Origin: Halobellus litoreus
GTDB taxonomy: Archaea > Halobacteriota > Halobacteria > Halobacteriales > Haloferacaceae
Direction: 5' to 3'
Assembly: GCF_024464595.1 (NCBI RefSeq)
Contig: NZ_JANHAW010000004.1
Span: 1-64,000, forward strand
Length of the DNA: 64,000 nt
A model generated the notes under the pieces. It was given only the letters and a program-made list of their open reading frames with translations, did no database searches and was not told the origin of the DNA. The position numbers and the translations under genes were made by a program. Shown in pieces: positions 1 to 64,000 of this stretch; position 1 is the first letter of the stretch, and every line of letters begins with the position of its first letter.

Positions 1-229
1 ATTGGGAAAACGACAGAATCGAACGTGGGGACACTCCTTCAAGTCTATACGCTCCAACCCCGATTCCAACAAGCAAGATGCCCCAAGCCATCCCCAGAAG
101 TGGTGGGGGAGACCCTCTGCCAGAGATGAGTGCGAGTCCAGACAGGAGAGCGATTATGACAAAATATGCTGTGACGAGGACCAATAACCCTCGCTTAAAC
201 GCAGGAGGGGCTATCTCAGGACGAGTCAT
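1..229 (-). CDS. Membrane protein, N-terminal 76 residues only (runs off window)
   Basis: Reading leftwards from the ATG at 229 gives an open frame to the window edge. It begins MTRPEIAPPAFKRGLL and has two hydrophobic segments (about residues 14-36 and 46-61) separated by a short Gly/Pro loop. The pattern resembles the N-terminus of haloarchaeal CPBP-type membrane proteases, but the catalytic part lies outside the window, so the family is a guess. A clean TATA box sits about 25 bases upstream, which supports both the gene and its start. Confidence 0.5.
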   Translation of the reverse strand, partial: MTRPEIAPPAFKRGLLVLVTAYFVIIALLSGLALISGRGSPPPLLGMAWGILLVGIGVGAYRLEGVSPRSILSFSQ

Positions 230-249
230 CGTTTGAGATTCTGAAGACT

Positions 250-262
250 TATTTAAATATTT
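250..262 (-). promoter_or_regulatory. TATA box for the leftward membrane-protein gene
   Basis: TTTAAATAT at 252-260, read on the minus strand, lies 23-31 bases before the ATG at 229. This is the spacing of a leaderless archaeal transcript. Confidence 0.5.
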
Positions 263-291
263 TCTACATCTTAATTAGTGTGAACTATTTG

Positions 292-640
292 ATCTGTCTT
301 GACCGATTCCTCTGTAGGTGCGGGAAGACTTCTGTGATGCCCTCCGAGGGAGTCGGCAAATGGGTCGGCGCAGAGAGCCGGCAGTCAGCCTCCCCTAAGT
401 CAAGGACAGAACGCGTAGAGTGAAATCTGTCTTCCAGCCAACGCTGGCTTGATTGGACTGCCGTCCCTCCTCAAACGTGTTGGCGTGGTTCCGTATCCAT
501 CGCCAACACACCTGGCACCCGCAACACTCCATCGACAGACTCCACCGGGCTGTTGAGTGCCCCTGCGTTTCCCTCCCACCCACAACCAGGGACCGAAAGC
601 CCGAGACTGGGGTCGGAGTGTTCTTCACGCGATTCTTTAC
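292..640. repeat. Long direct repeat, copy 1 (~350 bp)
   Basis: Nearly identical by eye, roughly 90 percent, to 13954-14304 in the same orientation. Both copies begin ATCTGTCTTGACCGATTCC and end near GGTCGGAGTGTT. Open frames on both strands are low-complexity and not conserved between copies, so I do not call a protein. Near its left side it contains GATGCCCTCCGAGG, which resembles terminal sequences of the IS5-like element at 37.3 kb. It may be a mobile-element remnant or a MITE. It fills the otherwise gene-free space between 262 and 690. Confidence 0.75.
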
Positions 641-692
641 AGCCGAATCAGCCGTGAGACCCTGCTCGCGTAATTCACAATAACTAAGCGTC

Positions 693-712
693 CTGTGGTG
701 ACTTTCCCACAG
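693..712 (+). promoter_or_regulatory. Inverted repeat just before the HD-hydrolase start
   Basis: CTGTGG and CCACAG arms (693-698 and 707-712) flank eight bases and end two bases before the ATG at 715. It could be an operator or a hairpin at the very 5' end of the transcript. Confidence 0.35.
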
Positions 713-714
713 TG

Positions 715-1380
715 ATGCCCTCCAACGTAGCCCTCCTGTCCCGCGAGCTATCCCGCCCGTACTACGAGGACGCCTTCCCCGCACACGATATCTTCCACGC
801 GAAACGCGTGCGTGACGTCGCGCTCCAGCTCGCGAACCAGCATCCGGACAGCGTCGACCGGGATGTCCTCGCTGCAGCAGCGTGGCTTCACGATATCGGG
901 CGACCACTCGAACGCGTCGGAGAAATCGACGACCACGACGACTGGGCAGCCGACGAAGCCACGCCCCTCCTCGCCGCGGAAGGAGTGGCATCGGACCGGA
1001 TCGCGACGATCGAACACTGCCTGCGGGCACACAGCATCCGGAGAAGTTCACCAGATCCCGAAACGATCGAGGCACAGTTGCTCTTCGACGCTGACAAACT
1101 CGACGCAACCGGTGTCGTCGGGCTGGTTCGCCTCGCCTGTATCGTCGGTGAACGCTCCGGACGCATCGGCGAGCAGTACGCCATTATCGATGACGCAGCG
1201 ACACTTACCGACGATGCACCCGAGTTGCCGGATGTCGGTCTCCTGCGCGAGTGGGCACGTGAACGCCTCGACGCGTTGTATACTGATCCAGGCCGCTGCC
1301 TCGGAGAGTCACGCTGGGACGTGATGGAGAGTTTCTTCGACCAATTTGCCTGCGAGATCGACCCAGACACTGCGCAGTAA
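715..1380 (+). CDS. HD-domain phosphohydrolase
   Basis: A 221-residue cytoplasmic protein with the metal-binding signature of the HD superfamily: His in HDIFHAKRV (about residue 25), the HD doublet in AAWLHDIGRP (about 60), a distal His region in IEHCLRAHS (about 103), and the terminal Asp in FDADKLDATG (about 129). HD proteins hydrolyse phosphate esters such as nucleotides; the substrate cannot be read here. The ATG at 715 is preferred over the GTG three bases earlier. A decayed piece of a close relative lies at 16.06 kb, so this gene family has been copied within the replicon. Confidence 0.85.
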   Translation: MPSNVALLSRELSRPYYEDAFPAHDIFHAKRVRDVALQLANQHPDSVDRDVLAAAAWLHDIGRPLERVGEIDDHDDWAADEATPLLAAEGVASDRIATIEHCLRAHSIRRSSPDPETIEAQLLFDADKLDATGVVGLVRLACIVGERSGRIGEQYAIIDDAATLTDDAPELPDVGLLREWARERLDALYTDPGRCLGESRWDVMESFFDQFACEIDPDTAQ

Positions 1381-1554
1381 ATTGGTTGCACTTACCGCTC
1401 GAAACAGGTGTGCCAACTGTTCTATGACACCCTATCTCTTAGTTTAGCATCAGATTGACTCTCGGTCAAATGCCGTCGCGTGGAGACGTTTGAATCAACA
1501 GAAGATCAGGGATGCCGGGTGCGTACAACCTGCTGACGATACTGCCGTAGGCCG

Positions 1555-1723
1555 TCACTCTTCGCGAACGCTAGGCGGAAGGAACCGCGGCTCCTCGCAC
1601 TCGCTGTCGTCGTACCACAGTACATCGTCACCGGCCTCGATGTCGTAGCGATCAACGATCTCGCTCGGGACCGTGATCGTGGCTTCATCACACTGGCCAC
1701 ATTCCGGTGTATGTACGTTCCAT
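1555..1723 (-). pseudogene. AbrB-type regulator, frameshifted copy
   Basis: The frame ending at 1555 encodes ATITVPSEIVDRYDIEAG followed by DDVLWYDDSE, an almost exact match to the intact AbrB-like protein at 7182-7373. The only good start (ATG at 1723, MERTY) is one base out of frame with this part. It is preceded in frame by a stop and by a Cys-x2-Cys segment (ECGQCD). I infer a one-base shift near 1710. Its position beside the 1763/2059 gene pair matches the second module at 7.2-8.2 kb. Confidence 0.6.
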
Positions 1724-1762
1724 CAGTATTCCCACGCACCGACCACGAGTAGGTGATTGCCG

Positions 1763-2059
1763 ATGATGGACTGTGTCCGACTCCAAGACGGCGGGGCGTC
1801 CTTCCGACTCACTATTCCCGCACGGATGATCGAGGCCTCTGGTCTCCTCATCAAAGAAACGGAAGATGCCACTATCGAGGACTCACACTTGGCGGTTGAG
1901 GATCCGATGGCACTTCTGCAACTCGATGAATCGGAGGGGATTATCACCGTCAAACTGCCCGAACCATCCGAAGAAACTCCTGAGCCGGAGGCATCCGAGC
2001 CGACGCTCACCGATGTCGAACGAAAAGTCCTCGAGGAAGCCAACAGCGGAGCGGACTGA
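1763..2059 (+). CDS. AbrB-like swapped-hairpin protein of duplicated module (copy A1)
   Basis: A protein of about 98 residues. Residues 10-35 (FRLTIPARMIEASGL) read like the beta-hairpin of AbrB/MazE DNA-binding domains. The C-terminal half is acidic and proline rich and ends in the conserved PTLTDVERKVLEEA. The start at 1763 is chosen because the paralogue at 7555 begins at the equivalent codon. It overlaps the next gene by one base (TGATG), so the two are surely co-translated. A DNA-binding or antitoxin-like role is inference. Confidence 0.7.
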   Translation: MMDCVRLQDGGASFRLTIPARMIEASGLLIKETEDATIEDSHLAVEDPMALLQLDESEGIITVKLPEPSEETPEPEASEPTLTDVERKVLEEANSGAD

Positions 2060-2409
2060 TGCGCGAGGAGATCCCCGTTCCGATTCAGACGCTCCCGGAG
2101 TATGGTTTGCGACTCCGGAGCCAGCATGGGTGGGCGCTGCATCGCTTCCCGGTGCCCGATCTGTCAGATCCGACCCCGGCAATCCCGGCGTGTGTGGCTA
2201 ACGGCGATCCAGGCACGTTGATTTCAGATGGCCCAGCGGACTATTTCCGTGCGAAACTGGACCTGGCGGTTCGTTCCCGGCAGTACTTGCTGTGTTCGCG
2301 ACCATCCTGCTTCGGACGCTTGACGGCTGTGGATGGGGTGACCTGGGACGAGGCGGCGGCTGGCGATCGGACTGTGCCAGAAGTCGTGCAACAGCACGAA
2401 GCTGACTGA
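2059..2409 (+). CDS. Unrecognised protein of duplicated module (copy B1)
   Basis: 116 residues, soluble. The N-terminus MREEIPVPIQ and the segment LCSRPSCFGRL near residue 80, with two cysteines four apart, are shared with the paralogue at 7851-8201 (same length, roughly two thirds identical by eye). I do not recognise the family. Translational coupling to an AbrB-like partner in both copies suggests the two proteins work together, in the manner of a toxin-antitoxin or regulator-effector pair, but no catalytic motif is evident. Confidence 0.65.
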   Translation: MREEIPVPIQTLPEYGLRLRSQHGWALHRFPVPDLSDPTPAIPACVANGDPGTLISDGPADYFRAKLDLAVRSRQYLLCSRPSCFGRLTAVDGVTWDEAAAGDRTVPEVVQQHEAD

Positions 2410-2447
2410 GGGGTCTTGGTTCTTCTCTCGGAGGTGCTGATGCAGAG

Positions 2448-2504
2448 TGAACTACCCCTGCCTACTCACTCGCGGCGTAGCCGCTCGTTCCTTGAGGTAG
2501 GGGC
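2448..2504 (-). other. Right-end hairpin of the TnpB element (possible guide-RNA 3' region)
   Basis: Overlaps the last codons of tnpB. It contains the inner palindrome GCGGCGTAGCCGC and an outer CCCCTGCCTAC / GAGGTAGGGG pairing. In IS200/IS605 elements the 3' end of tnpB and the right end encode the omega/re-RNA that guides TnpB. A related motif lies upstream of the element at 3955-4012. Confidence 0.45.
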
Positions 2505-3717
2505 TTCCTGCTTCCACGACGCGCTTTGCAGATACAGGTGTATCCACAGGGAGCGCAGTCTCCACAGGCGTTCCTTCGGAGTGACCCACTCCTAGGTCGG
2601 TGAGTCCGCGAGAAAGAATGTTCCACGCCGCGTTTGCGTCTCTGTCCGCCTCGAAGCCACAGGCGGGGCAGGAATGTTCACGCACCCACAGCGGTTTGTC
2701 GGTTTCGACGCCACACTGAGCGCACTCTTTGGTGGTTCCTTCGGGTCCAACTTTCACGAAGTGCGTGCCTTGCCGCCCACACTTTGTTTCGAGCATATCG
2801 GTGAAGGTGTTCCATGCTGCCGACGCCGTATTGCGGCTGTTTCGTGGCGACTCCAGCATCCCTTTCACGTCGAGGTCTTCGACCGCGACAAGTTTGTACT
2901 CCCGAGCGTAGTAATTCGAGAGTTTGTGCAGGAAATCACGCCGCTTGCGCTTGATTTCGAGATGGCACTCAGCTACACGTCTACGTTGTTTCTCCCAGTT
3001 GTTTGACTGGTACTCTTTGCGCGAGAGTTTCCGCTGTTCCCGTTCAAGCCAGCCACGTTCTTCCGAGAGATCAAGTGATTCGACCGCTGTGCCGTCTGTA
3101 TCGTGAGTATACCTCAGAATCCCCACGTCGATGCCGACTACCTCCTCGGCGTCGATCTCCTCCAGCGGTGGCTTGGCTGGTGGTTCTGTGTCCATCTCAA
3201 TACCGAAGATGGCGAACCACTCGCCGGTTTTCTCCTTTTTGAGTGTGACTTCTTTGACTGTGGCGTCGTCAGACAACGGTCGGTGGAGTTCGATGGGGAT
3301 GTCTGCGAGTTTCGACAGCGACAACACGGTCTGACCACCCTTCTTGTCGAGTTCGAAGCCGGACTGGTTGTAGGTGAAACTGCGGAATTCCCGAGGTGAC
3401 TTCCACCGAAGTTCACCGACCTTGTAACCCTGCTCTTTGAGCTTCCCGAGTGCTTTGACGTTTTTCGCAATCCGCATAACGGTAGGCTGAAGCACTTTCG
3501 AGTACACGTCGGTAAGTGCGTCCCACCAGTCTTTGAGGGCGGGAAGCTCATCACGAATCTGCCGGACACGCTGTTTGACTGTGCCATCGGATTCGGGAAT
3601 CTGGTTGAAGCGGTATAGGACGTGGTTGTAGAGTTGTCTACAGGTATCGCGGTGGTAGTCCAGCGTCTCACGCTGGCGTTCAGTCGGCTTAAGGCGATAC
3701 CTGTAGTTGTAGTTCAT
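2452..3717 (-). CDS. tnpB: TnpB, RNA-guided nuclease of an IS200/IS605 (IS1341-type) element
   Basis: 421 residues, full length. The RuvC-like catalytic acids are present: Asp in VGIDVGILRY (about residue 193), Glu in LVAVEDLDVKG (about 279), and Asp in EADRDANAAWN (about 360). A Cys4 zinc ribbon, CAQCG then CPACG, lies before the last Asp, and the N-terminus MNYNYRYRLKPTERQ is typical. TnpB uses an RNA from the element's right end to cut DNA and so maintain the transposon. No TnpA transposase is adjacent, as in IS1341-type elements. The small DUF2080 gene sits three bases upstream. Confidence 0.93.
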   Translation of the reverse strand: MNYNYRYRLKPTERQRETLDYHRDTCRQLYNHVLYRFNQIPESDGTVKQRVRQIRDELPALKDWWDALTDVYSKVLQPTVMRIAKNVKALGKLKEQGYKVGELRWKSPREFRSFTYNQSGFELDKKGGQTVLSLSKLADIPIELHRPLSDDATVKEVTLKKEKTGEWFAIFGIEMDTEPPAKPPLEEIDAEEVVGIDVGILRYTHDTDGTAVESLDLSEERGWLEREQRKLSRKEYQSNNWEKQRRRVAECHLEIKRKRRDFLHKLSNYYAREYKLVAVEDLDVKGMLESPRNSRNTASAAWNTFTDMLETKCGRQGTHFVKVGPEGTTKECAQCGVETDKPLWVREHSCPACGFEADRDANAAWNILSRGLTDLGVGHSEGTPVETALPVDTPVSAKRVVEAGSPYLKERAATPRVSRQG

Positions 3718-3720
3718 CGG

Positions 3721-3861
3721 TTACTCGTCGGGTTCAGAGGTTCGGACGATTTTCACGTCTGCGCCACGCCACCGCTTTGGAACGAGGACGTGTGCGCCGT
3801 TGCCGGTGGCTTTCACCTCGCCCTCAATGACTTCGTGGCCTTCGATTTCGTGCCTATCCAT
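3721..3861 (-). CDS. DUF2080-family transposon-associated protein
   Basis: A 46-residue protein, MDRHEIEGHEVIEGEVK, followed by ATGNGAHVLVPKRWRG, ending three bases before tnpB. This small family (AbrB-like hairpin, VPKRW motif) is found beside tnpB in haloarchaeal elements. The spacing implies a single transcript with tnpB; its role is unknown, possibly regulation of the element. The start is the only ATG in frame. Confidence 0.8.
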   Translation of the reverse strand: MDRHEIEGHEVIEGEVKATGNGAHVLVPKRWRGADVKIVRTSEPDE

Positions 3862-3954
3862 CACCAATATTTAGACATTGTATCAACATGAACGTATTGA
3901 TGCGTGGGCCTGTGGGCCAGCAACAAGCGGGCGTATGAGAGACGATGACGGCGC

Positions 3955-4012
3955 TGTATCCCCGACCTACTCGCTCCCTACGGTCGCTCCTTGAGGACGG
4001 GGGCTTAGCGCC
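3955..4012 (-). other. Second IS200/IS605-type right-end remnant
   Basis: On the minus strand it reads GCCCCCGTCCTCAAGGAGCG, followed by ACCGTAGGGAGCGAGTAGG. This matches the layout of the right end at 2448-2504 (CCTCAAGGAACGAGCGG...GAGTGAGTAGG). No tnpB precedes it, so it is either a solo end or the scar of an older element upstream of the present one. Confidence 0.5.
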
Positions 4013-4153
4013 TGCATTCAGCTAAAACTGCGTGATAGTGCCGGTGTGAGACTTTTTGACGCGCCTAGCTAGCTCCTCCTCGGAGAGACATACGTAGTGC
4101 CCTGTCTATTTCGCTGTATTCGGCGCTGAGAGTCACTGTCAGCTGGATGTCTT

Positions 4154-4612
4154 TCAGCCGTCCCAGCCGCCATATTCAGTGGCAAATTCACGTCCGGTGC
4201 AGTTGTCGGTAGCCAACCCAAACAAGCGGAACTCGACGTCCTCGAAGGGAATCCCCCAGACACCGAGATCTGGCGGGAACTCTGCGTTTGCGGCTAGGCT
4301 GGCGTATGCTTGCTCTGTATCGGCGTCCTCGATCTCGTAGATCTCGCCAGTCATAATGACACTCCGCCAGATCGCCGGGTCGTCTGCGTCTTGCTCGTAC
4401 ACCGTGAGACAGACATTCGGGTTGGATTCGATCGCTTCACTCTTTCGGCTGCTGTAGCCGCCACCCCACTGCATCGGAAAGACCATCTCTTCTGCATCGT
4501 AGCCGAAGGAGATCGGGATTGCATACGGTTGTGTGCCGTCGATCAGTGCCAGCACGCCGATGCCATTTCGAATGAGCACTTCATCGATTTCAGTGTCGTC
4601 GAGACGTCTCAC
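4154..4612 (-). CDS. Pyridoxamine 5'-phosphate oxidase-like flavin-binding protein
   Basis: 152 residues with the split-barrel pattern of the pyridoxamine-phosphate-oxidase superfamily: MRRLDDTEIDEVLIRNG start, GVLALIDGTQPYAIPISFGY strand pair, then a SRKSEAIESNPNVCLTVYE segment typical of small haloarchaeal members. These bind FMN, F420 or heme and reduce or sequester small molecules; the actual cofactor and substrate are not readable. It is a monocistronic gene facing the TnpB element. Confidence 0.8.
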   Translation of the reverse strand: MRRLDDTEIDEVLIRNGIGVLALIDGTQPYAIPISFGYDAEEMVFPMQWGGGYSSRKSEAIESNPNVCLTVYEQDADDPAIWRSVIMTGEIYEIEDADTEQAYASLAANAEFPPDLGVWGIPFEDVEFRLFGLATDNCTGREFATEYGGWDG

Positions 4613-4936
4613 TATATCTGAGGTTCCATTCCACTAGTCTAAAGGTTTCTCGTCGCCTGGCCAGTTGCGGATCTGTCGTCGGAGTGCTGTGGGCGAGAAA
4701 CAGTTGCAGGATGGGGTTACACACGCGAAAGAGGCATCCACGCTCAGTGTAGCTTCAAGCCTGAAACTGTGAGTCCTCGTGGCCGATATTCACCTGCCAA
4801 ATACGTGGAACTTCTCTGACGCCGTGCGAGATACAGGGTGTGAGTCTTGCACGACGTTCTGCGAAAATAACGGGCAAAGGGCATCAATCGGTACAGTCAG
4901 CATAAGCAGTTGCCTGAAACCCACGACGGATCGAAA

Positions 4937-4950
4937 GTTAATACATATAT
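4937..4950 (+). promoter_or_regulatory. TATA box of the TFS-like gene
   Basis: GTTAATACATATAT ends 27 bases before the ATG at 4977, fitting a leaderless transcript and supporting that start over earlier in-frame codons. Confidence 0.5.
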
Positions 4951-4976
4951 CCGACACTCGTGTGTTCCTATTTTAT

Positions 4977-5294
4977 ATGCAATTCTGTGACGAGTGTGGT
5001 TCGCTGATGCACACGGAGGGCGACACGTGGGTGTGTCGCTCCTGTGAGCACGAAGAGCCGCGGGATTCGCAAGCAGAGGCGGCAATGGCAATCCAAGATG
5101 GACAGCAGGACGATGGGGCACCCGCCGTGGCCGACGCGACCCAGGGCTCCACTGAGACGATGCAGGAGTCCTGTCCGGCTGAGGACTGCGACAGCGACCG
5201 GGCCTACTCCGAGATGATGCCGAAGCCGGGCGGCTCCTACGAGGTTCGGCTGTTCACTTGCGTCGAGTGCGGCCACAAGTGGCGCGAGTCCTGA
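4977..5294 (+). CDS. Transcription factor S paralogue lacking the catalytic acidic pair
   Basis: 105 residues with two zinc ribbons: CDECG...CRSC at residues 4-27 (RPB9-like N-terminal ribbon) and CPAEDC...CVECGHKW at 68-102 (TFIIS C-terminal ribbon). Archaeal TFS enters the RNA polymerase secondary channel and uses an Asp-Glu pair on the second ribbon's hairpin to stimulate transcript cleavage. At the aligned place this protein reads KPGGSYEVR where active TFS has RSADE or RAADE, so both acids are missing. It should bind polymerase but not promote cleavage. Sulfolobus TFS4, which also lacks the acids, inhibits polymerase. Confidence 0.85.
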   Translation: MQFCDECGSLMHTEGDTWVCRSCEHEEPRDSQAEAAMAIQDGQQDDGAPAVADATQGSTETMQESCPAEDCDSDRAYSEMMPKPGGSYEVRLFTCVECGHKWRES

Positions 5295-5507
5295 CAGCGC
5301 ATCTCGCAACCCCCGCGCTACTGAGCGGCTGGTTCAACGTCTCCAGCACGAAAAAAAGAAGCCGCCGTGCTGCATAGGACCTCTATATCCGTCACGCCTT
5401 TTCTGTCAGGTGTTGGTACTACCTTCCGTCTGTTGGAGTAGCGGACCCACGAGAACAGGTTTGAAACACCACTCAGGAGATAGCAGTACGATTCCTTGGA
5501 TGATCAC

Positions 5508-5777
5508 TCAGTGAGACGGATGGTCCTCAAACAAGCCGGGCACCATCACCGCGACTGGGAGGATGAGTACTGCGATACCCAACAGCAATAGCGGTCCGAA
5601 CTGAGGATCGACGCCGATAACCGACGCGGCCGCTGTCGCGATTGGGCGTGTTTCTTTCTCGAGACCCTGGCCAGCGATCCCAGTCGATGCGATCGCGATC
5701 CCAGCAGTGATGAGGGCCGGCGGACCACCTGCTTTCAGCGCGCGGACGGGTCGATTCGAGGGGCCTTGCCTAGACAT
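5508..5777 (-). CDS. Small two-helix membrane protein
   Basis: 89 residues, hydrophobic segments at about 20-36 and 60-80, with a basic N-terminus (MSRQGPSNRPVRALKAGG) and an alanine-rich loop. The segment between the helices, GLEKETRPIATAAASVIGV, is short. No family recognised. It follows the DUF4870-like gene on the same strand after a 43-base gap, so the two may be co-transcribed. Confidence 0.55.
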   Translation of the reverse strand: MSRQGPSNRPVRALKAGGPPALITAGIAIASTGIAGQGLEKETRPIATAAASVIGVDPQFGPLLLLGIAVLILPVAVMVPGLFEDHPSH

Positions 5778-5819
5778 CTGCGATGGCCTCCTGGTGTATT
5801 GGCAGACTCATTGAACAAA

Positions 5820-6260
5820 TCAATTGATGAAATCTCGGGCAAGTGGGTACTCCCACGGGGTCCCGAAGATCGCTTTGATCGTTGCGACGAGCGTGAATAG
5901 ACTTGTTAGAAGCCAAGCCAGCCCGGCAGCGAACAGTAACACCGTCCCCAGCAGGCCAACGATATTGGCGAGTGGTCCAGGGAGGGGAGACCACGAGACC
6001 ATCTCGCCGCCAACTGTCATCGTATCCGCACCCAAGAGGAACGTCAGGAACGCACCGAAACTGAGAAGCAACACCGAGACGTGCCAGTTCAATGCATTTC
6101 GCGCGTTCGCTTTGGTGAACGGGTGATCAGAGACGAGGTAGACGAGTCCAGCTCCGAAAGCTCCTGTAAAGAGGGCTAATAGATGGACAGCGATACCGCC
6201 GATGGAACGTTTAGTTAGCAGGTCGGGACCACGATCGGACGTCATTGTATCTGTATCCAT
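5820..6260 (-). CDS. DUF4870-like membrane protein
   Basis: About 146 residues from the ATG at 6260 (an earlier ATG at 6302 would overlap the preceding gene). It has three to four hydrophobic segments and the conserved core VYLVSDHPFTKANARNALNW, diagnostic of the DUF4870/Tic20-like small integral membrane family of unknown function. It lies directly downstream of the membrane-anchored regulator at 6299 and probably in its operon. Confidence 0.75.
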   Translation of the reverse strand: MDTDTMTSDRGPDLLTKRSIGGIAVHLLALFTGAFGAGLVYLVSDHPFTKANARNALNWHVSVLLLSFGAFLTFLLGADTMTVGGEMVSWSPLPGPLANIVGLLGTVLLFAAGLAWLLTSLFTLVATIKAIFGTPWEYPLARDFIN

Positions 6261-6298
6261 ATGTGATGTGTGGATGGGGAGGGTAGCTTCAGCTCGAT

Positions 6299-6886
6299 TC
6301 ACGTCGTCGGCAGGAGATGTAACGGGCCAAACCGACTGCGGACCCGATGGACGATTCGCTCGGCGACCAGCAGGATACCGCTAAATACGAGTACATTGAA
6401 CGCCGTTGCCCACAGTGCGATATCGCTCTCGAGACCAGGGTCGAAACCCAGGATGGTCAACAGGCTTCCAGCAGCCAACAGCGCGAGTGACAACTGAAAG
6501 CCAGCGAGAACGAGTGTTCGCACCCCGACTGTATCCTGAAGTGTCAGGAAGCCACGGGTGGAAAGCCGATCGAGCGGGGACTCGGCCATCAGTGCACGTT
6601 TGCCTTCCGGCGAGAGTGGCCACTCCGAGTCGGGATACTTGATGTAGTAGAGGGTGACCGAATCAGGATACGCTTCGGTCGCTACCACATCGAGCTCTTG
6701 GAGTTCACTTAGTCGGTTCCGAACTGTGGCTTTACTCACATCGGGTTTCACGCGCGAGGCGAGTTGCCGGCTCGAAAAGAATGGCCGGTCAGCTTCGAGC
6801 ATCGTCTCGACAACGTGTTCTTGTGTGAGCGTATTATCGAGATTACTGTCGATACGCCTGTCAATCCAGTTCGGGGTGGGGACCAC
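6299..6886 (-). CDS. Membrane-anchored winged-helix regulator
   Basis: 195 residues with a GTG start. Residues 20-75 form a winged helix-turn-helix (FFSSRQLASRVKPDVSKATV, then RNRLSELQELDVV). Two hydrophobic helices follow at about 125-145 and 152-175. Such haloarchaeal proteins probably sense a membrane signal and regulate nearby genes; the DUF4870-like neighbour downstream is the obvious partner. DNA target and signal are unknown. Confidence 0.7.
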   Translation of the reverse strand: MVPTPNWIDRRIDSNLDNTLTQEHVVETMLEADRPFFSSRQLASRVKPDVSKATVRNRLSELQELDVVATEAYPDSVTLYYIKYPDSEWPLSPEGKRALMAESPLDRLSTRGFLTLQDTVGVRTLVLAGFQLSLALLAAGSLLTILGFDPGLESDIALWATAFNVLVFSGILLVAERIVHRVRSRFGPLHLLPTT

Positions 6887-7039
6887 AGCGAACTGACGTA
6901 TGACAGGGGGGTAGAAAAAATGCAGTCCGGATTTCGCGGCCGCAAAACGGTGTTTGTAGCCCTCGAAACGGCTAAATCAGGGCTTAAGTGAGAGTTACTA
7001 CCTGAACCCGGGGTCACGTCGCCCCGTATCTCACTACCG

Positions 7040-7163
7040 AGGCCGTCGTCGACCACTTTGTGGACGTCTCGCAGTCATCTTGCTCGAAACAGATGGCGAG
7101 ATCGTCGACGAGATTATGCTTGATCGTTCGGAGCTCCCTGCTGGCGTGCGCACAACCTGCTGA
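7040..7163 (+). pseudogene. DUF3006-like fragment, frameshifted
   Basis: One frame gives EAVVDHFVD, and a second, shifted by one, gives LAVILLETDGEIVDEIMLDR then SELPAGVRT and a stop at 7161. Together they match the usual VVDRFE-DLAVLLLE-DGE-VDE-RSELP order of small DUF3006 proteins. The N-terminus and C-terminus are missing. The last codons run into the duplicated module at 7.14 kb, as if the copied segment had inserted here. Confidence 0.45.
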
Positions 7164-7181
7164 CGCTACTTTCGTGAATTG

Positions 7182-7373
7182 TCACTTATCGCGTACACTA
7201 GGCGGGAGAAATCGCGGCTTCTCGCGCTCACTGTCGTCGTACCACAGCACATCGTCACCGGCCTCGATGTTGTAGCAATCAGCGATCTCGGTCGGGACCG
7301 TGATCGTGTAACTGCCGTTTGCCCCCTGGATGCCGCGCGTATCCGCGAACAACTCTGTCAAGGACTTCGACAT
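7182..7373 (-). CDS. AbrB/MazE/SpoVT-type DNA-binding protein
   Basis: 63 residues. The core GSYTITVPTEIADCYNIEAG then DDVLWYDDSE is the swapped-hairpin fold used by AbrB-family regulators and MazE antitoxins. It is divergent from the 7555/7851 gene pair. An equivalent but frameshifted copy stands in the same place beside the first pair at 1.6 kb, so this regulator belongs to the duplicated module. Autoregulation of the divergent promoter region is likely but inferred. Confidence 0.8.
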   Translation of the reverse strand: MSKSLTELFADTRGIQGANGSYTITVPTEIADCYNIEAGDDVLWYDDSEREKPRFLPPSVRDK

Positions 7374-7554
7374 ATCTATCCAGTCACTTGGAACTCACTT
7401 GATCCCTGTTAAGACAGCAACTTCCCTATGAATCCAATAGGTCCCAATTGAGTCTCCGGCGATTGACTGGCTACATAATCCTTGGCTCCTGACACCAGAG
7501 TATGCTGATCCCAATCAATATCCCCTTGTACCCCACTCAACTGGGTGATGCACG

Positions 7555-7851
7555 ATGATCGACTGCGTGACACTCACGGACTCCGGGGAATACTACACTA
7601 TTACGGTCCCAGGGAAGATGCTCCGCACAGCTGGGCTCTTGGTCGAAGAAGTTGAAGATGCGACGCTCCAGAACACTCATTTGGCGGTTGATGATCCAAC
7701 GGTACTCGTACAACTCGATGAATCGGAGGGGGCCCTCACGATCCAACTCCCCGACCCGCCCGAGAATGTTCCTGACCCCAATGTCGAAAAGCCGACGCTC
7801 ACAGATGTCGAACAAAAAGTTCTCGAGCAGGCTGATGCCGGGGCGGACTGA
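7555..7851 (+). CDS. AbrB-like swapped-hairpin protein of duplicated module (copy A2)
   Basis: 98 residues, paralogue of the gene at 1763. YYTITVPGKMLRTAGLL near residue 13 is the AbrB-like hairpin. LDESEGALTIQLP and PTLTDVEQKVLEQADAGAD are shared almost exactly with copy A1. Its stop overlaps the next start by one base. Role unknown; probably DNA or partner binding. Confidence 0.7.
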   Translation: MIDCVTLTDSGEYYTITVPGKMLRTAGLLVEEVEDATLQNTHLAVDDPTVLVQLDESEGALTIQLPDPPENVPDPNVEKPTLTDVEQKVLEQADAGAD

Positions 7852-8201
7852 TGCGCGAGGAGATCCCAGTGCCGATCCAGAGTCTACCGGCGTACGGCTT
7901 GCGGTTACGGAGTCAGCAGAGCCACGCCCTGCATCGATTCCCGGACTCTGACCCTTCTTCTCCGACAGCGGCCATCCCAGAGTGTGTCGTACACGGCGAT
8001 TCTGGGGCACCACTCTCCGACGATCCCTCGGACTACTGCCGCGCGAAACTTGATTTGACGGTTCGCTCCCGTCGATACTCGCTGTGTTCTCGCCCGTCGT
8101 GTTTCGGCCGGCTGTCGGCCGTCGATGGCGTGACGTGGGAGAAGGTGGCAGCCGGCAATCCGTCTGTAGCTGATGCCGTCCGACCGGCAGACGCTGATTG
8201 A
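7851..8201 (+). CDS. Unrecognised protein of duplicated module (copy B2)
   Basis: 116 residues, the same length as copy B1 at 2059. MREEIPVPIQ and LCSRPSCFGRLSAVDGVTW are conserved between them, while the middle (residues 35-65) has diverged. That pattern points to a functional core in the Cys-containing C-terminal half. There are no membrane segments and no signal peptide. Family unknown. Confidence 0.65.
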   Translation: MREEIPVPIQSLPAYGLRLRSQQSHALHRFPDSDPSSPTAAIPECVVHGDSGAPLSDDPSDYCRAKLDLTVRSRRYSLCSRPSCFGRLSAVDGVTWEKVAAGNPSVADAVRPADAD

Positions 8202-8325
8202 TTATTGTCGATCGTTGACCGTCCGAGGTTCGTGCCTTCCCCCGGTGACCGATCAATGACTACGGTTGTTGACACCCAAACTAGCGGCCGTTGTCGCCTT
8301 CCTTTGCGATCGTTGCTGCCAGTCG

Positions 8326-9045
8326 CTACGGAGTCGGTGGTGCGATGATCACGCGCTCGTCGGTAGCTGTGCGGCCCTCCGTGAAGACAGCGAAGTCACC
8401 ACCAGTGGTGGCTGTGAGCGCGAGGACAGCCGCATCGACGACATCGTCGAGACGGCCGGACTGAATCCGATAGTGCCACGGTGAATCCGCGCGGCGCTCG
8501 TCGACGAACTCACGCACTTGACTACCGAACGCTTCATCGATGGCCTCGAGGACGTCGAAGCGAGTGTCGATGCCGTCGTCCTGTTGCTTCGAGCCAACTG
8601 GTTCCATCTCTGTTTGCCGTGTGAACTGCTCGAAACACACCTCAGGGTGGCTCTCATAGATGCGTGATTTCGCATCCTCGTGTATTCGCAGGAACGTGTC
8701 TACTTCGCGGATTCGCGGGATGAGCCCCCAACTCTGACTTCCGAGGCCGTTGTTTTTCTCACGAGCGTCCTCATAGTCGCGGGTTTCGACTGCCTCACGT
8801 GAGGGGACAGAAAACACCGAACTCTGGCGACTCCCGAGGAATTCTTTGGCGGCCTCGTCGCAGGCCCGTGGTGAATCCTCTGGGAGCCCGATCGGAATAT
8901 CGACGAGGAGTGCCTCGGCTTCGCGGTGTTGCTCCCACACATTGAGGATCGCTGGCTCGGTCGTGATCTCGACGTCGCCTGACTCACCGAGTGCGACGAC
9001 AACCCAACATCCACTCGCCCAATCAACTCCCACTGCAGTACTCAT
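8326..9045 (-). CDS. DUF429 family protein (RNase H-like fold)
   Basis: 239 residues. The N-terminal MSTAVGVDWASGCWVVV, the LLVDIPIGLPEDSPRACDEA segment and a C-terminal DDVVDAAVLALTA are hallmarks of DUF429, a family with an RNase H-like fold and conserved Asp residues. It is thought to be a nuclease or related hydrolase, function not established. Monocistronic; a 125-base gap separates it from the convergent module B2. Confidence 0.82.
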   Translation of the reverse strand: MSTAVGVDWASGCWVVVALGESGDVEITTEPAILNVWEQHREAEALLVDIPIGLPEDSPRACDEAAKEFLGSRQSSVFSVPSREAVETRDYEDAREKNNGLGSQSWGLIPRIREVDTFLRIHEDAKSRIYESHPEVCFEQFTRQTEMEPVGSKQQDDGIDTRFDVLEAIDEAFGSQVREFVDERRADSPWHYRIQSGRLDDVVDAAVLALTATTGGDFAVFTEGRTATDERVIIAPPTP

Positions 9046-9201
9046 ACGTGCGCGCTCTCACGGCGAAACCTTCCTTCTACCGCCGGCAGATCTCTCCTAT
9101 GTATCACCGCTGCTGTCTCCGAGTTGAAGATGCCTAACAACTCTGAATAAAGAAATCGTATTTGCAACAATTGGTAGGGCTAAGACAAGGGCATATGCAT
9201 A

Positions 9202-10140
9202 CTAGTCGCCAGATCTATTTGGTACCTTGTTTCCGGTCCAGGAGTACCCCCACACGGTGACAACTATATATCCGAGTATGAATACTGGAACGATAACCAG
9301 CGGGTCGATCGATTGGAACTGTATGCGTGCCCCAGAAAACGTATTCTCGGCCCGCAAGAGTGCGGGAGTTGCACCGCTTGGCGGTCCAAAGAACACGTTG
9401 TGTTCAGCAAAGTTGACGCCTATATGTAGGCCAATTGGCAGAGCTAACTCGTCGGAGAGAATATAGGCCAAACCAAACAGTCCGCCCATAACCGCCGTCA
9501 TAACGAGTGCATAGAGGAGTGACTCACCGTCTGGGTTCGAGCCAAGCGGTCCGTGAAGAAATCCATACACCAAGGAACTGCTCATCCAAGCACCACCCGT
9601 TGCCGTCAGCGGAGCGAACCCGCGAGCCGCGAGCCCCTCGGCGGCGTTCTTGAGGAAAATACCACGGAATATCGTCTCCTCCCAGAATCCGACGAGGAGC
9701 CAGCCGAGGATCGCGACTCCAATCCCGAACAGGAACGAATTACCGGTGCCGGTGGAGAATTGTTCGACTACAGTAACTGCCCCTCGCTGGTAGTGTAGTC
9801 CGAACGCAAGCCCTACCAGACAGACTCCTATAAGGAACCCTCCAATAGCGTTGAGCCCCCAAGATGGGGAGAGAGTGAATCCATATGCAGTAATCTCACG
9901 ATGGTCGATGTATCGGGCCAAGATGACCGTCGAGACGAGTACAGCGACGACGGCAAAAAAATGTCCGAAGACGGGTCTGTAGAGTGGCGAAATTGGTGCT
10001 GTAGTAACGATTAGTACGCCTCCCAAAGCGCCCCCAAACGTCAGTAGAACTGCGATCAGTATGCGTAGTGACGCCCGTAATCGAGTGTCAGTTCTGCCAC
10101 GTAACAGCCAACGAAATCTGGATTCGGTAGGATCTGTCAT
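9202..10140 (-). CDS. CPBP family intramembrane metalloprotease
   Basis: About 312 residues from the ATG at 10140 (MTDPTESRFRWLLRG). There are eight or so hydrophobic segments. The family signature is complete: WEETIFRGIFLKN (EExxxR), SLVYGFLHGPLG (second motif, catalytic His), and GLHIGVNFAEHNVF (third motif). These proteases cleave prenylated or membrane substrates; in archaea roles include bacteriocin-like immunity and stress. It is divergent from the regulator at 10255, with a short operator-like palindrome between. Confidence 0.87.
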   Translation of the reverse strand: MTDPTESRFRWLLRGRTDTRLRASLRILIAVLLTFGGALGGVLIVTTAPISPLYRPVFGHFFAVVAVLVSTVILARYIDHREITAYGFTLSPSWGLNAIGGFLIGVCLVGLAFGLHYQRGAVTVVEQFSTGTGNSFLFGIGVAILGWLLVGFWEETIFRGIFLKNAAEGLAARGFAPLTATGGAWMSSSLVYGFLHGPLGSNPDGESLLYALVMTAVMGGLFGLAYILSDELALPIGLHIGVNFAEHNVFFGPPSGATPALLRAENTFSGARIQFQSIDPLVIVPVFILGYIVVTVWGYSWTGNKVPNRSGD

Positions 10141-10196
10141 CTGGTTTCCCTTCATCGCGCAGTCAGCACTGAAGCAATGTGGTAGATTACCCACCG

Positions 10197-10229
10197 CTTC
10201 ACGTGGTGAAGTGCCCGCCACCTCTTTAT
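10197..10229. promoter_or_regulatory. Operator-like palindrome and TATA box between protease and regulator
   Basis: CTTCACGTGGTGAAG (10197-10211) has six-base arms. TCTTTATG (10223-10230) lies about 28 bases before the GTG at 10255, supporting that start. The palindrome sits in the divergent gap where it could control both genes. Confidence 0.4.
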
Positions 10230-10254
10230 GAGGCGTCGTCAACAGCCGACTATA

Positions 10255-10602
10255 GTGAGTGATGAAGACGAGTTGAGTACTGTCGCGGGACTGTTAGAAG
10301 ATGAGACGGTACAGACAATCCTCACTGAAACGAGTCAAGAACCGATGGCTGCTCAAACATTGCGCGAACGATGTGACGCGTCTGGGCCAACTATTTACCG
10401 ACGCTTAGAACAGTTACAGGCGTGTGATCTCATAGTTGAACGCACACGTCCGGATCCAGCCGAGGGGCATCACCGAAGTGTCTATGCGCCGAACGTACGG
10501 AAGATCACGATTACACTACGTGAGGGTGAGCTCCGGTTGCAAATCGAGCGAACAGAGAATATGGCTGACCGATTCACACGGTTGATCGAGGATATCAGAT
10601 AA
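10255..10602 (+). CDS. Winged-helix transcriptional regulator
   Basis: About 115 residues from a GTG start chosen by its TATA distance (an ATG at 10228 also exists). ETSQEPMAAQTLRERCDASG with PTIYRRLEQLQACDLI is an ArsR/MarR-like winged helix. A basic wing and a charged C-terminal strand follow. It overlaps the next gene by one base (TAATG), so they form a coupled pair of a kind common in haloarchaea, regulator plus small membrane protein. Confidence 0.8.
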   Translation: MSDEDELSTVAGLLEDETVQTILTETSQEPMAAQTLRERCDASGPTIYRRLEQLQACDLIVERTRPDPAEGHHRSVYAPNVRKITITLREGELRLQIERTENMADRFTRLIEDIR

Positions 10603-10910
10603 TGAACACCGATCTCCTGGTACAAGCTGAGGTGACGACGGAAGTGCTGTTGCAAGCCTATGAGATGGTAGGCGTTGTTCTTGGACTGTTTATTGCCTAT
10701 CTCGCTTTTCGGGGCTACCAACGCAACGACAGCCGGCCGATGTTATTCATCGCTCTTGGATTCAGTATCCTCCTAGGATTGCCTGCGGTGGTGTTTCTGA
10801 TCTCTCTTGTGCTTCCCTCAGTATCAGAACCAACTGTACAGATTCTCACCCAAACTTTGGAGATTATCGGACTCATACTCATTATATATGCACTGCGGAT
10901 GAGTCCTTGA
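10602..10910 (+). CDS. Small three-helix membrane protein (DUF7521-like)
   Basis: 102 residues with three transmembrane helices at about 20-38, 48-68 and 80-98. The first loop FRGYQRNDSRPMLFIALGF is typical of the small haloarchaeal membrane family often labelled DUF7521. Translationally coupled to the preceding regulator. Probably a sensor or accessory for it; no enzyme motif. Confidence 0.75.
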   Translation: MNTDLLVQAEVTTEVLLQAYEMVGVVLGLFIAYLAFRGYQRNDSRPMLFIALGFSILLGLPAVVFLISLVLPSVSEPTVQILTQTLEIIGLILIIYALRMSP

Positions 10911-11031
10911 TCTATGGACCGCACCACGCGAGTGGTTGAAACAGAGTTTCCGCACACCGTATAACGGGCCAGATCTAACCGGTTTCATTGTCCGCTTAGC
11001 GACTGAGGTCTCAAGTAGTCGAACGAGATTT

Positions 11032-11193
11032 ATGAGTACTAGCTCGGCGGTGACGGGTGCCACCAGCAAGACGGTCGGTGATATTTTCGATGCAATCGAG
11101 GAGGTCGCTGCCGGCTCAACGCGACTTGTCCGGCGACGGAAAACCGACCGGGTGGACAACCTCTACGTTGGCTTCCCGGAGACGACTGCATAA
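11032..11193 (+). CDS. Hypothetical 53-residue protein
   Basis: An ATG at 11032 opens a short frame rich in Ser, Thr and charged residues (TSKTVGDIFDAIEEVAAG). A weak TATA-like stretch (GAGATTTATG) precedes it. It resembles no family I know and may be the tail of a decayed gene. Confidence 0.25.
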   Translation: MSTSSAVTGATSKTVGDIFDAIEEVAAGSTRLVRRRKTDRVDNLYVGFPETTA

Positions 11194-11211
11194 AAATGAC
11201 TCTGGGACATA

Positions 11212-11455
11212 TTACAGTTGTCGTAAGATCGGTGTGGGGGTGTGACTGTAAGATCGGTCGAACGAGCGCTTCAGCACCCTCGCCACGACAGTCGAAACCA
11301 CCGCCGAAAACAAATCTGGATGATCATACACTCAACGCGCTTGTATTCGCTCGTTTCGTTAGACTGATCGCCGTCTTTTCTCCCGTCTTTCTCCCGTCTA
11401 GACGGGTGACAAAGACGTGCGGAACCATCTTACGACAACTGTAAGATCGGTCGAA
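11212..11455. repeat. Inverted and direct repeats bounding ~240 bp
   Basis: TTACAGTTGTCGTAAGAT (11212-11229) is an exact inverse of ATCTTACGACAACTGTAA (11427-11444). ACTGTAAGATCGGTCGAA is repeated directly at 11245-11262 and 11438-11455. Between them lies TCTCCCGTCTTTCTCCCGTC and the palindrome CCCGTCTAGACGGG. No gene is visible from 11194 to 11509. This could be a MITE-like element or a protein-binding array. Confidence 0.7.
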
Positions 11456-11509
11456 GGGAGAATCGAAGTTACAGCGGAGTCGTATCGGAAGCGCCCAGGT
11501 GAGTGTGAT

Positions 11510-11821
11510 CTACTCGTGGTTTCCCGCGTGAGTGCGCGCATACTGTCGCCAGTTATCTTCGAGATGCTGTTCTGCTTCCCAGACGGAGAACTCGACGTCA
11601 GTATCCTTGGGCTGGTCACGTCGATACAGCCGATCGAAGTGGACTGTTTGGTGAGCCGTGTCGATCCGCGCGATCTGGATCTCTTGCTCCGTATCCGGGT
11701 CGTTGTAGTGAATAGCGACTGAGAACTCCTGGATAGAATTGATATCCGGGGTGACCGAAACAGAAATAAAGTACGGCCGATCCTCATAGTGGCCTAAAAG
11801 TCGTGTGTAGAGCTTCGACAT
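11510..11821 (-). CDS. DUF7718-like protein paired with HTH regulator
   Basis: 103 residues, soluble (SKLYTRLLGHYEDRPYFISV at the start, YRRDQPKDTDVEFSVWEAE near the end). The FSVAIHYNDPDTEQEIQIAR core matches a haloarchaeal family, often labelled DUF7718, that lies beside HVO_A0114-type regulators and has been suspected to be a toxin partner. The gene is divergent from the regulator at 11929, with a perfect operator palindrome between them. Toxicity is inference. Confidence 0.65.
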   Translation of the reverse strand: MSKLYTRLLGHYEDRPYFISVSVTPDINSIQEFSVAIHYNDPDTEQEIQIARIDTAHQTVHFDRLYRRDQPKDTDVEFSVWEAEQHLEDNWRQYARTHAGNHE

Positions 11822-11901
11822 CGGTATGTAGGTACCGAGGCCGCTTATTTCAATCTGTGTTTCAGTATCCGAGCATCGAATTCACGGGGCAATCCTTTTA
11901 G

Positions 11902-11922
11902 CGTTGTGTTTACAACACAACG
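11902..11922. promoter_or_regulatory. Perfect 21-base operator palindrome
   Basis: CGTTGTGTT-TAC-AACACAACG, nine-base arms around three bases, ends six bases before the ATG at 11929. CTTTTAG immediately upstream serves as the TATA element. The placement over the transcription start suggests autorepression by the helix-turn-helix product. Confidence 0.7.
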
Positions 11923-11928
11923 ATAACA

Positions 11929-12255
11929 ATGGCGACAACTAGCGATCCGACACAAAAGAAAGCGGAGGTCACTCGCGCGCTCATTCGGGCGGGTTACGAT
12001 GACGTGTTGATGATCGATCGCGAAACGGCAAGTTCTGTCCTCACGGAGAAACGGCAAGAGCTACTGGACCGGATCCGTGACGGTGAGATCGAATCCGTCC
12101 GCCAGCTGGCATCCGACATCGGCCGAGATAAAGCCGCCGTGAGTCGTGACCTTGAGCTACTGTTCAGGTACGATCTGATCGAATACTGTGAGGAAGGATC
12201 CCGAAAAATCCCGCAACTAAAACACGACACGGTGATCGTCGAGCCGATTGTTTAA
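11929..12255 (+). CDS. HVO_A0114-type winged-helix regulator
   Basis: 108 residues. LTEKRQELLDRIRDGEIESV then RQLASDIGRDKAAVSRDLEL is the winged helix of the HVO_A0114 group, ending in a PQLKHDTVIVEPI strand. These small regulators usually sit next to a small toxin-like protein, here the divergent gene at 11510. It probably binds the palindrome directly in front of its own start. Confidence 0.8.
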   Translation: MATTSDPTQKKAEVTRALIRAGYDDVLMIDRETASSVLTEKRQELLDRIRDGEIESVRQLASDIGRDKAAVSRDLELLFRYDLIEYCEEGSRKIPQLKHDTVIVEPIV

Positions 12256-12623
12256 GATCGACTCGAGCACGGACGCCCTCATCCCGACCACGAGCCCCGC
12301 TCAGAAATAGGGCCTAGAATACCCAACACCATACATTCAGCTCGAACAAGGTATTGTATTCTGTTGAGATGCTTTGATCTTCTCATCAATCCAAAAAGAC
12401 TACAATAATAGTAGTCCGCTCTCAGAGTGCGGTTCAGAGGCACCCTATCACATCGGCCCTCTAAGGGGTTTCTTTCACATCTCTCCTGAAGAATCACCTA
12501 ACAGAACTAGCCTGCCTATTGAACGGTGAAGATTCTATCAGATACAAGTGATGTGCATAGGAGCGTGCTGAATACCTCGAGCGAATCGGTCGAGAAAGTC
12601 TGCGCCGAATCGGACAACCCAAC
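12256..12623. other. Gene-free stretch
   Basis: No convincing frame on either strand. It contains the short inverted repeat GGACTACTATTATTGTAGTC-like sequence near 12398-12418 (GACTACAATAATAGTAGTC) and CCGCTCTCAGAGTGCGG just after, both possible terminator or RNA hairpins downstream of the regulator. Confidence 0.4.
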
Positions 12624-13787
12624 TTATTGATTGGCGCTGTTTCCAGCTCCGTTCCCGTTACCCCCGCCTTTGCCGCCAACACAGGCGTTCGACGGGGCCG
12701 GGGCGATGAGCCACGGCGTGTAGTCTACTGTGGCGCTGCCGCGCTCTAGGGCCCATATTCCCTCCCCATCGGGATTGTCGTCGTGGGTGGGACCGGATCG
12801 GTCGTCCCACCAGTTGCACTCGGCAACAAGTGTGCCGTCCCCATCCTTGCTTTCCACGCCGTTTGGGGCGAGGAGGTTGTTCTGCCTAACCGTGGCCTCA
12901 CTGGCGTCGGCATGATCATCAATTCCGAATGCGCTACCCGGGTACGGCGCGGCGTCCCGGCCGTCGTTCGCGCTAGCGAACACGTCGTAGACGCTGCTAT
13001 CGTTCAATCCAGAGATGTGATTCTTTTCGACTGTGATGTCCGTGGGAACGCCCGAAGCACTGCCGGAAGACGTGAGGACGATGCCCCACACCCAGCCTAT
13101 CGAGTGGTGGTCGGTGATTTCGTTCTCTTCTACGGTGACGTTTTCGACGCCAGCCTGTGCCTTTACACCTGCTATCCCGCCGTAATTGGGCCACGTGGTC
13201 GCATCACCGTCGCTTTTGAATCCGCGGATCACGTTGTTCCGAACGGTCACATCGGAGACTCCAGCGCCGAAAACCTGGACACCGTGGAGAGTGAAGCTGC
13301 CTTCCCCATTACTCAGATCGGCGTTGAAATCCTCTATCACGGTGTTTTCGATCACGACATCGCTCGCCTTGACGAGCACCCCGGCCGGGTCTGGGAAGCT
13401 TCCCCCAAGGAAGGTCTCGGAGGGAGAAATGTGTAGCCGGCGGACAGAAGCACCCTCTCCATCTTGAGTGATCTCGATCTGCCCATCCAGTGCGGCCGGG
13501 TTGTTGCCGTTCGGCGAGTTTCGGCCGCGCAGTGTGACCGCCTTATTTACCGTGACATCTTCATCGTAAGTCCCCTGCCTGATACAGATGGTGTCACCGT
13601 TGTTTGCACCATTGACCGCGTCTTGGATTGTTCCGTAGTCGTCCGGGACGACGATCTCACATCTCTGGGCGGCGGCTGCTCCTGACGACGCAGATAATCC
13701 AGCTATACTGATAGCGGATGCGACAGCGCCCCGTTTGAGAACTGCCCGTCGTGATACGACTGTCTGAGGCGATGGGAGTTGTGACAT
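12624..13787 (-). CDS. Tat-exported right-handed beta-helix protein
   Basis: About 387 residues from the ATG at 13787 (MSQLPSPQTVVSRRAVLKRG). A twin-arginine signal (SRRAVLKRG, then a hydrophobic Ala-rich stretch ending AAAAQ) directs folded export. The mature part begins with VPDDYGTIQDAVNGANNGDT and continues in parallel-beta-helix coils with repeated ENTVIEDF, RNNVIRGF and EKNHISGL-type rungs (NosD/pectate-lyase-like fold). The C-terminus is Gly/Asn rich. It probably acts on or binds polysaccharide at the cell surface; no catalytic residues can be assigned. Confidence 0.85.
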   Translation of the reverse strand: MSQLPSPQTVVSRRAVLKRGAVASAISIAGLSASSGAAAAQRCEIVVPDDYGTIQDAVNGANNGDTICIRQGTYDEDVTVNKAVTLRGRNSPNGNNPAALDGQIEITQDGEGASVRRLHISPSETFLGGSFPDPAGVLVKASDVVIENTVIEDFNADLSNGEGSFTLHGVQVFGAGVSDVTVRNNVIRGFKSDGDATTWPNYGGIAGVKAQAGVENVTVEENEITDHHSIGWVWGIVLTSSGSASGVPTDITVEKNHISGLNDSSVYDVFASANDGRDAAPYPGSAFGIDDHADASEATVRQNNLLAPNGVESKDGDGTLVAECNWWDDRSGPTHDDNPDGEGIWALERGSATVDYTPWLIAPAPSNACVGGKGGGNGNGAGNSANQ

Positions 13788-13953
13788 AAGACTTTCCCCT
13801 TTCACAGGTAGATCGGAGATCAAAGTTATAGAGTGATTACCCACTCTGATGTATCAGGATCAACCAGAGAGAGCGCTGAACTCACCCTCTATATTCAGCA
13901 AAGGATTCCTGACAGATGTTGAGTAGATGATGCCCCGATATGATACAGCGTTC

Positions 13954-14304
13954 ATCTGTCTTGACCGATTCCTCTGTAGGTGTGGGAAGACTTCTATGAT
14001 ACCCTCCGAGGGAGTCGGCTAATTGGTCGACACGGAGAGCCGGCAGCCAGTCTCCCCAAAGTCAAGGATGGGACGCAAAGAGTGAAATATGTCTTCCAGC
14101 TAACGCTGGCTTGATTGGACTGCCGTCCCTGCCTAAGCGTGTTGGCGTGGTTCCGTATCCATCGCCAACACACCTGGCACCCGCAACACTCCATCGACAG
14201 GCTCCACCGGGCTGTTGAGTTCCCCTGCGTTTCCCTCCCACCCACTATCAGGGCTCCCAAGAGCCCGAGACTGGGGTCGGAGTGTTTCTGATGCGGTTCT
14301 TAAC
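13954..14304. repeat. Long direct repeat, copy 2 (~350 bp)
   Basis: Matches 292-640 in the same orientation through ATCTGTCTTGACCGATTCC, AACGCTGGCTTGATTGGACT and GAGACTGGGGTCGGAGTGTT. It fills the gap between the beta-helix gene and the toxin-antitoxin-like pair. Contains CTATGATACCCTCCGAGG, similar to terminal sequences of the IS5-like element at 37.3-38.4 kb. Confidence 0.75.
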
Positions 14305-14404
14305 GTCTCCCGCGCACGCGATCAACGGCGTCGCTGCGTCATAACGCATCTAAGCCCTTCTAACGCCTAGTGAGGGATAGGACTTTGACTAATCTTATAC
14401 GTCT

Positions 14405-14425
14405 GTAACACAGTGTTACTGTAAC
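14405..14425. promoter_or_regulatory. Overlapping palindromes before the toxin-antitoxin-like pair
   Basis: GTAACACAGTGTTAC (14405-14419) is a perfect odd palindrome. Its right half is reused in GTTACTGTAAC (14415-14425). They lie between a TATA box (ATCTTATACG, about 14391-14400) and the ATG at 14429, an autoregulatory operator position. Confidence 0.6.
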
Positions 14426-14428
14426 GTA

Positions 14429-14992
14429 ATGAGCCAGAAGAGCCTCCTCCCCCTGGCGTTCCTCTATGCCCAGGGCTCTTCTGTAGACGGTGCTACACGG
14501 TTCCAAAAACTCGTCTTTCTCGCTCAGCGAGAGGGCGGTCTCGAATCTAAGTACGACTTTCACGCCGAGAAATTCGGGCCCTACTCATACGATCTGGCCG
14601 ACGATCTCAAGTACTTCATCGAAAGCGGATATGTCGAGCGGAAGGTCGAGACCAACGAAGTTGGACACGAACGGCATACCTTCCGGCTCACTGACGAGGG
14701 CTACAAGGTCGCTAGGAAGATGGCTCAAAAAAACCGCTACGAACCGATTTTCGATATTGTGAATGAGGTGAAATCCAAGTTCAACGACTGGAATCTGGAA
14801 GAACTGCTTCGATACGTCTATCGCAAATATCCGGAGCTGGCTACTGCGACCGACCTGGATACCGACCGTCTGTTCGATCCTGACTCGGACTCGCAGTTCC
14901 TCGAGCCCGCAGAGCACGAGTTCCTACACGCCAGCCCCCAGGAGACGTTGGAACAAAACTCCTCAGCTGAGGACGTCTTTTCACTCGACTGA
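14429..14992 (+). CDS. Panacea/YwgA-like antitoxin-type protein
   Basis: 187 residues. Residues 5-75 (GATRFQKLVFLAQREGGL, KFGPYSYDLADDLKYFIESG, then a wing strand FRLTDEGYKVARK) read like the DUF4065/Panacea-related winged domain, found in phage regulators and as the antitoxin of PanAT systems. The acidic C-terminal tail is variable. The stop abuts the next ATG with no gap, and a palindromic operator precedes the gene, both usual for toxin-antitoxin operons. The family match is by eye. Confidence 0.65.
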   Translation: MSQKSLLPLAFLYAQGSSVDGATRFQKLVFLAQREGGLESKYDFHAEKFGPYSYDLADDLKYFIESGYVERKVETNEVGHERHTFRLTDEGYKVARKMAQKNRYEPIFDIVNEVKSKFNDWNLEELLRYVYRKYPELATATDLDTDRLFDPDSDSQFLEPAEHEFLHASPQETLEQNSSAEDVFSLD

Positions 14993-15412
14993 ATGATCTT
15001 CGGAGCCGAACGAGCGGTGCTCTACCTCGAAAAGCCAGTAGAAACGCTGCAGGCGATCGACGGTTCACGAAGACAGGGTATCCGTAGCTCGATCGAGAAA
15101 CTCCTCGATTCGCCGGATTCAGCATTCGACAAATCAGTCGGCTCGCATATCCACCAAGCACGGGACCTCGGGACGTACACGCGCGCGTTCTGCACTTGGT
15201 GTGTTGATGAAGATGCCTCACGAGAGCTTTGCGTCGTGCAGGCGATCTACGGCAAAGGCAACGAGGCGAAGTACTTCGAGATGGTCGACCGCTTCGATCA
15301 GGATGGCAAACAGTGGAAACAGCAGTTCCAGGAACTCCCCGATGGAAACTACGACGAGTGGGCCGAGTCGATTGAATCGAATGGCGACCTGATTCTGGTC
15401 CGGTCAGACTGA
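14993..15412 (+). CDS. Small protein coupled to the Panacea-like gene; candidate toxin
   Basis: 139 residues starting immediately after the upstream stop. The middle (SHIHQARDLGTYTRAFCTWC, VVQAIYGKGNEAKYFEMVDRF) resembles the small mixed alpha/beta fold of RelE/HigB-like proteins only loosely. No family recognised with confidence. The operon position makes it the effector candidate of the pair. Confidence 0.55.
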   Translation: MIFGAERAVLYLEKPVETLQAIDGSRRQGIRSSIEKLLDSPDSAFDKSVGSHIHQARDLGTYTRAFCTWCVDEDASRELCVVQAIYGKGNEAKYFEMVDRFDQDGKQWKQQFQELPDGNYDEWAESIESNGDLILVRSD

Positions 15413-15488
15413 GCCAAACCGGAATTGAGGCAGCGGTTTATTCAATCCCACCGACAAGGTCAGCCTGCACTCGCGGATGAGCATCGGC

Positions 15489-15962
15489 TCACTCTCCGGG
15501 GTCAACCAGCTCCAACTCCGACCCATCAAGTTCCTCAGTTTGAGGCAGTATCCGTAGCACCTGCCACACTTGATCGGTGACCCCCGGAAACACGAAGACA
15601 ATAAGCAATGCGAGCTCAATTCAGCTACCAATTCCTCACCAAATCTTGGACTGAGTGAGAGGTAGATGCCGGCGACAGCCAGTCCAAGAACCGCGCCGAC
15701 GGGATAGACGAGTAGCCACCAAACTGATTCGTGCTTCTGCAGTCGTTCCCACTAGAACACGACTGCCAGCAAAAATTCCACCAACCATTGCAGCCGGGAA
15801 AATGAGAAGTAACGAGAGTCCCATTGAACCATCTGCAGTCTGAGTCGATGGCTTCAGCAGGTAATTTACGACAGAAATGTACACTGAGAAGAAAATGAGT
15901 AGTGCACTGACCACGAGGGGAAATTGAGAATATCGACGAGTGAGATTCACAGATAGATACAT
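15489..15962 (-). pseudogene. Membrane protein broken by two frameshifts
   Basis: Three consecutive pieces in different frames make one sensible protein: MYLSVNLTRRYSQFPLVVSA with two helices up to GGIFAGSRVLV; then WERLQKHESVWWLLVYPVG with a third helix up to PRFGEELV; then ELALLIVFVFPGVTDQVWQV to a stop at 15489. The joins are near 15745 and 15625. Four helices in all, family unknown. Both shifts would have to be sequencing errors for the gene to be intact. Confidence 0.6.
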
Positions 15963-16056
15963 AGTATTCCTATCACGGAGTAGTTTTTTTGCCCGATCAC
16001 TTCCCACCGGTCTTCTCTGACAGAGGTCGTTGATATATTCGCACGTACACAGAGCA

Positions 16057-16131
16057 GTTAGAGATCGACGATCATAACGACTGGACCGCCAACGAAACCA
16101 CGCGCCTGATCGATGTCGAGTTAGTCACGGC
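16057..16131 (+). pseudogene. Decayed fragment of an HD hydrolase
   Basis: One frame reads LEIDDHNDWTANETTRLID, matching GEIDDHDDWAADEATPLLA of the intact HD protein at 715-1380 (about residues 70-88). Nothing recognisable remains on either side. Confidence 0.5.
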
Positions 16132-16156
16132 TTCTGCGCAGGCACGTCGTTACGTT

Positions 16157-16744
16157 CTAGCTCGACTGGGGTTGCTTCCGATTGGTGTCGGTTAGACTCA
16201 CAACATTTCCCATCCCGCGGCGTTTCCGCTCGATGAGTCCATCGCGCTCAAGCAAATCCAACTTGCGACTGACGGTTGATTGTGAGAGATCCGTTTCCGC
16301 AACGACTTGTTGTTGTTCTAGATAGCCGTCATGCTGGAGGACCAGCTCGTAGATCTGCTGTTCATCGTCCGCAAGGGTTTCGAGATTCGATTCCCAGATG
16401 CGTTTTTGTCGTTCGAGTGGGTCTGGCACAGTTGCTGTCGACGAGTTATCCGGCTCGATAGATGCCGTTTTGTTGTCGTCCGTGTCGGCAGGTGGTTTCG
16501 ACGGTCCGTAGTCCGTGAACCACAGGTAGCCAGTCGTGATTCCACCAACCCAGGCTGCTGTGAGGAGTACCACTACATCACGGAGTGTGTACACGCTCGG
16601 CACGCGATGAATGCTTGATGTACTTCCTTTGATCGTAACCATCACTGGGGTCGGGTTCCAGACCAGAAATATGACCGTCCCGATCGACAGCAGGCAGGTG
16701 ACTGCTGCGAGGAGGGCTGTTCTGGAGAGCGGGCGCCAGGGCAT
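16157..16744 (-). CDS. Membrane-anchored winged-helix regulator
   Basis: About 195 residues from the ATG at 16744 (MPWRPLSRTALLAAVTC). Two hydrophobic helices (about 10-30 and 60-80) enclose a Thr/Ser-rich outside loop. A polar linker and a C-terminal winged helix follow (YLEQQQVVAETDLSQSTV, SRKLDLLERDGLIERKRRG). Haloarchaeal membrane regulators of this type carry the HTH in the cytoplasm. Divergent from the exported repeat protein at 16928, its likely target. Confidence 0.75.
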   Translation of the reverse strand: MPWRPLSRTALLAAVTCLLSIGTVIFLVWNPTPVMVTIKGSTSSIHRVPSVYTLRDVVVLLTAAWVGGITTGYLWFTDYGPSKPPADTDDNKTASIEPDNSSTATVPDPLERQKRIWESNLETLADDEQQIYELVLQHDGYLEQQQVVAETDLSQSTVSRKLDLLERDGLIERKRRGMGNVVSLTDTNRKQPQSS

Positions 16745-16927
16745 ACACAACGTCGCTGTTGGTACCCTCCGGAAAAAGTATATCGTTTCACCGACATTCC
16801 AAGCAATTTCCAATCCTGCAAGGCTTTGGAAAGACTATGGAATCGCCTCCTCTAACCACTCTATATCAGGTCTTTCACTAATAGGACTATGTGAGATCAC
16901 CCCCGATAGTGGTCTCAGAAAGAAGAT

Positions 16928-17659
16928 ATGATACGACAAATGTACAACCGCAAACTAGTGATCTATGGCCTTGTGGCCGTTGCTGTTGCCGGGATGATCG
17001 GCGTCACAGCAGCAACGGTCGCAGAGCCGTCGGATCGAGCAGTTAACCACACCGGAAGTGTCGAAGAGGTGTCGAGCTCGAAGGGGACATCCAACATCAG
17101 TATCACGGCTGCCCACAACCTGCCAAACGAGAGTGCGGTCGACTCGCTGGAAGGCACGCCAGTGTCCGAGATTGTCGACCGGCCGCGTGGGACGACGTTC
17201 GGCGAATTGACTGCCGATGAGATGCAGACGCTCAAAGAACAAACTGTTCTGGGGACCTACTCGGATGAGCAACTCGCAGCAATCCAGGATAGCGCCATCG
17301 GTGCCTGGTCTGCATCCGACACCTCATTCACTGCCCGCGTCACTACAACTCGGGACAACAGTAGCGATGCTGGCGTGAGCGTGCAGGCGCCTGAAAAACT
17401 CCCAGAGGAGAGCGTTGTCAAGGAACTCCCGGGCACTCCAGTCACTGAGATCGTCGATGCACCTAGAGAGACGACATTCGCAAATCTCTCTGCATCTCAA
17501 CAGGACACCCTCAGAACAACGACGGCACTTTCGACCCTCTCCGACGAGCAGTTCGAAAAGATGGTCGAGTCGAACGAGATGCAGATCGGGTCCGTGTCCG
17601 TGTTGAACGATGCAACTGATGACGAAAAGATCTGGTACACTGCACAACGGCGTAATTGA
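16928..17659 (+). CDS. Exported protein with two ~50-residue internal repeats
   Basis: 243 residues. A hydrophobic N-terminal segment (about 11-31) acts as signal or anchor. The mature part has two repeats, beginning LPNESAVDSLEGTPVSEIVD (about residue 65) and LPEESVVKELPGTPVTEIVD (about 158). Each continues with a TTFxxL turn and ends near SDEQL or SDEQF. No known domain. Transcribed away from the membrane regulator at 16744, a regulator-target arrangement. Probably surface-exposed. Confidence 0.65.
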   Translation: MIRQMYNRKLVIYGLVAVAVAGMIGVTAATVAEPSDRAVNHTGSVEEVSSSKGTSNISITAAHNLPNESAVDSLEGTPVSEIVDRPRGTTFGELTADEMQTLKEQTVLGTYSDEQLAAIQDSAIGAWSASDTSFTARVTTTRDNSSDAGVSVQAPEKLPEESVVKELPGTPVTEIVDAPRETTFANLSASQQDTLRTTTALSTLSDEQFEKMVESNEMQIGSVSVLNDATDDEKIWYTAQRRN

Positions 17660-17815
17660 GCGCTCGTTCAGATGGTGATTAACAGCTCGCAGCCGACCAG
17701 TGCTGGCCGGTAGGTTACGTGCTTGCGGCCGCGGGTCACTCGCCTGTGGCCACGATTGTAGCTTGAACCAGAATATAACTGTTAGAGCCAGCCACAGGCA
17801 CCGCACACCTAGAGC

Positions 17816-18247
17816 GTGAACCGCTCTCTCATTTTTTGCTCTATTGAATCGCCAGATAGTGTTGGAATCAACGGGCGCGTACTGTTTGATGTTGTAGACG
17901 AGATGGTGGTGAAACGGAACACAGCGTCCATCGCGGGCTTGACTGGTGACAAAGGATACGACGACCAGACGCTCCAGCTGCTCGCCCGTGACCACGATAT
18001 TCGACCACTCATCAAGCATCGGGAGTTTACACCTCTCCACAAAGCGTGGAATGCCCGACTGGACAGCGATCTCTTCCACAGGCGGAACATGAACGAGACA
18101 GTCAACGCGGCGATCAAACAGAAATTCGGTGCATTCGTCCGGTCACGTCTCTGATGGAAGCAGTTCCGCGAACTCGCTATCAAGTGCATCGTTCATAATT
18201 TGGAGCGAAGCCTGGCTATTTCACACGAGGAGAGTGACCGTCCGTGA
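17816..18247 (+). pseudogene. IS5-type transposase, C-terminal remnant with nonsense codon
   Basis: AGLTGDKGYDDQTLQLLARD (second catalytic Asp) and FHRRNMNETVNAAIKQKFG (Glu) are DDE-transposase motifs of the IS5 group. The N-terminal half is absent. The frame is cut by TGA at 18152-18154 (RSRL-stop-WKQFREL) before a normal tail to 18247. No terminal inverted repeats remain. Confidence 0.75.
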
Positions 18248-18335
18248 GTTCGAGAGGCAGGGACTGCTGAATACAGCATAAAGCAATGGTTTCGTTCTCC
18301 CCGTCAGGACTGAACCCACTGCTCAGAAAAACCGC

Positions 18336-20117
18336 CTACTTGTCACCCGATTCGGTAGTTAGAATTTCGAACCGTGCACCGCCTTTATCACTCTCAGTTA
18401 TGTCGATCTCCCATCCGTGTGCCTTTACGGCCTCGTTCACGATCGCGAGTCCGAATCCAGTCCCGTCTGTTGAGGTCGAGTATCCACTTTCGAATACGTC
18501 CGCGTAGTCTTCCTCGGGTATTCCTGGACCACCATCTTCGACGTAGAAGCCAACATTCTCGTCGAGTTCTCCCACGGCAATCGTCACGTCGTCCCCACCG
18601 TGTTCGACTGCGTTTCGCAACAGATTCTCCAGAAGTTGCTTCAATCTACTGCATTCGGCCTGAATGGTGCAATTAGTGTCAATCCGAAGCGTAGAATCTG
18701 CCCTCTCAACCGTTTCCCAGCACGTCTCGACCATGCGCCCTAAGTGTACGTTGTCCACCTTCTCGATCTGTTTCCCCTGCTGAGCAAGCGTCAGCAACTC
18801 CTCAATGAGTTCTTCCATCCGTTTAGCTGCCCGTCGGCTCCGGTCAAGATGATCGAGATCCTCTGTCTTCTCGATCAAATCCAGCGATCCCTGAATGACA
18901 TTGAGTGGATTCCGCAGGTCGTGACTGACGACGGAGGTGAATTCCTCAAGTCGCTCATTCTGTCGTTCCAATTTTCGTTCGCGCTGCTCCCGCCGTGTCA
19001 TATCCGCAACTGCCCAAACTGTGCCACCACCATACTCGTCAGCAAGCCCAGTGACTCGTGATTCGGCGGGGAATGACTCGTTAGTTTCCGAGGTGATTTG
19101 CCATTCAAGTGGTCGCGCTTCACCGGCCAAAACTTGTTCGTGGGTGGATTCAACCTTCCTTTGAGTGTCCTCGTGCACGATTTTCGTCACAGAGTAGCCG
19201 AGTAACTCCTCCCGGTCTTACCCGGTCAACTCCTCTAATCGGTGGTTTACCAGGTCAAACTCACCGGCTTCGTTCAAGACGAAAACCCCCGCAGCCACAG
19301 TATCGATGACTTGGCGATACCGTTCTAGCTCTTGTTGTCGTTCTCGTTGATCGGTAATGTCTCGAATCGCTCCGATGATTCTGTGGGGGTTGTCATCTTC
19401 GTCGTACAATATGTATCCATTATTTTCAACGAGGATGTATGACCCATCAGCGCTCCGAAGACAATATTCCTTCGAGAACGTGGTCTGGCCTGCGGATATC
19501 CATTCATCAAAATCCGTCCTGATTCGATTCCGATCGTCAGGATGGACGTGATCGTCCCACCACTCAAGTGAGAGATTTACGTCGTCGACATCATAACCAG
19601 TCACCTCAGAAAACCCTTCCGAGACCTCAAGTTCCCCCGTTGTCGGACTGTATTCCCAAACGACATCAGAGACAGCCTGCAAGGCGTGTTTGTTCCGTCT
19701 TCTATGTCTCTCAAGAAACCGCTTGGTTCGAAACTGTTCTGCATAGTTGCGGATTCGATTGGCGAGCAACTCGAACTGATTCGATCCCTTGTGTTTCGAC
19801 AAATAGTCCGTCACGCCGGCTGAGATCGCTCGGCTGGCAATTTCTTCACTTCCCTTGCCGGTAAACAGAATAAACGGAAAGTCGGGCTTGATATCTCTAA
19901 CCTGGTCCAAAAGTTCGAGACCAGTCATTTCGGGCATGTCGTAGTCAGACACAAAACAGTCGATTCTTCGATCGCCACTAAGGCATTCCAAACAAGCTTG
20001 GATGGAAGTTTCGCTTTCCACAGTTATCGATGGATACTGTTCAAGCTTCGTGGCTGCTAAATCGAGAAATGCTCGGTCGTCGTCTACGTGAATCACACGA
20101 TAATTACTCATCTTCAC
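18336..20117 (-). pseudogene. Response regulator-PAS-PAS-histidine kinase, interrupted by one in-frame stop
   Basis: Reading leftwards: receiver domain (VIHVDDDRAF, phospho-Asp in CFVSDYDMPEMTG, Lys in YLSKHKG), PAS about residues 130-250, a second PAS from about 265, then HisKA (SVVSHDLRNPLNVIQGS) and ATPase (LLENLLRNAVEHGG, VEDGGPGIPEED, GTGFGLAIV). A TAA at 19218-19220 falls in the second PAS, where related proteins read ELTGYDREELLG; here it is ELTG-stop-DREELLG, a single-base change from Tyr. Everything else is intact, so either it is freshly dead, or two half-proteins are made, or the stop is a read error. Starts possible at 20117 or 20111. Confidence 0.8.
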
Positions 20118-20137
20118 TCACTGTTCAGATTGTCCGC

Positions 20138-20707
20138 TTAGTCCAGCGAGGTATCCCAATTTTCTCCTTCTGTATTCTGGAATGAATCGATTCGCTGTTG
20201 TATTTCACTGAGACTCGACGACGCTCCCTGACTTACTCCAATAGCTTCGCTGATGCTTTTGTTGACGTGCTCGAGAGTCTCGACCGATTGATCGAGATCA
20301 GACTCGATGGTCGCGACGAACGCTTCGATTTCCTCTGTTTGATCGTGTGTCTTCTGTGCGAGCTGTTTGACTTCGTCGGCCACGACTGCGAACCCGTCGC
20401 CCTCGCCGCCGGCTCGCGCGGCTTCGATCGAAGCGTTCAGAGCCAGAACGTCCGTCTTGTCGGCAACGTCGTCGATGAGGTCAACTATGTCGTAGATTCG
20501 GTCAAGTGTCTCGTTGAGTTCCGCTATGCTCTGCCTCGCCTCGCTCGCCCTCACCGCAATCTCCTCCAGGTTTTCTTCAGTCGAAGAAGCCTTTTGATGC
20601 CCGCGCTCAGCGATCGTGTCTATGTCTTCGATAACACTAGATATCTCGTGAACCAACTCTGTTGGCGGTCTGTTCCCCCCTTCATTCTCAGGTTTTTGAC
20701 TAGACAT
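20138..20707 (-). CDS. Stand-alone methyl-accepting signalling domain
   Basis: 189 residues from the ATG at 20707, placed 28 bases after a TATA box. It consists only of the chemoreceptor cytoplasmic hairpin: [20 protein letters not shown] at the tip, long heptad helices on both sides, no membrane helix or HAMP. The usual Asn in [12 protein letters not shown] is Asp here ([12 protein letters not shown]). It lies 20 bases upstream of the receiver-PAS-kinase gene, so the two are one operon and may form a signalling unit outside classical taxis. Confidence 0.82.
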
Positions 20708-20729
20708 AATTGATACCCAATTGTCAAAG

Positions 20730-20745
20730 TGTAACATAATAACCC
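20730..20745 (-). promoter_or_regulatory. TATA box of the signalling operon
   Basis: On the minus strand GGTTATTATGTTAC lies about 25-35 bases before the ATG at 20707. Confidence 0.45.
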
Positions 20746-20928
20746 TTTCTCAAAAGGACAACATTTTTACATATGACTAATAGTAATTTATACGTGACAG
20801 GTTTGCCACCAGTACTGACCGACTCAAACGATCCCAAATCTCATTGTGCAAGGTGCTGACTATGCGCGTTGTATTCAGCAGGACTGCTGAAACCTATTAC
20901 CGATTGAGAGTTTCAACAAGGCCGATTG

Positions 20929-20960
20929 ACATCCTCCTCCGCCTGAAGGCGGAGGAATCC
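20929..20960 (-). other. IS200/IS605-type right-end hairpin
   Basis: CCTCCGCCTGAAGGCGGAGG is a perfect eight-base stem with a four-base loop, preceded by GACATCCT. It lies 18 bases beyond the decayed tnpB stop, where the element's right end should be. Confidence 0.65.
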
Positions 20961-20977
20961 CGACCGCAGTTGGGATA

Positions 20978-21577
20978 TTATGGTTTGCAGTCTACCACTT
21001 GTTCCTGCGGTTGGAATCCACTGGACAAGTCATAAAGGTAGACTCCGGGCTGTGCCAACCAGCCGGTACTCCTATCCCTACTCAAATCGGGTGCGGACTC
21101 GGAGTTACTTTGGTTCACGTCGAGACGGATGTTCTCCGCCCCGTTCATGTCAGCGTTGAACGCCGCATCGTACGTCTCACAAACGTAGAGGCCACGTTCG
21201 ACACGCTGACTATCGTCTTCTCTACCGCATACGCAACGCGTCTTACTCGTGTTGCGCTCAGACACTTCTACGACTTCGATGCCCTCAACTTTCGCCTTGT
21301 ATTCGAGGGTGTTCGAGAACCGGTCGAACGCCCGGCCGTGCAGGTCAAGGTTGCCGTGTTTGCCCCAGCTCTTCGACTCGCCGTTGTCGTCTTCGCGGAC
21401 ACCAGCGAGTTTCCCAACGTTGATGCGGCCAACTTCCTGCTCAACACACCGTTCTACGATGTGCTTCGCTAAGGAGTGGAAGAAGTGGGTGCGGCGTTCA
21501 GCATAGATCTTCTGTACTGAGCGATTCCTAGTCTCTGCTTCCACGGACTCACAGCGAATCATCAAGGACGATGGCAC
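20978..21577 (-). pseudogene. tnpB: TnpB, N-terminally truncated remnant
   Basis: Only the C-terminal 199 residues remain: HFFHSLAKHIVERCVEQEVG before the second acidic motif, a decayed zinc ribbon (CVCGREDDSQRVERGLYVCE then TY where the fourth Cys should be), and AFNADMNGAENIRL with the last catalytic Asp. The first RuvC motif is missing, so it cannot be active. The right-end hairpin at 20.93 kb is still in place. Confidence 0.8.
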
Positions 21578-21753
21578 TTGCGTATCGATGTTTCGAGTGA
21601 CCAGGTTGAAGCATCAGCCAAGGTATTAGGTGACGAACACGGCATCAAGACCACTAACCAACAGGCGCCTTCTTTCGAGTCCATTGTTGGTTAGTCAGAT
21701 GAGAAATATGTGTGAGCGAAAATTAAGATGAATACAGTCCGTAGCAGTAAGCA

Positions 21754-21888
21754 ATGAACAAGACGACGTCGCCGAATATCGATCTCACCGGCGAATGGGA
21801 GGGCAAAACGGAGAGCCAGACGGTGAAAGACCAGATATACGAGGTCGCCACGATTTCAGCGGTCGCTATCGCGATGAATTCCGAGTGA
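21754..21888 (+). CDS. 44-residue protein resembling the start of a DUF7342-like regulator
   Basis: MNKTTSPNIDLTGEWEGKTE then SQTVKDQIYEVATISAVAIA ends at TGA 21886. The composition is that of a real haloarchaeal protein. The opening reminds me of the N-terminal arm of HTH proteins like that at 24150, so this may be a truncated copy. It lies downstream of orc1, facing it. Confidence 0.35.
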   Translation: MNKTTSPNIDLTGEWEGKTESQTVKDQIYEVATISAVAIAMNSE

Positions 21889-21992
21889 AGTTGGCCCGTC
21901 CGTAATCAGAAGAGCAATGAAGAGATCGGCGTCGAGCGACGCACTCCAGTGTTACAAGTGAAGGTCAGAGAAGAATCCTACCAGCGAACTCA

Positions 21993-23189
21993 TCAGGCCG
22001 ACTTACACGCCTCGACGACGACCTCTGGTTCGTCGACGAGCTGGTTCACTGTGTGGGCGCCTTTTCCCTTCCCACGACCTTTACGCTCTTGCTCGATGAG
22101 GGAGAGAAACGCCAGTTCGGAGAGTAAATCGCGGACGCGCCGCATCTTCAGTGGATCGACCCCGTTCCGTTCACAGACGAGTTCGTACATCGAATAGACA
22201 TCTTTCGTGGGGATCGCAGAATTGTCATCATGGGCCTCCTGGACCTGCAATGACAGCGCTTGCAACAGATATTTTGAATGCTCTGGCTGCTTGGCGATAA
22301 GTTCGGAGAGCCGCGCCTGCTCTTCGCGGTCGTGTGCCTCGTCGACGTACTCAACACGCACCGTATCATCGCCGTGTTCGTCCGCGATCTCGCCTGCGTA
22401 GCGAAGGATATCGATCGCCTTGCGTGCGTCCCCGTGTTCTTTGGCAGCGAGGGCAGCGACCTTGGGAATGAGGTCCTCGTCAAGGATACCTTCACGGAAC
22501 GCGTCAGCACGGGACCGGAGAATCTCACGGAGTTGGTTCGCGTCGTACGGTGGAAACACGAAGTCCCGCTCAGATAGACTCGATTTGACGCGCTCGTTCA
22601 ACGAGTCCTTGTATCGAATCTTGTTACTGATGCCAATGACACCGAGGGTACTCTCGGTGACCTTCCCGGCTTCAGCGGCCCGCGACAGTTGCATTAACAC
22701 GTTATCGTCCTCGAGTTTGTCGATCTCATCGAGAATGACGAGCCCCACATCGAGTCGCGCATCGAGAATATCCCAGAGACGGCGGTAGTAATCGGAGGTA
22801 CTCACACCAGTGTGCGGGACGGTGATATCGGTCTGGACGGGGTCGTTGAGTGCTTGGGCGATCGTGCGGACGGTCTGTGTCTCAGTCGATTCCTGAAAAC
22901 AATCGACGTATGCGACCCCGACCTTGATCCCGTTGTCGGCGGCTGCCTGCGTGAGATCGCGAGTGATGTACTTTGAGCAGAGGCTCTTTCCGGTCCCTGT
23001 CTTCCCGTAGATTAAGACGTTGTTTGGGGTGCCTCCACGCTGGGCATCTTTGATCGCGTTCGCAAGCTTCTGGAGTTCCTGATCGCGCCCGATAATCCGG
23101 TCACCCTCCGGAAGGTGACTCACCCGAAGGAGTTCCTTGTCAGCGAAAATCGGGTCCGGATCACCGAAAAATGACTCGGACTCACTCAT
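21993..23189 (-). CDS. orc: Orc1/Cdc6 replication initiator
   Basis: 398 residues. AAA+ ATPase with Walker A VLIYGKTGTGKS (about 58-69), Walker B GLVILDEIDKLED (about 150), sensor 1 LGVIGISNKIRY (about 180), sensor 2 HGDARKAIDILRYAGE (about 250), and a C-terminal winged helix (PTKDVYSMYELVCERNGVD onward). Archaeal Orc1/Cdc6 binds origin recognition boxes beside its own gene, and the 660 bp upstream hold five such boxes. A TATA-like GAAATAGAA lies about 16-25 bases before the start. It therefore defines a replicon or plasmid-derived origin. Confidence 0.93.
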   Translation of the reverse strand: MSESESFFGDPDPIFADKELLRVSHLPEGDRIIGRDQELQKLANAIKDAQRGGTPNNVLIYGKTGTGKSLCSKYITRDLTQAAADNGIKVGVAYVDCFQESTETQTVRTIAQALNDPVQTDITVPHTGVSTSDYYRRLWDILDARLDVGLVILDEIDKLEDDNVLMQLSRAAEAGKVTESTLGVIGISNKIRYKDSLNERVKSSLSERDFVFPPYDANQLREILRSRADAFREGILDEDLIPKVAALAAKEHGDARKAIDILRYAGEIADEHGDDTVRVEYVDEAHDREEQARLSELIAKQPEHSKYLLQALSLQVQEAHDDNSAIPTKDVYSMYELVCERNGVDPLKMRRVRDLLSELAFLSLIEQERKGRGKGKGAHTVNQLVDEPEVVVEACKSA

Positions 23190-23227
23190 ATCAGCACCCT
23201 CACAACCCTTCTATTTCAATTTTGTCT

Positions 23228-23397
23228 ACCGGAGTGCCGCTGTAAGCAGCAGCAGTAATTCGGGTTCGATGTATGTGAATCGAAGATACTCCCGTGAGCG
23301 ACCGTTAACCATAGGATCTCTGAATCTACGACCCCGGAATGCCGCTGTAAAGGAAAGGTAGCCCCGCCACTCCCACACCCCGCGTTGCCGCTGTAAT
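23228..23397 (+). repeat. Origin boxes 1-3, forward
   Basis: ACCGGAGTGCCGCTGTAAG (23228), ACCCCGGAATGCCGCTGTAA (23331) and ACCCCGCGTTGCCGCTGTAA (from 23377). They read towards the origin centre. Box 1 is the most diverged on its 5' side. Confidence 0.75.
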
Positions 23398-23675
23398 GGT
23401 GCAATAGGCAAGGGTTCCAATCGAAAACGAGGGAACTACTGTTGTATCGCGGTCCCCAACCGGACTAAACGGAGAAAACCTCACAGGAGAAAGTCGATAT
23501 ACAGACCTCAATCTCGGGTCTTCGCCAAACACGTTGTCGTCTTGGTACGCCAAATTGCGGTGCGGTACCAGACCGTACAATACAATATAAAACTATGGGA
23601 AAGAAGCTGCCGCGTGGTAGAGGAAGATATCGGCCAAAACGTGTTTGGAGATTCTATACACCACATTAACAGCAG

Positions 23676-23847
23676 TTTACAGCGGCAACGAGGGGTGTGT
23701 CTGTGGGTCTGTCTGAGTTGGCCGATCACCGATGTGTGTCTTCACGTCAGCTGACTTCACCAGACCCCGATCCGAACGGCTCTCTGGTGGGATAATGGAC
23801 AGCCGGCACTTCTCCGGCGATTATTTACAGCGGCAACGAGGGGTGTG
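23676..23847 (-). repeat. Origin boxes 4-5, reverse
   Basis: TTTACAGCGGCAACGAGGGG at 23676 and again at 23824, each followed by TGTG, 24 identical bases in all. As the inverse they read CACACCCCTCGTTGCCGCTG. Box 5 lies inside the 3' end of the frame at 23757. Confidence 0.8.
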
Positions 23848-24146
23848 TCCGTTCGATCGGCAGTTGTGAACTCATCTCTCAGCCATCCACAATTGAAGCC
23901 GGTGTTCGGGTCGGCATAGTGGATCCGGTAGTACTGGTCCTCTGCCGTGAAACGCCATTCAACGTCAAGTGTCGGCGGTGTTGGCCCGGTTGGTGGTGAC
24001 ACAAGCGCTGGCGCAATCCGCGCCTGGAGGTATTTCTTGACGATGCTGTCCGGTTCATACGTGACGTTCTCGACAACTGGGTAGCGCTGAAGGACATCCT
24101 TGAGCCCTTCGTAGACGGAGCTATCGATGGTACCAGAAAGCCCCAT
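23757..24146 (-). CDS. Partner of DUF7342-like regulator, C-terminus replaced by origin sequence
   Basis: 129 residues. LDVEWRFTAEDQYYRIHYAD then PNTGFNCGWLRDEF is the core of a small haloarchaeal family that follows DUF7342-like regulators. In relatives I recall, the chain continues well past this core. Here, after GWLRDEF, the frame enters origin box 5 (VAAVNNRRRSAGC) and ends in unrelated sequence. It is probably truncated, perhaps non-functional. Starts three bases after the regulator's stop. Confidence 0.55.
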   Translation of the reverse strand: MGLSGTIDSSVYEGLKDVLQRYPVVENVTYEPDSIVKKYLQARIAPALVSPPTGPTPPTLDVEWRFTAEDQYYRIHYADPNTGFNCGWLRDEFTTADRTDTPLVAAVNNRRRSAGCPLSHQRAVRIGVW

Positions 24147-24149
24147 TCG

Positions 24150-24665
24150 TTAGACGGAGATCGTATCGCGCTTGGCCGCCCAGTCGTACTCGTTGAGCGC
24201 GGCACGAACGATCGGTAGCCGGTCGTTGAGATGCTCCCACTCGGATGCGGCCTCACGGCGGGTCTCGATTTCATCGGAATCATCGAGGTCGGCGATGCTT
24301 GCCCGGAGTTCGCCTGGCGTCTCGACGTCGTAGGAGGCCTTCCAGTCGGTAATCTTCGATCGAATCGACTCGGCTGCGGTAGTGAGTTCTTCCCGATCGT
24401 GCTCCCGTTGAAGCGCGGCGACCTCACGATACGTCGCCATCAGTTGATCGACACAGTAGAGCGTCTGCTCTCCTTGCTCGATCTTCTGCAGTACGTTGTC
24501 TTCGACGAGCTGCTCCAGGTACTTCTGGGCAGTTTTCACCGAGACTCCGGTCTCGTCAGCCACCCAGGATGCCGTCCGAGGCGTCCGCAACGTCCGTGCG
24601 GCTGCTCGGACCCGCTCCCCACGTGTTAGGGAGGCCTGTTCAGTTCCGTTCGACTCATTGGCCAT
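24150..24665 (-). CDS. DUF7342-like winged-helix protein
   Basis: 171 residues from the ATG at 24665. TASWVADETGVSVKTAQKYL then EQLVEDNVLQKIEQGEQTLY is a winged helix. A long charged helical region (ELTTAAESIRSKITDW) and a C-terminal helix follow. Such proteins are paired with the small family downstream, here at 24146. A symmetric TATA/operator precedes the gene, suggesting autoregulation. Confidence 0.75.
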   Translation of the reverse strand: MANESNGTEQASLTRGERVRAAARTLRTPRTASWVADETGVSVKTAQKYLEQLVEDNVLQKIEQGEQTLYCVDQLMATYREVAALQREHDREELTTAAESIRSKITDWKASYDVETPGELRASIADLDDSDEIETRREAASEWEHLNDRLPIVRAALNEYDWAAKRDTISV

Positions 24666-24690
24666 ACACATCTCTACGAACTACTAGAAT

Positions 24691-24714
24691 ATATATCCAA
24701 GAAACTGGATATAT
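24691..24714. promoter_or_regulatory. Symmetric TATA/operator before the DUF7342-like gene
   Basis: ATATATCCA-AGAAAC-TGGATATAT, nine-base perfect arms. The near arm starts 26 bases upstream of the ATG, so it doubles as the TATA box; a repressor bound here would block transcription. Confidence 0.6.
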
Positions 24715-25369
24715 TTCAAAGCACTGAGCGCCGGTTGTCTGGTCGGCATATAGCGTAACTCTACTGGCGTCTCTCTCGGCTGGATCTCTTCGTTAGTACG
24801 TAATCTGTAATCGTAACCTGTAATCATAACATAAATCCTCGATGTCGGCTGTTACATCGGGAGTTTTTTGAACTCTAACTGGAAAACAATGGATCTGTGA
24901 CTTCTCGACGCCCGTGCCTGAGACACATTGAACGCACACAATCTACTAGCACCATCCAGCCGACGCTGTCACACTATCCGTGCGATGGGAGTTGAGACTA
25001 CAGCGGGTATAGCGGGGCTATGATGCGTGGTTTCAGCCGAATCAGTGAACGGAACTGACTCAAATTGCTCTCTAAGCGGTCATTCTTGTTGTACTACCAG
25101 CCATACACGCGAATTTCGGCGACTTCCGGCAGTGTTGCCACTTAGACGCCGCATTATCATAGGTAGAGAGCCTTTCTATCCGATTCCGGTTTCTTTCTTC
25201 AACAGCGTCAACGTGTTATCACCCGTTACGATCGTTGAAGACAGTCCGCTGTAACTCACGCGTCACACCCACATCAGGAGATAGCTGGAGAGACTAAAGA
25301 GTCCGTCTAATCGGTGAACGAAATCAGTCTATGAAAGCCATCTCAGACCTCTGAAAAATGGATACGAAC
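24715..25369. other. Gene-free stretch of 650 bases
   Basis: No frame with haloarchaeal coding character. A run of related short words, GTAATCTGTAATCGTAACCTGTAATCATAAC, lies at about 24799-24829. The rest is moderately AT-rich with no obvious IS end. Confidence 0.4.
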
Positions 25370-25801
25370 TCAGGTCTGGCTCTGATAGAGGAGAACCAGG
25401 ATGGCAAGTCCGATGAAGAAGTCCGGAAGAAACACGAACGCGCCGATATTTGGGCGAGGGCGGAAGCCGAAGACGTTGTGTACTACTGGATTTGACGTAC
25501 CCGCGTATAGGAGCAGCGCGAGGCTTAGCACAAGCAGGCTTGCTGTGTACTTGTTTGGAAGGTCGCGATAAAGCTGCACGTAGATGGCTGCGAGTGCCAC
25601 CAGTAATACGAGGTTCAGGGTTGTAAAGAAAACCTCCATCCGAATGAGCAGTTCAATCTGGGAGGACAGCGCCCTCGACGGAGGGCCATGGGACGGAACT
25701 GATGTGAAGAGTGCGACTAAGAGTGCGATACCACTCGCGGTGGTCGCACTCGCTACTGTCGTTCCAAGTGGACTCTTGATCCAGTTACGAATCATCATCA
25801 A
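25370..25801 (-). CDS. Four-helix membrane protein coupled to an ArsR-type regulator
   Basis: 143 residues. Four hydrophobic helices (about 12-32, 55-75, 84-101, 118-138) with a loop FRPRPNIGAFVFLPDFF before the last. No recognised enzyme motif. Its start lies inside the regulator's last codons (17-base overlap), so the two are translationally coupled. Confidence 0.7.
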   Translation of the reverse strand: MMMIRNWIKSPLGTTVASATTASGIALLVALFTSVPSHGPPSRALSSQIELLIRMEVFFTTLNLVLLVALAAIYVQLYRDLPNKYTASLLVLSLALLLYAGTSNPVVHNVFGFRPRPNIGAFVFLPDFFIGLAILVLLYQSQT

Positions 25802-26075
25802 CTCCGGCCTGTTCCGCCACGTCTTCCATGATGTCGAGGTTGTTCATCATTCTGTCTGAGAGGAAGTACATCTGCCCGTAATTGTCACCCTCCGTGGTCA
25901 CGATATTGCTCTCCTCGAGGACTGCGAGATGGTGCTGCACTGTTTTGTAGTTCAAATCTAGGTCATTCGACAATTGATTGGTGTTTCGTGGCTGGTCGTT
26001 GAGTGCGCGGAGGATACGAAGCCGATTTCGGCCTCCACGAGACCCACCAATGAGCCACCAGAGCAACTGCCGCAT
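25785..26075 (-). CDS. ArsR-type winged-helix regulator
   Basis: 96 residues. GGRNRLRILRALNDQPRNTN and QLSNDLDLNYKTVQHHLAVL form a typical ArsR/DUF7344-like winged helix; SDRMMNNLDIMEDVAEQAG is a C-terminal dimer helix. Overlaps the membrane-protein gene, the same regulator plus membrane-protein plan as at 10.3 and 31.4 kb. Confidence 0.85.
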   Translation of the reverse strand: MRQLLWWLIGGSRGGRNRLRILRALNDQPRNTNQLSNDLDLNYKTVQHHLAVLEESNIVTTEGDNYGQMYFLSDRMMNNLDIMEDVAEQAGVDDDS

Positions 26076-26145
26076 CTATCGAGTAATCATTTGGTCGGTG
26101 CAAATACATTCTGTCTCGGTCCGAACGATACTATACCTCCCCGAA

Positions 26146-27195
26146 TTAGTCACTAATCCAGGAGATAATCCGATCAGCGATTTCACCGTTATTGTCGTCT
26201 TGCATCATGAGATGTGTATTTCCGGATATCCCTTCGTCCGGAAGGCTAAGCAGCGTCGATGCGGGACTTGTCTCTCCTGCGAGTTCTGCAGTTGTCTGGG
26301 TCGCTTCCTTGCGACCAGTCTGTCCACGCTCGTCGACATAATCGCCATACACACCCATAAATGGTGCATCACCACCCATCTCCGCCACAGTTTGCGGGTC
26401 AGTCGGCGCACCGACCGGCTCAACTGCGACGATCCGTTCAACGAGGTCCGGCACAGCTTGTGCACCCGTGAATCCGGAACTACCGCCCGCTGAGTGAACG
26501 AGCAGCACTGCCGGACCAACACGGTTGAGAAGCGCCTCTAGAGCGGCAGTCTCCTGAGGTGATGCGAACCGACTCCCACCACCACCTCCGCCACCAGTGC
26601 TAAGGTATGCGGGGAATGACGCAACGAGTTGGTCGACCGACTCGACCGGGTATCGAACATCTTCGTATGGGTCACCGACTTCAGGTCCGAACCCCCACGT
26701 CGGCCAAGCTCGAGCGATAGACCATCGAGAGAGTGAGGCAGAGTCAGAGTTCTGGAGGGCAGCAGTGTCTAAGCCACCTGAATCGACGTTTCGAGGCGGG
26801 TTGAATACATACACGGGATGGCCAGCTTCGGAAAAGTACTCCACCCAGCCGCGTCGACCGTCGGGTGTCGTCCGGTAAATGTACGGTGACAACCCGAGGC
26901 CGGGCACCATTACGACGGGGGACTTGTCGGTGGCCGTATCGGGACATGTATATACGACTTCAGCACGTCCGTCGATGACGGTACTACTGCTTGTGTTTGC
27001 GTTGCCGACGTAGAAATTTCCGAACGTCGGAGAGTCGTCATTCTGTTGTTCGGATTGTGGGGAGGCCTCAGGAGAGGTCTGTGTATCGGTGTTCGGTCCG
27101 CTGTTGTCAGTTGTGCTATTGCACCCTGCGATAGTCGCAGCAAGTGCGACTCCAGTTGCGCGAAGAAACGCTTTCCGAGAGATACCCGATGACAT
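26146..27195 (-). CDS. Exported alpha/beta-hydrolase lipoprotein
   Basis: 349 residues. The N-terminus SRKAFLRATGVALAATIAGC combines a Tat-like motif with a lipobox, so the mature protein starts at Cys 25 and is lipid-anchored outside. A Ser/Thr/Gln-rich linker precedes the hydrolase fold: VVMVPGLGLSPYIY (oxyanion strand), LLVHSAGGSSGFTG (nucleophile elbow, Ser), and a late GNTHLMMQDDNN carrying the likely catalytic His. Probably a lipase or esterase. Monocistronic. Confidence 0.8.
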   Translation of the reverse strand: MSSGISRKAFLRATGVALAATIAGCNSTTDNSGPNTDTQTSPEASPQSEQQNDDSPTFGNFYVGNANTSSSTVIDGRAEVVYTCPDTATDKSPVVMVPGLGLSPYIYRTTPDGRRGWVEYFSEAGHPVYVFNPPRNVDSGGLDTAALQNSDSASLSRWSIARAWPTWGFGPEVGDPYEDVRYPVESVDQLVASFPAYLSTGGGGGGGSRFASPQETAALEALLNRVGPAVLLVHSAGGSSGFTGAQAVPDLVERIVAVEPVGAPTDPQTVAEMGGDAPFMGVYGDYVDERGQTGRKEATQTTAELAGETSPASTLLSLPDEGISGNTHLMMQDDNNGEIADRIISWISD

Positions 27196-27316
27196 ACAGA
27201 TCGTACTGGCCGGGGATCTGGCTTAGTCGATTGCCGAAATCGGCCACAGGTTAGGCACAAATTCATTCCAGTTCATACAGAACGCCCGATATTGACAGAT
27301 AATGGTAAGTTGAGAT

Positions 27317-27904
27317 AACTACTGTGTCGTTCAGAGCGTATGCATTGAGAGCACCGGTCTCAACCTCTGTAACGTACTAATGGACCGAGAGTTCGATAGC
27401 CAGCACGTTTTGGAGATGATCAGCCAGCGCGGGCTTTTCTACGTCGTTCCCAAGCGGATGCAGACCAGCGAGAAGGCGCAGGCGAAACGATTGCTCCAGC
27501 GTGACCAAGACCGATACGAGACTGACCGCAAACTCTATCTGGGCAAGAACGAGTGGCACGAGAGGACGCTGATCTACCGGCAGAAAGAGGATTCAGAGCA
27601 CGACGACCACCGGCAATACTCGGTGCTTATTACGAATTGCGGGAGTGGACTTCTCACTGAGTATGGCTACAGGTGGGAAATCGAGAGCGGGTACAGGTCG
27701 ATCAAACGGTTCATAGCTGCGACGACGTCGAAGGATGTCGGGCTACGGTTCTTCTATTTCGCATTTGCTCGCCTATTGTACTCGATCTGGCGAGCGGTCG
27801 ATTTGCTCGTGCAGGTCAAATTGACTGGTGAGTACGAGCACGCACCGATTGTGACGGTCGATAATTCGCTCACATTGCTGAAGGAGGAGACCGGAATCGA
27901 GTAG
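27317..27904 (+). pseudogene. DDE transposase, C-terminal half
   Basis: NLCNVLMDREFDSQHVLEMI carries the second catalytic Asp and YGYRWEIESGYRSIKRFIAA the Glu; the tail RLLYSIWRAVDLLVQ is typical of haloarchaeal ISH transposases. The first catalytic Asp is missing. A decayed piece with that Asp lies on the opposite strand at 27935-28197, as if the element had been split by an inversion. Confidence 0.7.
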
Positions 27905-27934
27905 TGCGGCACCCTGTCCGGGATAGCGTGATTT

Positions 27935-28197
27935 CAGAGTGCTAACGCTGCCAAGAGTCTCAGAAGTTCACAGATTTGGTTGGGAATGTGATAGACATGG
28001 ACGAGCAAGACACGATCGGGACGGCATTCCCGACCAACTGCACCGTCGCCCACTGGTAAGCGTATTCGTCGGTCTTCTCCTTCGTCCCGATGACTTCGTC
28101 TTCGTAGCCCGTTCTGTCGCCCGCAAAGGGGGTCAGATTCGGTAATGTCGATCGCGACGATCCCCGCTCGAAGCCCCTGACTCGTGTACGGACTCAT
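27935..28197 (-). pseudogene. DDE transposase, middle fragment, frameshifted
   Basis: GLRAGIVAIDITESDPL (first catalytic Asp) in one frame is followed after a shift by AGDRTGYEDEVIGTKEKTDE and YAYQWATVQLVGNAVPIV in another. The order matches the part of the family missing from 27317-27904, but the orientation is opposite. Confidence 0.6.
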
Positions 28198-28293
28198 CTA
28201 CATCGAAAGATGTGCGGCACTGTCGGAAACGAGCTAATTCAAACTTTGCCGTCATTCCTCCTACTATCAGGCTGAGCCGAGACCACTGGAAGG

Positions 28294-29004
28294 TCAGTCA
28301 CCAATTGCGGTGATAATATGGAGGACGAGGACGATAGCAGTGACAACAGTCAGCAAGACGTGTACTCGTCGCCATCGTGAAAAGAGAGTCTCTTTGGTGA
28401 CGGTCAGCACACGGCCAACGACTGACGGTGTCTCATCTCCTCGTCCAAGCCGGACGACGTGTCGATGTAGATATCGACCGTACAGTCCACTCGCCACCTC
28501 TACACCGAGTAAGACAGAAACTGCGAGACCGAGGCCTTCCCACTCTTCGACAGCAATGAAGTGTGGCAGCGTTAGTGCCGTCCCGATGAGAATGACCCAC
28601 TGGTGTGTTTGTAACTGATATCGACGGTATTGCACTGGCAGCAATCGCTTTCGCTTTACAATACTGTACCCGAGGACACCGAGGACGAGAAAGACAATGC
28701 CAGCTTCAACCACACCAATGTACGGGGCCTCACTCACTTCGCCACCAAGGCCCCACCAATCTCCAATCAAACTAGCGCCTGTCTCACCTTCGTCCGAATC
28801 CTCTGCATCTTCACCTTCCTCTTCCTCACCATCCAATTCATCCACGCCCGCAACAGGGGAGAATGACTGTTCTGTTGCGTCGAGATTTTTCACAACTGCA
28901 TAATCACCACCTACTGGTGATGCCCCCTCTTGAACAGTACCGACTCCACTAACGACTAGCAAGAGAACAACGACCAGACTTGCTCGCTGTATACGAGTCT
29001 GCAT
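28294..29004 (-). CDS. Exported/membrane protein with possible heme-b four-helix domain
   Basis: About 236 residues from the ATG at 29004 (MQTRIQRASLVVVLLL), which begins a signal peptide. A very acidic extracytoplasmic part (DGEEEEGEDAEDSDEGETGA) leads to four membrane helices carrying repeated His: THQWVILIG, LTLPHFIAV, LYGRYLHRHVV, WRRVHVLLTV and VLVLHIITA. This is the pattern of cytochrome b561/ferric-reductase-like domains. The acidic part contains EGETGAS, close to the ApbE flavinylation site D-x-x-(S/T)-G-A-(S/T). Divergent from the ApbE operon. Confidence 0.65.
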   Translation of the reverse strand: MQTRIQRASLVVVLLLVVSGVGTVQEGASPVGGDYAVVKNLDATEQSFSPVAGVDELDGEEEEGEDAEDSDEGETGASLIGDWWGLGGEVSEAPYIGVVEAGIVFLVLGVLGYSIVKRKRLLPVQYRRYQLQTHQWVILIGTALTLPHFIAVEEWEGLGLAVSVLLGVEVASGLYGRYLHRHVVRLGRGDETPSVVGRVLTVTKETLFSRWRRVHVLLTVVTAIVLVLHIITAIGD

Positions 29005-29309
29005 AGAAACACGTAGATACAACGCCGAAAAATTCGTTCGCGTCCATCTATCGAATCCTCGTACAACCGCCGAATCATTCCGTACGCAGAGCAAACAGGG
29101 GATGGCCAGCAGTGCCAGCTGCTCGATATCGAAGTCACATACATACTCAGAATCCCCCTCGCGCTCTGAACCGATTCGATAGCTGTACGAAAATTCGATG
29201 GTTGGACGCGAACGCCTTACTAAGGCTGTCTCAACCCTCTATCTGCAATGGCAGAACGCAACGACCGACACGTCGAAGATAGTGGTTCTGAACCGAGGGG
29301 TAGCTAATT

Positions 29310-29666
29310 ATGCGCGTTCCCGTCCCGAAAAACAAACTCGTCGCCTTCACGCTCGTCGGTGCGCTCCTCACAGCTGGTGTCGCCGGGGCCCTTGCGCTGC
29401 CTGGTGGCGGCCTCGCACAGGCTGTCGAGCAACCTAACTCACCAGATACGCCCGCGTCAGACCCATCACAACAGACAGCCGCTGATGCTCCGACTCCGAA
29501 TCAGGACTTCACCCCAGCAGTGCAGACGCAGACTGGCTACGAGGACGACGAACACGAAGAGCATGAAGAAGAATACGAAGAGGATCACGAGGACGACGAA
29601 CACGAAGAGCATGAAGAAGAATACGAAGAGGACCACGAGGACGACGAACACGAAGAGGACGAGTGA
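29310..29666 (+). CDS. Exported His/Glu/Asp-rich repeat protein
   Basis: 118 residues. Signal or anchor segment at about 10-30 (LVAFTLVGALLTAGVAGALA), a Pro/Thr/Gln-rich spacer, then tandem copies of DDEHEEHEEEYEEDHE. The coding DNA repeats exactly every 48 bases from 29541. Such clusters bind divalent or ferric ions. First gene of the redox operon and overlapping ApbE by four bases, so it may store or hand over metal. Function inferred from composition only. Confidence 0.7.
   Translation: MRVPVPKNKLVAFTLVGALLTAGVAGALALPGGGLAQAVEQPNSPDTPASDPSQQTAADAPTPNQDFTPAVQTQTGYEDDEHEEHEEEYEEDHEDDEHEEHEEEYEEDHEDDEHEEDE
29541..29660 (+). repeat. 48-base tandem repeat in the His/Glu-rich gene
   Basis: Two complete units and a shortened third, starting at 29541, 29589 and 29637, each opening GAGGACGACGAACACGAAGA. 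The exactness suggests recent slippage and probable length variation between strains. Confidence 0.8.
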
Positions 29667-30541
29667 CCAAGATGATGGGATCGCTCGCATCGGTCTACGA
29701 ATGGTTCGGGAACACCCGCCGCGAGTTCAACTGTTGTGATACGAGGTTTCGGATCCAGGCGACAGGCGTCCGGGCCGACGCTGCGGTGACTGCGACTCGA
29801 GAAACGGCTGAGTTACTTGAAGCACAGCTGAACGCCTTCGATGAGACGAGTGCCGTCAGCCAGCTCAATCGCAAGAATGAGGTCACGAACGAACACGTCG
29901 CCCGTATCGTTCGCCGTGGGCTCGAATACTACGACCGGACCGACGGGGTATTCGACATCCACCAGGGGCGCGTCGAACACGACCTCAAGGCGTTCCTGCG
30001 CGGTGATAGCGACGCACTGCCGGCGACCTTCAACACAGGAACCGTCCGCGTCGACGACGCCACCGTCACCAGCGACGTCGAACTCGACCTCAACGGCCTC
30101 GCCAAGGGATACATCGTCGATCGAACCGCCGAAGCGCTCTCGGGTCTCGGCCGTCGCGGATTCGTCAGCGGTGGCGGGGATATGTCTCCACCTACGGGAC
30201 CGGTCGCTATCGAGAGCCCGTACGGCGACGACACGCCGCTGAAGGTTCTGGACACGGACTGGTCTGTCGCGACGTCCGGGGGATATCGACGCTCGCGGAA
30301 CGGCACGGACCACGTCTACGATCCGACCACGGAGTCGCTCGGCTCTCGTCACGAGTCCGTCACCGTCGTGGCGCGCCGAGACTGCATGGAAGCCGACGCC
30401 GTAGCGACGACGCTTGCAGCGCTCCCACTCGCCAGGGCGCGTGAATTAGCAGCGGAGTGGGAGGGGCTAGAGGTACTCATCATCCACGACGGCGTCTTTC
30501 ATACGACTGAGGGGTTCGAGACACATGTCATGGACATATAA
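29663..30541 (+). CDS. apbE: FAD:protein FMN transferase (ApbE family)
   Basis: 292 residues from the GTG at 29663; ATG codons at 29672 and 29675 are equally possible. Family motifs are in order: AFDETSAVSQLNR (about 55-70), VELDLNGLAKGYIVDRTAEA (about 134-155), RRGFVSGGGDMS (about 165), ATSGGYRRSRNGTDHVYDPT (about 208), and MEADAVATTLAAL (about 245). ApbE transfers FMN from FAD to a Thr or Ser of target proteins outside the membrane. No Tat or Sec signal is obvious at the start, although archaeal members are usually surface exposed. The neighbours are redox membrane proteins. Confidence 0.85.
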   Translation: MTKMMGSLASVYEWFGNTRREFNCCDTRFRIQATGVRADAAVTATRETAELLEAQLNAFDETSAVSQLNRKNEVTNEHVARIVRRGLEYYDRTDGVFDIHQGRVEHDLKAFLRGDSDALPATFNTGTVRVDDATVTSDVELDLNGLAKGYIVDRTAEALSGLGRRGFVSGGGDMSPPTGPVAIESPYGDDTPLKVLDTDWSVATSGGYRRSRNGTDHVYDPTTESLGSRHESVTVVARRDCMEADAVATTLAALPLARARELAAEWEGLEVLIIHDGVFHTTEGFETHVMDI

Positions 30542-30812
30542 ACAGCGAATCACCGTCGTCGCGATCGTCGTCCTGGTCGTGGCCGTGCCAGTCCTCTGGC
30601 AGATCGGCGATGTGCGTGCTACCCAAGCGACCGAAGAGAAACAGAGTGACATAGTCAGTCAGACAGTTTCGTCGAGACAGGCACCAGCCGATTACGACGG
30701 GGATGGCATCGACGACTCCGCCGATCGGTGTCCGACGCGACCGGAGACGACGAACGGATTCCAGGACGCGGACGGCTGTCCCGACGTCGTGGCGACTACG
30801 GGGGCCTCGTGA
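30525..30812 (+). CDS. Membrane-anchored protein with thrombospondin type 3 Ca-binding repeat
   Basis: 95 residues. One N-terminal helix (TVVAIVVLVVAVPVLW), then an outside segment with DYDGDGIDDSADRCPTRPE and NGFQDADGCPD, a thrombospondin type 3 / OmpA-linker calcium-binding repeat with two Cys. The last residues are VATTGAS, close to an ApbE acceptor motif. Overlaps apbE by 17 bases and the next gene by one base, so it belongs tightly to this operon. Confidence 0.7.
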   Translation: MSWTYKQRITVVAIVVLVVAVPVLWQIGDVRATQATEEKQSDIVSQTVSSRQAPADYDGDGIDDSADRCPTRPETTNGFQDADGCPDVVATTGAS

Positions 30813-31354
30813 TGTCGGGGATCGTCTGGTATCTCGACCGCGGTGCCGCGCTCGTCACGTATCCGGCGCTGTATCTGGCAGTTCTCACGGGTATCCTCTA
30901 TAACACCGAGTCGTTCGGTGTGCTCCACGAGGCTGCCCGACGTGTCCACATCGAACTGTCCGTGTTCGCGATGATCGTCACGTTGCTACACACGGGAATT
31001 GGTGTACTCGATGCGTGGTTCGTCGTCACCGGACAGGTTCCGGCGCCGGCGTACTCGATGGCGTACTTCCTCGGTGGCCTCGCCGTTGGCGCAGGGGCAC
31101 TGCTTATGCTCGTCGTCGCGGTGCTGGGCTTTACCGACGCGAAACGCTTCCAGCGGCCGTGGGGGCCACGCGTCGTCCACTCGTTCGCGTACGCTGGGTT
31201 CGCGTTCGGGACGGTTCACGCGGCCGCAGTCGGGACTGATCTGACAGGGCTGGTCCATCCACTGCTGGGTCCCTCGGTGGCGTTTCTCGTGTACGTGCTC
31301 CTGTTGCGCTTGCTGGTGCTTCACGGGATATCCTCGAACGCGACGGCGAGCTAG
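30812..31354 (+). CDS. Membrane protein with possible heme-b helices
   Basis: 180 residues, five or six helices. His residues sit inside or at helix ends: ARRVHIELSVF, VTLLHTGIGVLDAW, RVVHSFAYAGFAF, GTVHAAAVG and LVLHGIS. The layout resembles ferric-reductase or cytochrome b-like electron carriers. The start overlaps the preceding stop (TGATG). With ApbE and the divergent heme-like protein it would form a membrane electron path. The 3' end overlaps the convergent regulator by a few bases. Confidence 0.65.
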   Translation: MSGIVWYLDRGAALVTYPALYLAVLTGILYNTESFGVLHEAARRVHIELSVFAMIVTLLHTGIGVLDAWFVVTGQVPAPAYSMAYFLGGLAVGAGALLMLVVAVLGFTDAKRFQRPWGPRVVHSFAYAGFAFGTVHAAAVGTDLTGLVHPLLGPSVAFLVYVLLLRLLVLHGISSNATAS

Positions 31355-31872
31355 TAGCTGTCCCAGAGGCCTAGGATACGGTCGACGACTTTGTCCGTGA
31401 ACGAGCGCCGGTGAACTGTATAGAGGTATTTGACCCGGTCAGGATCGCTGACCTCGTAGACGACACTCCGGCCGTCGCGCTCTTTCGTGACGAGGTCGGC
31501 CTCAGCGAGTTTCGAGAGATGCCACGAGACCGTCGATTGGGCCTTGTTTAGGCGGTCACTCAGCTCGGTTGTCGAGAGCGGACCGTCCGTGAGAAGATGT
31601 GCGAGGATGCGGCGACTGTACTCTCGGCGCAACGCGTTCATCACTGCCCGGTCGACTTCGTCGAACTCGGTAGCCAGATAGTACCGCGTGTACTTGCCGT
31701 CGTTCGAGACATCGATCAGATCCTCGTCAGCGAGCCAGCGGAGGTGGTACTGGAGCGTTCCCTGCGCGTACTCGAGTTCGTCGAGGAGCGCGCGAAAGTG
31801 AATCCCGGGTGTATCGGCTATTCGCTGGTAGATCGCCCGCCGGGAGGCCAGTTCAAGATCCGGGTCCGACAT
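31351..31872 (-). CDS. Double winged-helix regulator
   Basis: 173 residues with two winged helices: RALLDELEYAQGTLQYHLRW at about 28-47 and STTELSDRLNKAQSTVSWHL at about 101-120. They are joined by a linker with FDEVDRAVMNALRREYSRRI. Common in haloarchaea next to redox or membrane genes. Lies three bases after the small membrane-protein gene, same operon, and converges on the redox operon. Confidence 0.82.
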   Translation of the reverse strand: MSDPDLELASRRAIYQRIADTPGIHFRALLDELEYAQGTLQYHLRWLADEDLIDVSNDGKYTRYYLATEFDEVDRAVMNALRREYSRRILAHLLTDGPLSTTELSDRLNKAQSTVSWHLSKLAEADLVTKERDGRSVVYEVSDPDRVKYLYTVHRRSFTDKVVDRILGLWDSY

Positions 31873-31875
31873 TGC

Positions 31876-32163
31876 TCAGTCTCGCGTCAAAGCGACGAAG
31901 AACGCCAGGAGGCCACCGAGGATCAGGAGTGCACTCCCGTGTTCAAGCAGTTCGAGCGTGGCGTACGGGAAATACGGGAGCAACGGATACTCGAGAAACA
32001 CGATGAGTCCGTAGACGGCGAACATCGCATACCCGAGCGTGACAATTCGCATACGGCCGTCACGTTCTCGTCGCCACGCCAGGAAGCTGAGTACACTCAG
32101 ACCTGCAGCGAGGACGAAGATACCGAGACTGACGTACTGTTCGAGGAGTTGAGCGAGTGGCAT
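31876..32163 (-). CDS. Small three-helix membrane protein (DUF7521-like)
   Basis: 95 residues, helices at about 10-28, 38-58 and 70-92, loop SFLAWRRERDGRMRIVTLGY between the first two. The architecture equals that of the protein at 10602. Here it precedes rather than follows its regulator. Confidence 0.7.
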   Translation of the reverse strand: MPLAQLLEQYVSLGIFVLAAGLSVLSFLAWRRERDGRMRIVTLGYAMFAVYGLIVFLEYPLLPYFPYATLELLEHGSALLILGGLLAFFVALTRD

Positions 32164-32653
32164 ACGTTGCTATCTGTGCATACTGTCGGTGCGACGTACT
32201 CGGCGATCGATACAATTCAATCGAAGGGGGTGGCGGGGAAAACGATTGGCGTTCAACCGTCGAATCCAATCGAATCGAGTTCTAAAAGCCCCTCCAGGGA
32301 GTCATAGAACGGTTCATGATGCGGTTGATTCCAAGGACTGTTGGTACGAATCACCTGCTCAGTACGTCTGCGTATCTTGCAGGGACAGTCGCAGTGAATC
32401 GAGTTGTGGCTACACCCACATAATGAACACGGAATCAACATCCTATTATGCCATATGCGATGCTCAAACCCCAACGAAGGACACGATTCGGAGGAGTAGT
32501 CTCTCATTTCGAAAGTCCTCGTAGTGACCCACTGTATGAAACCCGATAATGGGTGCCTGTATCGTGAGACCGACGATACTTCTCCCGTTCGGATCACCGA
32601 CGCTCCGAACGAGAGAGCGACACATAGTCCTATACCCTGATTATTCTCCACTT
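32164..32653. other. Intergenic region with an IS-end-like sequence
   Basis: No convincing gene. GGGAGTCATAGAACGG at about 32297-32312 resembles the ends of the IS5-like element at 37.29 kb (GAGGGTGTCATAGAACG). The sequence after it (32320-32460) encodes Cys-rich but stop-interrupted fragments, perhaps transposase debris. Confidence 0.4.
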
Positions 32654-32697
32654 ACTCTCCGTTAGAATGGTTATTACTCTCAGTTAGAATATTCATT
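32654..32697. promoter_or_regulatory. 22-base tandem repeat upstream of the multicopper oxidase
   Basis: ACTCTCCGTTAGAATGGTTA at 32654 and ACTCTCAGTTAGAATATTCA at 32676, each 22 bases long with the trailing TT, 17 or so positions identical. Two turns of helix apart, ending about 70 bases before the start codon. A likely regulator-binding pair. Confidence 0.5.
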
Positions 32698-32765
32698 ACC
32701 AAATCACACCTTCTTTTTCTTTAATTATGTACTGGGACAACTGGTACTCAAGTAAGTGACTACGA

Positions 32766-34484
32766 ATGACCAAATTCGAACTCACACGACGGAAATTGGT
32801 AAAAGCAGGTGCGGCGGTCGGGTTTGCGTCGGCGATGCCGTTCGGTGCGATGGGCGTCGCAGCCCAGTCGTCACCGTCCCTGGACAAATACGTGACCACG
32901 ATGCCGGTTCCGACTGTTCGGGAACCAGACGGCAAGCGCCAGGGTGCCGACTATCACGAAATCCGTATGAAGCAAGGGATCCAAGAGCTCCATCCGGACC
33001 TCGGCCAGACCAGGATCTGGGGGTACGACGGCCAGTATCCCGGCAAGACCATCGAGGCCCGACGTAACGAGCGCGTGAAGGTCAAGTGGATAAACGACCT
33101 TCCGGACGAGCACTTACTCCCGGTTGACGACACCATCCACGGCGCGGCAGGAAATCCCGAAGTGCGCACCGTCGCCCACGCCCACGGGCTTCACACCGAG
33201 TCCGCAAGCGATGGTCTGCCGGAGGCGTGGTTCACGCAGAACTACGACCAGACAGGTGATCACTTCGTCAAGGAAATCTACGATTACGACAACGGTCAGC
33301 CAGGTGCGACGCTCTGGTACCACGACCACGCGCTGGGCATCACCCGGTTGAACGTCTACGCCGGGCTCGCCGGCTTCTATATCTTACAAGACAACTACGA
33401 ACGAAGTCTCGACCTACCGACCGGCGACTACGACGTGCCCATCCTCATCCAGGATCGCTCGTTTACCGAGGAGGGCGAACTATTCTATCCAGATGTGGAA
33501 ATTGGAGATGTTGAGACGAGCATCGTGCCGGAATTCTTCGGCGATACTTCCGTCGTCAACGGGAAAGTCTGGCCGAAGTTCGAGGTCGAACCGCGGAAGT
33601 ATCGCTTCCGTGTCCTCAACGGGTGTAACTCCCGATTCATCAATCCCCGACTATTCGAAGTCACCGTGAATAATGAAGAGGACCCGGATGGCTCGACTCC
33701 TCCGGTATACCAGATCGGTACCGACCTTGGGTTCATCGATCAGACGTTCCAACCCGAGCGGATTAATCTTGGACCCGCAGAACGTGCTGAGATCATCGTT
33801 GACTTCTCCGGGATGGATGGCAAGAGTTTCGTTCTGGGCGATAACACCGCGTCCGCGCCATTCAAAGGGCCGGGAACAACTGTCCAGGAGGTCGAACTCT
33901 TCGACTTTATGCGCTTCGATGTCACTCTCCCGTTGGATGGGGAGGATACCAGTTCGATCCCCCAGAAGCCAGGGCGTCCCGATCCATTCGGCCAAGAACA
34001 AACCACGCGGGATCTACCGCTCATCGAGTCGACCGACGACTACGGCCGGCTCATGAACATCCTCAACCAGCGTAAGTGGGAGGATGGCATCTCGGAGAAT
34101 CCCAAGCTGGGGACGACCGAAGTGTGGAACCTCGTCAACACGACCGAGGATAGCCATCCCATCCACGTCCACCTCATCGAGTTCGAGGTGGTCGAACGCC
34201 AGCCGTTCGATGCTGCGGCCTATCTGGCGGACCTCAACGACGAGCAGGATCCAACAGACGATAACCTCGATCCGCTTGAGGAGTACTACACTGGCGACCC
34301 GAGAGCGCCAGAACCTGACGAGCGAGGTCGTAAAGATACAGTTCAGGCCCATCCTGAAGAGATAACGCGCATCAAGACTCGATTCGGGAGTCACACTGGT
34401 CGGTATGTCTGGCACTGCCACATCCTTGAACATGAGGACCACGAGATGATGCGCCCTTACGAGGTTGTAACCGGCGGCAACTAA
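32766..34484 (+). CDS. Tat-exported multicopper oxidase (laccase/CotA-like)
   Basis: 572 residues. Twin-arginine signal TRRKLVKAGAAVGFASAMPF with cleavage near AAQSS. All four copper-ligand clusters are present: VAHAHGLHT (about 137), LWYHDHALG (about 181), SHPIHVHLIEF (about 463) and WHCHILEHEDHEMM (about 549), the last holding the type 1 Cys, two His and the axial Met. The enzyme oxidises phenols, metals or bilirubin-like compounds and reduces oxygen to water outside the cell. Resembles the Haloferax laccase LccA group. Monocistronic, with a tandem-repeat operator upstream. Confidence 0.92.
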   Translation: MTKFELTRRKLVKAGAAVGFASAMPFGAMGVAAQSSPSLDKYVTTMPVPTVREPDGKRQGADYHEIRMKQGIQELHPDLGQTRIWGYDGQYPGKTIEARRNERVKVKWINDLPDEHLLPVDDTIHGAAGNPEVRTVAHAHGLHTESASDGLPEAWFTQNYDQTGDHFVKEIYDYDNGQPGATLWYHDHALGITRLNVYAGLAGFYILQDNYERSLDLPTGDYDVPILIQDRSFTEEGELFYPDVEIGDVETSIVPEFFGDTSVVNGKVWPKFEVEPRKYRFRVLNGCNSRFINPRLFEVTVNNEEDPDGSTPPVYQIGTDLGFIDQTFQPERINLGPAERAEIIVDFSGMDGKSFVLGDNTASAPFKGPGTTVQEVELFDFMRFDVTLPLDGEDTSSIPQKPGRPDPFGQEQTTRDLPLIESTDDYGRLMNILNQRKWEDGISENPKLGTTEVWNLVNTTEDSHPIHVHLIEFEVVERQPFDAAAYLADLNDEQDPTDDNLDPLEEYYTGDPRAPEPDERGRKDTVQAHPEEITRIKTRFGSHTGRYVWHCHILEHEDHEMMRPYEVVTGGN

Positions 34485-34589
34485 CACTCCCGAAGCCGTC
34501 CGGTTCCAGTATGCAACTCACGTCGATTATTTTCAGCTGGGCGTTGCAGAAACAATGAAAAGGATGTCTCAAAGAGACTATTTGCCAAG

Positions 34590-34660
34590 TGTGGACGGTA
34601 TTGAGCAAATCGAGGTGTCGAAGAATGGCTATGAGAACCGTTGTATGATACCTCCTGCCC
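34590..34660. mobile_element. Solo IS-end remnant
   Basis: ATTGAGCAAATCGAGGTG...GAGAACCGTTGTATGATACC resembles 40095-40155 (GAGCGAATCGAGGTGGTGG...GGACCGTTGTATGACTCCC) base by base with a few gaps. Neither is attached to a transposase gene. Both appear to be outer ends of a deleted insertion sequence. Confidence 0.4.
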
Positions 34661-34672
34661 TCGGGAAATTCT

Positions 34673-34985
34673 TCAAGCGACACCGCCGAGGAGGTTTCCG
34701 ACGGTGTAGGCGACGATTGCGGCGGCCATTCCGACGACGAACATCTCTGCTCCGTTCACGAACCAGCGCCGGCTCGTCACGAAACTTCGGCTCGCCCCCA
34801 CGGCAAAGAATGCGAACCGGTGAAGGCAATCGAGAGGAGGAATGTCGGCCTCACTTCGAGAATGTACGGAATCAGTGGCGCCCAGCCAGCAATGACAAAC
34901 GCGAGAAACGTGACGAACGCCGTGCGTCTGGGTGACTTGCCGTCGGCCAACTCTTCGGGAGGATCTCGTTCATCCTCTCGGACGG
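34673..34985 (-). pseudogene. VIT1/CCC1-type iron/manganese transporter, truncated and frameshifted
   Basis: Leftwards from 34985: REDERDPPEELADGKSPRRT, AFVTFLAFVIAGWAPLIPYI, then after a shift AFFAVGASRSFVTSRRWFVN and GAEMFVVGMAAAIVAYTVGN to LLGGVA and a stop at 34673. This is the C-terminal half of a vacuolar-iron-transporter-like protein. The N-terminal half is missing exactly where the IS debris at 34.99 kb begins, so insertion events removed it. Confidence 0.65.
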
Positions 34986-34993
34986 ATCGCTGT

Positions 34994-35014
34994 TGACATC
35001 CTCCCCGCGCTAAA
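34994..35014. other. Left half of an IS200/IS605-type right-end hairpin
   Basis: TGACATCCTCCCCGCGCTAAA. The right half, TAAAGCGCGAGG, is at 36377-36388. Joined, they give a CCGCGC-TAAA-GCGCG(A)G stem-loop like the one at 20.93 kb. The two halves are separated by the ISH3-type element. Confidence 0.6.
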
Positions 35015-36376
35015 CAGTAGTTGCCGAACCTAACTGAGATTCTTCACGCTGGGCTGCGTTGGTCGAAAGATGGTACAGACAACAGAGGTGAAACAAGTCT
35101 GTCGTGCTGCTTCGACGTTGCTATTCTCGGAGCTGGATTTTGGTGTCAAATCGTGCGGTGAGTACACGAGAGAGGATTTCGAGGAAATCCTCTCTCGTAT
35201 CGCCTTCGATCACGAGTTCGCAAACACGGGTGGCAAAACGCTCCAACTTGACCGTGACGAGCAAGTGGACCTCACAGCCACAACTCGGAACCCTCTCGCT
35301 AAATCGCTGTTGTACCACCTGCGAAATCTTTCGACGGACGCTATCGACGATCAGTTCGATGGCGTCCAGGATCGATTATTCGAAGTCCTCCGATCACAGC
35401 GGCGACTCCCCGATTTCGTCGATGTTGCCATCGATCTTCACGAGTGGCGCTTCTACGGATCAGCCGACACTGACCACGTGATAACGACGTATCCTGATTT
35501 AGGAACGAACAGAGCGTTTTGCTTCGCAACGCTGTGTATCGTTGCACCTCGCACTCGGTTCACGCTTGCTGTGCTGCCGATGGACGCGAACGGCTTTCGC
35601 GCCAAGCGCGAAGCCGTTCGCTCCTTACTCGAAACTGCGCGTGAGTACGTCTCAATTCGGCACGTCTACCTCGACCGTGGATTCTACCAGGTCCACGTCG
35701 TTGCGGAGTTAGAGCAGTTGGGTGTTGACTACATCGTTCGTGCGCGACCGAGTAGCGGAATGAAAGGCCGTCTCAGCGCCGGCGCTGAGACGGTCACCGA
35801 CGAGTACACGATGCGACGAAAGCGAAAACCAACTGCGTCGGTAGACGTCACAGTCTTCGCAGTTCCGCACCGCACAATCGAAGACGAGCACGTCTGGTTC
35901 GTAACAAGCTTAGATGTAGATCCGGCGACAGCGAAGGCGTACGCGGCGGCGTTCCGCCGCCGCTGGGGCATCGAGACCTCGTATCGACAGATCGGTGACT
36001 TTCTTCCGAGAACGTCGTCGCCGACGTTCTCGGTGCGATTGTTCTACTTTCTGTTCGCGGTTTCGCTGTACAATCTCTGGGTGCTAGCCAACGTGTTAGC
36101 TTCAGCTGACACAGTTCCAAAGACACCGCCGATCTCAACACGAATCTTCCGTAGATTCGTTCTCTCAACAGACTACGGCTGAATACGCATTCGAGTCCGA
36201 CCGGGATGACCGGTGAGTGCGCCCTGTTGTGGAGAGGCATCGCTCGGGAGCGCCGCTGGCGCGGCGCTCCCTCGCTCTCTCAGAGAATCTGTCATAGCGC
36301 AATTCGACACGACGGCGAGATCTCCGATCTCAACGGCTTTCTCAGCGCGGAGCAGAATCTGATTCGGCAACTACTG
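35015..36376. mobile_element. ISH3-family insertion sequence, complete
   Basis: 1362 bp bounded by inverted repeats CAGTAGTTGCCGAA (35015-35028) and TTCGGCAACTACTG (36363-36376), extending imperfectly to about 30 bases through AGATTCT and AGAATCT. Flanking TAAA at 35011-35014 and 36377-36380 is a probable target duplication. The target is the loop of a hairpin from an older IS200/IS605 end. Confidence 0.8.
35070..36182 (+). CDS. ISH3-type DDE transposase
   Basis: 370 residues. Catalytic triad: Asp in VDVAIDLHEWRFYGS (about 130), Asp in VYLDRGFYQVHVV (about 203), Glu in RRRWGIETSYRQIGDF (about 306). It is full length, with undamaged ends and TIRs on both sides, so the element may be active. 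Internal palindromes such as GAGAGGATTTCGAGGAAATCCTCTC occur inside the gene near 35170-35195. Confidence 0.9.
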   Translation: MVQTTEVKQVCRAASTLLFSELDFGVKSCGEYTREDFEEILSRIAFDHEFANTGGKTLQLDRDEQVDLTATTRNPLAKSLLYHLRNLSTDAIDDQFDGVQDRLFEVLRSQRRLPDFVDVAIDLHEWRFYGSADTDHVITTYPDLGTNRAFCFATLCIVAPRTRFTLAVLPMDANGFRAKREAVRSLLETAREYVSIRHVYLDRGFYQVHVVAELEQLGVDYIVRARPSSGMKGRLSAGAETVTDEYTMRRKRKPTASVDVTVFAVPHRTIEDEHVWFVTSLDVDPATAKAYAAAFRRRWGIETSYRQIGDFLPRTSSPTFSVRLFYFLFAVSLYNLWVLANVLASADTVPKTPPISTRIFRRFVLSTDYG

Positions 36377-36381
36377 TAAAG

Positions 36382-36577
36382 CGCGAGGCTTTCGCCTCGT
36401 ATTTTCCGTAAAATTTTATTTTGGTCGAAGATTTTACATTTAAAATTATCTAGAGGTGATATATCTTTGAACAACTACCAATGAAAAATCAGTCTTGTAG
36501 CGGCTTACAAGAGATGAAGCCCAGCAATAAGCCGCTTCAATCCATTCACCAGTACCTTCTGGCCCGCGCCCGACGCG
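36382..36577. other. AT-rich region with hairpins
   Basis: GCGAGGCTTTCGCCTCG followed by TATTTT (about 36383-36405) looks like a terminator hairpin. AGCGGCTTA (from 36498) and TAAGCCGCT (about 36527) form a nine-base inverted repeat. No gene seen. Confidence 0.4.
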
Positions 36578-36955
36578 TCACTCTCGGATGGTGATCTCGT
36601 CGTCTTCTTTCGGGACAACACACAGGAATGACCCGCGGTCGTCGTTGTCGTTTTGGTACCAGTGTTCGACACCCGCCGGGATCAGGAGCGAATCACCCTC
36701 CGACACGGTGTGGGTTTCGTCACCAACTCCGACCTGGTAGGTGCCTTCGATGACGAACTGTTCGTGTTCGACCTTGTTAGTGTGTCGTGGGATCCGTGCC
36801 CCTGGCTCGAGGATGAACCGTCGCATATTGAAATTCGGTGTTCCATCTTCATCACCCAGCAGGACACCTTTCTGGAGGCCCTCAGCCAACTCGACGGTGT
36901 CGTAGGTGATCTCCGAGGCACGGCGGATGGTTGGTGTGGGATTTGTGGCTGTCAT
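36578..36955 (-). CDS. Cupin-domain protein
   Basis: 125 residues from the ATG at 36955 (MTATNPTPTIRRASEITYD). The cupin motifs are RHTNKVEHEQFVIEGTY (His, His, Glu metal ligands) and DSLLIPAGVEHWYQN (final His). A single cupin with a complete metal site; possibly a small sensor or dioxygenase/isomerase-like enzyme. Monocistronic and flanked by IS elements. Confidence 0.85.
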   Translation of the reverse strand: MTATNPTPTIRRASEITYDTVELAEGLQKGVLLGDEDGTPNFNMRRFILEPGARIPRHTNKVEHEQFVIEGTYQVGVGDETHTVSEGDSLLIPAGVEHWYQNDNDDRGSFLCVVPKEDDEITIRE

Positions 36956-37292
36956 TGTTCGTGTATTTGCGGGCAAGGACTTGGGTTTGTTTACAGAGCG
37001 TGGTTCCCGTTTGTTCTGACTTGATTGTAACCAACACTGCGATTCTTCCAGGGAAGTGTTGGTTAAAAATTCTGGATGACCAGTGAGCCGAAAAGCGCTT
37101 GATTCCGAATACTCCCCTCGTACACGACGATACCGACGCCGGCAGTGCGATCCTCTCACGACTGAAAGAGCGGGGCTCGTGCGGCACAAGCGTCCGTACT
37201 GGGCGATCACAGACGACTAAGACCTACTACGAGGAGTCACTCACGTTCCGCGGTGGTGGCCCACTCAGGAAAAAGTGAAATTGGTAACTCAA

Positions 37293-38362
37293 GAGGGTGT
37301 CATAGAACGATTACCACACCAAAGAGCAGGGTGAATGCTGAGATGGTATGGCCTCAGCGACCCTGCAAGATGATCCTTCAGTAGAGACGTTCTTCAATGT
37401 CGCGGAGACGGAGACGTTAGCGCTGTTTGAGCATCTCTCATTCGAGTTTCTCGAAGAGTTCGACGTGTTTCGCCCCGGCGGAGACGGGGCGAACACGAGA
37501 GCACGAGCCACCAGAGATGATGCGTGGGTTCCTCCACTGCTACTACCACCACATCTACGGGATTCGTCCCGTTGAACGAGAGCTTCGGAACACGATCGTT
37601 TGGCTGAGCTGTAACTTCGATCGACCGCCGTCGAGAGACGCGGTCGATCGTTTTCTCACCGACCTCGAACACGTCGTTGACGAGGTCTTTGACCGACTCG
37701 TCGAGCAGGCCGCCCGCCGCGGCCTGCTCGACTTGACCTACTGTATCGATTCAACTGACGTGAGGGCGATGCCCGCCGATCAAGATGCGTCGCAGTGCTA
37801 CGATCCAACCGACGATGAGTACTACTACGACTACGGCTGTACGATCGTCTCGACCGGGCAAAAGATCCCGATTGCAGCGGAGTTCACAGAGAGTAAGCAA
37901 GCGCCAGAGGAGACGGCGATGCGCGTCACGCGTGACGCGCTCGCCGTCGCCACACCGATCTGGATGCTTGGAGACAGCGCCTACGACACGCTCGACTGGC
38001 ACGACCCCTGCGGCCAGCAGGTGGTCGTGCCAGTCGCTCCGTACAACGCGCGAAACACCGACGACCCGAAAGATATCGAGTACAGGGTCGAAGACCGCAT
38101 TGACGAACACAGCGAAGACGTTCAACTGAAGCAATCCACGTTGGATGAGACGTACAACCGCCGTACTGGAGTCGAACGAACCAATGAATCAGTGAAGGGC
38201 TGCGGCCTCGGGCGTGCGTTCGCCCGAGGCCGCGTCCATGCACGAGCGCAGGTGTTCCTCGCACTCTGTCTGCGTCTCGTCGTCGCAATCACCAACTACG
38301 AACGCGGAGACAATCCGGGAAGCACGATCATCACGGTGTGAGAACTCTTCAATGACACCCTC
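37293..38362. mobile_element. IS5-like insertion sequence
   Basis: 1070 bp. Ends GAGGGTGTCATAGAA (37293-37307) and the inverse TTCAATGACACCCTC (38348-38362), 14 of 15 matching. Similar end sequences occur alone at 32.3, 38.42 and 40.14 kb and inside the 350 bp repeats. No clear target duplication. The transposase gene carries a frameshift. Confidence 0.7.
37348..38341 (+). pseudogene. IS5-like transposase with a frameshift near 37490
   Basis: The N-terminus MASATLQDDPSVETFFNVAE through FLEEFDVFRPGGDGANTR is in one frame. The rest, from REHEPPEMMRGFLHCYYHHI on, is in the next, with an overlap at 37480-37500. Catalytic residues are all in the second frame: YCIDSTDVRAM (Asp), WMLGDSAYDTLDW (Asp) and RTGVERTNESVKG (Glu). 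Either one base was lost or the element uses programmed frameshifting. C-terminal tail intact. Confidence 0.75.
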
Positions 38363-38475
38363 GGAGTAACACCAATAAGATGTAGAGTTCACCGGCGGCA
38401 CCGATTACATTGATGAGTTCTATAACACCCTCAACAAGACAACGTATTAACATACTGGACGCCTTCAAGTATCGT

Positions 38476-38832
38476 ATGGACTCTCGCTTCTCGACGTTCG
38501 TCAATAGGTACGTTCTCATAATCTTCGTCGTGCAGATCCTGGGGTGGGTCGTGATCGCGGCGATGATCGATCCCTCCCCTAGACCAGCCGTCGCATGGGT
38601 TCGGACGCTTCCTGAGTTCGTTCGGCTTCTGTTACTCCCGCTGGGCATCCTCTCGATTCCTGCAATCGGTATCTCTATCGGCCTCGAGTGGGCGCTCTCA
38701 CTTGTGGGGGTTTCGCCGGAATCGATCCCTGCGATTCTAAACGCTCGCGGCGACGTACTGGTGTTCGCAAGCGCATATGCTCTCGCAGTTATCGGTGCCT
38801 GGGGGATCACTCGGATCGCAGGTTCCAAGTAA
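38476..38832 (+). CDS. Three-helix membrane protein
   Basis: 118 residues from the ATG at 38476 (MDSRFSTFVNRYVLIIFVVQ). Earlier in-frame codons from 38410 lie in IS-end sequence. Helices at about 10-32, 48-80 and 92-112. GLEWALSLVGVSPESIPA is the largest loop. Family not recognised. Confidence 0.6.
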   Translation: MDSRFSTFVNRYVLIIFVVQILGWVVIAAMIDPSPRPAVAWVRTLPEFVRLLLLPLGILSIPAIGISIGLEWALSLVGVSPESIPAILNARGDVLVFASAYALAVIGAWGITRIAGSK

Positions 38833-38867
38833 CGGGCCCACCCTCTCACAGGAGACTGCGGGAGCTC

Positions 38868-39062
38868 CTAGGCGGTGGCGCCACGTCGAGCGGCTTCTTG
38901 CTCCTCGGCACCCTCGCGGACGCCGACGACAATGAGCGCGAGAATAATCCAAAGCTCGCCGACGTCAGCGAAGATGGTGAGATTTTCTACGAGCAGTTCG
39001 GGAGCGTCCGCGAACCCGTAGCTCACGAACGCAGTGAGACGATGCTCGGTCGAAATCCACAC
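38868..39062 (-). CDS. Hypothetical single-helix protein
   Basis: A GTG at 39062 opens a 64-residue frame, WISTEHRLTAFVSYGFADAP, with one helix (LWIILALIVVGV) and a charged Ala/Glu tail. Composition looks coding, but start and family are uncertain; it may be the end of a broken gene. Confidence 0.35.
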   Translation of the reverse strand: MWISTEHRLTAFVSYGFADAPELLVENLTIFADVGELWIILALIVVGVREGAEEQEAARRGATA

Positions 39063-39235
39063 AGGTAGTCTACTCCCCTGTCGCGGCCAATTGGGAGTGA
39101 CACGGTCTCTGGCTGACCGTCGAGTGACCAGCGTATCCTGCCCCGTCCGCACGGTCGGAGACAGTCTGACTGGCGGATGAGAAACCACCGACAAGGTTAT
39201 CTTCTCAGACAGCTTATGTCATATGAGTTATAATA

Positions 39236-39970
39236 ATGGCATCGTCTACTAACCAAGCAGTCGAGAGTATCGAGCAGCCGACCAGTGTGAGTGGGTGGAA
39301 CTACCTGCGTGTCGGTGGGCTGGCTGCGCTGGCCGAGGCGGCCATCTACGTGGCCGGTATCGCGTACTTCCTCGTCATCCTCGATTTCGCGAACGTCTCC
39401 GGGGCGCTCCAAGAGGTCGAACTGTTCGTCGCGAACGAGACGAGTCTGTACGCGATGAACCTACTCATCTACGTGGTCTTCGGTATCGTACTGGTGGCGC
39501 TCGTTCTGGCGCTCCACGAGCATCTCAAAGCCGACGCACCGATGCTGATGCGCGCGACGACCGCGTTCGGGCTCATCTGGGCCGGCCTCGTCATCGCCAG
39601 CGGAATGATTGCCACCCTCGCGACGAGCGCCGTCGTCGACCTCTACAGTACCGACCCGACGCAGGCGACCACGGTCTGGCTGGCAGTTAGCCCGGTCATC
39701 GACGGGATGGGCGGCGGTAACGAGATTATCGGCGGGCTCTGGACGCTACTCGTGAGTGTGGTGGCGCTACGGACGCGGGCGCTCCACCGACTGGTGAACT
39801 ACTTCGGGCTCGTGGTCGGGACTGCAGGTATCATCTCGGCGATTCCAGCACTCGGTGAGATCGGCGGTGGCATCTTCGGGCTTACCCAGATTGTCTGGTT
39901 CGTCGCTCTCGGCGTCCTCTTGTTAGGCGCGGGACGCCGTGAGGCGTCCGCATACCTTCGTGAGGAGTGA
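39236..39970 (+). CDS. DUF4386-like membrane protein
   Basis: 244 residues with six or seven helices. The order of features (YLRVGGLAALAEAAIYVAGI start, ALVLALHEHLKADAPMLMRA mid loop, LHRLVNYFGLVVGTAG late helix) resembles DUF4386, integral membrane proteins of unknown function. A TATA-like GCTTATG lies about 25 bases before the start. Confidence 0.7.
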   Translation: MASSTNQAVESIEQPTSVSGWNYLRVGGLAALAEAAIYVAGIAYFLVILDFANVSGALQEVELFVANETSLYAMNLLIYVVFGIVLVALVLALHEHLKADAPMLMRATTAFGLIWAGLVIASGMIATLATSAVVDLYSTDPTQATTVWLAVSPVIDGMGGGNEIIGGLWTLLVSVVALRTRALHRLVNYFGLVVGTAGIISAIPALGEIGGGIFGLTQIVWFVALGVLLLGAGRREASAYLREE

Positions 39971-40084
39971 GTCGACCGATTGTGGTGTGAGACGAACATG
40001 GACGGGGCGCTGAGTGAATCCTCTGTATCTCGCGGGCAGTTTCTGACAAGCTCTGAGGGTGTCACGACCTGTCGCGTTACGTAT

Positions 40085-40155
40085 TTCGCCTGTACCGAGC
40101 GAATCGAGGTGGTGGTGAAGCTCAATCATTTGGACCGTTGTATGACTCCCTCAAC
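40085..40155. mobile_element. Solo IS-end remnant
   Basis: Homologous to 34590-34660 and ending in TGACTCCCTCAACTC, a variant of the IS5-like terminal repeat. It abuts the stop of the HTH_10 gene at 40156. Confidence 0.4.
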
Positions 40156-40872
40156 TCAAAGCAACTTTTTCAGCAGATTCCGCTCGGCCCGCTGGAGGTG
40201 TTCGTTGACCGTTGAAGAATCGAGTTCCAGCTCGGTCGCAATCTCCTTGGCAGAGACCGCCTTGGGGACTTCGTAGTAGCCCATCTCCCAGGCCGTCTGG
40301 ATAACCTCGCGCTGGCGCGCGGTCAGGTCGTCAAGCGGGTAGTCGGGACCATCGTAGCCCCCGATGCGCTGGAGGGTCGGCGAGACCCCAGCAGCCTCGT
40401 ATTCGTTGAGTTGCCCAGAAATCGCCTCGTGCGGACCGACAAGTGACATCGTCGCACCGCGTTCGTCTACGTCGGGATCACAGGTCCCCACGAGATCTCC
40501 GGCCGTCTCTTCGAGAATTTCCGGCAGGTCCGGTGCGGTAAAGGAGAGGACGTAGACGTGTGAGTCATCCCGTTCGGCCACGTGGTTCCACTGGTTGACG
40601 TACTCGAGCTCATCGAGCGCAGCTTCGTCACACTGCCTCTCCAGTTCAGCCTGGATGACCGCTCCGTTCCCACGACAGGCCAGTTCCTCGAAGTCGAGAA
40701 GGCCTGCCTCCTGATCGGTGTCTCGGTCCTCTCAGAAACCGTTCTCGACCTCCTGTCGTGAAAGCACCACGAAAGCGATCCGGACGCTCTGGGTAATCCG
40801 GTGACGACGGTCGGCTGGTGGCAGTCGTACTCCTACCGCCTTCCCGACTACACCAAATTGAGTAAATATCAT
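40156..40872 (-). pseudogene. HTH_10 (bacterio-opsin activator type) regulator with one nonsense codon
   Basis: The frame starting at ATG 40872 (MIFTQFGVVGKAVGVRLPPA) reads through RITQSVRIAFVVLSRQEVEN to a TGA at 40732-40734. It then continues unbroken to 40156 with LTARQREVIQTAWEMGYYEV and ATELELDSSTVNEHLQRAER, the HTH_10 DNA-binding domain. A GTG at 40579 could start a 141-residue N-terminally shortened protein. Either a recent pseudogene or a truncated regulator. Confidence 0.65.
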
Positions 40873-41063
40873 ATTATCAATTATAAATAAATTATAATTG
40901 GTACTACTGCCGTATAGTAACCAAAGTGTATTTTTTGATCCGGAATCGAATCTCTCACCACTGTTGCACCGACTATCGAATAGTTGACGCCCGTACCAAC
41001 CAAATGCCGATTATCACAGGATAATGACAAGCAGTAACGGACTACCAGGCACGAATTGGCAAT

Positions 41064-41717
41064 TTACTTATCATCAACGATACTAGATAAAATAAGTCTA
41101 CTGATACCACGTCTGAGGAGACCACTGGCGGCTGGTTGCGAAATACCGAGCGTGTCGGCAACCCCGCCAAGCGTTACATCTCGGGGGTCTTCGAAGTATC
41201 CCATCTCGAACGCGACGAGAAGCGCCTCTCGCTGACTCTCCGTCAAGCCGGCGGAGGAGGTACCGATACTGGCGTACTCGTTCACTCGCAGGAGATCGAT
41301 GTCGACGTCGTTCGCCTGTGCGTAGTCCCAGAGGTCGACTAGCTTCTTTCGTTCGGGCATCCACACCGTTATGATCCACGCGTTGCTCTCGTTCTCCATA
41401 TCGAGCGCGACACCGTTTGCCATCGATATCACCGGCGAGAAGGTCTTCGCTTCGGCGGTGTACTCGAACCTGTAGATCGCCCTCTGGTCGGTGGTTTCGA
41501 TGACCCGCTCGAACTCACTAATCGTACGATCGTCTCGCAAACCCTCCTCGAACCGATAGAAATCGGACGATTCGACATAATACAGGAACCGCCCCGACTT
41601 GGGGTCGGTTCCCGCCTCCGAGACCGGCTTGACCTTCGAACTGTTGTCGTACGTAACCGTCTTCGTGAGCACGATGTCAGGGTGCTCGACCCGGACGACT
41701 GCTTTGATATCGCTCAT
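41064..41717 (-). CDS. HTH_10 (bacterio-opsin activator type) regulator
   Basis: 217 residues from the ATG at 41717 (MSDIKAVVRVEHPDIVLTKT). The N-terminal part is a bacterio-opsin-activator-like sensory domain. The C-terminus GLTESQREALLVAFEMGYFE, then ADTLGISQPAASGLLRRGIS, is HTH_10. Very similar in plan to the regulator at 44823. Target unknown. Confidence 0.85.
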   Translation of the reverse strand: MSDIKAVVRVEHPDIVLTKTVTYDNSSKVKPVSEAGTDPKSGRFLYYVESSDFYRFEEGLRDDRTISEFERVIETTDQRAIYRFEYTAEAKTFSPVISMANGVALDMENESNAWIITVWMPERKKLVDLWDYAQANDVDIDLLRVNEYASIGTSSAGLTESQREALLVAFEMGYFEDPRDVTLGGVADTLGISQPAASGLLRRGISRLILSSIVDDK

Positions 41718-41959
41718 TGTCTTTGATTGTTTCCCGGTCGGGAGTGGGGAGTCGACGCGTGGGCTTCGAGGAGTAATTGGCGTTTGAGCCACTTGATAGT
41801 AAGGTTTTCTCGGGGCTGCCCCGCTACCAGCGGGCGTTCGGTCACCGTAGCGCCCGATACGGTCGTCGAAAGCACTGTAATTCAAAAATAGCACAATAGA
41901 ATCACATATGAATTACTGACCAACGCCCCACGAATGGTGTGATACCTCACCCGTCATCG

Positions 41960-42230
41960 TTGAGCGGATGAGTCAATCTCGACGCTCCAGGACCTATATG
42001 AGAAATGTAGTCACTGAGCCGGTGCCTCGGCGGTCGAAGAGTTCGGTACTGGACAGCAATTTTGCATCGGTGTTTCTTGTGGTGTATAAACAAGACAGCC
42101 CGCTATCGGTGCGGACAGCGGTCTCGTCGACAGAGACCGAGTTGGCGATGTCGATGCCGGGCCAGATACGTCATCAGCGAGCCGAGGTATCTATTGCCAA
42201 ATCGACTGACGAGGTCGTTCTACGCCTAAT
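41960..42230 (-). pseudogene. IS6-type transposase remnant
   Basis: One minus-strand frame reads WPGIDIANSVSVDETAVRTD, then LFDRRGTGSVTTFL, stop, LERRD. This parallels the VDET-V...LF-RRGTD--A--FL--L-EKHD region around the first and second catalytic Asp of IS6-group (ISH15/ISH29-like) transposases. Surrounding sequence up to 42384 is too decayed to translate. Confidence 0.5.
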
Positions 42231-42477
42231 TCAGTTCGCATCGTCGCTATCTCTGTGCGAGAAGGTCCGTCCACGTTCTCACTATTCATCTAATTCACCG
42301 GCTGACTCCTGGCCGAGCAGGCTTGCAAGCAGTCTTGGACCGGACTCTCGACCACCTACTCGTTCCTCAGGCAGTACTACCTAGACAGTGCCGCTACGGT
42401 GCTAAAATAAAAGTGGTGTTCGGTCTGCGACTTCAACTCCGACGGCTTCGAGACGGCCGCTCGTACGGGACGGAGTG

Positions 42478-42615
42478 TCAGACGCGGTGATTGAACAACT
42501 TCGCCCAGATGCGCTCAAACCAACCCTTTTCAGACGATGGAGAAACTCCAACCGGGAGGTAAAATTTCGATTCTGCTTCTCTGCCGGCACGATCGGCGCG
42601 ATTTCTCTGTGCCAT
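42478..42615 (-). CDS. Putative 45-residue protein
   Basis: MAQRNRADRAGREAESKFYL then PVGVSPSSEKGWFERIWAKL. Amphipathic C-terminal helix; no family. It sits alone in the 42385-42693 gap before the catabolic island. Confidence 0.35.
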   Translation of the reverse strand: MAQRNRADRAGREAESKFYLPVGVSPSSEKGWFERIWAKLFNHRV

Positions 42616-43012
42616 ACAATAAAATGATGGGTCAGAAACAGTATTGCTATTTAGCTTAATCGTATAATACCCTTATATCGGGGTCGAAAAACGGTGCCCC
42701 GATTCCCATCTATCGGGCCTCGAACGAGCAGAGTCGCCGCGCGTAGAGCGGCGAGAAAGGGGATACGCCTCAGCGATCGAGCGTGTAGATTGCCTCGTCG
42801 CCTTTCGGCCGCCGTTTCCCTAGTCGTCCCGGCGAACGTCAGTGGGGACATGATGATTCCGTGGATTCGCCACTCGCATCGCCGTCAGCAAATACGTATT
42901 CGGTCTCCGGGCCGTCTCCGTCCGGTGGAGAGCGTTTCTATACCTTCCGATCACTTGTTTCCGTATTGCTCCAGAGAAAAAGAAAATATTCTGGGAGATT
43001 CGCGCCTCGTGA

Positions 43013-43023
43013 ATGCTTTATGT
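43013..43023 (+). promoter_or_regulatory. TATA box of the first IclR gene
   Basis: GCTTTATGTTA lies 22-32 bases before the GTG at 43045, which fixes that codon as the start of a leaderless transcript. Confidence 0.5.
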
Positions 43024-43044
43024 TATTCCTGCAAACGTTCAGTT

Positions 43045-43803
43045 GTGCCTGTACACGGACGCGAACTGACGACGACCGCGACGTCGCTTCGGATCGTCGA
43101 CGCGATCAATCGGTTCGAGGGGGCTCGGATGAGCGAGATCGCCGAGGAACTGGGCCTAGCCAACAGTACCATCCACGCGCACCTGACGACGCTCCGCAAC
43201 CACGAACTCGTCGTCAAGGAGGGCAACGAATTCTACCTAGGCATCAAGTTCTTTCATCTCGGTGAACAAGCAAGGCACCGAAAACCCGAGTACGAGATCG
43301 TTCGACGGCACGCTCACGAACTGAGCAATCGCCTCAACGAGGAGGTCGCGTTCGCCATCACCGAGCACGGCCGATCTGTGATCATCTTCGACGAGAACAA
43401 CGACCCCGCGAAGGAGGGGTTCCAGGTGGGTCGGTACTTCCATATGCACAATTCCGCGAGCGGGAAGGCGATGCTCGCGGAGTTCTCCCGCGAGCGCGTC
43501 GAGGATGTGCTAGACCGATGGGGACTGCCCAAGGAGACTGAGAACACGATCCAGAGCGCCGAGGAACTCTACGAGGAACTGGAGCAGACCCGCGAGCGGG
43601 GCTACTCGCTCAACCGGCAGGAGGCGCTCGAAGGGCTGATGGCGGTGGGAATGGCGATCACGAACCCCGACAGGAGCGTCCTGGGCTCGGTCGACGTCTC
43701 CGGACCCCCGTACCGGCTCTCCGAAGACGAGATCGCCCCGGAGTTACGCGAGACGGTAACGCAGATCGAACGCGAAATCGCCTCCCGGTACGGAACCGAG
43801 TGA
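43045..43803 (+). CDS. IclR-family transcriptional regulator
   Basis: 252 residues from the GTG at 43045, the usual IclR length. N-terminal winged helix (ATSLRIVDAINRFEGARMSE, LGLANSTIHAHLTTLRNHEL), then the GAF-like effector domain with GYSLNRQEALEGLMAVGMAI. IclR proteins sense small metabolites and control catabolic operons. It marks the left edge of the island; possible targets are the creatininase and deaminase genes. Confidence 0.9.
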   Translation: MPVHGRELTTTATSLRIVDAINRFEGARMSEIAEELGLANSTIHAHLTTLRNHELVVKEGNEFYLGIKFFHLGEQARHRKPEYEIVRRHAHELSNRLNEEVAFAITEHGRSVIIFDENNDPAKEGFQVGRYFHMHNSASGKAMLAEFSRERVEDVLDRWGLPKETENTIQSAEELYEELEQTRERGYSLNRQEALEGLMAVGMAITNPDRSVLGSVDVSGPPYRLSEDEIAPELRETVTQIEREIASRYGTE

Positions 43804-43957
43804 ACCGCTCGCATCTACACCGTCCGGCTTGTGGGTCTCGAAACCAGATCGATCCCTCGTCGCTGACGGTAGGTATCTGCCTCTTGAACTAGCTCTCGGT
43901 GTTGGCCGGCGTTGAGACGCTGGAGCGGCGGCGCTTCCCCTCGACAGTCCCGTACTC

Positions 43958-44626
43958 CTAATTGTCGTCAGGGCCGAGCAGTAGCTCACCGAACGCTTGG
44001 GCCGTCGGGAGTTCCCAGCCGCGATTGACCGCGGTCAATCGCGTTCCGACGGTGACCGTGGCACACAAAGCCGCAGCGGCGCCATCGGTCGCAAGCGCGC
44101 TCGTTACGATCCTGTAGGTAACACCGCCCAACACCGCGCAACTCGCGTAGAAGTCGGTCACCAGAATGAACGGATACCGGTCGAGCAGGAGATCCGCGAA
44201 CGCCCCGCCGCCTGCCGCGTTGATCGTCGCGATCGCGATCACACCGAAACTCGAGGTTCCGGCTTCGGTCGCCACGATCGCGCCGGTCGTCGCGAAGGCA
44301 CCGAGTCCCACGGCGTCGGCGAGCATCGTGACCGGATGATCGTCCGGGGAATCGAGAACGACGTTCAACCCGACCGCGAGGACGACTCCCAGCATTCCGA
44401 GACTCACCTCGCTCAGTGAACTCAACGTTAGTGGAACCCGATTCACGAGCAGGTCGCGCGTCGTCCCACCGACGAATGCAGTTGCGAGACCGACGACAGC
44501 CACCCCGAACAGGTCGAACTGCTCGCGTATCGCCTTTGCCGACCCGACGAGAGCGAACGCGATCAGTCCGATCGTATTCATAACCGCGAACGGCTCGGCT
44601 AGGAGCACTCCCACGACTTCTTGCAC
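43958..44626 (-). CDS. TRIC/UPF0126 family cation channel-like protein
   Basis: 222 residues, seven hydrophobic helices in two repeats. ATAFVGGTTRDLLVNRVPLT and NAAGGGAFADLLLDRYPFIL are the paired GG-containing motifs of the family. Members form trimeric K+ channels in archaea and bacteria; in other operons they have been linked to glycine or osmotic balance. Stands alone between an IclR and an HTH_10 gene. Confidence 0.85.
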   Translation of the reverse strand: MQEVVGVLLAEPFAVMNTIGLIAFALVGSAKAIREQFDLFGVAVVGLATAFVGGTTRDLLVNRVPLTLSSLSEVSLGMLGVVLAVGLNVVLDSPDDHPVTMLADAVGLGAFATTGAIVATEAGTSSFGVIAIATINAAGGGAFADLLLDRYPFILVTDFYASCAVLGGVTYRIVTSALATDGAAAALCATVTVGTRLTAVNRGWELPTAQAFGELLLGPDDN

Positions 44627-44822
44627 TGATACGTACCTACAATACTCGCTCTATTCAACGCTGCGGTTGATCTACTCTCACCTGACCGTGCGTACACTCG
44701 CAGTTCTGTGGGAGCTCGAAGTGAGCCGTTCAACTGATTCGCCGCTCGATCCACCATCTCGCGTGAGGGAACTGAGACAGAGACGGACTGTAGGGATTGG
44801 ATCTATCGGCGTCGAAACCCCG

Positions 44823-45494
44823 TTACTCGTCGCTGACCGACCTGATCAACGCGTCGATGTCCGACAGTTCAATGAGCTTTTTCATGCCTCTCCGAAGGCG
44901 TCCACTCGCGGCAGATGTCGATATATCGAGTTCCTCTGCAATTTCCTCGAGCGTCATCTCGCGCGGTTTGTCGAAATACCCGTCCCTGTAGGCTATCGCC
45001 AGTAGTTCCTGCTGTTTTTCCGTGAGTCCGTTGTGTTTGCTCTCGCCGTAGTTAGACACCTGTTGGATCGCGAAAATCTCGAACGCAAACGACTTTTGGT
45101 CCGCGAAATTCCAGATCTTCTGCAGGGATTTCTGATCCGGGAGTTGCCACCGTTCGATCCACCCGTCGCCGTGTCGGTACGCATTCAATGCAAACCCGTT
45201 CTCCTCAGTGACTACCGATCCGAGTAACAGCGTATCGGGAGTGAATTCGATACGGTAGACGGGCTGGTTTTCGTAACTCGGCACCCATTGGGCGGTTGCG
45301 ACAGTGTGATCGGATTCGACACTCTCCTCGAATCTTTGAGTACTACCCGTATCGACGACAAAATAGTGCATATTATGCGTTGGGTCCGTGCTTACCTCCT
45401 GAAGGGCTCGAATCTTGGCGTGCGGTAGCGATTCGATCACGTGGGCCAACGCCATCCGCGGATGAGAAAAATAGACTCTTGTTATAATCGGCAT
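44823..45494 (-). CDS. HTH_10 (bacterio-opsin activator type) regulator
   Basis: 223 residues. N-terminal activator-like domain (MPIITRVYFSHPRMALAHVI), C-terminal HTH_10 (GLTEKQQELLAIAYRDGYFD, EELDISTSAASGRLRRGMKK). Related to the gene at 41064. Divergent from the deaminase pseudogene across a 196-base gap, so it may once have controlled it. Confidence 0.87.
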   Translation of the reverse strand: MPIITRVYFSHPRMALAHVIESLPHAKIRALQEVSTDPTHNMHYFVVDTGSTQRFEESVESDHTVATAQWVPSYENQPVYRIEFTPDTLLLGSVVTEENGFALNAYRHGDGWIERWQLPDQKSLQKIWNFADQKSFAFEIFAIQQVSNYGESKHNGLTEKQQELLAIAYRDGYFDKPREMTLEEIAEELDISTSAASGRLRRGMKKLIELSDIDALIRSVSDE

Positions 45495-45690
45495 ATCCGA
45501 TCTTAGCGGGGCGCATACATCAATATTACTCCATCAGACCCGACCTGATTCGCTCGGAGTTACCGGCACATACTCGTTTCATCACTCTGACCTGGTGACC
45601 ACAGCGAGGGCAGGTCAGCCGTTCTGTACGTGGTGCGGCGACGGGGGTCGACCACCCAAACATTATATGAACACCACGGTATGGCGAACT

Positions 45691-46565
45691 ATGGGTAGCT
45701 TCACCATACTGAACGCCACCACCGTGGCGGATCGCCGTGTAGATATCCGGATACGAGACGGGGTGATCAGCGACGTCTCCGAAGCCAGGACCGTTTCCGA
45801 TCGCTCTGCGGATGAGCAAGGCGTTTTCGATGCAAACGGGCGATTAGTTACCCCTTCGCTGACCGAACCGCACATTCACCTCGATTACGCTCTTGCGGCA
45901 GGGGCCCCTCGTTGGAACGAGGCAGGGACCCTTTCGGAGGGTATCGACATTTGGGCCGAATACAAGCGAGATCTGACCAAGGACGACGTCAAAAGGCGGG
46001 CTCGACGAACGATACAGTGGTTAGTCGCTAACGGCGTCACGAGGGTACGGACCCACGCAGATGCGACTGAGAGCACTCTCTCGACGGTCGAGGCACTCGT
46101 CGAGTTGCGTCGGGAACTCCGGGATTTCATCGACATCGAAGTCGTCGCGTTTCCACAGGACGGCATCTACACCGCGGACGGAAACGGGGTGGCGCTCCGG
46201 GAGGCGGTCGAAATGGATGTCGACGTCGTCGATGCGATTCCCCACGCCGAGCCGACCTGCTCGACGCCGCATACGTGTTGATCCACCACGCGCAGATGAG
46301 CGGGTACGACGATGTCCAAACGATATGGAATATGCTAACGGTGGCGAATTCGAGCATCTTCGGCGCAACAAACTACGGGCTCGAATCGGGAGACGAAGGG
46401 TCTCTCGTCGTGTACGACAGTTTCAGCGCCTTCGATACGTTACGGACGCGACCTCCCCGTCGGTTAGTCTTGAAAGAGGGGATCCCGGTTGCACGGACCC
46501 AACCGAGTGAAACGACGGTGCAGTTCGGCGAAAACAGTACCGATATTGACTTCCACCGATCCTAG
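45691..46565 (+). pseudogene. Cytosine deaminase-type amidohydrolase with an internal deletion
   Basis: A TATA-like ATTATATGA 25 bases upstream fixes the start at MGSFTILNATTVADRRVDIR. The N-terminal half is intact, with the HxH metal motif in TEPHIHLDYALAAGAPRWNE, up to VDAIPHAEPT. There the frame jumps to LLDAAYVLIHHAQMSGYDDV and continues to a normal end at 46565. Roughly 130 residues, including the later His and Asp metal ligands, are missing, so it is inactive. In relatives this enzyme deaminates cytosine or creatinine. Confidence 0.75.
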
Positions 46566-46711
46566 CCCGCCCGTTTCGTACACCGTTCGGGGACGAAGAC
46601 CGTACTCGTGTCGAGCACCTCGAGCGGGGGACCGAAACCCGGAACGATTCGTCGCAGCGCAGTCCGATCGTCACATCAGAATTTATTAGAAAGAACGACA
46701 CACTCTACCGT

Positions 46712-47482
46712 GTGACCACTGGACACTTAGCCGTTCGTATGAGCGAAATGACGTGGAAGGAGTACGACCAAAGGGTCGAGCGCGTTCCCGTTTTCATCCC
46801 GGTTGGGAGTACCGAACAACACGGTCCCGGACTGCCGATGAACGTCGATTTCGTCATCCCGACTGAATTCTCCGAGCGGACGGCCGAGCGTGTGGACGGC
46901 ATCGTCGCGCCGACGATTCACTACGGTGCGAAGTCTCAGCCCGGAAGCGGCGGCGGTTCCGAGTTCGTCGGGACAACGAGCGTTCACGGGGGGACCCTCC
47001 GCCGGCAGATCCAAGACGTCATTGGTGATCTCGAACGCGACGGCGCGATGAAAATCGTCTTTTTCAACGGACACTACGAGAACGAATACCCGATCCGAGA
47101 GGCTATCGACCGCCACATCGAAGACGGCACGCGGGCCACATTCATTATCGCAAGCTGGTGGGATCTGCTGTCGCCGTCGCTCCGAGACGAGATCTTCGAA
47201 GAGATTCCCGGTGGATTCCCCGGTTGGGAGAAAGAACACGCCGGCGTCATCGAGACGGCGCTGATGCGTCACTTCCGACCGGAACTGGTGAGAGAAGACG
47301 AAATCGTGGACGACGAGGCGGACAGGACCCCCTCGCACATCGTCAAACCGGCACCGAGGGAGACGGTCTCGGACAGCGGCGTCTTCTACCGAGCCACGTA
47401 CGGGACCGCCGACGTCGGTCGGCGGGTCGTCGACGACGTCACCGACACCCTCGTCAGCGCGATCGAGAAGGAATTTGCGTAG
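46712..47482 (+). CDS. Creatininase-family amidohydrolase
   Basis: 256 residues from a GTG at 46712, about 25 bases after AATTTATTAG; an ATG at 46739 is an alternative. Metal ligands: Glu and His in VGSTEQHGPGLPMNVD (about 32-46), a later GHYENEYP, and Glu in WEKEHAGVIETALM (about 175). The family includes creatinine amidohydrolase, and enzymes opening other cyclic amides. With hydantoinase subunits in the same island, a role in ring opening of a cyclic nitrogen compound is likely. Confidence 0.87.
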   Translation: MTTGHLAVRMSEMTWKEYDQRVERVPVFIPVGSTEQHGPGLPMNVDFVIPTEFSERTAERVDGIVAPTIHYGAKSQPGSGGGSEFVGTTSVHGGTLRRQIQDVIGDLERDGAMKIVFFNGHYENEYPIREAIDRHIEDGTRATFIIASWWDLLSPSLRDEIFEEIPGGFPGWEKEHAGVIETALMRHFRPELVREDEIVDDEADRTPSHIVKPAPRETVSDSGVFYRATYGTADVGRRVVDDVTDTLVSAIEKEFA

Positions 47483-47919
47483 TTGCTGCCGGCCGTACGC
47501 CCGCGAGACAGCTCGCGGCACCAAAGTGTTGATTTACCGACCCACCGAGGATCTTTACGGCGTTCGACGGTATCAGGGTCACTCGGACGCTTCTGCAACG
47601 CTTTTCACACGATTCGTTGAGACCGAGAGAAACCGAAACTTGATCGTGTCGTTCAGACGGATCACTGTCACAGGTACAATCACCCACGCTCACCACGCCG
47701 TCGGGGATCCGGTGGAACCGTGACGTACGGGATGACGCACAGTGAGTAGTGCAGACGTTCGTCCATTCCCAACCGTGGGACCCAGTCGCTCTGAGGGGTC
47801 GGGGCCCGTCCTATCCGAGACCGGATACACGTACCCTCTCCATTTGCTCGTTTTCGCCAATTACCGGTGCTCGCCGTGGGGTGCCAGCAAGCACCGGCAC
47901 ACAGCGAGAACAAACACTA
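47483..47919. other. Gene-free stretch
   Basis: Frames here are short and lack family resemblance. Possible remnant of the region that once joined the creatininase and symporter genes. No IS ends recognised. Confidence 0.35.
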
Positions 47920-48564
47920 TCAGTCGTCCGCTGGATCCACTTGCGGAGAGGGATCCCGTGCAGTTTCCCGCATCTCGTAGACGAACTCTTGCACGCGGTC
48001 TTCAGACGGGGACGGAGTTGCGAGACTGACGACGACCAGGCCGATCGTCGTACTCAATCCGCCCCAGAAACCGAGCCACACCTGGAGCGGATTTTGACCG
48101 ATCCAGATGAGGTACGACAGAGTACCCAGACCGGCGATTAGCCCGGCGATGACCCCATATTTGTTCGCGCGGGCCCATCAGAACATCGCAATGGCGACCG
48201 GAAGCAGTATGAAGTATCCCGGGAAGGCGAATTCGAGCAGGAACGTGAAGAACTCACCGAGCGGTCGCGTCGCAAACAGGAGTGCGGCGAACGCGATGAA
48301 TCCGGACGTGATCTTCGAATACTTCGACAACTGTTTTTCGGGCATATCGCCCTGTATGAGCACCTGAGAGATGTCGCGCGAGATGCTGGACCCGAGCATC
48401 AGGATGATCAAGTCGGCGGTCGACATCGCAGCGGCGACCGCTGCCGGCATCATAATCCCTAGGAAGGACCCCGGCATATCTTGAATGAATCGAAGAATGA
48501 CCGTATCAGCACTCGAACCTTCGAGTCCGGGAAGTATGAGAATTTCTGCCAATCCGCTCGTCTT
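47920..48564 (-). pseudogene. Sodium:solute symporter, truncated with a nonsense codon
   Basis: Starts abruptly at about GLAEILILPGLEGSSADTVI; the first 300 or so residues are missing. PAAVAAAMSTADLIILMLGS is the conserved SSS motif. LEFAFPGYFILLPVAIAMF is followed by an in-frame TGA (48178-48180), then WARANKYGVIAGLIAGLG to a normal acidic C-terminus at 47920. An urea/proline-type symporter that has decayed in two ways. Confidence 0.75.
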
Positions 48565-48603
48565 GTTCGGCCCGCGACATTCGTCCTCCGGAGGTCGTCC
48601 TGC

Positions 48604-48810
48604 GTATTCCCCGCGACAGCGTTTGGAATAGTATAACAAATTGTGGCTACCAGGACTAACGCCGTCCGTGAAATCGGCTTTCGTTACAATACTAAGAGTG
48701 TAATATTTGTTTGTGAAGGGGGACACTGATACGCCGCTATTTACTCTCTATTCGCGCTCTCCGGTATTCCCCGTCGCCGGTCACGTATGTTTGGAATAAA
48801 CTAACAAATT
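48604..48810. repeat. Imperfect direct repeat upstream of the second IclR gene
   Basis: GTATTCCCCG...TTTGGAATAGTATAACAAATT (48604-48642) and GTATTCCCCG...TTTGGAATAAACTAACAAATT (48773-48810). The spacing is about 168 bases. A duplicated promoter or operator, or the scar of an insertion. Confidence 0.5.
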
Positions 48811-48966
48811 CACGTTTTTTCGCCGTTCAACCTGTCCTATATGCTGCTCTACCACCGACATCGTGAAAGAATACACAAATCCGAGTCGGTAAATTGGACT
48901 TCTATCGACCTTTTTCGATGAAGAGACAGAAAATTTTAAGTATTTTTGATTGGTATGTGTTTGCAA

Positions 48967-49764
48967 ATGACTAACCAACACTCCCCTCGAATGATGACGA
49001 CCGTCGCGACGAGTTGGAAGATAATCCGCACGCTCGAGGAGCTACAGGGGGCCGGCGTTACGGAGCTCGCGGACCACTTGGATATGCCGAAAGGGACGGT
49101 TTACACTCACCTGGCGACGTTGAAAGAACAAAAATACGTAGTCAAGCGGGACGGGAAATACCATCTCGGCTTACATTTCCTCAATCTCGGCGAGTTCGTC
49201 AAAAAGCACAGCGTCCTTTTCAAGGCGGGGCGGTCAGAAGTCGAGCGATTGGCTGAAGAGACCGACGAATACGTTCATTTGGTCACCGAGGAACACGGCG
49301 ATCTCATCTATTTGCACGAAGCTCGGGGGCAGAACGCCGTGGGAAAGAATTATTTCGAGAAAAAATTAGAGAAACCGGGATACTTACACAGTTCAGCGTA
49401 CGGGAAGGCTATGCTGGCATTTCTGCCGGAGGATCGCGTAGAAGAAATCGTCACGGAATCGGGACTCCCACAGCGAACCGAGAAAACGATCACCTCCCGT
49501 GATGCGCTCTTCGACGAGTTGGAATCGATTCGCGAACAGGGATACGCTCTGAACGACGAGGAGGAGATATTCGGTACGCGGGCGGTCGGCGCCCCGATTC
49601 TGGACAAAAATGAGACCGTGCTCGGGGCCGTCAGTATTACCAAGCCGACGAGTAGGATGCAGGGTGATGACTTTTACGAGGCGGTTCCGAATCTCGTCAC
49701 CAGCGCGGCGAACGTCATCGAAGTCAATATTCAGACGATGCGGAACGAAGATATCGGACGCTGA
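48967..49764 (+). CDS. IclR-family transcriptional regulator
   Basis: 265 residues from the ATG at 48967 (MTNQHSPRMMTTVATSWKII), with TATA-like TTTTAAGTATTT about 30 bases upstream. Winged helix ELADHLDMPKGTVYTHLATL and effector domain with GYALNDEEEIFGTRAVGAPI. Convergent with the ABC ATPase genes. Probably regulates the transporter and hydantoinase genes. Confidence 0.9.
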   Translation: MTNQHSPRMMTTVATSWKIIRTLEELQGAGVTELADHLDMPKGTVYTHLATLKEQKYVVKRDGKYHLGLHFLNLGEFVKKHSVLFKAGRSEVERLAEETDEYVHLVTEEHGDLIYLHEARGQNAVGKNYFEKKLEKPGYLHSSAYGKAMLAFLPEDRVEEIVTESGLPQRTEKTITSRDALFDELESIREQGYALNDEEEIFGTRAVGAPILDKNETVLGAVSITKPTSRMQGDDFYEAVPNLVTSAANVIEVNIQTMRNEDIGR

Positions 49765-49810
49765 TAACGGAGAACGACCGACTTCTGTGTGATACCACTC
49801 TCACTGCCGG

Positions 49811-51001
49811 TTAGCTCCCGAGGATGTCCTTCTGGAGATCGATCCCATCGACGATGCTCGTCCGTTCGAGAAGGATCGTGTGTTCCGGTTTCCAACTCAC
49901 CTGTACGTCTCCCTCCGGTACGTCGGCCAACTCCCACGACTTGAGACTGATCTCCTTCGCGGCGTTCTCCGCTCGAACCTCCAACAACACCTGCGTACTC
50001 GATCCGGGATTCCAGATGACGTCTTTCACCCTGCACTCGAGGGTGTTCGCGTACTCGTCGGACAGGCTTATGTGCTGGGGCCGAACGGAAAACGACATCT
50101 CGGACCCCAGAAGCTCACTGACCGACGAGTGGAGATTGTCGGGCAAGGCTTTGAAGGAGCCGAGCTCGGTAGCGATCGTTACGCTGCCGTCGGGGTGCTC
50201 TTGGTCGAGCGTCCCAGTAACCGTGTTCGAGTCGCCCACGAACGCCGATACGAAAGCGGTGTTCGGTGAGTTGTAGATCTCCGCGACCGACCCCGACTGC
50301 TCGACCTGTCCGTCGTTCATCACGATGATTTGATCCGCGAGCCTCATCGCCTGCGTCTGGTCGTGTGTGACGTACACGAAGGTGGTGTCGAATTCCCTGT
50401 GGACGCGGAGTAGTTCACGCTCCATCCGCTTTTGGAGCTTGTAGTCCATATCCCCCAGCGGCTCGTCTAGGAGTAGCAATTTCGGTTCGAGGACGAGACT
50501 CCGTGCGAGCGCTACCCGTTGTTTTTGTCCGGCAGAGAGTTCCTCCGGGTCGCGATCCGCGAGACCCTCCAACTGCATCATCTCCAGAAGGCGCTCCGTC
50601 CGCCGTCGTCGCTCCTGGTCGTCGACCCCCAGTTGCTTCAATCCGTATTCGATGTTCTCGGTCACGGAGAGGTGCGGAAAGAGCTGAAAGTCCTGGAAGA
50701 CTAGACCGATGTCTCTGTCGTGGGTGGGTTGATCGGTAATCTCTAGGCCGTCGAGACTGACCGTCCCGGCGGTCACGTCGAGATTCCCGACGAGGGAGTG
50801 AAGCGTCGTCGACTTTCCGCAACCGCTCGGGCCGATGATCACGCAGAAATCACCGGCGTCGACGGCGAAGTCGATGTCGTCGACCGCGAGCGTTCCATCG
50901 GGGTATATCTTCGTGAGTCCAGATACGTCCAGCATCGTTCTGCTGGACTCGAGCTGTTCGGGCTGTTCCGATTGTATCCGTGGATCGTTCGTTTCACTCA
51001 T
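49811..51001 (-). CDS. ABC transporter ATP-binding protein (polyamine/iron-type), second of pair
   Basis: 396 residues. Walker A VIIGPSGCGKSTTLHSLVG (about 54-72), Q-loop LVFQDFQLFPH, signature ELSAGQKQRVALARSL (about 156), Walker B LLLDEPLGDMD, H-loop VTHDQTQAMRLAD, and a C-terminal TOBE domain. Overlaps the first ATPase gene by four bases. It closely resembles its neighbour, so the importer may use a heterodimer of ATPases. Confidence 0.9.
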   Translation of the reverse strand: MSETNDPRIQSEQPEQLESSRTMLDVSGLTKIYPDGTLAVDDIDFAVDAGDFCVIIGPSGCGKSTTLHSLVGNLDVTAGTVSLDGLEITDQPTHDRDIGLVFQDFQLFPHLSVTENIEYGLKQLGVDDQERRRRTERLLEMMQLEGLADRDPEELSAGQKQRVALARSLVLEPKLLLLDEPLGDMDYKLQKRMERELLRVHREFDTTFVYVTHDQTQAMRLADQIIVMNDGQVEQSGSVAEIYNSPNTAFVSAFVGDSNTVTGTLDQEHPDGSVTIATELGSFKALPDNLHSSVSELLGSEMSFSVRPQHISLSDEYANTLECRVKDVIWNPGSSTQVLLEVRAENAAKEISLKSWELADVPEGDVQVSWKPEHTILLERTSIVDGIDLQKDILGS

Positions 51002-52140
51002 TGTTCTGCCTCCAAGAGATCGCTAACTTTCATATCGCCGGTGACGCTCATCTCTTCGAAGAACTGCGCCGCACTCGCATCGAAGCCGATTTCCGTCTCG
51101 TTGCTGTTCTCGGCATCGTCCGGTCTGCCGGGCTTTACCACCTGGAGTTCGTTGTCGTACCCGGGCACGGAGACTGAATACTCCATCACTTCCCCGGTGT
51201 AGGTCCTCCCCTTGAGCACGACACCCACGTTGTTTCGGCAGTTTGCCGCGCCGTCACCGATGACGATATCTTCGGGACGGACCAGTACTGCACCCTCAGA
51301 GCCCTCCGCGAGCCGTTCGCCGGTATCCGAAACGGCGAGTTCGCCTACTGGTGTTTCGACGACAATCTCCGAATCGGTCGTCCGAACGACGTCGCCCACC
51401 AAGAGATTGGAATCCCCGACGAAGCGGCCGACGAACGCGTTTGCCGGGTTCGTATACACTTCTTCGGGCGTCCCGACCTGTTCGATTACCCCGTCGTTCA
51501 TCACGATCAGCCTGTCAGCGAGTTTCAGCGCTTGGTCCTGGTTGTGTGTCACGTACAGGAACGTGCTCTCTAACTCGTTGTGGAGCCTCCTCATCTCGAT
51601 CTCCATTCGTTTTTGAAGCTTGTAATCCAGATCCGCCAACGGATCGTCGAATAACGTGATATCACAGTCGCGAACCAGCTGGCGTGCCAGTTCGACGCGC
51701 TGTTGTTGCCCCCCGCTCAGTTCGTCCGGATAACTCGATTTGGTGTGGGAGATAGCGAGGAGGTCGAGCATCTCGTCGATCCGGTCTTCGATCTGTTCCT
51801 CCGGCGGCGCGTCGGACTGTTGTCTGAGACCGAATCCGATGTTCTCCGCTACCGTCTTGTGTGGAAAGAGAGTCTCCTCGAACTCCTGAAACACGAGACC
51901 GACGTCCCTGTCACGGCTCGGCACCGATTCCGTGTTCCGTCCTCGGAGGTGAATCTCTCCCGTGTCCGGATCGGCGATCCCGGCTATGCACTTCAACAGC
52001 GTGCTCTTTCCACAGCCGCTGGGTCCGATGACGACACAGAACTCCCCGTCGGTAACTGAGAGGTCGATACGGTCCAAGACGAGTTCGTCGGCGAACTTCT
52101 TGCTCAATGAACTGATGCTGATCGCTGGCTGGGCCGACAT
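50998..52140 (-). CDS. ABC transporter ATP-binding protein, first of pair
   Basis: 380 residues from the ATG at 52140, about 25 bases after ATTTTATAT. Walker A VVIGPSGCGKSTLLKCIAG, Q-loop LVFQEFEETLFPH, signature ELSGGQQQRVELARQL, Walker B ITLFDDPLADLDY (Asp-Asp instead of the usual Asp-Glu, removing the catalytic Glu), H-loop VTHNQDQALKLAD, TOBE domain. The Asp in place of Glu suggests one site of the dimer is weak. Divergent from the binding-protein gene. Confidence 0.9.
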   Translation of the reverse strand: MSAQPAISISSLSKKFADELVLDRIDLSVTDGEFCVVIGPSGCGKSTLLKCIAGIADPDTGEIHLRGRNTESVPSRDRDVGLVFQEFEETLFPHKTVAENIGFGLRQQSDAPPEEQIEDRIDEMLDLLAISHTKSSYPDELSGGQQQRVELARQLVRDCDITLFDDPLADLDYKLQKRMEIEMRRLHNELESTFLYVTHNQDQALKLADRLIVMNDGVIEQVGTPEEVYTNPANAFVGRFVGDSNLLVGDVVRTTDSEIVVETPVGELAVSDTGERLAEGSEGAVLVRPEDIVIGDGAANCRNNVGVVLKGRTYTGEVMEYSVSVPGYDNELQVVKPGRPDDAENSNETEIGFDASAAQFFEEMSVTGDMKVSDLLEAEQ

Positions 52141-52339
52141 ACGTTCACGTTCGACATTCCAATATAAAATTGTTCCCAATAATATATTAAATCATACTAT
52201 TTTAATATTATATGCGGTGGGTGACTTCTGACCCCGATCCGCTGGGAAATCGGACGTACTCTTCTTTCGTGTATAAGGTCTGCATATGAAAAAATACACT
52301 ACATTTATATATTTCCGTGAAGCTTTGTTAGTAGAAGCC

Positions 52340-53713
52340 ATGCCAGAGTCACTCAGCAGGCGTAACTTTGTCAAGTACGGTGGTGCAGCCGCTGCGGCGG
52401 CTGGAATGAGCGGTTGTCTCGGCGGCGGCGGGCAGGAGGGCACCGGCAGCTCCAGTGGTCAAGAGAGTACTACTGGTGGAGGCTCCTCGCTCCAGTGGAT
52501 CGGACCCGCCTACGGGGTGAGGGACGGTCAGGGCGAAAAGTACACCGAGGTGACCGGAAACGGGGTCGAACTAACCACGGCCACCGGTTCGACCGTTCAA
52601 CAGCAGGTCCTGAGCGGCGGTCAAGAGACGATGGACGTGTTTTCGCTAGACACGTCGACCGCATCGGCGCTCACGGTGGACAACGACGCCAGCTATCCGG
52701 TGGATACCGTCGACCTGGATAACTGGTCGGAAGATTCCATTTCGGACCTCTTTTTGAACCCCGGCGAGCGGATTCCACAACTGGAAGAGCAAACGGAGAC
52801 GATCAACCAGGAGGTGTGGGAGAACAAATCGGAGGGATCCCTTCGGCTTCCTCCGTACGCGTACAACTTCGACGCGATCGGCTACAATCCGAAGTACGTC
52901 GACGACGTCTCGAAGTGGAGCGCGCTGTTCGACGACCAGTACGAGGGGGAGGTGCTCGTCAACGGTGCGGCCCCGATCCAGATCCCCCAGACGATGATGC
53001 ACCTCCTTGACAACGATCAGATCGACGGGTCGGTCGGAGAGCTCAACAACCCCACCGAAGACCAACTCGACACGGTCATCGATTACCTAGTCGAGCAGAA
53101 AGCGAACGGACAGTTCAGGTCGACGTGGACCGCCTACGGCAACTCGGTCAACCTAATGGCCGGCGAAGAGGCAGTGATCGGTGATCTTTGGCAGCCCGCG
53201 GCCCTCGACGTCCGTCGTTCCGGAACGCCGTGTGAGTACGCGACGATGAGCGAGGGGGCACAGGGGTATCGGTTCTGGTACGTCGGAATGGCACCACTCA
53301 AACCAGGCGCGTCAGATCGAAACAACCTCGACGCCGCCCACTCGCTGTACAACGACATCCACCTCGGCGCGTGGTTCCCCGGCTACATTCAAAACTGGGG
53401 GTACTCGGTCCCGCACTACCCGAACAAGGAGTTAGTTCGTGACGGCTCCGACAGCAGTGGTGAAGGGATGGGGCCGGAGTACTACGACTGGGCCTACGAA
53501 GGCAAGAAAACCTACGAATCGATCGACGACCCGGCCCTGTTCGATCCGCAGTCGTACGACTGGTCTTCCGAGGAAGGGTCACCCGCATCCGACGGCCAGA
53601 AGCGCGACTGCGGTTCGATCGAAGAGCGCATCAACCGTATCGGATTCTTCCAGATCTGGCCCGACAACGCGGAATATATGCTGGACCGCTGGCAAGAGTT
53701 CCAGAGCGCGTGA
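52340..53713 (+). CDS. Extracellular solute-binding lipoprotein of the ABC importer
   Basis: 457 residues from the ATG at 52340, 25-35 bases after TTATATATTTCC. Tat and lipobox signal SLSRRNFVKYGGAAAAAAGM then SGCLGGGG; lipid anchor on Cys. The mature protein begins with a Gly/Ser linker and is a PotD/spermidine- or iron-type periplasmic binding fold. Followed after 30 bases by a permease gene, so the two form one transcript. Confidence 0.87.
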   Translation: MPESLSRRNFVKYGGAAAAAAGMSGCLGGGGQEGTGSSSGQESTTGGGSSLQWIGPAYGVRDGQGEKYTEVTGNGVELTTATGSTVQQQVLSGGQETMDVFSLDTSTASALTVDNDASYPVDTVDLDNWSEDSISDLFLNPGERIPQLEEQTETINQEVWENKSEGSLRLPPYAYNFDAIGYNPKYVDDVSKWSALFDDQYEGEVLVNGAAPIQIPQTMMHLLDNDQIDGSVGELNNPTEDQLDTVIDYLVEQKANGQFRSTWTAYGNSVNLMAGEEAVIGDLWQPAALDVRRSGTPCEYATMSEGAQGYRFWYVGMAPLKPGASDRNNLDAAHSLYNDIHLGAWFPGYIQNWGYSVPHYPNKELVRDGSDSSGEGMGPEYYDWAYEGKKTYESIDDPALFDPQSYDWSSEEGSPASDGQKRDCGSIEERINRIGFFQIWPDNAEYMLDRWQEFQSA

Positions 53714-53743
53714 GCAATCACGATCAAGACATCCGAACACACT

Positions 53744-54616
53744 ATGAGAAAGATATCACGAGACTCGATATCACTACACGAATCATACCTGCTCGCCGGA
53801 CCCTCGTTGCTCTGGTTCGGCCTCTTCCTGCTGATCCCGCTCGGCGTCATCAGTTACTACAGTTTCCTCACCTACAGTTCGTTCTCGGTGCAGCACACGC
53901 TCACGCTGGAGCCGTGGATCAACGTCGTGACGTCGGCTACGATCCGCGAGGTGTTCCTCGAGACGCTCCTCACCGGGGCGGCCGTGACGCTTCTGACCCT
54001 CGTCTTCGGGTACCCGCTGGCGTACTATCTCCGGTTTTACACCAGTCAGAACGGAGGCATCATCCTCTTGTTGTTCCTCATCATTCCGTTCTGGACCTCG
54101 GGGATCATTCGGACCCTGGGGTGGATTCCGGTTCTTGGGAAGGAGGGCGTAATCAACCAGGTGCTTCTACTGGTCGGTGTTATCGACCAACCGCTCTCTT
54201 GGCTCCTCTTCTCGCCCGTCTCGCAAGTCCTGGGGTATCTTCAGAACTACGTGGTTTTTATGGCCGCCCCGATCTACATCGCGCTCACCCAGGTCGACGA
54301 GGGATTACTCGACGCCTCGGAAACACTACGGGGTGGTCCGGTCGCGACGTTCAGAAGCGTGACCTGGCCGCTTAGCCTGCCGGGCGTAGTCATCGGCTCG
54401 ATCTTCGTGTTCGTCCTCTCGATCGGCAACTTCGCTGTCCCGCAGTTTCTCAGCGGTGGAAGCAGTACGATCTCCACGTTGATTTATACGACAGTGAACC
54501 AGGGGCTGGACTATCCCGCCGCCGCAGCGCTCTCGCTTACGCTGTTGATCGTCATATTCGGGATCGTCTACCTCTCGCTTCGCAGGGTCGACATTACGGA
54601 GCTCGCCCGCGGATAG
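53744..54616 (+). CDS. ABC importer permease (PotB-like)
   Basis: 290 residues, six helices. The EAA-type cytoplasmic loop is DASETLRGGPVATFRSVTWP (about 187-206), after helices typical of the spermidine/putrescine PotB/PotC class (LLAGPSLLWFGLFLLIPLGV at the N-terminus). Pairs with the permease at 59051 on the other strand. Converges with the chaperonin gene. Confidence 0.88.
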   Translation: MRKISRDSISLHESYLLAGPSLLWFGLFLLIPLGVISYYSFLTYSSFSVQHTLTLEPWINVVTSATIREVFLETLLTGAAVTLLTLVFGYPLAYYLRFYTSQNGGIILLLFLIIPFWTSGIIRTLGWIPVLGKEGVINQVLLLVGVIDQPLSWLLFSPVSQVLGYLQNYVVFMAAPIYIALTQVDEGLLDASETLRGGPVATFRSVTWPLSLPGVVIGSIFVFVLSIGNFAVPQFLSGGSSTISTLIYTTVNQGLDYPAAAALSLTLLIVIFGIVYLSLRRVDITELARG

Positions 54617-54669
54617 TCGGGCTGACACGCTTTTGAGCACCCGCCTTTGACGAACGTACCTTCCAGGAA

Positions 54670-56421
54670 TTACTCCCAGATTGTTCGAGAATCGGCGTCT
54701 TCGACGTATTCTTTATGTCGCTCCGCTGGTTCCTGATATACTGCGTCGCCCGTATCCACCGTGTCACCCTCGAACGTCGCATCCAACGCGTCATCGACGC
54801 GAAGGACCAACGTAGTGAGGTCGGTGCCACTCCTGTAGACGCTCTTTTTCGTCGCCGTCGTATCGACGACCCCGGCTTCGAGTGTATCGGTGATGTCGCC
54901 TTCGGGAAGGACGACACCGACGTTTGAGTTCTTTCGGTTCGCTGTCCGGAGATCCGTGACGGTGGCAAGCGGATCCAGTCCGGCGTTGCCGACGAGCGTC
55001 CGGACCAGGCTCTCGAGCGCTGAGGCGTACTCGTTCATCGCGAGCTGGCTTTTCGATCCCTGCGTTTTTGCCGCTCTCCGAACCCGGCGTGCGATAGCCA
55101 TCTCTGTGGCTCCACCACCCGGGACGACTCCCTCCGAAGCGCCGTCTCTCGTAGACTGTGCGGCCGCCAAGACAGCTTTCCGGACCTCACGGGGCGCTTG
55201 CGATTCGAGCTGTCCGAACGTTCCACACAGCAACATCGTGACCGAGTCGGGATCGGTACATCCATCGAACACGACGATGCGCCTGTGTTTCCGACGGTGC
55301 TTTCGCTGTTCGATCTCCCGCTCGACGACGCTGCCGCAATAACCGAGTTGGTCCGAGTCGATGTCGTGGTTGTTCTTGACGATAGTTGCTCCAGTCGCCA
55401 GCGACAACCGCTGTAGATTACGAGGATGGACACGGCGAATTGCCATAATTCCTCTATCGGCCAACAGCTGTTGATAGTGACTGCTAATTCCCATCTGTGT
55501 GAGCACGACGTCGGCACCACTCTGAACGATCTGATCGACGAGCTCTCGTCGCTGATTCGCCGCCGTTCGTTCGAACGTGCCGAGGACGTCCGGTGACTCC
55601 AGTTTGATCTCGAAATCGTCCACCACGTCCGGGTCCTGTAACCCGCCTTGGTCGTGTCCACCCAGCAATAGCACGGTCGCATCCGAAACGCGGCGGGGCA
55701 TATCTTGATGGACCACAGTATTGCGGTCGAGAACTGCTCCTTCGATCAAACGACTATCGCGTATAGAGCCGTAGCGCACCGTCGTAACGTCGAACGAACG
55801 CTCGTTCGGTTCCCCTATCTCCCGAGTAGCAGCCGCGGCGAGCTCCGCGATTTCGTCTCGCATCTTTCCGAAATCATTCCCCGTAAGCGCCGTACGCGCG
55901 GCGTCGACGGCAGAAGCCCTCCCGTCTGCATCCGGTATGTTGGAGGATCGGAGTATACTCTCAACCACCTCAAGGCCCGCACGATAGCCGCTGATGATCT
56001 CCTGTGGATGCAGCCCTTGCTCCAGCAGGCCGACGGCGTTCACGAGCAGCTCACTCGCAAATACGACCTTCGAGCTGACCCCGTCGTAGATATCTTTTCC
56101 GTCGACCGCCGTATCGCCCGGTCGGTACGGACCGACGGACCGCTCGAGTAGTTCACCGACGGGGTGTTCTACCGAAAGGGACTGCAGGAGGTGTGCTCCG
56201 TCGCCGGTCACAGCGTACTCGTCGATCTCTCCCCTCGCGTCCTCACTTTCCCCCGTCGAGGGCGTCTCTAGCAGCAAAACGTCCATCGACTGGGGACCGA
56301 CTGTCGATCTGAACACATCCGCTATCACGTCGATCGCCGATATATTCGCGTGGGGAAATCTGATCGTGGTGGCGGCCGCTCCTGAAGAGCGCCGCGACTG
56401 GCCTTGCGGGTTCGGCTCCAT
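54670..56421 (-). CDS. Divergent group II chaperonin (thermosome-like)
   Basis: 583 residues. Family landmarks: VGPQSMDVLLLE (for GPKGMDK), YAVTGDGAHLLQSL (for VTNDGATIL), VEHPVGELL, IYDGVSSKVVFASELL (for GDGTTTAVVLAGELL), GVVPGGGATEMAIARRV, QLAMNEYASALESLVRTLVG and NAGLDPLATVTDLR. The ATP-site GDGTTT is changed to YDGVSS; the Asp is kept. The apical part is diverged. It sits in the catabolic operon downstream of the zinc-ribbon gene, an unusual location. It may fold the hydantoinase or be a dedicated scaffold. Confidence 0.82.
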   Translation of the reverse strand: MEPNPQGQSRRSSGAAATTIRFPHANISAIDVIADVFRSTVGPQSMDVLLLETPSTGESEDARGEIDEYAVTGDGAHLLQSLSVEHPVGELLERSVGPYRPGDTAVDGKDIYDGVSSKVVFASELLVNAVGLLEQGLHPQEIISGYRAGLEVVESILRSSNIPDADGRASAVDAARTALTGNDFGKMRDEIAELAAAATREIGEPNERSFDVTTVRYGSIRDSRLIEGAVLDRNTVVHQDMPRRVSDATVLLLGGHDQGGLQDPDVVDDFEIKLESPDVLGTFERTAANQRRELVDQIVQSGADVVLTQMGISSHYQQLLADRGIMAIRRVHPRNLQRLSLATGATIVKNNHDIDSDQLGYCGSVVEREIEQRKHRRKHRRIVVFDGCTDPDSVTMLLCGTFGQLESQAPREVRKAVLAAAQSTRDGASEGVVPGGGATEMAIARRVRRAAKTQGSKSQLAMNEYASALESLVRTLVGNAGLDPLATVTDLRTANRKNSNVGVVLPEGDITDTLEAGVVDTTATKKSVYRSGTDLTTLVLRVDDALDATFEGDTVDTGDAVYQEPAERHKEYVEDADSRTIWE

Positions 56422-56563
56422 CGATACGCATTCAACGCCTCATCGCAGACAAATAAATGTTTCTCCGATCTCGCTCAGGATCGGAGACGAACTGAGCTCG
56501 TACTCGGTCCTAACAAGCGTGTAAGCGGGTGCGGGCCTGGCCCGCGTACACGAAGGAGGGTCA

Positions 56564-56746
56564 TCAATCCCGGACCGCACGGATCTCGTGTTCGTTACAC
56601 TCGGGGCAACGCGGGAGATCGATTACTTCCCCGTTCCGTTCGCGACGATCACTGATCCAGTACAGGCCCTGAAAGGGTGGGATGACCGTCCCGCAGTTTT
56701 CACACCGGAACGTATACGCCGGTTCGTCGTCGGGATATCTGGGCAT
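56564..56746 (-). CDS. Small zinc-ribbon protein
   Basis: 60 residues. FRCENCGTVIPPFQGLYWIS and LPRCPECNEHEIRAV give a Cys4 ribbon. Lies 95 bases after HyuA on the same strand. Carboxylase relatives of HyuA/HyuB (acetone, acetophenone) have a small zinc-containing subunit, so this may be the third subunit of the enzyme here. That is an analogy, not a recognised homology. Confidence 0.65.
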   Translation of the reverse strand: MPRYPDDEPAYTFRCENCGTVIPPFQGLYWISDRRERNGEVIDLPRCPECNEHEIRAVRD

Positions 56747-56841
56747 CGTACGTCGGAGTATGGTCGAATTGGCTCATCCGGAAGCCGAGGGCGATTCCAC
56801 GATAACCGGGTCGAAACCCTGACCGGACGAAAGTACGTCCT

Positions 56842-58923
56842 TCAGCGGGTGATTCGGAGTGCGCCGCTCGGGAGCACTTCCGCCTCCCACTCGGGGTTGA
56901 TCACGACGGTGCTGTCGAATTCGTCGACGATAGCGGGACCGTCGATCACGTTGCCCGCCCGGAGTTCCTCGCGTGCATATCTCGGCGTTTCGTACTTCTC
57001 GGGGTCGAGTGACGTCCCGAAGTAGACGGGGTGCGACTTCGTTTCGGCGTGAGAGGGATCCGTCGCCCCGCTTTCGATCTCGACAGGATCGTACTCCACG
57101 CTGTCGGCCGACGCGGCGACGCGGAGGTTCAATACTTCGACCGGATCTTTCTCGAAGTAGTGACCGTACTCCTGCTTGTGCTTCTCTTCGAACTGCTCTC
57201 GGATCCGAGAGCGCCAGTCGCCGTCGGTCCCCGTGTATTCGATGTTTAGTTCGTACCCCTGTCCCTCGTACAGGCAGTCGATAGACTTTCGGAAGACCGC
57301 GTCCTCCTCGACGTCGATTCCGTCGGAGCGTAACTGATCGGCCCCGCGCTGAGTCAACGACTCGATGCGGTCCTCGAGTTCGTCCGCTTCGACGTTCTTC
57401 AGTCGCTTGCTCAGGGTGACCTGGTTGTCGTACTGAATATCGCCGGTCATGAGACCCCGTGCGGAGCCGATGCCGGGCGACGGCGGAATCAGAACTTTGG
57501 AACTTTCGAGCGATTCGGCGAGGTCGACCGTGTGCATCGGCCCTGCTCCACCGAACCCGACGAGCGAGTAATCGCGGGGATCGTACCCCCGCTGCATCGT
57601 CTGCTCGCGTACCGACTGGTACATATTGCTGTTTGCGACGTCGAGGACGGCCAGTGCCGCTTTCTCGACGGTACTGAACCGCTCCTGATCGACCGCATCG
57701 ACTAGCTTGTCATCGATCGCTTTTTCCGAGAGACTGGGATCGATGTCGAGTTCGCCACCGAGGAAGGTCTCCGGATCGATGCGTCCGAGCACGACCTGTG
57801 CGTCGGCGATTGTCGGCTCGTTGTTACCCCGCCCGTAACACGCGGGCCCTGGGTTGGCACCGGCGCTTTTCGGTCCGACGTTGAAGCCCTGTGCCTGGTC
57901 GAACCACGCGATGGATCCGCCCCCACTACCGATGGCTTCGATGTCCAGCATCGGTGTGATGGCGGGGTACTCGCCGATTTCGCTGTCACGCGGGTCTCGC
58001 TCCAAGAGGCGTCCCGGCAAGACCGAAATGTCCGCACTCGTCCCACCCATGTCGAACGTGATCACCTTCTCTTCGTCGGCTGATCGACCAGTGTACTGTC
58101 CCGAAAGTACACCGGCCGCGGGTCCGGAGAGGAGGGTCGTCACCGGCCGCTGACTGGCTTCTCTGATACTCGCCACGCCGCCGTTGGACTGCATGATGAG
58201 CACGTCTGCCCCCTCGAACCCGTAGTCGTTGAGACGCTCCTGTAACCGGTTCAGGTAACTCGACATAACGGGCGCGATACGTGCGTTTATAGCCGTCGTC
58301 GAGAAGCGTTCGTATTCGCGGAACTGCGCCACGACTTCATTCGACGTCGAGACGAAGACGTCCGGGAACTCCTCTTGGATGATCTCTTTCGTGCGGTCTT
58401 CGTGCGTCGTGTCCAGGTACGAGTGGAGGTAACAGACAGCGATCGACTCGACACCCTCCTCGACTAGTTCCGCCGCCGCCTCACGTACCTCGGACTCGTC
58501 TAGCGGCTCGACGATCTTCCCCGGAGGGTAGATCCGCTCGTTGACCGTTTGCCGGTACCGCCGTTCGACCAGCGGCTCCTTCTGATGTTTTATCTCGTGT
58601 TGTACCGAGAACGTGTGCGACTTCCGGTGTCGTCCGATGTGAATCGTGTCCCGGAACCCCTCCGTGGTTATCATCCCGGTCTTCGCACCCTCGTGTTCGA
58701 TCACGGCGTTCGTCCCGACCGTGGTCCCGTGTAGAACGGTGTCGACCTCTCCCGGAGCGATACCAGCCCGTTCACAGACTTCGAGGACCCCGTCCGCGGT
58801 CGACTTCGAGGGATCGTCAGTCGTCGGGAGTTTGTACGTGTGCTCTTCAGTGCCGTCAACCAGGATGATATCGGTATTCGTTCCACCAACGTCTGCGCCA
58901 ATGCGAATAGTACTCTCTGTCAT
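56842..58923 (-). CDS. hyuA: Hydantoinase/oxoprolinase subunit A (HyuA)
   Basis: 693 residues. N-terminal actin-like ATPase: RIGADVGGTNTDIILVDG (phosphate loop, residues 6-23), VLHGTTVGTNAVIEHEGAKT, second phosphate loop VITFDMGGTSADISVLPG (about 288), IEAIGSGGGSIAWFD, and GAGPMHTVDLAESL. The C-terminal part matches the family's HyuA_N/HyuA order. It hydrolyses ATP to drive opening of 5-membered cyclic amides together with HyuB. The partner is 2.8 kb upstream on the same strand. Confidence 0.93.
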   Translation of the reverse strand: MTESTIRIGADVGGTNTDIILVDGTEEHTYKLPTTDDPSKSTADGVLEVCERAGIAPGEVDTVLHGTTVGTNAVIEHEGAKTGMITTEGFRDTIHIGRHRKSHTFSVQHEIKHQKEPLVERRYRQTVNERIYPPGKIVEPLDESEVREAAAELVEEGVESIAVCYLHSYLDTTHEDRTKEIIQEEFPDVFVSTSNEVVAQFREYERFSTTAINARIAPVMSSYLNRLQERLNDYGFEGADVLIMQSNGGVASIREASQRPVTTLLSGPAAGVLSGQYTGRSADEEKVITFDMGGTSADISVLPGRLLERDPRDSEIGEYPAITPMLDIEAIGSGGGSIAWFDQAQGFNVGPKSAGANPGPACYGRGNNEPTIADAQVVLGRIDPETFLGGELDIDPSLSEKAIDDKLVDAVDQERFSTVEKAALAVLDVANSNMYQSVREQTMQRGYDPRDYSLVGFGGAGPMHTVDLAESLESSKVLIPPSPGIGSARGLMTGDIQYDNQVTLSKRLKNVEADELEDRIESLTQRGADQLRSDGIDVEEDAVFRKSIDCLYEGQGYELNIEYTGTDGDWRSRIREQFEEKHKQEYGHYFEKDPVEVLNLRVAASADSVEYDPVEIESGATDPSHAETKSHPVYFGTSLDPEKYETPRYAREELRAGNVIDGPAIVDEFDSTVVINPEWEAEVLPSGALRITR

Positions 58924-59050
58924 AGTCTCTCAATATGTTCAACATTCTATGTCACAGAGACCTGCATTATAAATGTACCGGACGTGGTGGGTCGGCTAGG
59001 AGAGTAGCGCACGACGATGCAACCGGCTTCGCCGGCCTATTATCGGATCG

Positions 59051-59914
59051 TCACTTGCGGCCTCCGTAGAAGATCAGGAGGCTGGCTCCGACAAGCAAAA
59101 ATGTCGACATCACAGTGGTGAAGCTCCCGAGTGCGAAAAGCTCCGGGGTTGCTCTTTTCGATGCCGCGATGCTGAAGATCTGGATAGGCATCGTGTTCGC
59201 TTGTCCGACCACGAGGAGGCTGCGGGTGGCCTCGTTGTACGATAGCGTGAACGCGAAGACGGCTGCGCCGAGCACGGTGGGCCCGATCTGTGGAAGAATC
59301 ACTTCCCGGAACACCGTCCAGTTCGACGCCCCCATCACACGCGCCGCCTGCTCGTTACGGGCCAAATGTGGCGGAATACCCGCCAGGAGTACGATTACGG
59401 CGAACGGGAGCGCCCAGACCACGTGCACCGGAATCGAGAGCCACAGACTCTTGTCCAATCCGAGCAACTCGTTGAAAAACAGCGTCGCTCCGACTCCGTA
59501 CGTGATACCGGGGGTGATGATCCCCAGCAGCAGTATATAGAGAATCGTCTTCCGCCCTCGGAACTCGTAACGGTAGGCGAGGGCGGCCGCAGTGCTCAAT
59601 GCGGTCGTGATCACCGTCACGACGAGTGCCACCTTGAGTGAGCGTACGATGGAGGACGTCACCGCCTCGTTAGCGAACAGTTCGGCGTACCACGAGGTCG
59701 TGACCGCGACGAACGGGAACGTTAGACCACCTTCGTTGAACGAGAACGCGATGAGTGAGATGATCGGGACGTAAATATACGCCGCGATCAGTATCGCGTA
59801 GGCGACCAGAACGGTTCGCAACGAGACTGCTGCCGATACCTTCTGGAAGCCGTTTCTGAGGGCCCCACCTGTGGACGAATCACTTGCTGTCTCCGCGTAG
59901 GATGCGCTCGCCAT
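59051..59914 (-). CDS. ABC importer permease (PotC-like)
   Basis: 287 residues from the ATG at 59914. Six helices; EAA loop NEQAARVMGASNWTVFREVI (about 188-207). Opposite strand to the other permease and binding protein but obviously part of the same importer. It sits between the amidohydrolase and hyuA genes, tying transport to catabolism. Confidence 0.88.
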   Translation of the reverse strand: MASASYAETASDSSTGGALRNGFQKVSAAVSLRTVLVAYAILIAAYIYVPIISLIAFSFNEGGLTFPFVAVTTSWYAELFANEAVTSSIVRSLKVALVVTVITTALSTAAALAYRYEFRGRKTILYILLLGIITPGITYGVGATLFFNELLGLDKSLWLSIPVHVVWALPFAVIVLLAGIPPHLARNEQAARVMGASNWTVFREVILPQIGPTVLGAAVFAFTLSYNEATRSLLVVGQANTMPIQIFSIAASKRATPELFALGSFTTVMSTFLLVGASLLIFYGGRK

Positions 59915-60154
59915 CTTGTGATGATAAGACACATCAAGGATAATAAGTCTATGCCTCTCGTACGCACGATCAGCGGGAACGACTCGGACGACTACACGGT
60001 TTCACTGACTTTTGCCGCTGAGGTCGCCTTTCAGAGCTCTAGAAGCGCGCCCGTTCGGAGTGCCCTCCGGTCTCCTCCGTGTGGCGGGCTCTCGATAGAC
60101 GTTTCCGACGTACAGAAAAACGTGGGCCTCTCGCTCCGGCGTTCCCAATATATC

Positions 60155-61327
60155 CTATTCGGTCACCACGTCGCCGTCTGCGACGACTACCGAGGGCGAG
60201 CCGGTGACGTCGATGTCGGCGAGAGGATCGTCGGCGAATCCCACGATGTCCGCCGGCGTCGCTTCCTCTATGACGCCCAGTTCGGGGCGGCCGAGCTCCT
60301 CCGCAGGTGTGCTCGTCGCGGCCGTGAGCGCCTCTTCTTCGGTCATTCCACCATCCACCAGGCAGCGGAGTTCGTGGTGCAGCGCCGGATGGGGAATGTT
60401 TGGCGATCCGGCGTCGCTTCCCGCCAAGATGCGAACGTCGCTTTCGATCGCCTCTTCGAAGACCTCCCAGTGGCGATCGGATACTCTTTGCGCGTTCTCG
60501 TAGGCGTACTGTGGGATGTCGCCTTCTCCTTCGGCCACGGTCTTGTAGATGTAGAGCGTCGGTTCGTAGGCGATGTCCTTCTCGACCATCTCCTCCAGAC
60601 TCTCGCTCGTCATCAGGTTCCCGTGCTCCAGGGTATCCACTCCCGCCTCTATGGAGTTCTCGATCCCCTCGGTCCCGACAGCGTGGACGGCGACGGGGAT
60701 ATCGAACCGATGGGCCTCATCTACAGCAGCGATTACCTCTTCGCGAGAGAGTTCCGACATCCCTGGATCCTCGCCCACGGCCTGCCCGTAGACGCCACCG
60801 GTCGCGCTGATCTTGATCACACGTGCGCCCTTGTCTCGCTGCTTTCGAACGCTGGAGCGAACGGCGTCGACCCCGTCGCTTTCCATCCCCCAGAACGGGT
60901 CGTGACCGCCGCTGATGATGATCGTCTGACCACTCGCGTAGATCCTCGGCCCCGTAATATTCCCCTGGCGGGAGGCGTCGGCGACGCTGATGGCAATGTC
61001 GTGTGTGCTTCCGATATCCCTGACGGTCGTCACGCCGCCTTCGACCTGTTCGCGAGCCATCGCGACCGCGTGAATGGTCTGTTCCTGTTCGGACTGCCGT
61101 CTGAGGGTGGCGACCGGATCGCCCGTACCGTCCCACACCAAGTGGACGTGGAGATCGATGAGACCCGGTGTGATGAGTTCGACCTCCTTGACGTCCACCG
61201 CAGGCCCCGGCTTCTCGTCGTACACTCCTTCGATCTCGTCGTCCTCGACGGCGACCCACTTGCCCCGTTGTCGACCACGCTTTGCGTCCCACACGTCACC
61301 GAACAGTAGCAGCTCGTATTCGCTCAT
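60155..61327 (-). CDS. Amidohydrolase (imidazolonepropionase/Xaa-Pro dipeptidase-like)
   Basis: 390 residues. Complete binuclear metal set: GLIDLHVHLVWDGTG (HxH, about 58-60), ARVIKISATGGVYG (the bridging Lys), VAVHAVGTEGIE and DTLEHGNLM (two His), and RILAGSDAGSP (Asp, about 313). The HxH...K...H...H...D order and length fit type I amidohydrolases acting on cyclic amides or dipeptides. Between hyuB and the permease in a same-strand cluster, so it probably acts on the next or previous intermediate. Confidence 0.88.
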   Translation of the reverse strand: MSEYELLLFGDVWDAKRGRQRGKWVAVEDDEIEGVYDEKPGPAVDVKEVELITPGLIDLHVHLVWDGTGDPVATLRRQSEQEQTIHAVAMAREQVEGGVTTVRDIGSTHDIAISVADASRQGNITGPRIYASGQTIIISGGHDPFWGMESDGVDAVRSSVRKQRDKGARVIKISATGGVYGQAVGEDPGMSELSREEVIAAVDEAHRFDIPVAVHAVGTEGIENSIEAGVDTLEHGNLMTSESLEEMVEKDIAYEPTLYIYKTVAEGEGDIPQYAYENAQRVSDRHWEVFEEAIESDVRILAGSDAGSPNIPHPALHHELRCLVDGGMTEEEALTAATSTPAEELGRPELGVIEEATPADIVGFADDPLADIDVTGSPSVVVADGDVVTE

Positions 61328-61685
61328 TATGTTGCTCCGTTGACTATCATTTCTTTAGCACTGATCGTTCGACATACGCAGCTATTCACTGGCATACACT
61401 GTGACATAATTTAACTAATTATATTAATTTTTCGCTGGAAACGCCCGTCCGTCGTCTAAAGGAGAGACACGAAAGCCGACGGCTGACGTCCCCAGAAACG
61501 AAAGGCGGTGCGTCGACGTTTCGACACCACGCGCACTCACTAAAACGGCGTCACGGTCACGCTGCCGATTCGGAATCGGGTCACGCCCGGTCCTCCGAAG
61601 CGTCGTCGTCGGCTGTGGCCCCGATATTTTGCCACCTCGTTCTATCATTAGCGGCTCACCGATGAGGAATCTCGATCTGCGTCCC
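61328..61685. other. Intergenic stretch between amidohydrolase and hyuB
   Basis: 358 bases without a gene. An AT-rich block (ATAATTTAACTAATTATATT, about 61405-61424) is a likely promoter for the amidohydrolase and downstream genes. The rest is G+C rich and uninformative. Confidence 0.45.
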
Positions 61686-63461
61686 TCAGACGTCTCGCAG
61701 GCGCTGGGTCGCTTCGGAGTCAACCCCTCCGTCTTCGATGACCACGCCGTACTCCTCACGCGCGGACTCCTTCGTGATGTATCCGTCAAGATAGTCCTCG
61801 TAAACCTTCTGTTCGGGTCGATCCTGCGGATCGCCGTAGCCACCGCCGCTGATACTCTTGATCGAGAACTTGTCTCCGGACTCGAACTTGTATCCGGAAA
61901 CCTTCGACGGCAAAGTGATCTCCTCCCCGTCGGACTTGATGTGTTTGAGTTCTCCGGAGGGGGCCCCCTTGCCGCCGTCGAATCCCCAAGAGCCGTATTT
62001 ATTTCCGTCTCCCTCAATGGTGATCGTCGAGTCACTCAGGAACTTCACCATTCGCTCGTGACCGTGGCCGCCACGATGCTCGCCGGCGCCGGCCGTTTCT
62101 TCGCGGAGGCGGTAATGTTCGATTCGGAGAGGATGGGAGAGTTCGATGTCTTCGACCGGCCGGTTTTGGGTGTTGTGAACCAGGGCGTCGACGGCATCGA
62201 GCCCGTCGGATTCGGGGCGTCCACCGTATGCGCTCTCGTTGACCTCGATGTACACCCAGTATTCGTCGTTTTCGTCCACGCCGGAGTAACTGATAAAGTA
62301 ACAGTGCGGGCCCGACCCCGCGGAAGTCTTCTCCGGAATAGCGTTGCTGAATGCCTTCAGGATGAGGTCACCCAACAAGTCCACCTGATTGATTCGCGCG
62401 AAAGCCGACCGAGGCATGCTCGGGTTGAACAGACTGCCCTCCCGCGCCTCCACGTGTATCGGTGCGAACGTCCCCGAGTTCTGTGGGATATACTCGTCGT
62501 GAGTGGCCGTGTCTGTCAGGATCGCTCTGACGATGAAGTACGAAGCTGGCTCGGCGGATCCCCGAAATGGGACGTTGTATCCGGTCATGACTTCGTCTTC
62601 GGATCCGCTGAGGTCTATCGTGAGATCACCGCCGTCGACAGTGAGCTTTACGTCGACTTTCAGACGCTCGTCGCGATTTCGACCGTCGTCGTCGAGGTAC
62701 GCCGTTTCGTGGTACGTCCCGTCGGGGACCTTCTCGATCTCCTTGCGCATCAACGATTCGCCGTAATGCATCAGGTCCTCGCTGGCCTGGAGGATGTGCT
62801 CGTACCCGTGTTCTTCCACCAGCCCGAGGAACCGTTCTTTGCCGACTTCACACGAGGAGATCTGTGCCTGGAGGTCACCCAAAACCACCCGGGGCGTCCG
62901 CACGTTCTCTTCGATCAGGTTCCAGATTTCGTCGACTCGCTCCCCCTGGTCGTAGACCTTTGTCGCCTTGAACAGCGTCCCCTCAGCATAGACGTCCTCG
63001 AGGTCGACCGCCAGGCCGGGCGTCGCCGCACCGATATCGAGGTGATGCGCGTTCGTCGCTGTCCACGCGATGTGCTCTCCTTCGTAGAACACCGGCGTAA
63101 TGACCGCAATATCTGGCGAGTGAGCCGCACCGTAGTGCGGATGGTTGTGGATGAATACGTCGCCCTCGTTGATGACCTCCTCAGGGTCCTCACCGCGCTC
63201 CTCGAAGGTCTCGAACATCCCTTCGACGGACGCGATGAGCGTTCCCACCTGCATCGGGGTGAAATCGCCCTCCGCGATCTGCTTTCCTTCCGCGGTCAGG
63301 ATACCGGAGCCAATGTCCTCGCTCTCGCGGATAATCGACGAGTACGCCGACCGGATCAGTTTGTGCCCCATCTCTTGGGCGATCGTATCGAGTTCGCCAC
63401 CGATGACCTGTAGAGTCACCGGGTCGATCTGTCGTTCCTGCATTACTTCTTCGGCATCCAT
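61686..63461 (-). CDS. hyuB: Hydantoinase/oxoprolinase subunit B (HyuB)
   Basis: 591 residues from the ATG at 63461 (an ATG at 63467 gives two more). IDPVTLQVIGGELDTIAQEM, SSIIRESEDIGSGILTAEGK, EGDVFIHNHPHYGAAHSPDI (metal-binding His), HHLDIGAATPG and SGGGYGDPQDRP are the family's conserved blocks in order. HyuB carries the hydrolytic site working with HyuA. First gene of the same-strand cluster, behind a strong TATA box. Confidence 0.93.
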   Translation of the reverse strand: MDAEEVMQERQIDPVTLQVIGGELDTIAQEMGHKLIRSAYSSIIRESEDIGSGILTAEGKQIAEGDFTPMQVGTLIASVEGMFETFEERGEDPEEVINEGDVFIHNHPHYGAAHSPDIAVITPVFYEGEHIAWTATNAHHLDIGAATPGLAVDLEDVYAEGTLFKATKVYDQGERVDEIWNLIEENVRTPRVVLGDLQAQISSCEVGKERFLGLVEEHGYEHILQASEDLMHYGESLMRKEIEKVPDGTYHETAYLDDDGRNRDERLKVDVKLTVDGGDLTIDLSGSEDEVMTGYNVPFRGSAEPASYFIVRAILTDTATHDEYIPQNSGTFAPIHVEAREGSLFNPSMPRSAFARINQVDLLGDLILKAFSNAIPEKTSAGSGPHCYFISYSGVDENDEYWVYIEVNESAYGGRPESDGLDAVDALVHNTQNRPVEDIELSHPLRIEHYRLREETAGAGEHRGGHGHERMVKFLSDSTITIEGDGNKYGSWGFDGGKGAPSGELKHIKSDGEEITLPSKVSGYKFESGDKFSIKSISGGGYGDPQDRPEQKVYEDYLDGYITKESAREEYGVVIEDGGVDSEATQRLRDV

Positions 63462-63489
63462 TGTCATATACGGGGTTATTTCTTCCTAA

Positions 63490-63504
63490 CTGTATTTAAA
63501 TGTA
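63490..63504 (-). promoter_or_regulatory. TATA box of hyuB
   Basis: CATTTAAATAC on the minus strand lies about 30-40 bases before the ATG at 63461. Confidence 0.5.
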
Positions 63505-64000
63505 TGGGGTGATACAGATCTATTGTTCACCTATTCGTGGGATTCCTGTACTGATATTACCAATGGGAATCTCGTCGACTACAAGGAAGGTAGTGTCGTT
63601 TGTAATATCAAAACACAGGGTTTCAATTATATTCCTCCCAGTTGCTACAACTGTCGGTTCCCACCCCGCTGTTCGTCTCTAGAACTATACGAAAGCATAC
63701 ATTACCGAGATTATGACTTTGTCGGCTCTTCTTCGTTCCCTTATCCGTGATCCGCTCACTCGACCGCCAAGCATTTGGAATATACAAACACATTCCTACG
63801 GCACCAATACCGTGGTTGTACACAAGAGAGCGTTCCCTCGTTCTCTGTGAGAGCCGACCCCTAATGATGCGGTGTAACACTAACATTACAAATGTAGTTT
63901 TGTAATGTCTACTTCGCGCGTAGCGCCAAAATATCTGTAGCCGACTGACCTCACCACACCACCTCGTGGCCGGTGTTCATTCAAATATTGTTTGGAATGT
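63505..64000. other. Intergenic region at the right edge
   Basis: No credible gene in the last 500 bases. TTTGGAATATACAAACA (63773-63789) and TTTGGAAT at 63991-63998 echo the TTTGGAAT words in the repeat at 48.6 kb. Confidence 0.4.
63883..63908. promoter_or_regulatory. Inverted repeat, possible operator
   Basis: ACATTACAAA-TGTAGT-TTTGTAATGT has ten-base perfect arms. No gene start lies within 90 bases in this window, so it may serve a gene to the right or form an RNA hairpin. Confidence 0.45.

Follow-up and report, generated by a model that had tools for sequence, protein, structure and literature searches.

A haloarchaeal TFS paralogue family without the catalytic Asp-Glu pair: a candidate conditional regulator of RNA polymerase encoded by an accessory gene of Halobellus litoreus

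The window analyzed, a stretch of 64,000 nucleotides from Halobellus litoreus, encodes at positions 4977..5294 of the forward strand a paralogue of the archaeal cleavage factor TFS comprising 105 amino acids (MQFCDECG...CVECGHKWRES). The gene starts with the ATG at position 4977, and its stop codon ends at position 5294. The reading frame is open upstream to position 4779, and nearly all of 80 relatives, featuring 77–93% identity, start at the ATG corresponding to position 4977. The deduced protein exhibits the layout of TFS and TFIIS, namely a zinc ribbon at either end and a linker between them. The N-terminal ribbon (residues 1–23, positions 4977..5045, + strand) contains the cysteines C4-x2-C7 and C20-x2-C23 and matched the Pfam family Zn_ribbon_RPB9 with 36.6 bits (cut-off 25.2). 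It is followed by the linker (residues 24–65, positions 5046..5171, + strand) and the C-terminal ribbon (residues 66–105, positions 5172..5291, + strand), which contains C66-x4-C71 and C95-x2-C98, the first knuckle being of the CX4C instead of the CX2C type. The C-terminal ribbon carries the hairpin tip PKPGGSYEVR (residues 82–91, positions 5220..5249, + strand) with Gly86-Ser87 (positions 5232-5237, + strand) in place of the Asp-Glu pair, which is missing from this protein and from all other family members. The cysteine pattern thus confirms the original prediction that both ribbons are intact, and the replacement of Asp-Glu by Gly-Ser, likewise claimed there, is clear when the protein is aligned with the TFS types of the same genome.

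The score obtained for the Pfam family Zn_ribbon_TFIIS (15.1 bits) was below the cut-off of 21, as expected for an altered hairpin. Similarly, when the whole genome was scanned with the TFIIS ribbon family, three other genes were matched and the window gene was missed, as expected if the hairpin changed. The NCBIfam model TIGR01384 (TFS_arch) scored 40.4 bits and thus stayed below its curated cut-off of 64.75.

Two further TFS genes featuring the catalytic pair were identified in the same genome, at C2:556755-557066 (QIRSADESETRFFTC) and C1:440351-440668 (QTGSADEPPTRFFKC), and their products are referred to as C2- and C1-type TFS. The window gene being the only TFS gene of its genome, the finding that had been named as speaking against the original prediction, therefore did not occur. 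Further TFS genes were present in all 36 carrier genomes examined, 35 of which yielded three or more TFS matches in total, and all 40 sequences of the C1 and C2 types that were obtained from 20 of these genomes kept the Asp-Glu pair. In support of the original prediction, a clade consistently devoid of the acids thus coexists with other TFS proteins. Moreover, a 605-aa protein of this genome features a C-terminal TFIIS-like zinc ribbon with the Asp-Glu pair (L010, G000:C5:111581-111721; QLRSIDEPPTRLLSC). It represents an unusual fusion, located on a 123-kb contig, in which the preceding part appears OB-fold-like by eye.

In the alignment, the C2-type motif SADESETR corresponds to PGGSYEVR, with Asp replaced by Gly86 and Glu by Ser87; hence, the acids did not reappear on alignment, which was the other outcome considered adverse to the original prediction. 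The hairpin is one residue shorter than in active TFS. Glu89 of the paralogue corresponds to a Glu that follows the pair in the C2 type and, among the active types, is found there only; this fits descent from the C2 type. Among 91 distinct gene sequences, the ten-residue tip showed a single amino-acid change (Y88F), and its codons do vary synonymously; judged from these sequences, such invariance is more than chance. Lys83 is the only conserved basic residue of the tip, and the C-terminal ribbon is net acidic in the family (mean -2.6). Since transcript cleavage needs the hairpin carboxylates of the Asp-Glu pair (PMC5715097), the sequence indicates that cleavage activity was probably lost.

An AlphaFold2 model based on 52 family members was of moderate confidence (mean pLDDT 72, pTM 0.40) and informs on the folds within the ribbons, not on the placement of the ribbons relative to each other. 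The modeled C-terminal ribbon matched the corresponding ribbons of A12.2, Rpb9 and TFIIS with Z values of 5–6; values under 8 are weak when taken alone, and these agree with the sequence homology. Searching PDB sequences with the window protein retrieved RPC10 and RPB9 chains as best matches.

Upstream of the gene, a promoter block (CACGACGGATCGAAAGTTAATACATATATCCGACACTCGTG) is located at positions 4922..4962 of the forward strand and is conserved upstream of most relatives. It includes a TATA-like element approximately 30 nt upstream of the ATG, and the transcript is therefore probably leaderless. Across 20 genomes, the last 60 nt preceding the gene were 65% identical, as compared to 39% and 33% upstream of the two active tfs genes, and a minority of loci (L048, L056, L064, L085, L087) possesses another promoter type. 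The block occurs once in the genome, by which a regulon sharing it was ruled out. A candidate operator palindrome around the TATA box (CACG-N5-TCGGA ... TCCGA-N4-CGTG) was dropped because 34% of shuffled sequences were as good, which left conservation of the block as the sole finding.

Regarding the genomic neighborhood, no conserved operon partner was detected, as flanking ORF families, the gene itself aside, were present in at most nine of 81 loci. On the upstream side, conservation of the DNA mostly covers approximately 60 to 150 nt; downstream, some of the loci share up to approximately 380 nt, and this stretch contained no consistent ORF. A search for PADLOC defense families gave no match except a weak zinc-ribbon hit. 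Within the window, the gene is bracketed by two diverged copies of a module (positions 1519-2409 and 7146-8201) sharing 163 nt at 85% and 571 nt at 72% identity. The module contains an AbrB-like ORF and two small ORFs, with proteins 55% and 68% identical. A TnpB/OrfB-type IS605 gene is located upstream of the paralogue (positions 2452-3717, - strand). Furthermore, in loci L011, L016, L029 and L049, a hairpin-like sequence beginning with TACGGTTT starts directly 3' of the stop codon and perhaps represents the end of an insertion element at a preferred site.

In order to determine the distribution of the family, bacterial and archaeal genomes were scanned, and all 80 loci obtained belong to Halobacteria. 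The tip pattern was detected in 105 of 292 sampled Halobacteria genomes, representing 42 of 77 genera, nearly always in one copy, and in three of nine sampled genomes of the window's own genus. It was absent from all 101 non-halobacterial genomes among 120 sampled across this phylum. The paralogue is thus a widespread accessory gene of haloarchaea, present in about one third of them, and resides on chromosomes as well as on plasmids. Matches were obtained in 25 plasmid records, of which 21 were more than 80% identical, including three with the same broken copy of H. salinarum; the phage and viral collections searched contained no copies. Further broken copies are characterized by an in-frame TGA (G285 and G071), a lost start (L090) or a lost zinc cysteine (L036 and L040). 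The copy on Halobacterium salinarum pNRC200 (L092, the NRC-1 copy) is a pseudogene with a frameshift in the linker. It is joined before the tip to an apparent histidine-kinase fragment annotated as ATP-binding protein, and ISH8, ISH3 and ISH6 transposases are located nearby.

Selection was compared in 20 genomes harboring the paralogue and both active TFS types. Mean pairwise protein identity was 82% within the family, compared to 72% within either active type. For the linker, it amounted to 76% versus 53% and 62%, a difference that partly reflects the lower overall divergence of the family. The dN/dS ratio was 0.24 for the family, versus 0.22 and 0.24 in the two active types, indicating that purifying selection on the paralogue equals that on active TFS. 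Median dS was 0.36 for the family versus 0.86 for each active type. Moreover, distances within the family correlated poorly with those of the active types, at rho values of 0.24 and 0.27, compared to 0.50 between the two active types. Low dS, patchy presence and the lack of conserved neighbors point to a more recent, horizontal spread as a single gene together with its own conserved promoter. In the phylogenetic tree, all 21 family members formed one clade with full support, which is nearest to the C2-type active TFS and is separated by a stem branch of 2.18 changes per column; given this long stem, the tree supports proximity to the C2 type rather than an exact position inside it. Sequence comparisons hence describe a TFS family that is real, maintained by selection and specific to haloarchaea, and that lacks the catalytic pair.

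The closest known relative, C2-type TFS (G000:C2:556755-557066 and orthologues), shares with the paralogue the two-ribbon layout (53% identity in this genome), the FTCVECGHKWRE end, Glu89 as part of ESETR and the grouping in the tree. In contrast, the paralogue has Gly-Ser for Asp-Glu, a hairpin shorter by one residue, the CX4C knuckle and another linker, and it is accessory and horizontally spread. The original prediction proposed a haloarchaeal equivalent of TFS4 from Sulfolobales. Of this reading, the acid-less TFS paralogue in a clade of its own was sustained: both proteins are TFS paralogues that kept both ribbons, lost the catalytic acids and occur alongside active TFS. The equivalence itself was not upheld. 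Inhibition by TFS4 in Sulfolobus has been attributed to a shortened C-ribbon hairpin with 2–3 basic residues, the C-ribbon as a whole being strongly basic as well (PMC5715097, PMC8448823), whereas the paralogue has the single Lys83 and a net acidic C-ribbon, and its hairpin is shortened by one residue only versus approximately eight in TFS4. The TFS4 model NF047723 (TransFacS4) scored 28.3 bits (curated cut-off 120), and it is among haloarchaeal TFS proteins that the nearest relatives are found. Membership in TFS4 was rejected accordingly, the paralogue being of independent origin in Halobacteria, with no virus induction known. By analogy, the paralogue may nevertheless occupy the NTP-entry funnel, as was shown for TFS4, while standing outside the TFS4 family.

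Considering genome and sequence data together, we interpret the gene product as a TFS-derived RNA polymerase-binding factor that no longer promotes cleavage and instead regulates the enzyme negatively under certain conditions, a reading with a probability of roughly 0.5. The protein probably binds RNA polymerase and probably lacks cleavage activity, and it may have a net inhibitory effect. The N-terminal ribbon and the linker would dock on the polymerase lobe and jaw as in TFS, and the C-ribbon hairpin PKPGGSYEVR would enter the NTP-entry funnel. Here, the second magnesium ion would be left unheld without the carboxylate pair, so that cleavage would not be stimulated. The paralogue would compete with the two active TFS proteins for polymerase and, once its own promoter is switched on, polymerase would be slowed, paused or inhibited. 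This logic would be comparable to that of TFS4, Gfh1 or a cleavage-factor mutant with Asp-Glu changed to Ala-Ala. Cleavage factors without the pair (TFS1-AA, TFIIS-AA, TFS4) do impair transcription (PMC5715097), with the Ala-Ala variant of TFS1 impairing processivity in another manner than TFS4 (PMC5715097, PMC8448823). Gfh1 from Thermus offers an analogy as an inhibitory relative of a cleavage factor acting via the secondary channel (PMC5715097), but it is a coiled-coil protein of unrelated fold that works through acidic residues. The polymerase jaw gains strands from the TFS4 linker (PMC8448823), and a similar strand addition would fit the better conserved linker of the family. On the other hand, the inhibitory determinant of TFS4 (2–3 basic tip residues) is absent and the C-ribbon is net acidic, RPB9 exemplifies a two-ribbon relative on polymerase that neither cleaves nor inhibits, and no conserved operon or regulator gene was found. 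A role in virus defense is a possibility for which the present data hold no support; the literature search on expression of the paralogue, induction by stress or viruses included, retrieved nothing.

The RPB9 example leads to an alternative that we consider unlikely, although it is the strongest of the competing ones, namely a non-cleaving accessory subunit tuning elongation, fidelity or termination positively instead of inhibiting. RPB9 is a stable polymerase subunit that has lost the ability to cleave (PMC5715097), the top PDB matches are RPC10 and RPB9 chains, and the first C-ribbon knuckle is likewise widened in yeast RPC10. However, RPB9 is a core subunit with another hairpin, whereas the paralogue is accessory (105 of 292 genomes) and horizontally spread, and the PDB ranking may reflect the two-ribbon architecture only. 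A modulator borne by plasmids or mobile elements, redirecting host polymerase to the benefit of the element and not of the host, appears improbable. It would explain the patchy distribution, the 21 plasmid records, insertion-sequence genes near some copies, low dS with weak agreement with host divergence and a promoter traveling with the gene. Chromosomal copies exist as well, though, neither a linked conserved mobile-element gene nor virus or phage copies were detected, and haloarchaea swap chromosomal genes freely, so that horizontal spread alone is no proof of a selfish role.

Equally improbable is the reuse of the two-ribbon scaffold for another partner, with RNA polymerase no longer being the target. 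The very long stem and a linker unlike that of both active types favor this explanation, but the N-terminal ribbon and the C-ribbon end FTCVECGHKWR are close to active TFS, and the docking surfaces thus look kept. Cleavage might still be promoted by Glu89 and Ser87 replacing Asp-Glu, as Glu89 is invariant; yet this Glu is already present as an extra residue beside the pair in C2-type SADESETR and published work requires the Asp-Glu pair (PMC5715097), which leaves very little room for this view. A decaying duplicate without function is the least credible explanation: the few broken copies (H. salinarum pNRC200, G285, G071, L090, L036, L040) are opposed by purifying selection equal to that on active TFS and by the invariant tip, and decay can hold for single copies.

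Returning to the negative-regulator interpretation, its broadest version is tentative and rather doubtful: a second, independently evolved archaeal cleavage-dead TFS family, specific to Halobacteria and transferred from species to species as a single gene with its own conserved promoter, would restrain polymerase in molar salt by a PGGS hairpin rather than by the lysine tip of TFS4, and would be induced to slow global transcription in dormancy, under stress or against viruses. The existence of additional tfs genes in haloarchaea is in itself no novelty, since independent multiplication of tfs genes in Halobacteria was noted by Fouqueau et al. in 2017 (PMC5715097). No description of a mobile, invariant-tip family without the catalytic pair was found in the literature covered. 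If true, a polymerase-rescue factor would have been turned into something else, separately from Sulfolobales, in genetically tractable haloarchaea, and it would become apparent whether archaea in general use non-cleaving TFS paralogues to put a brake on polymerase. The tip being invariant in 91 sequences, the question is directly testable with point mutants. Current annotations name family members 'DNA-directed RNA polymerase subunit M' or 'RPA12/RPB9/RPC11 RNA polymerase family protein' and thereby conceal that the catalytic pair was lost.
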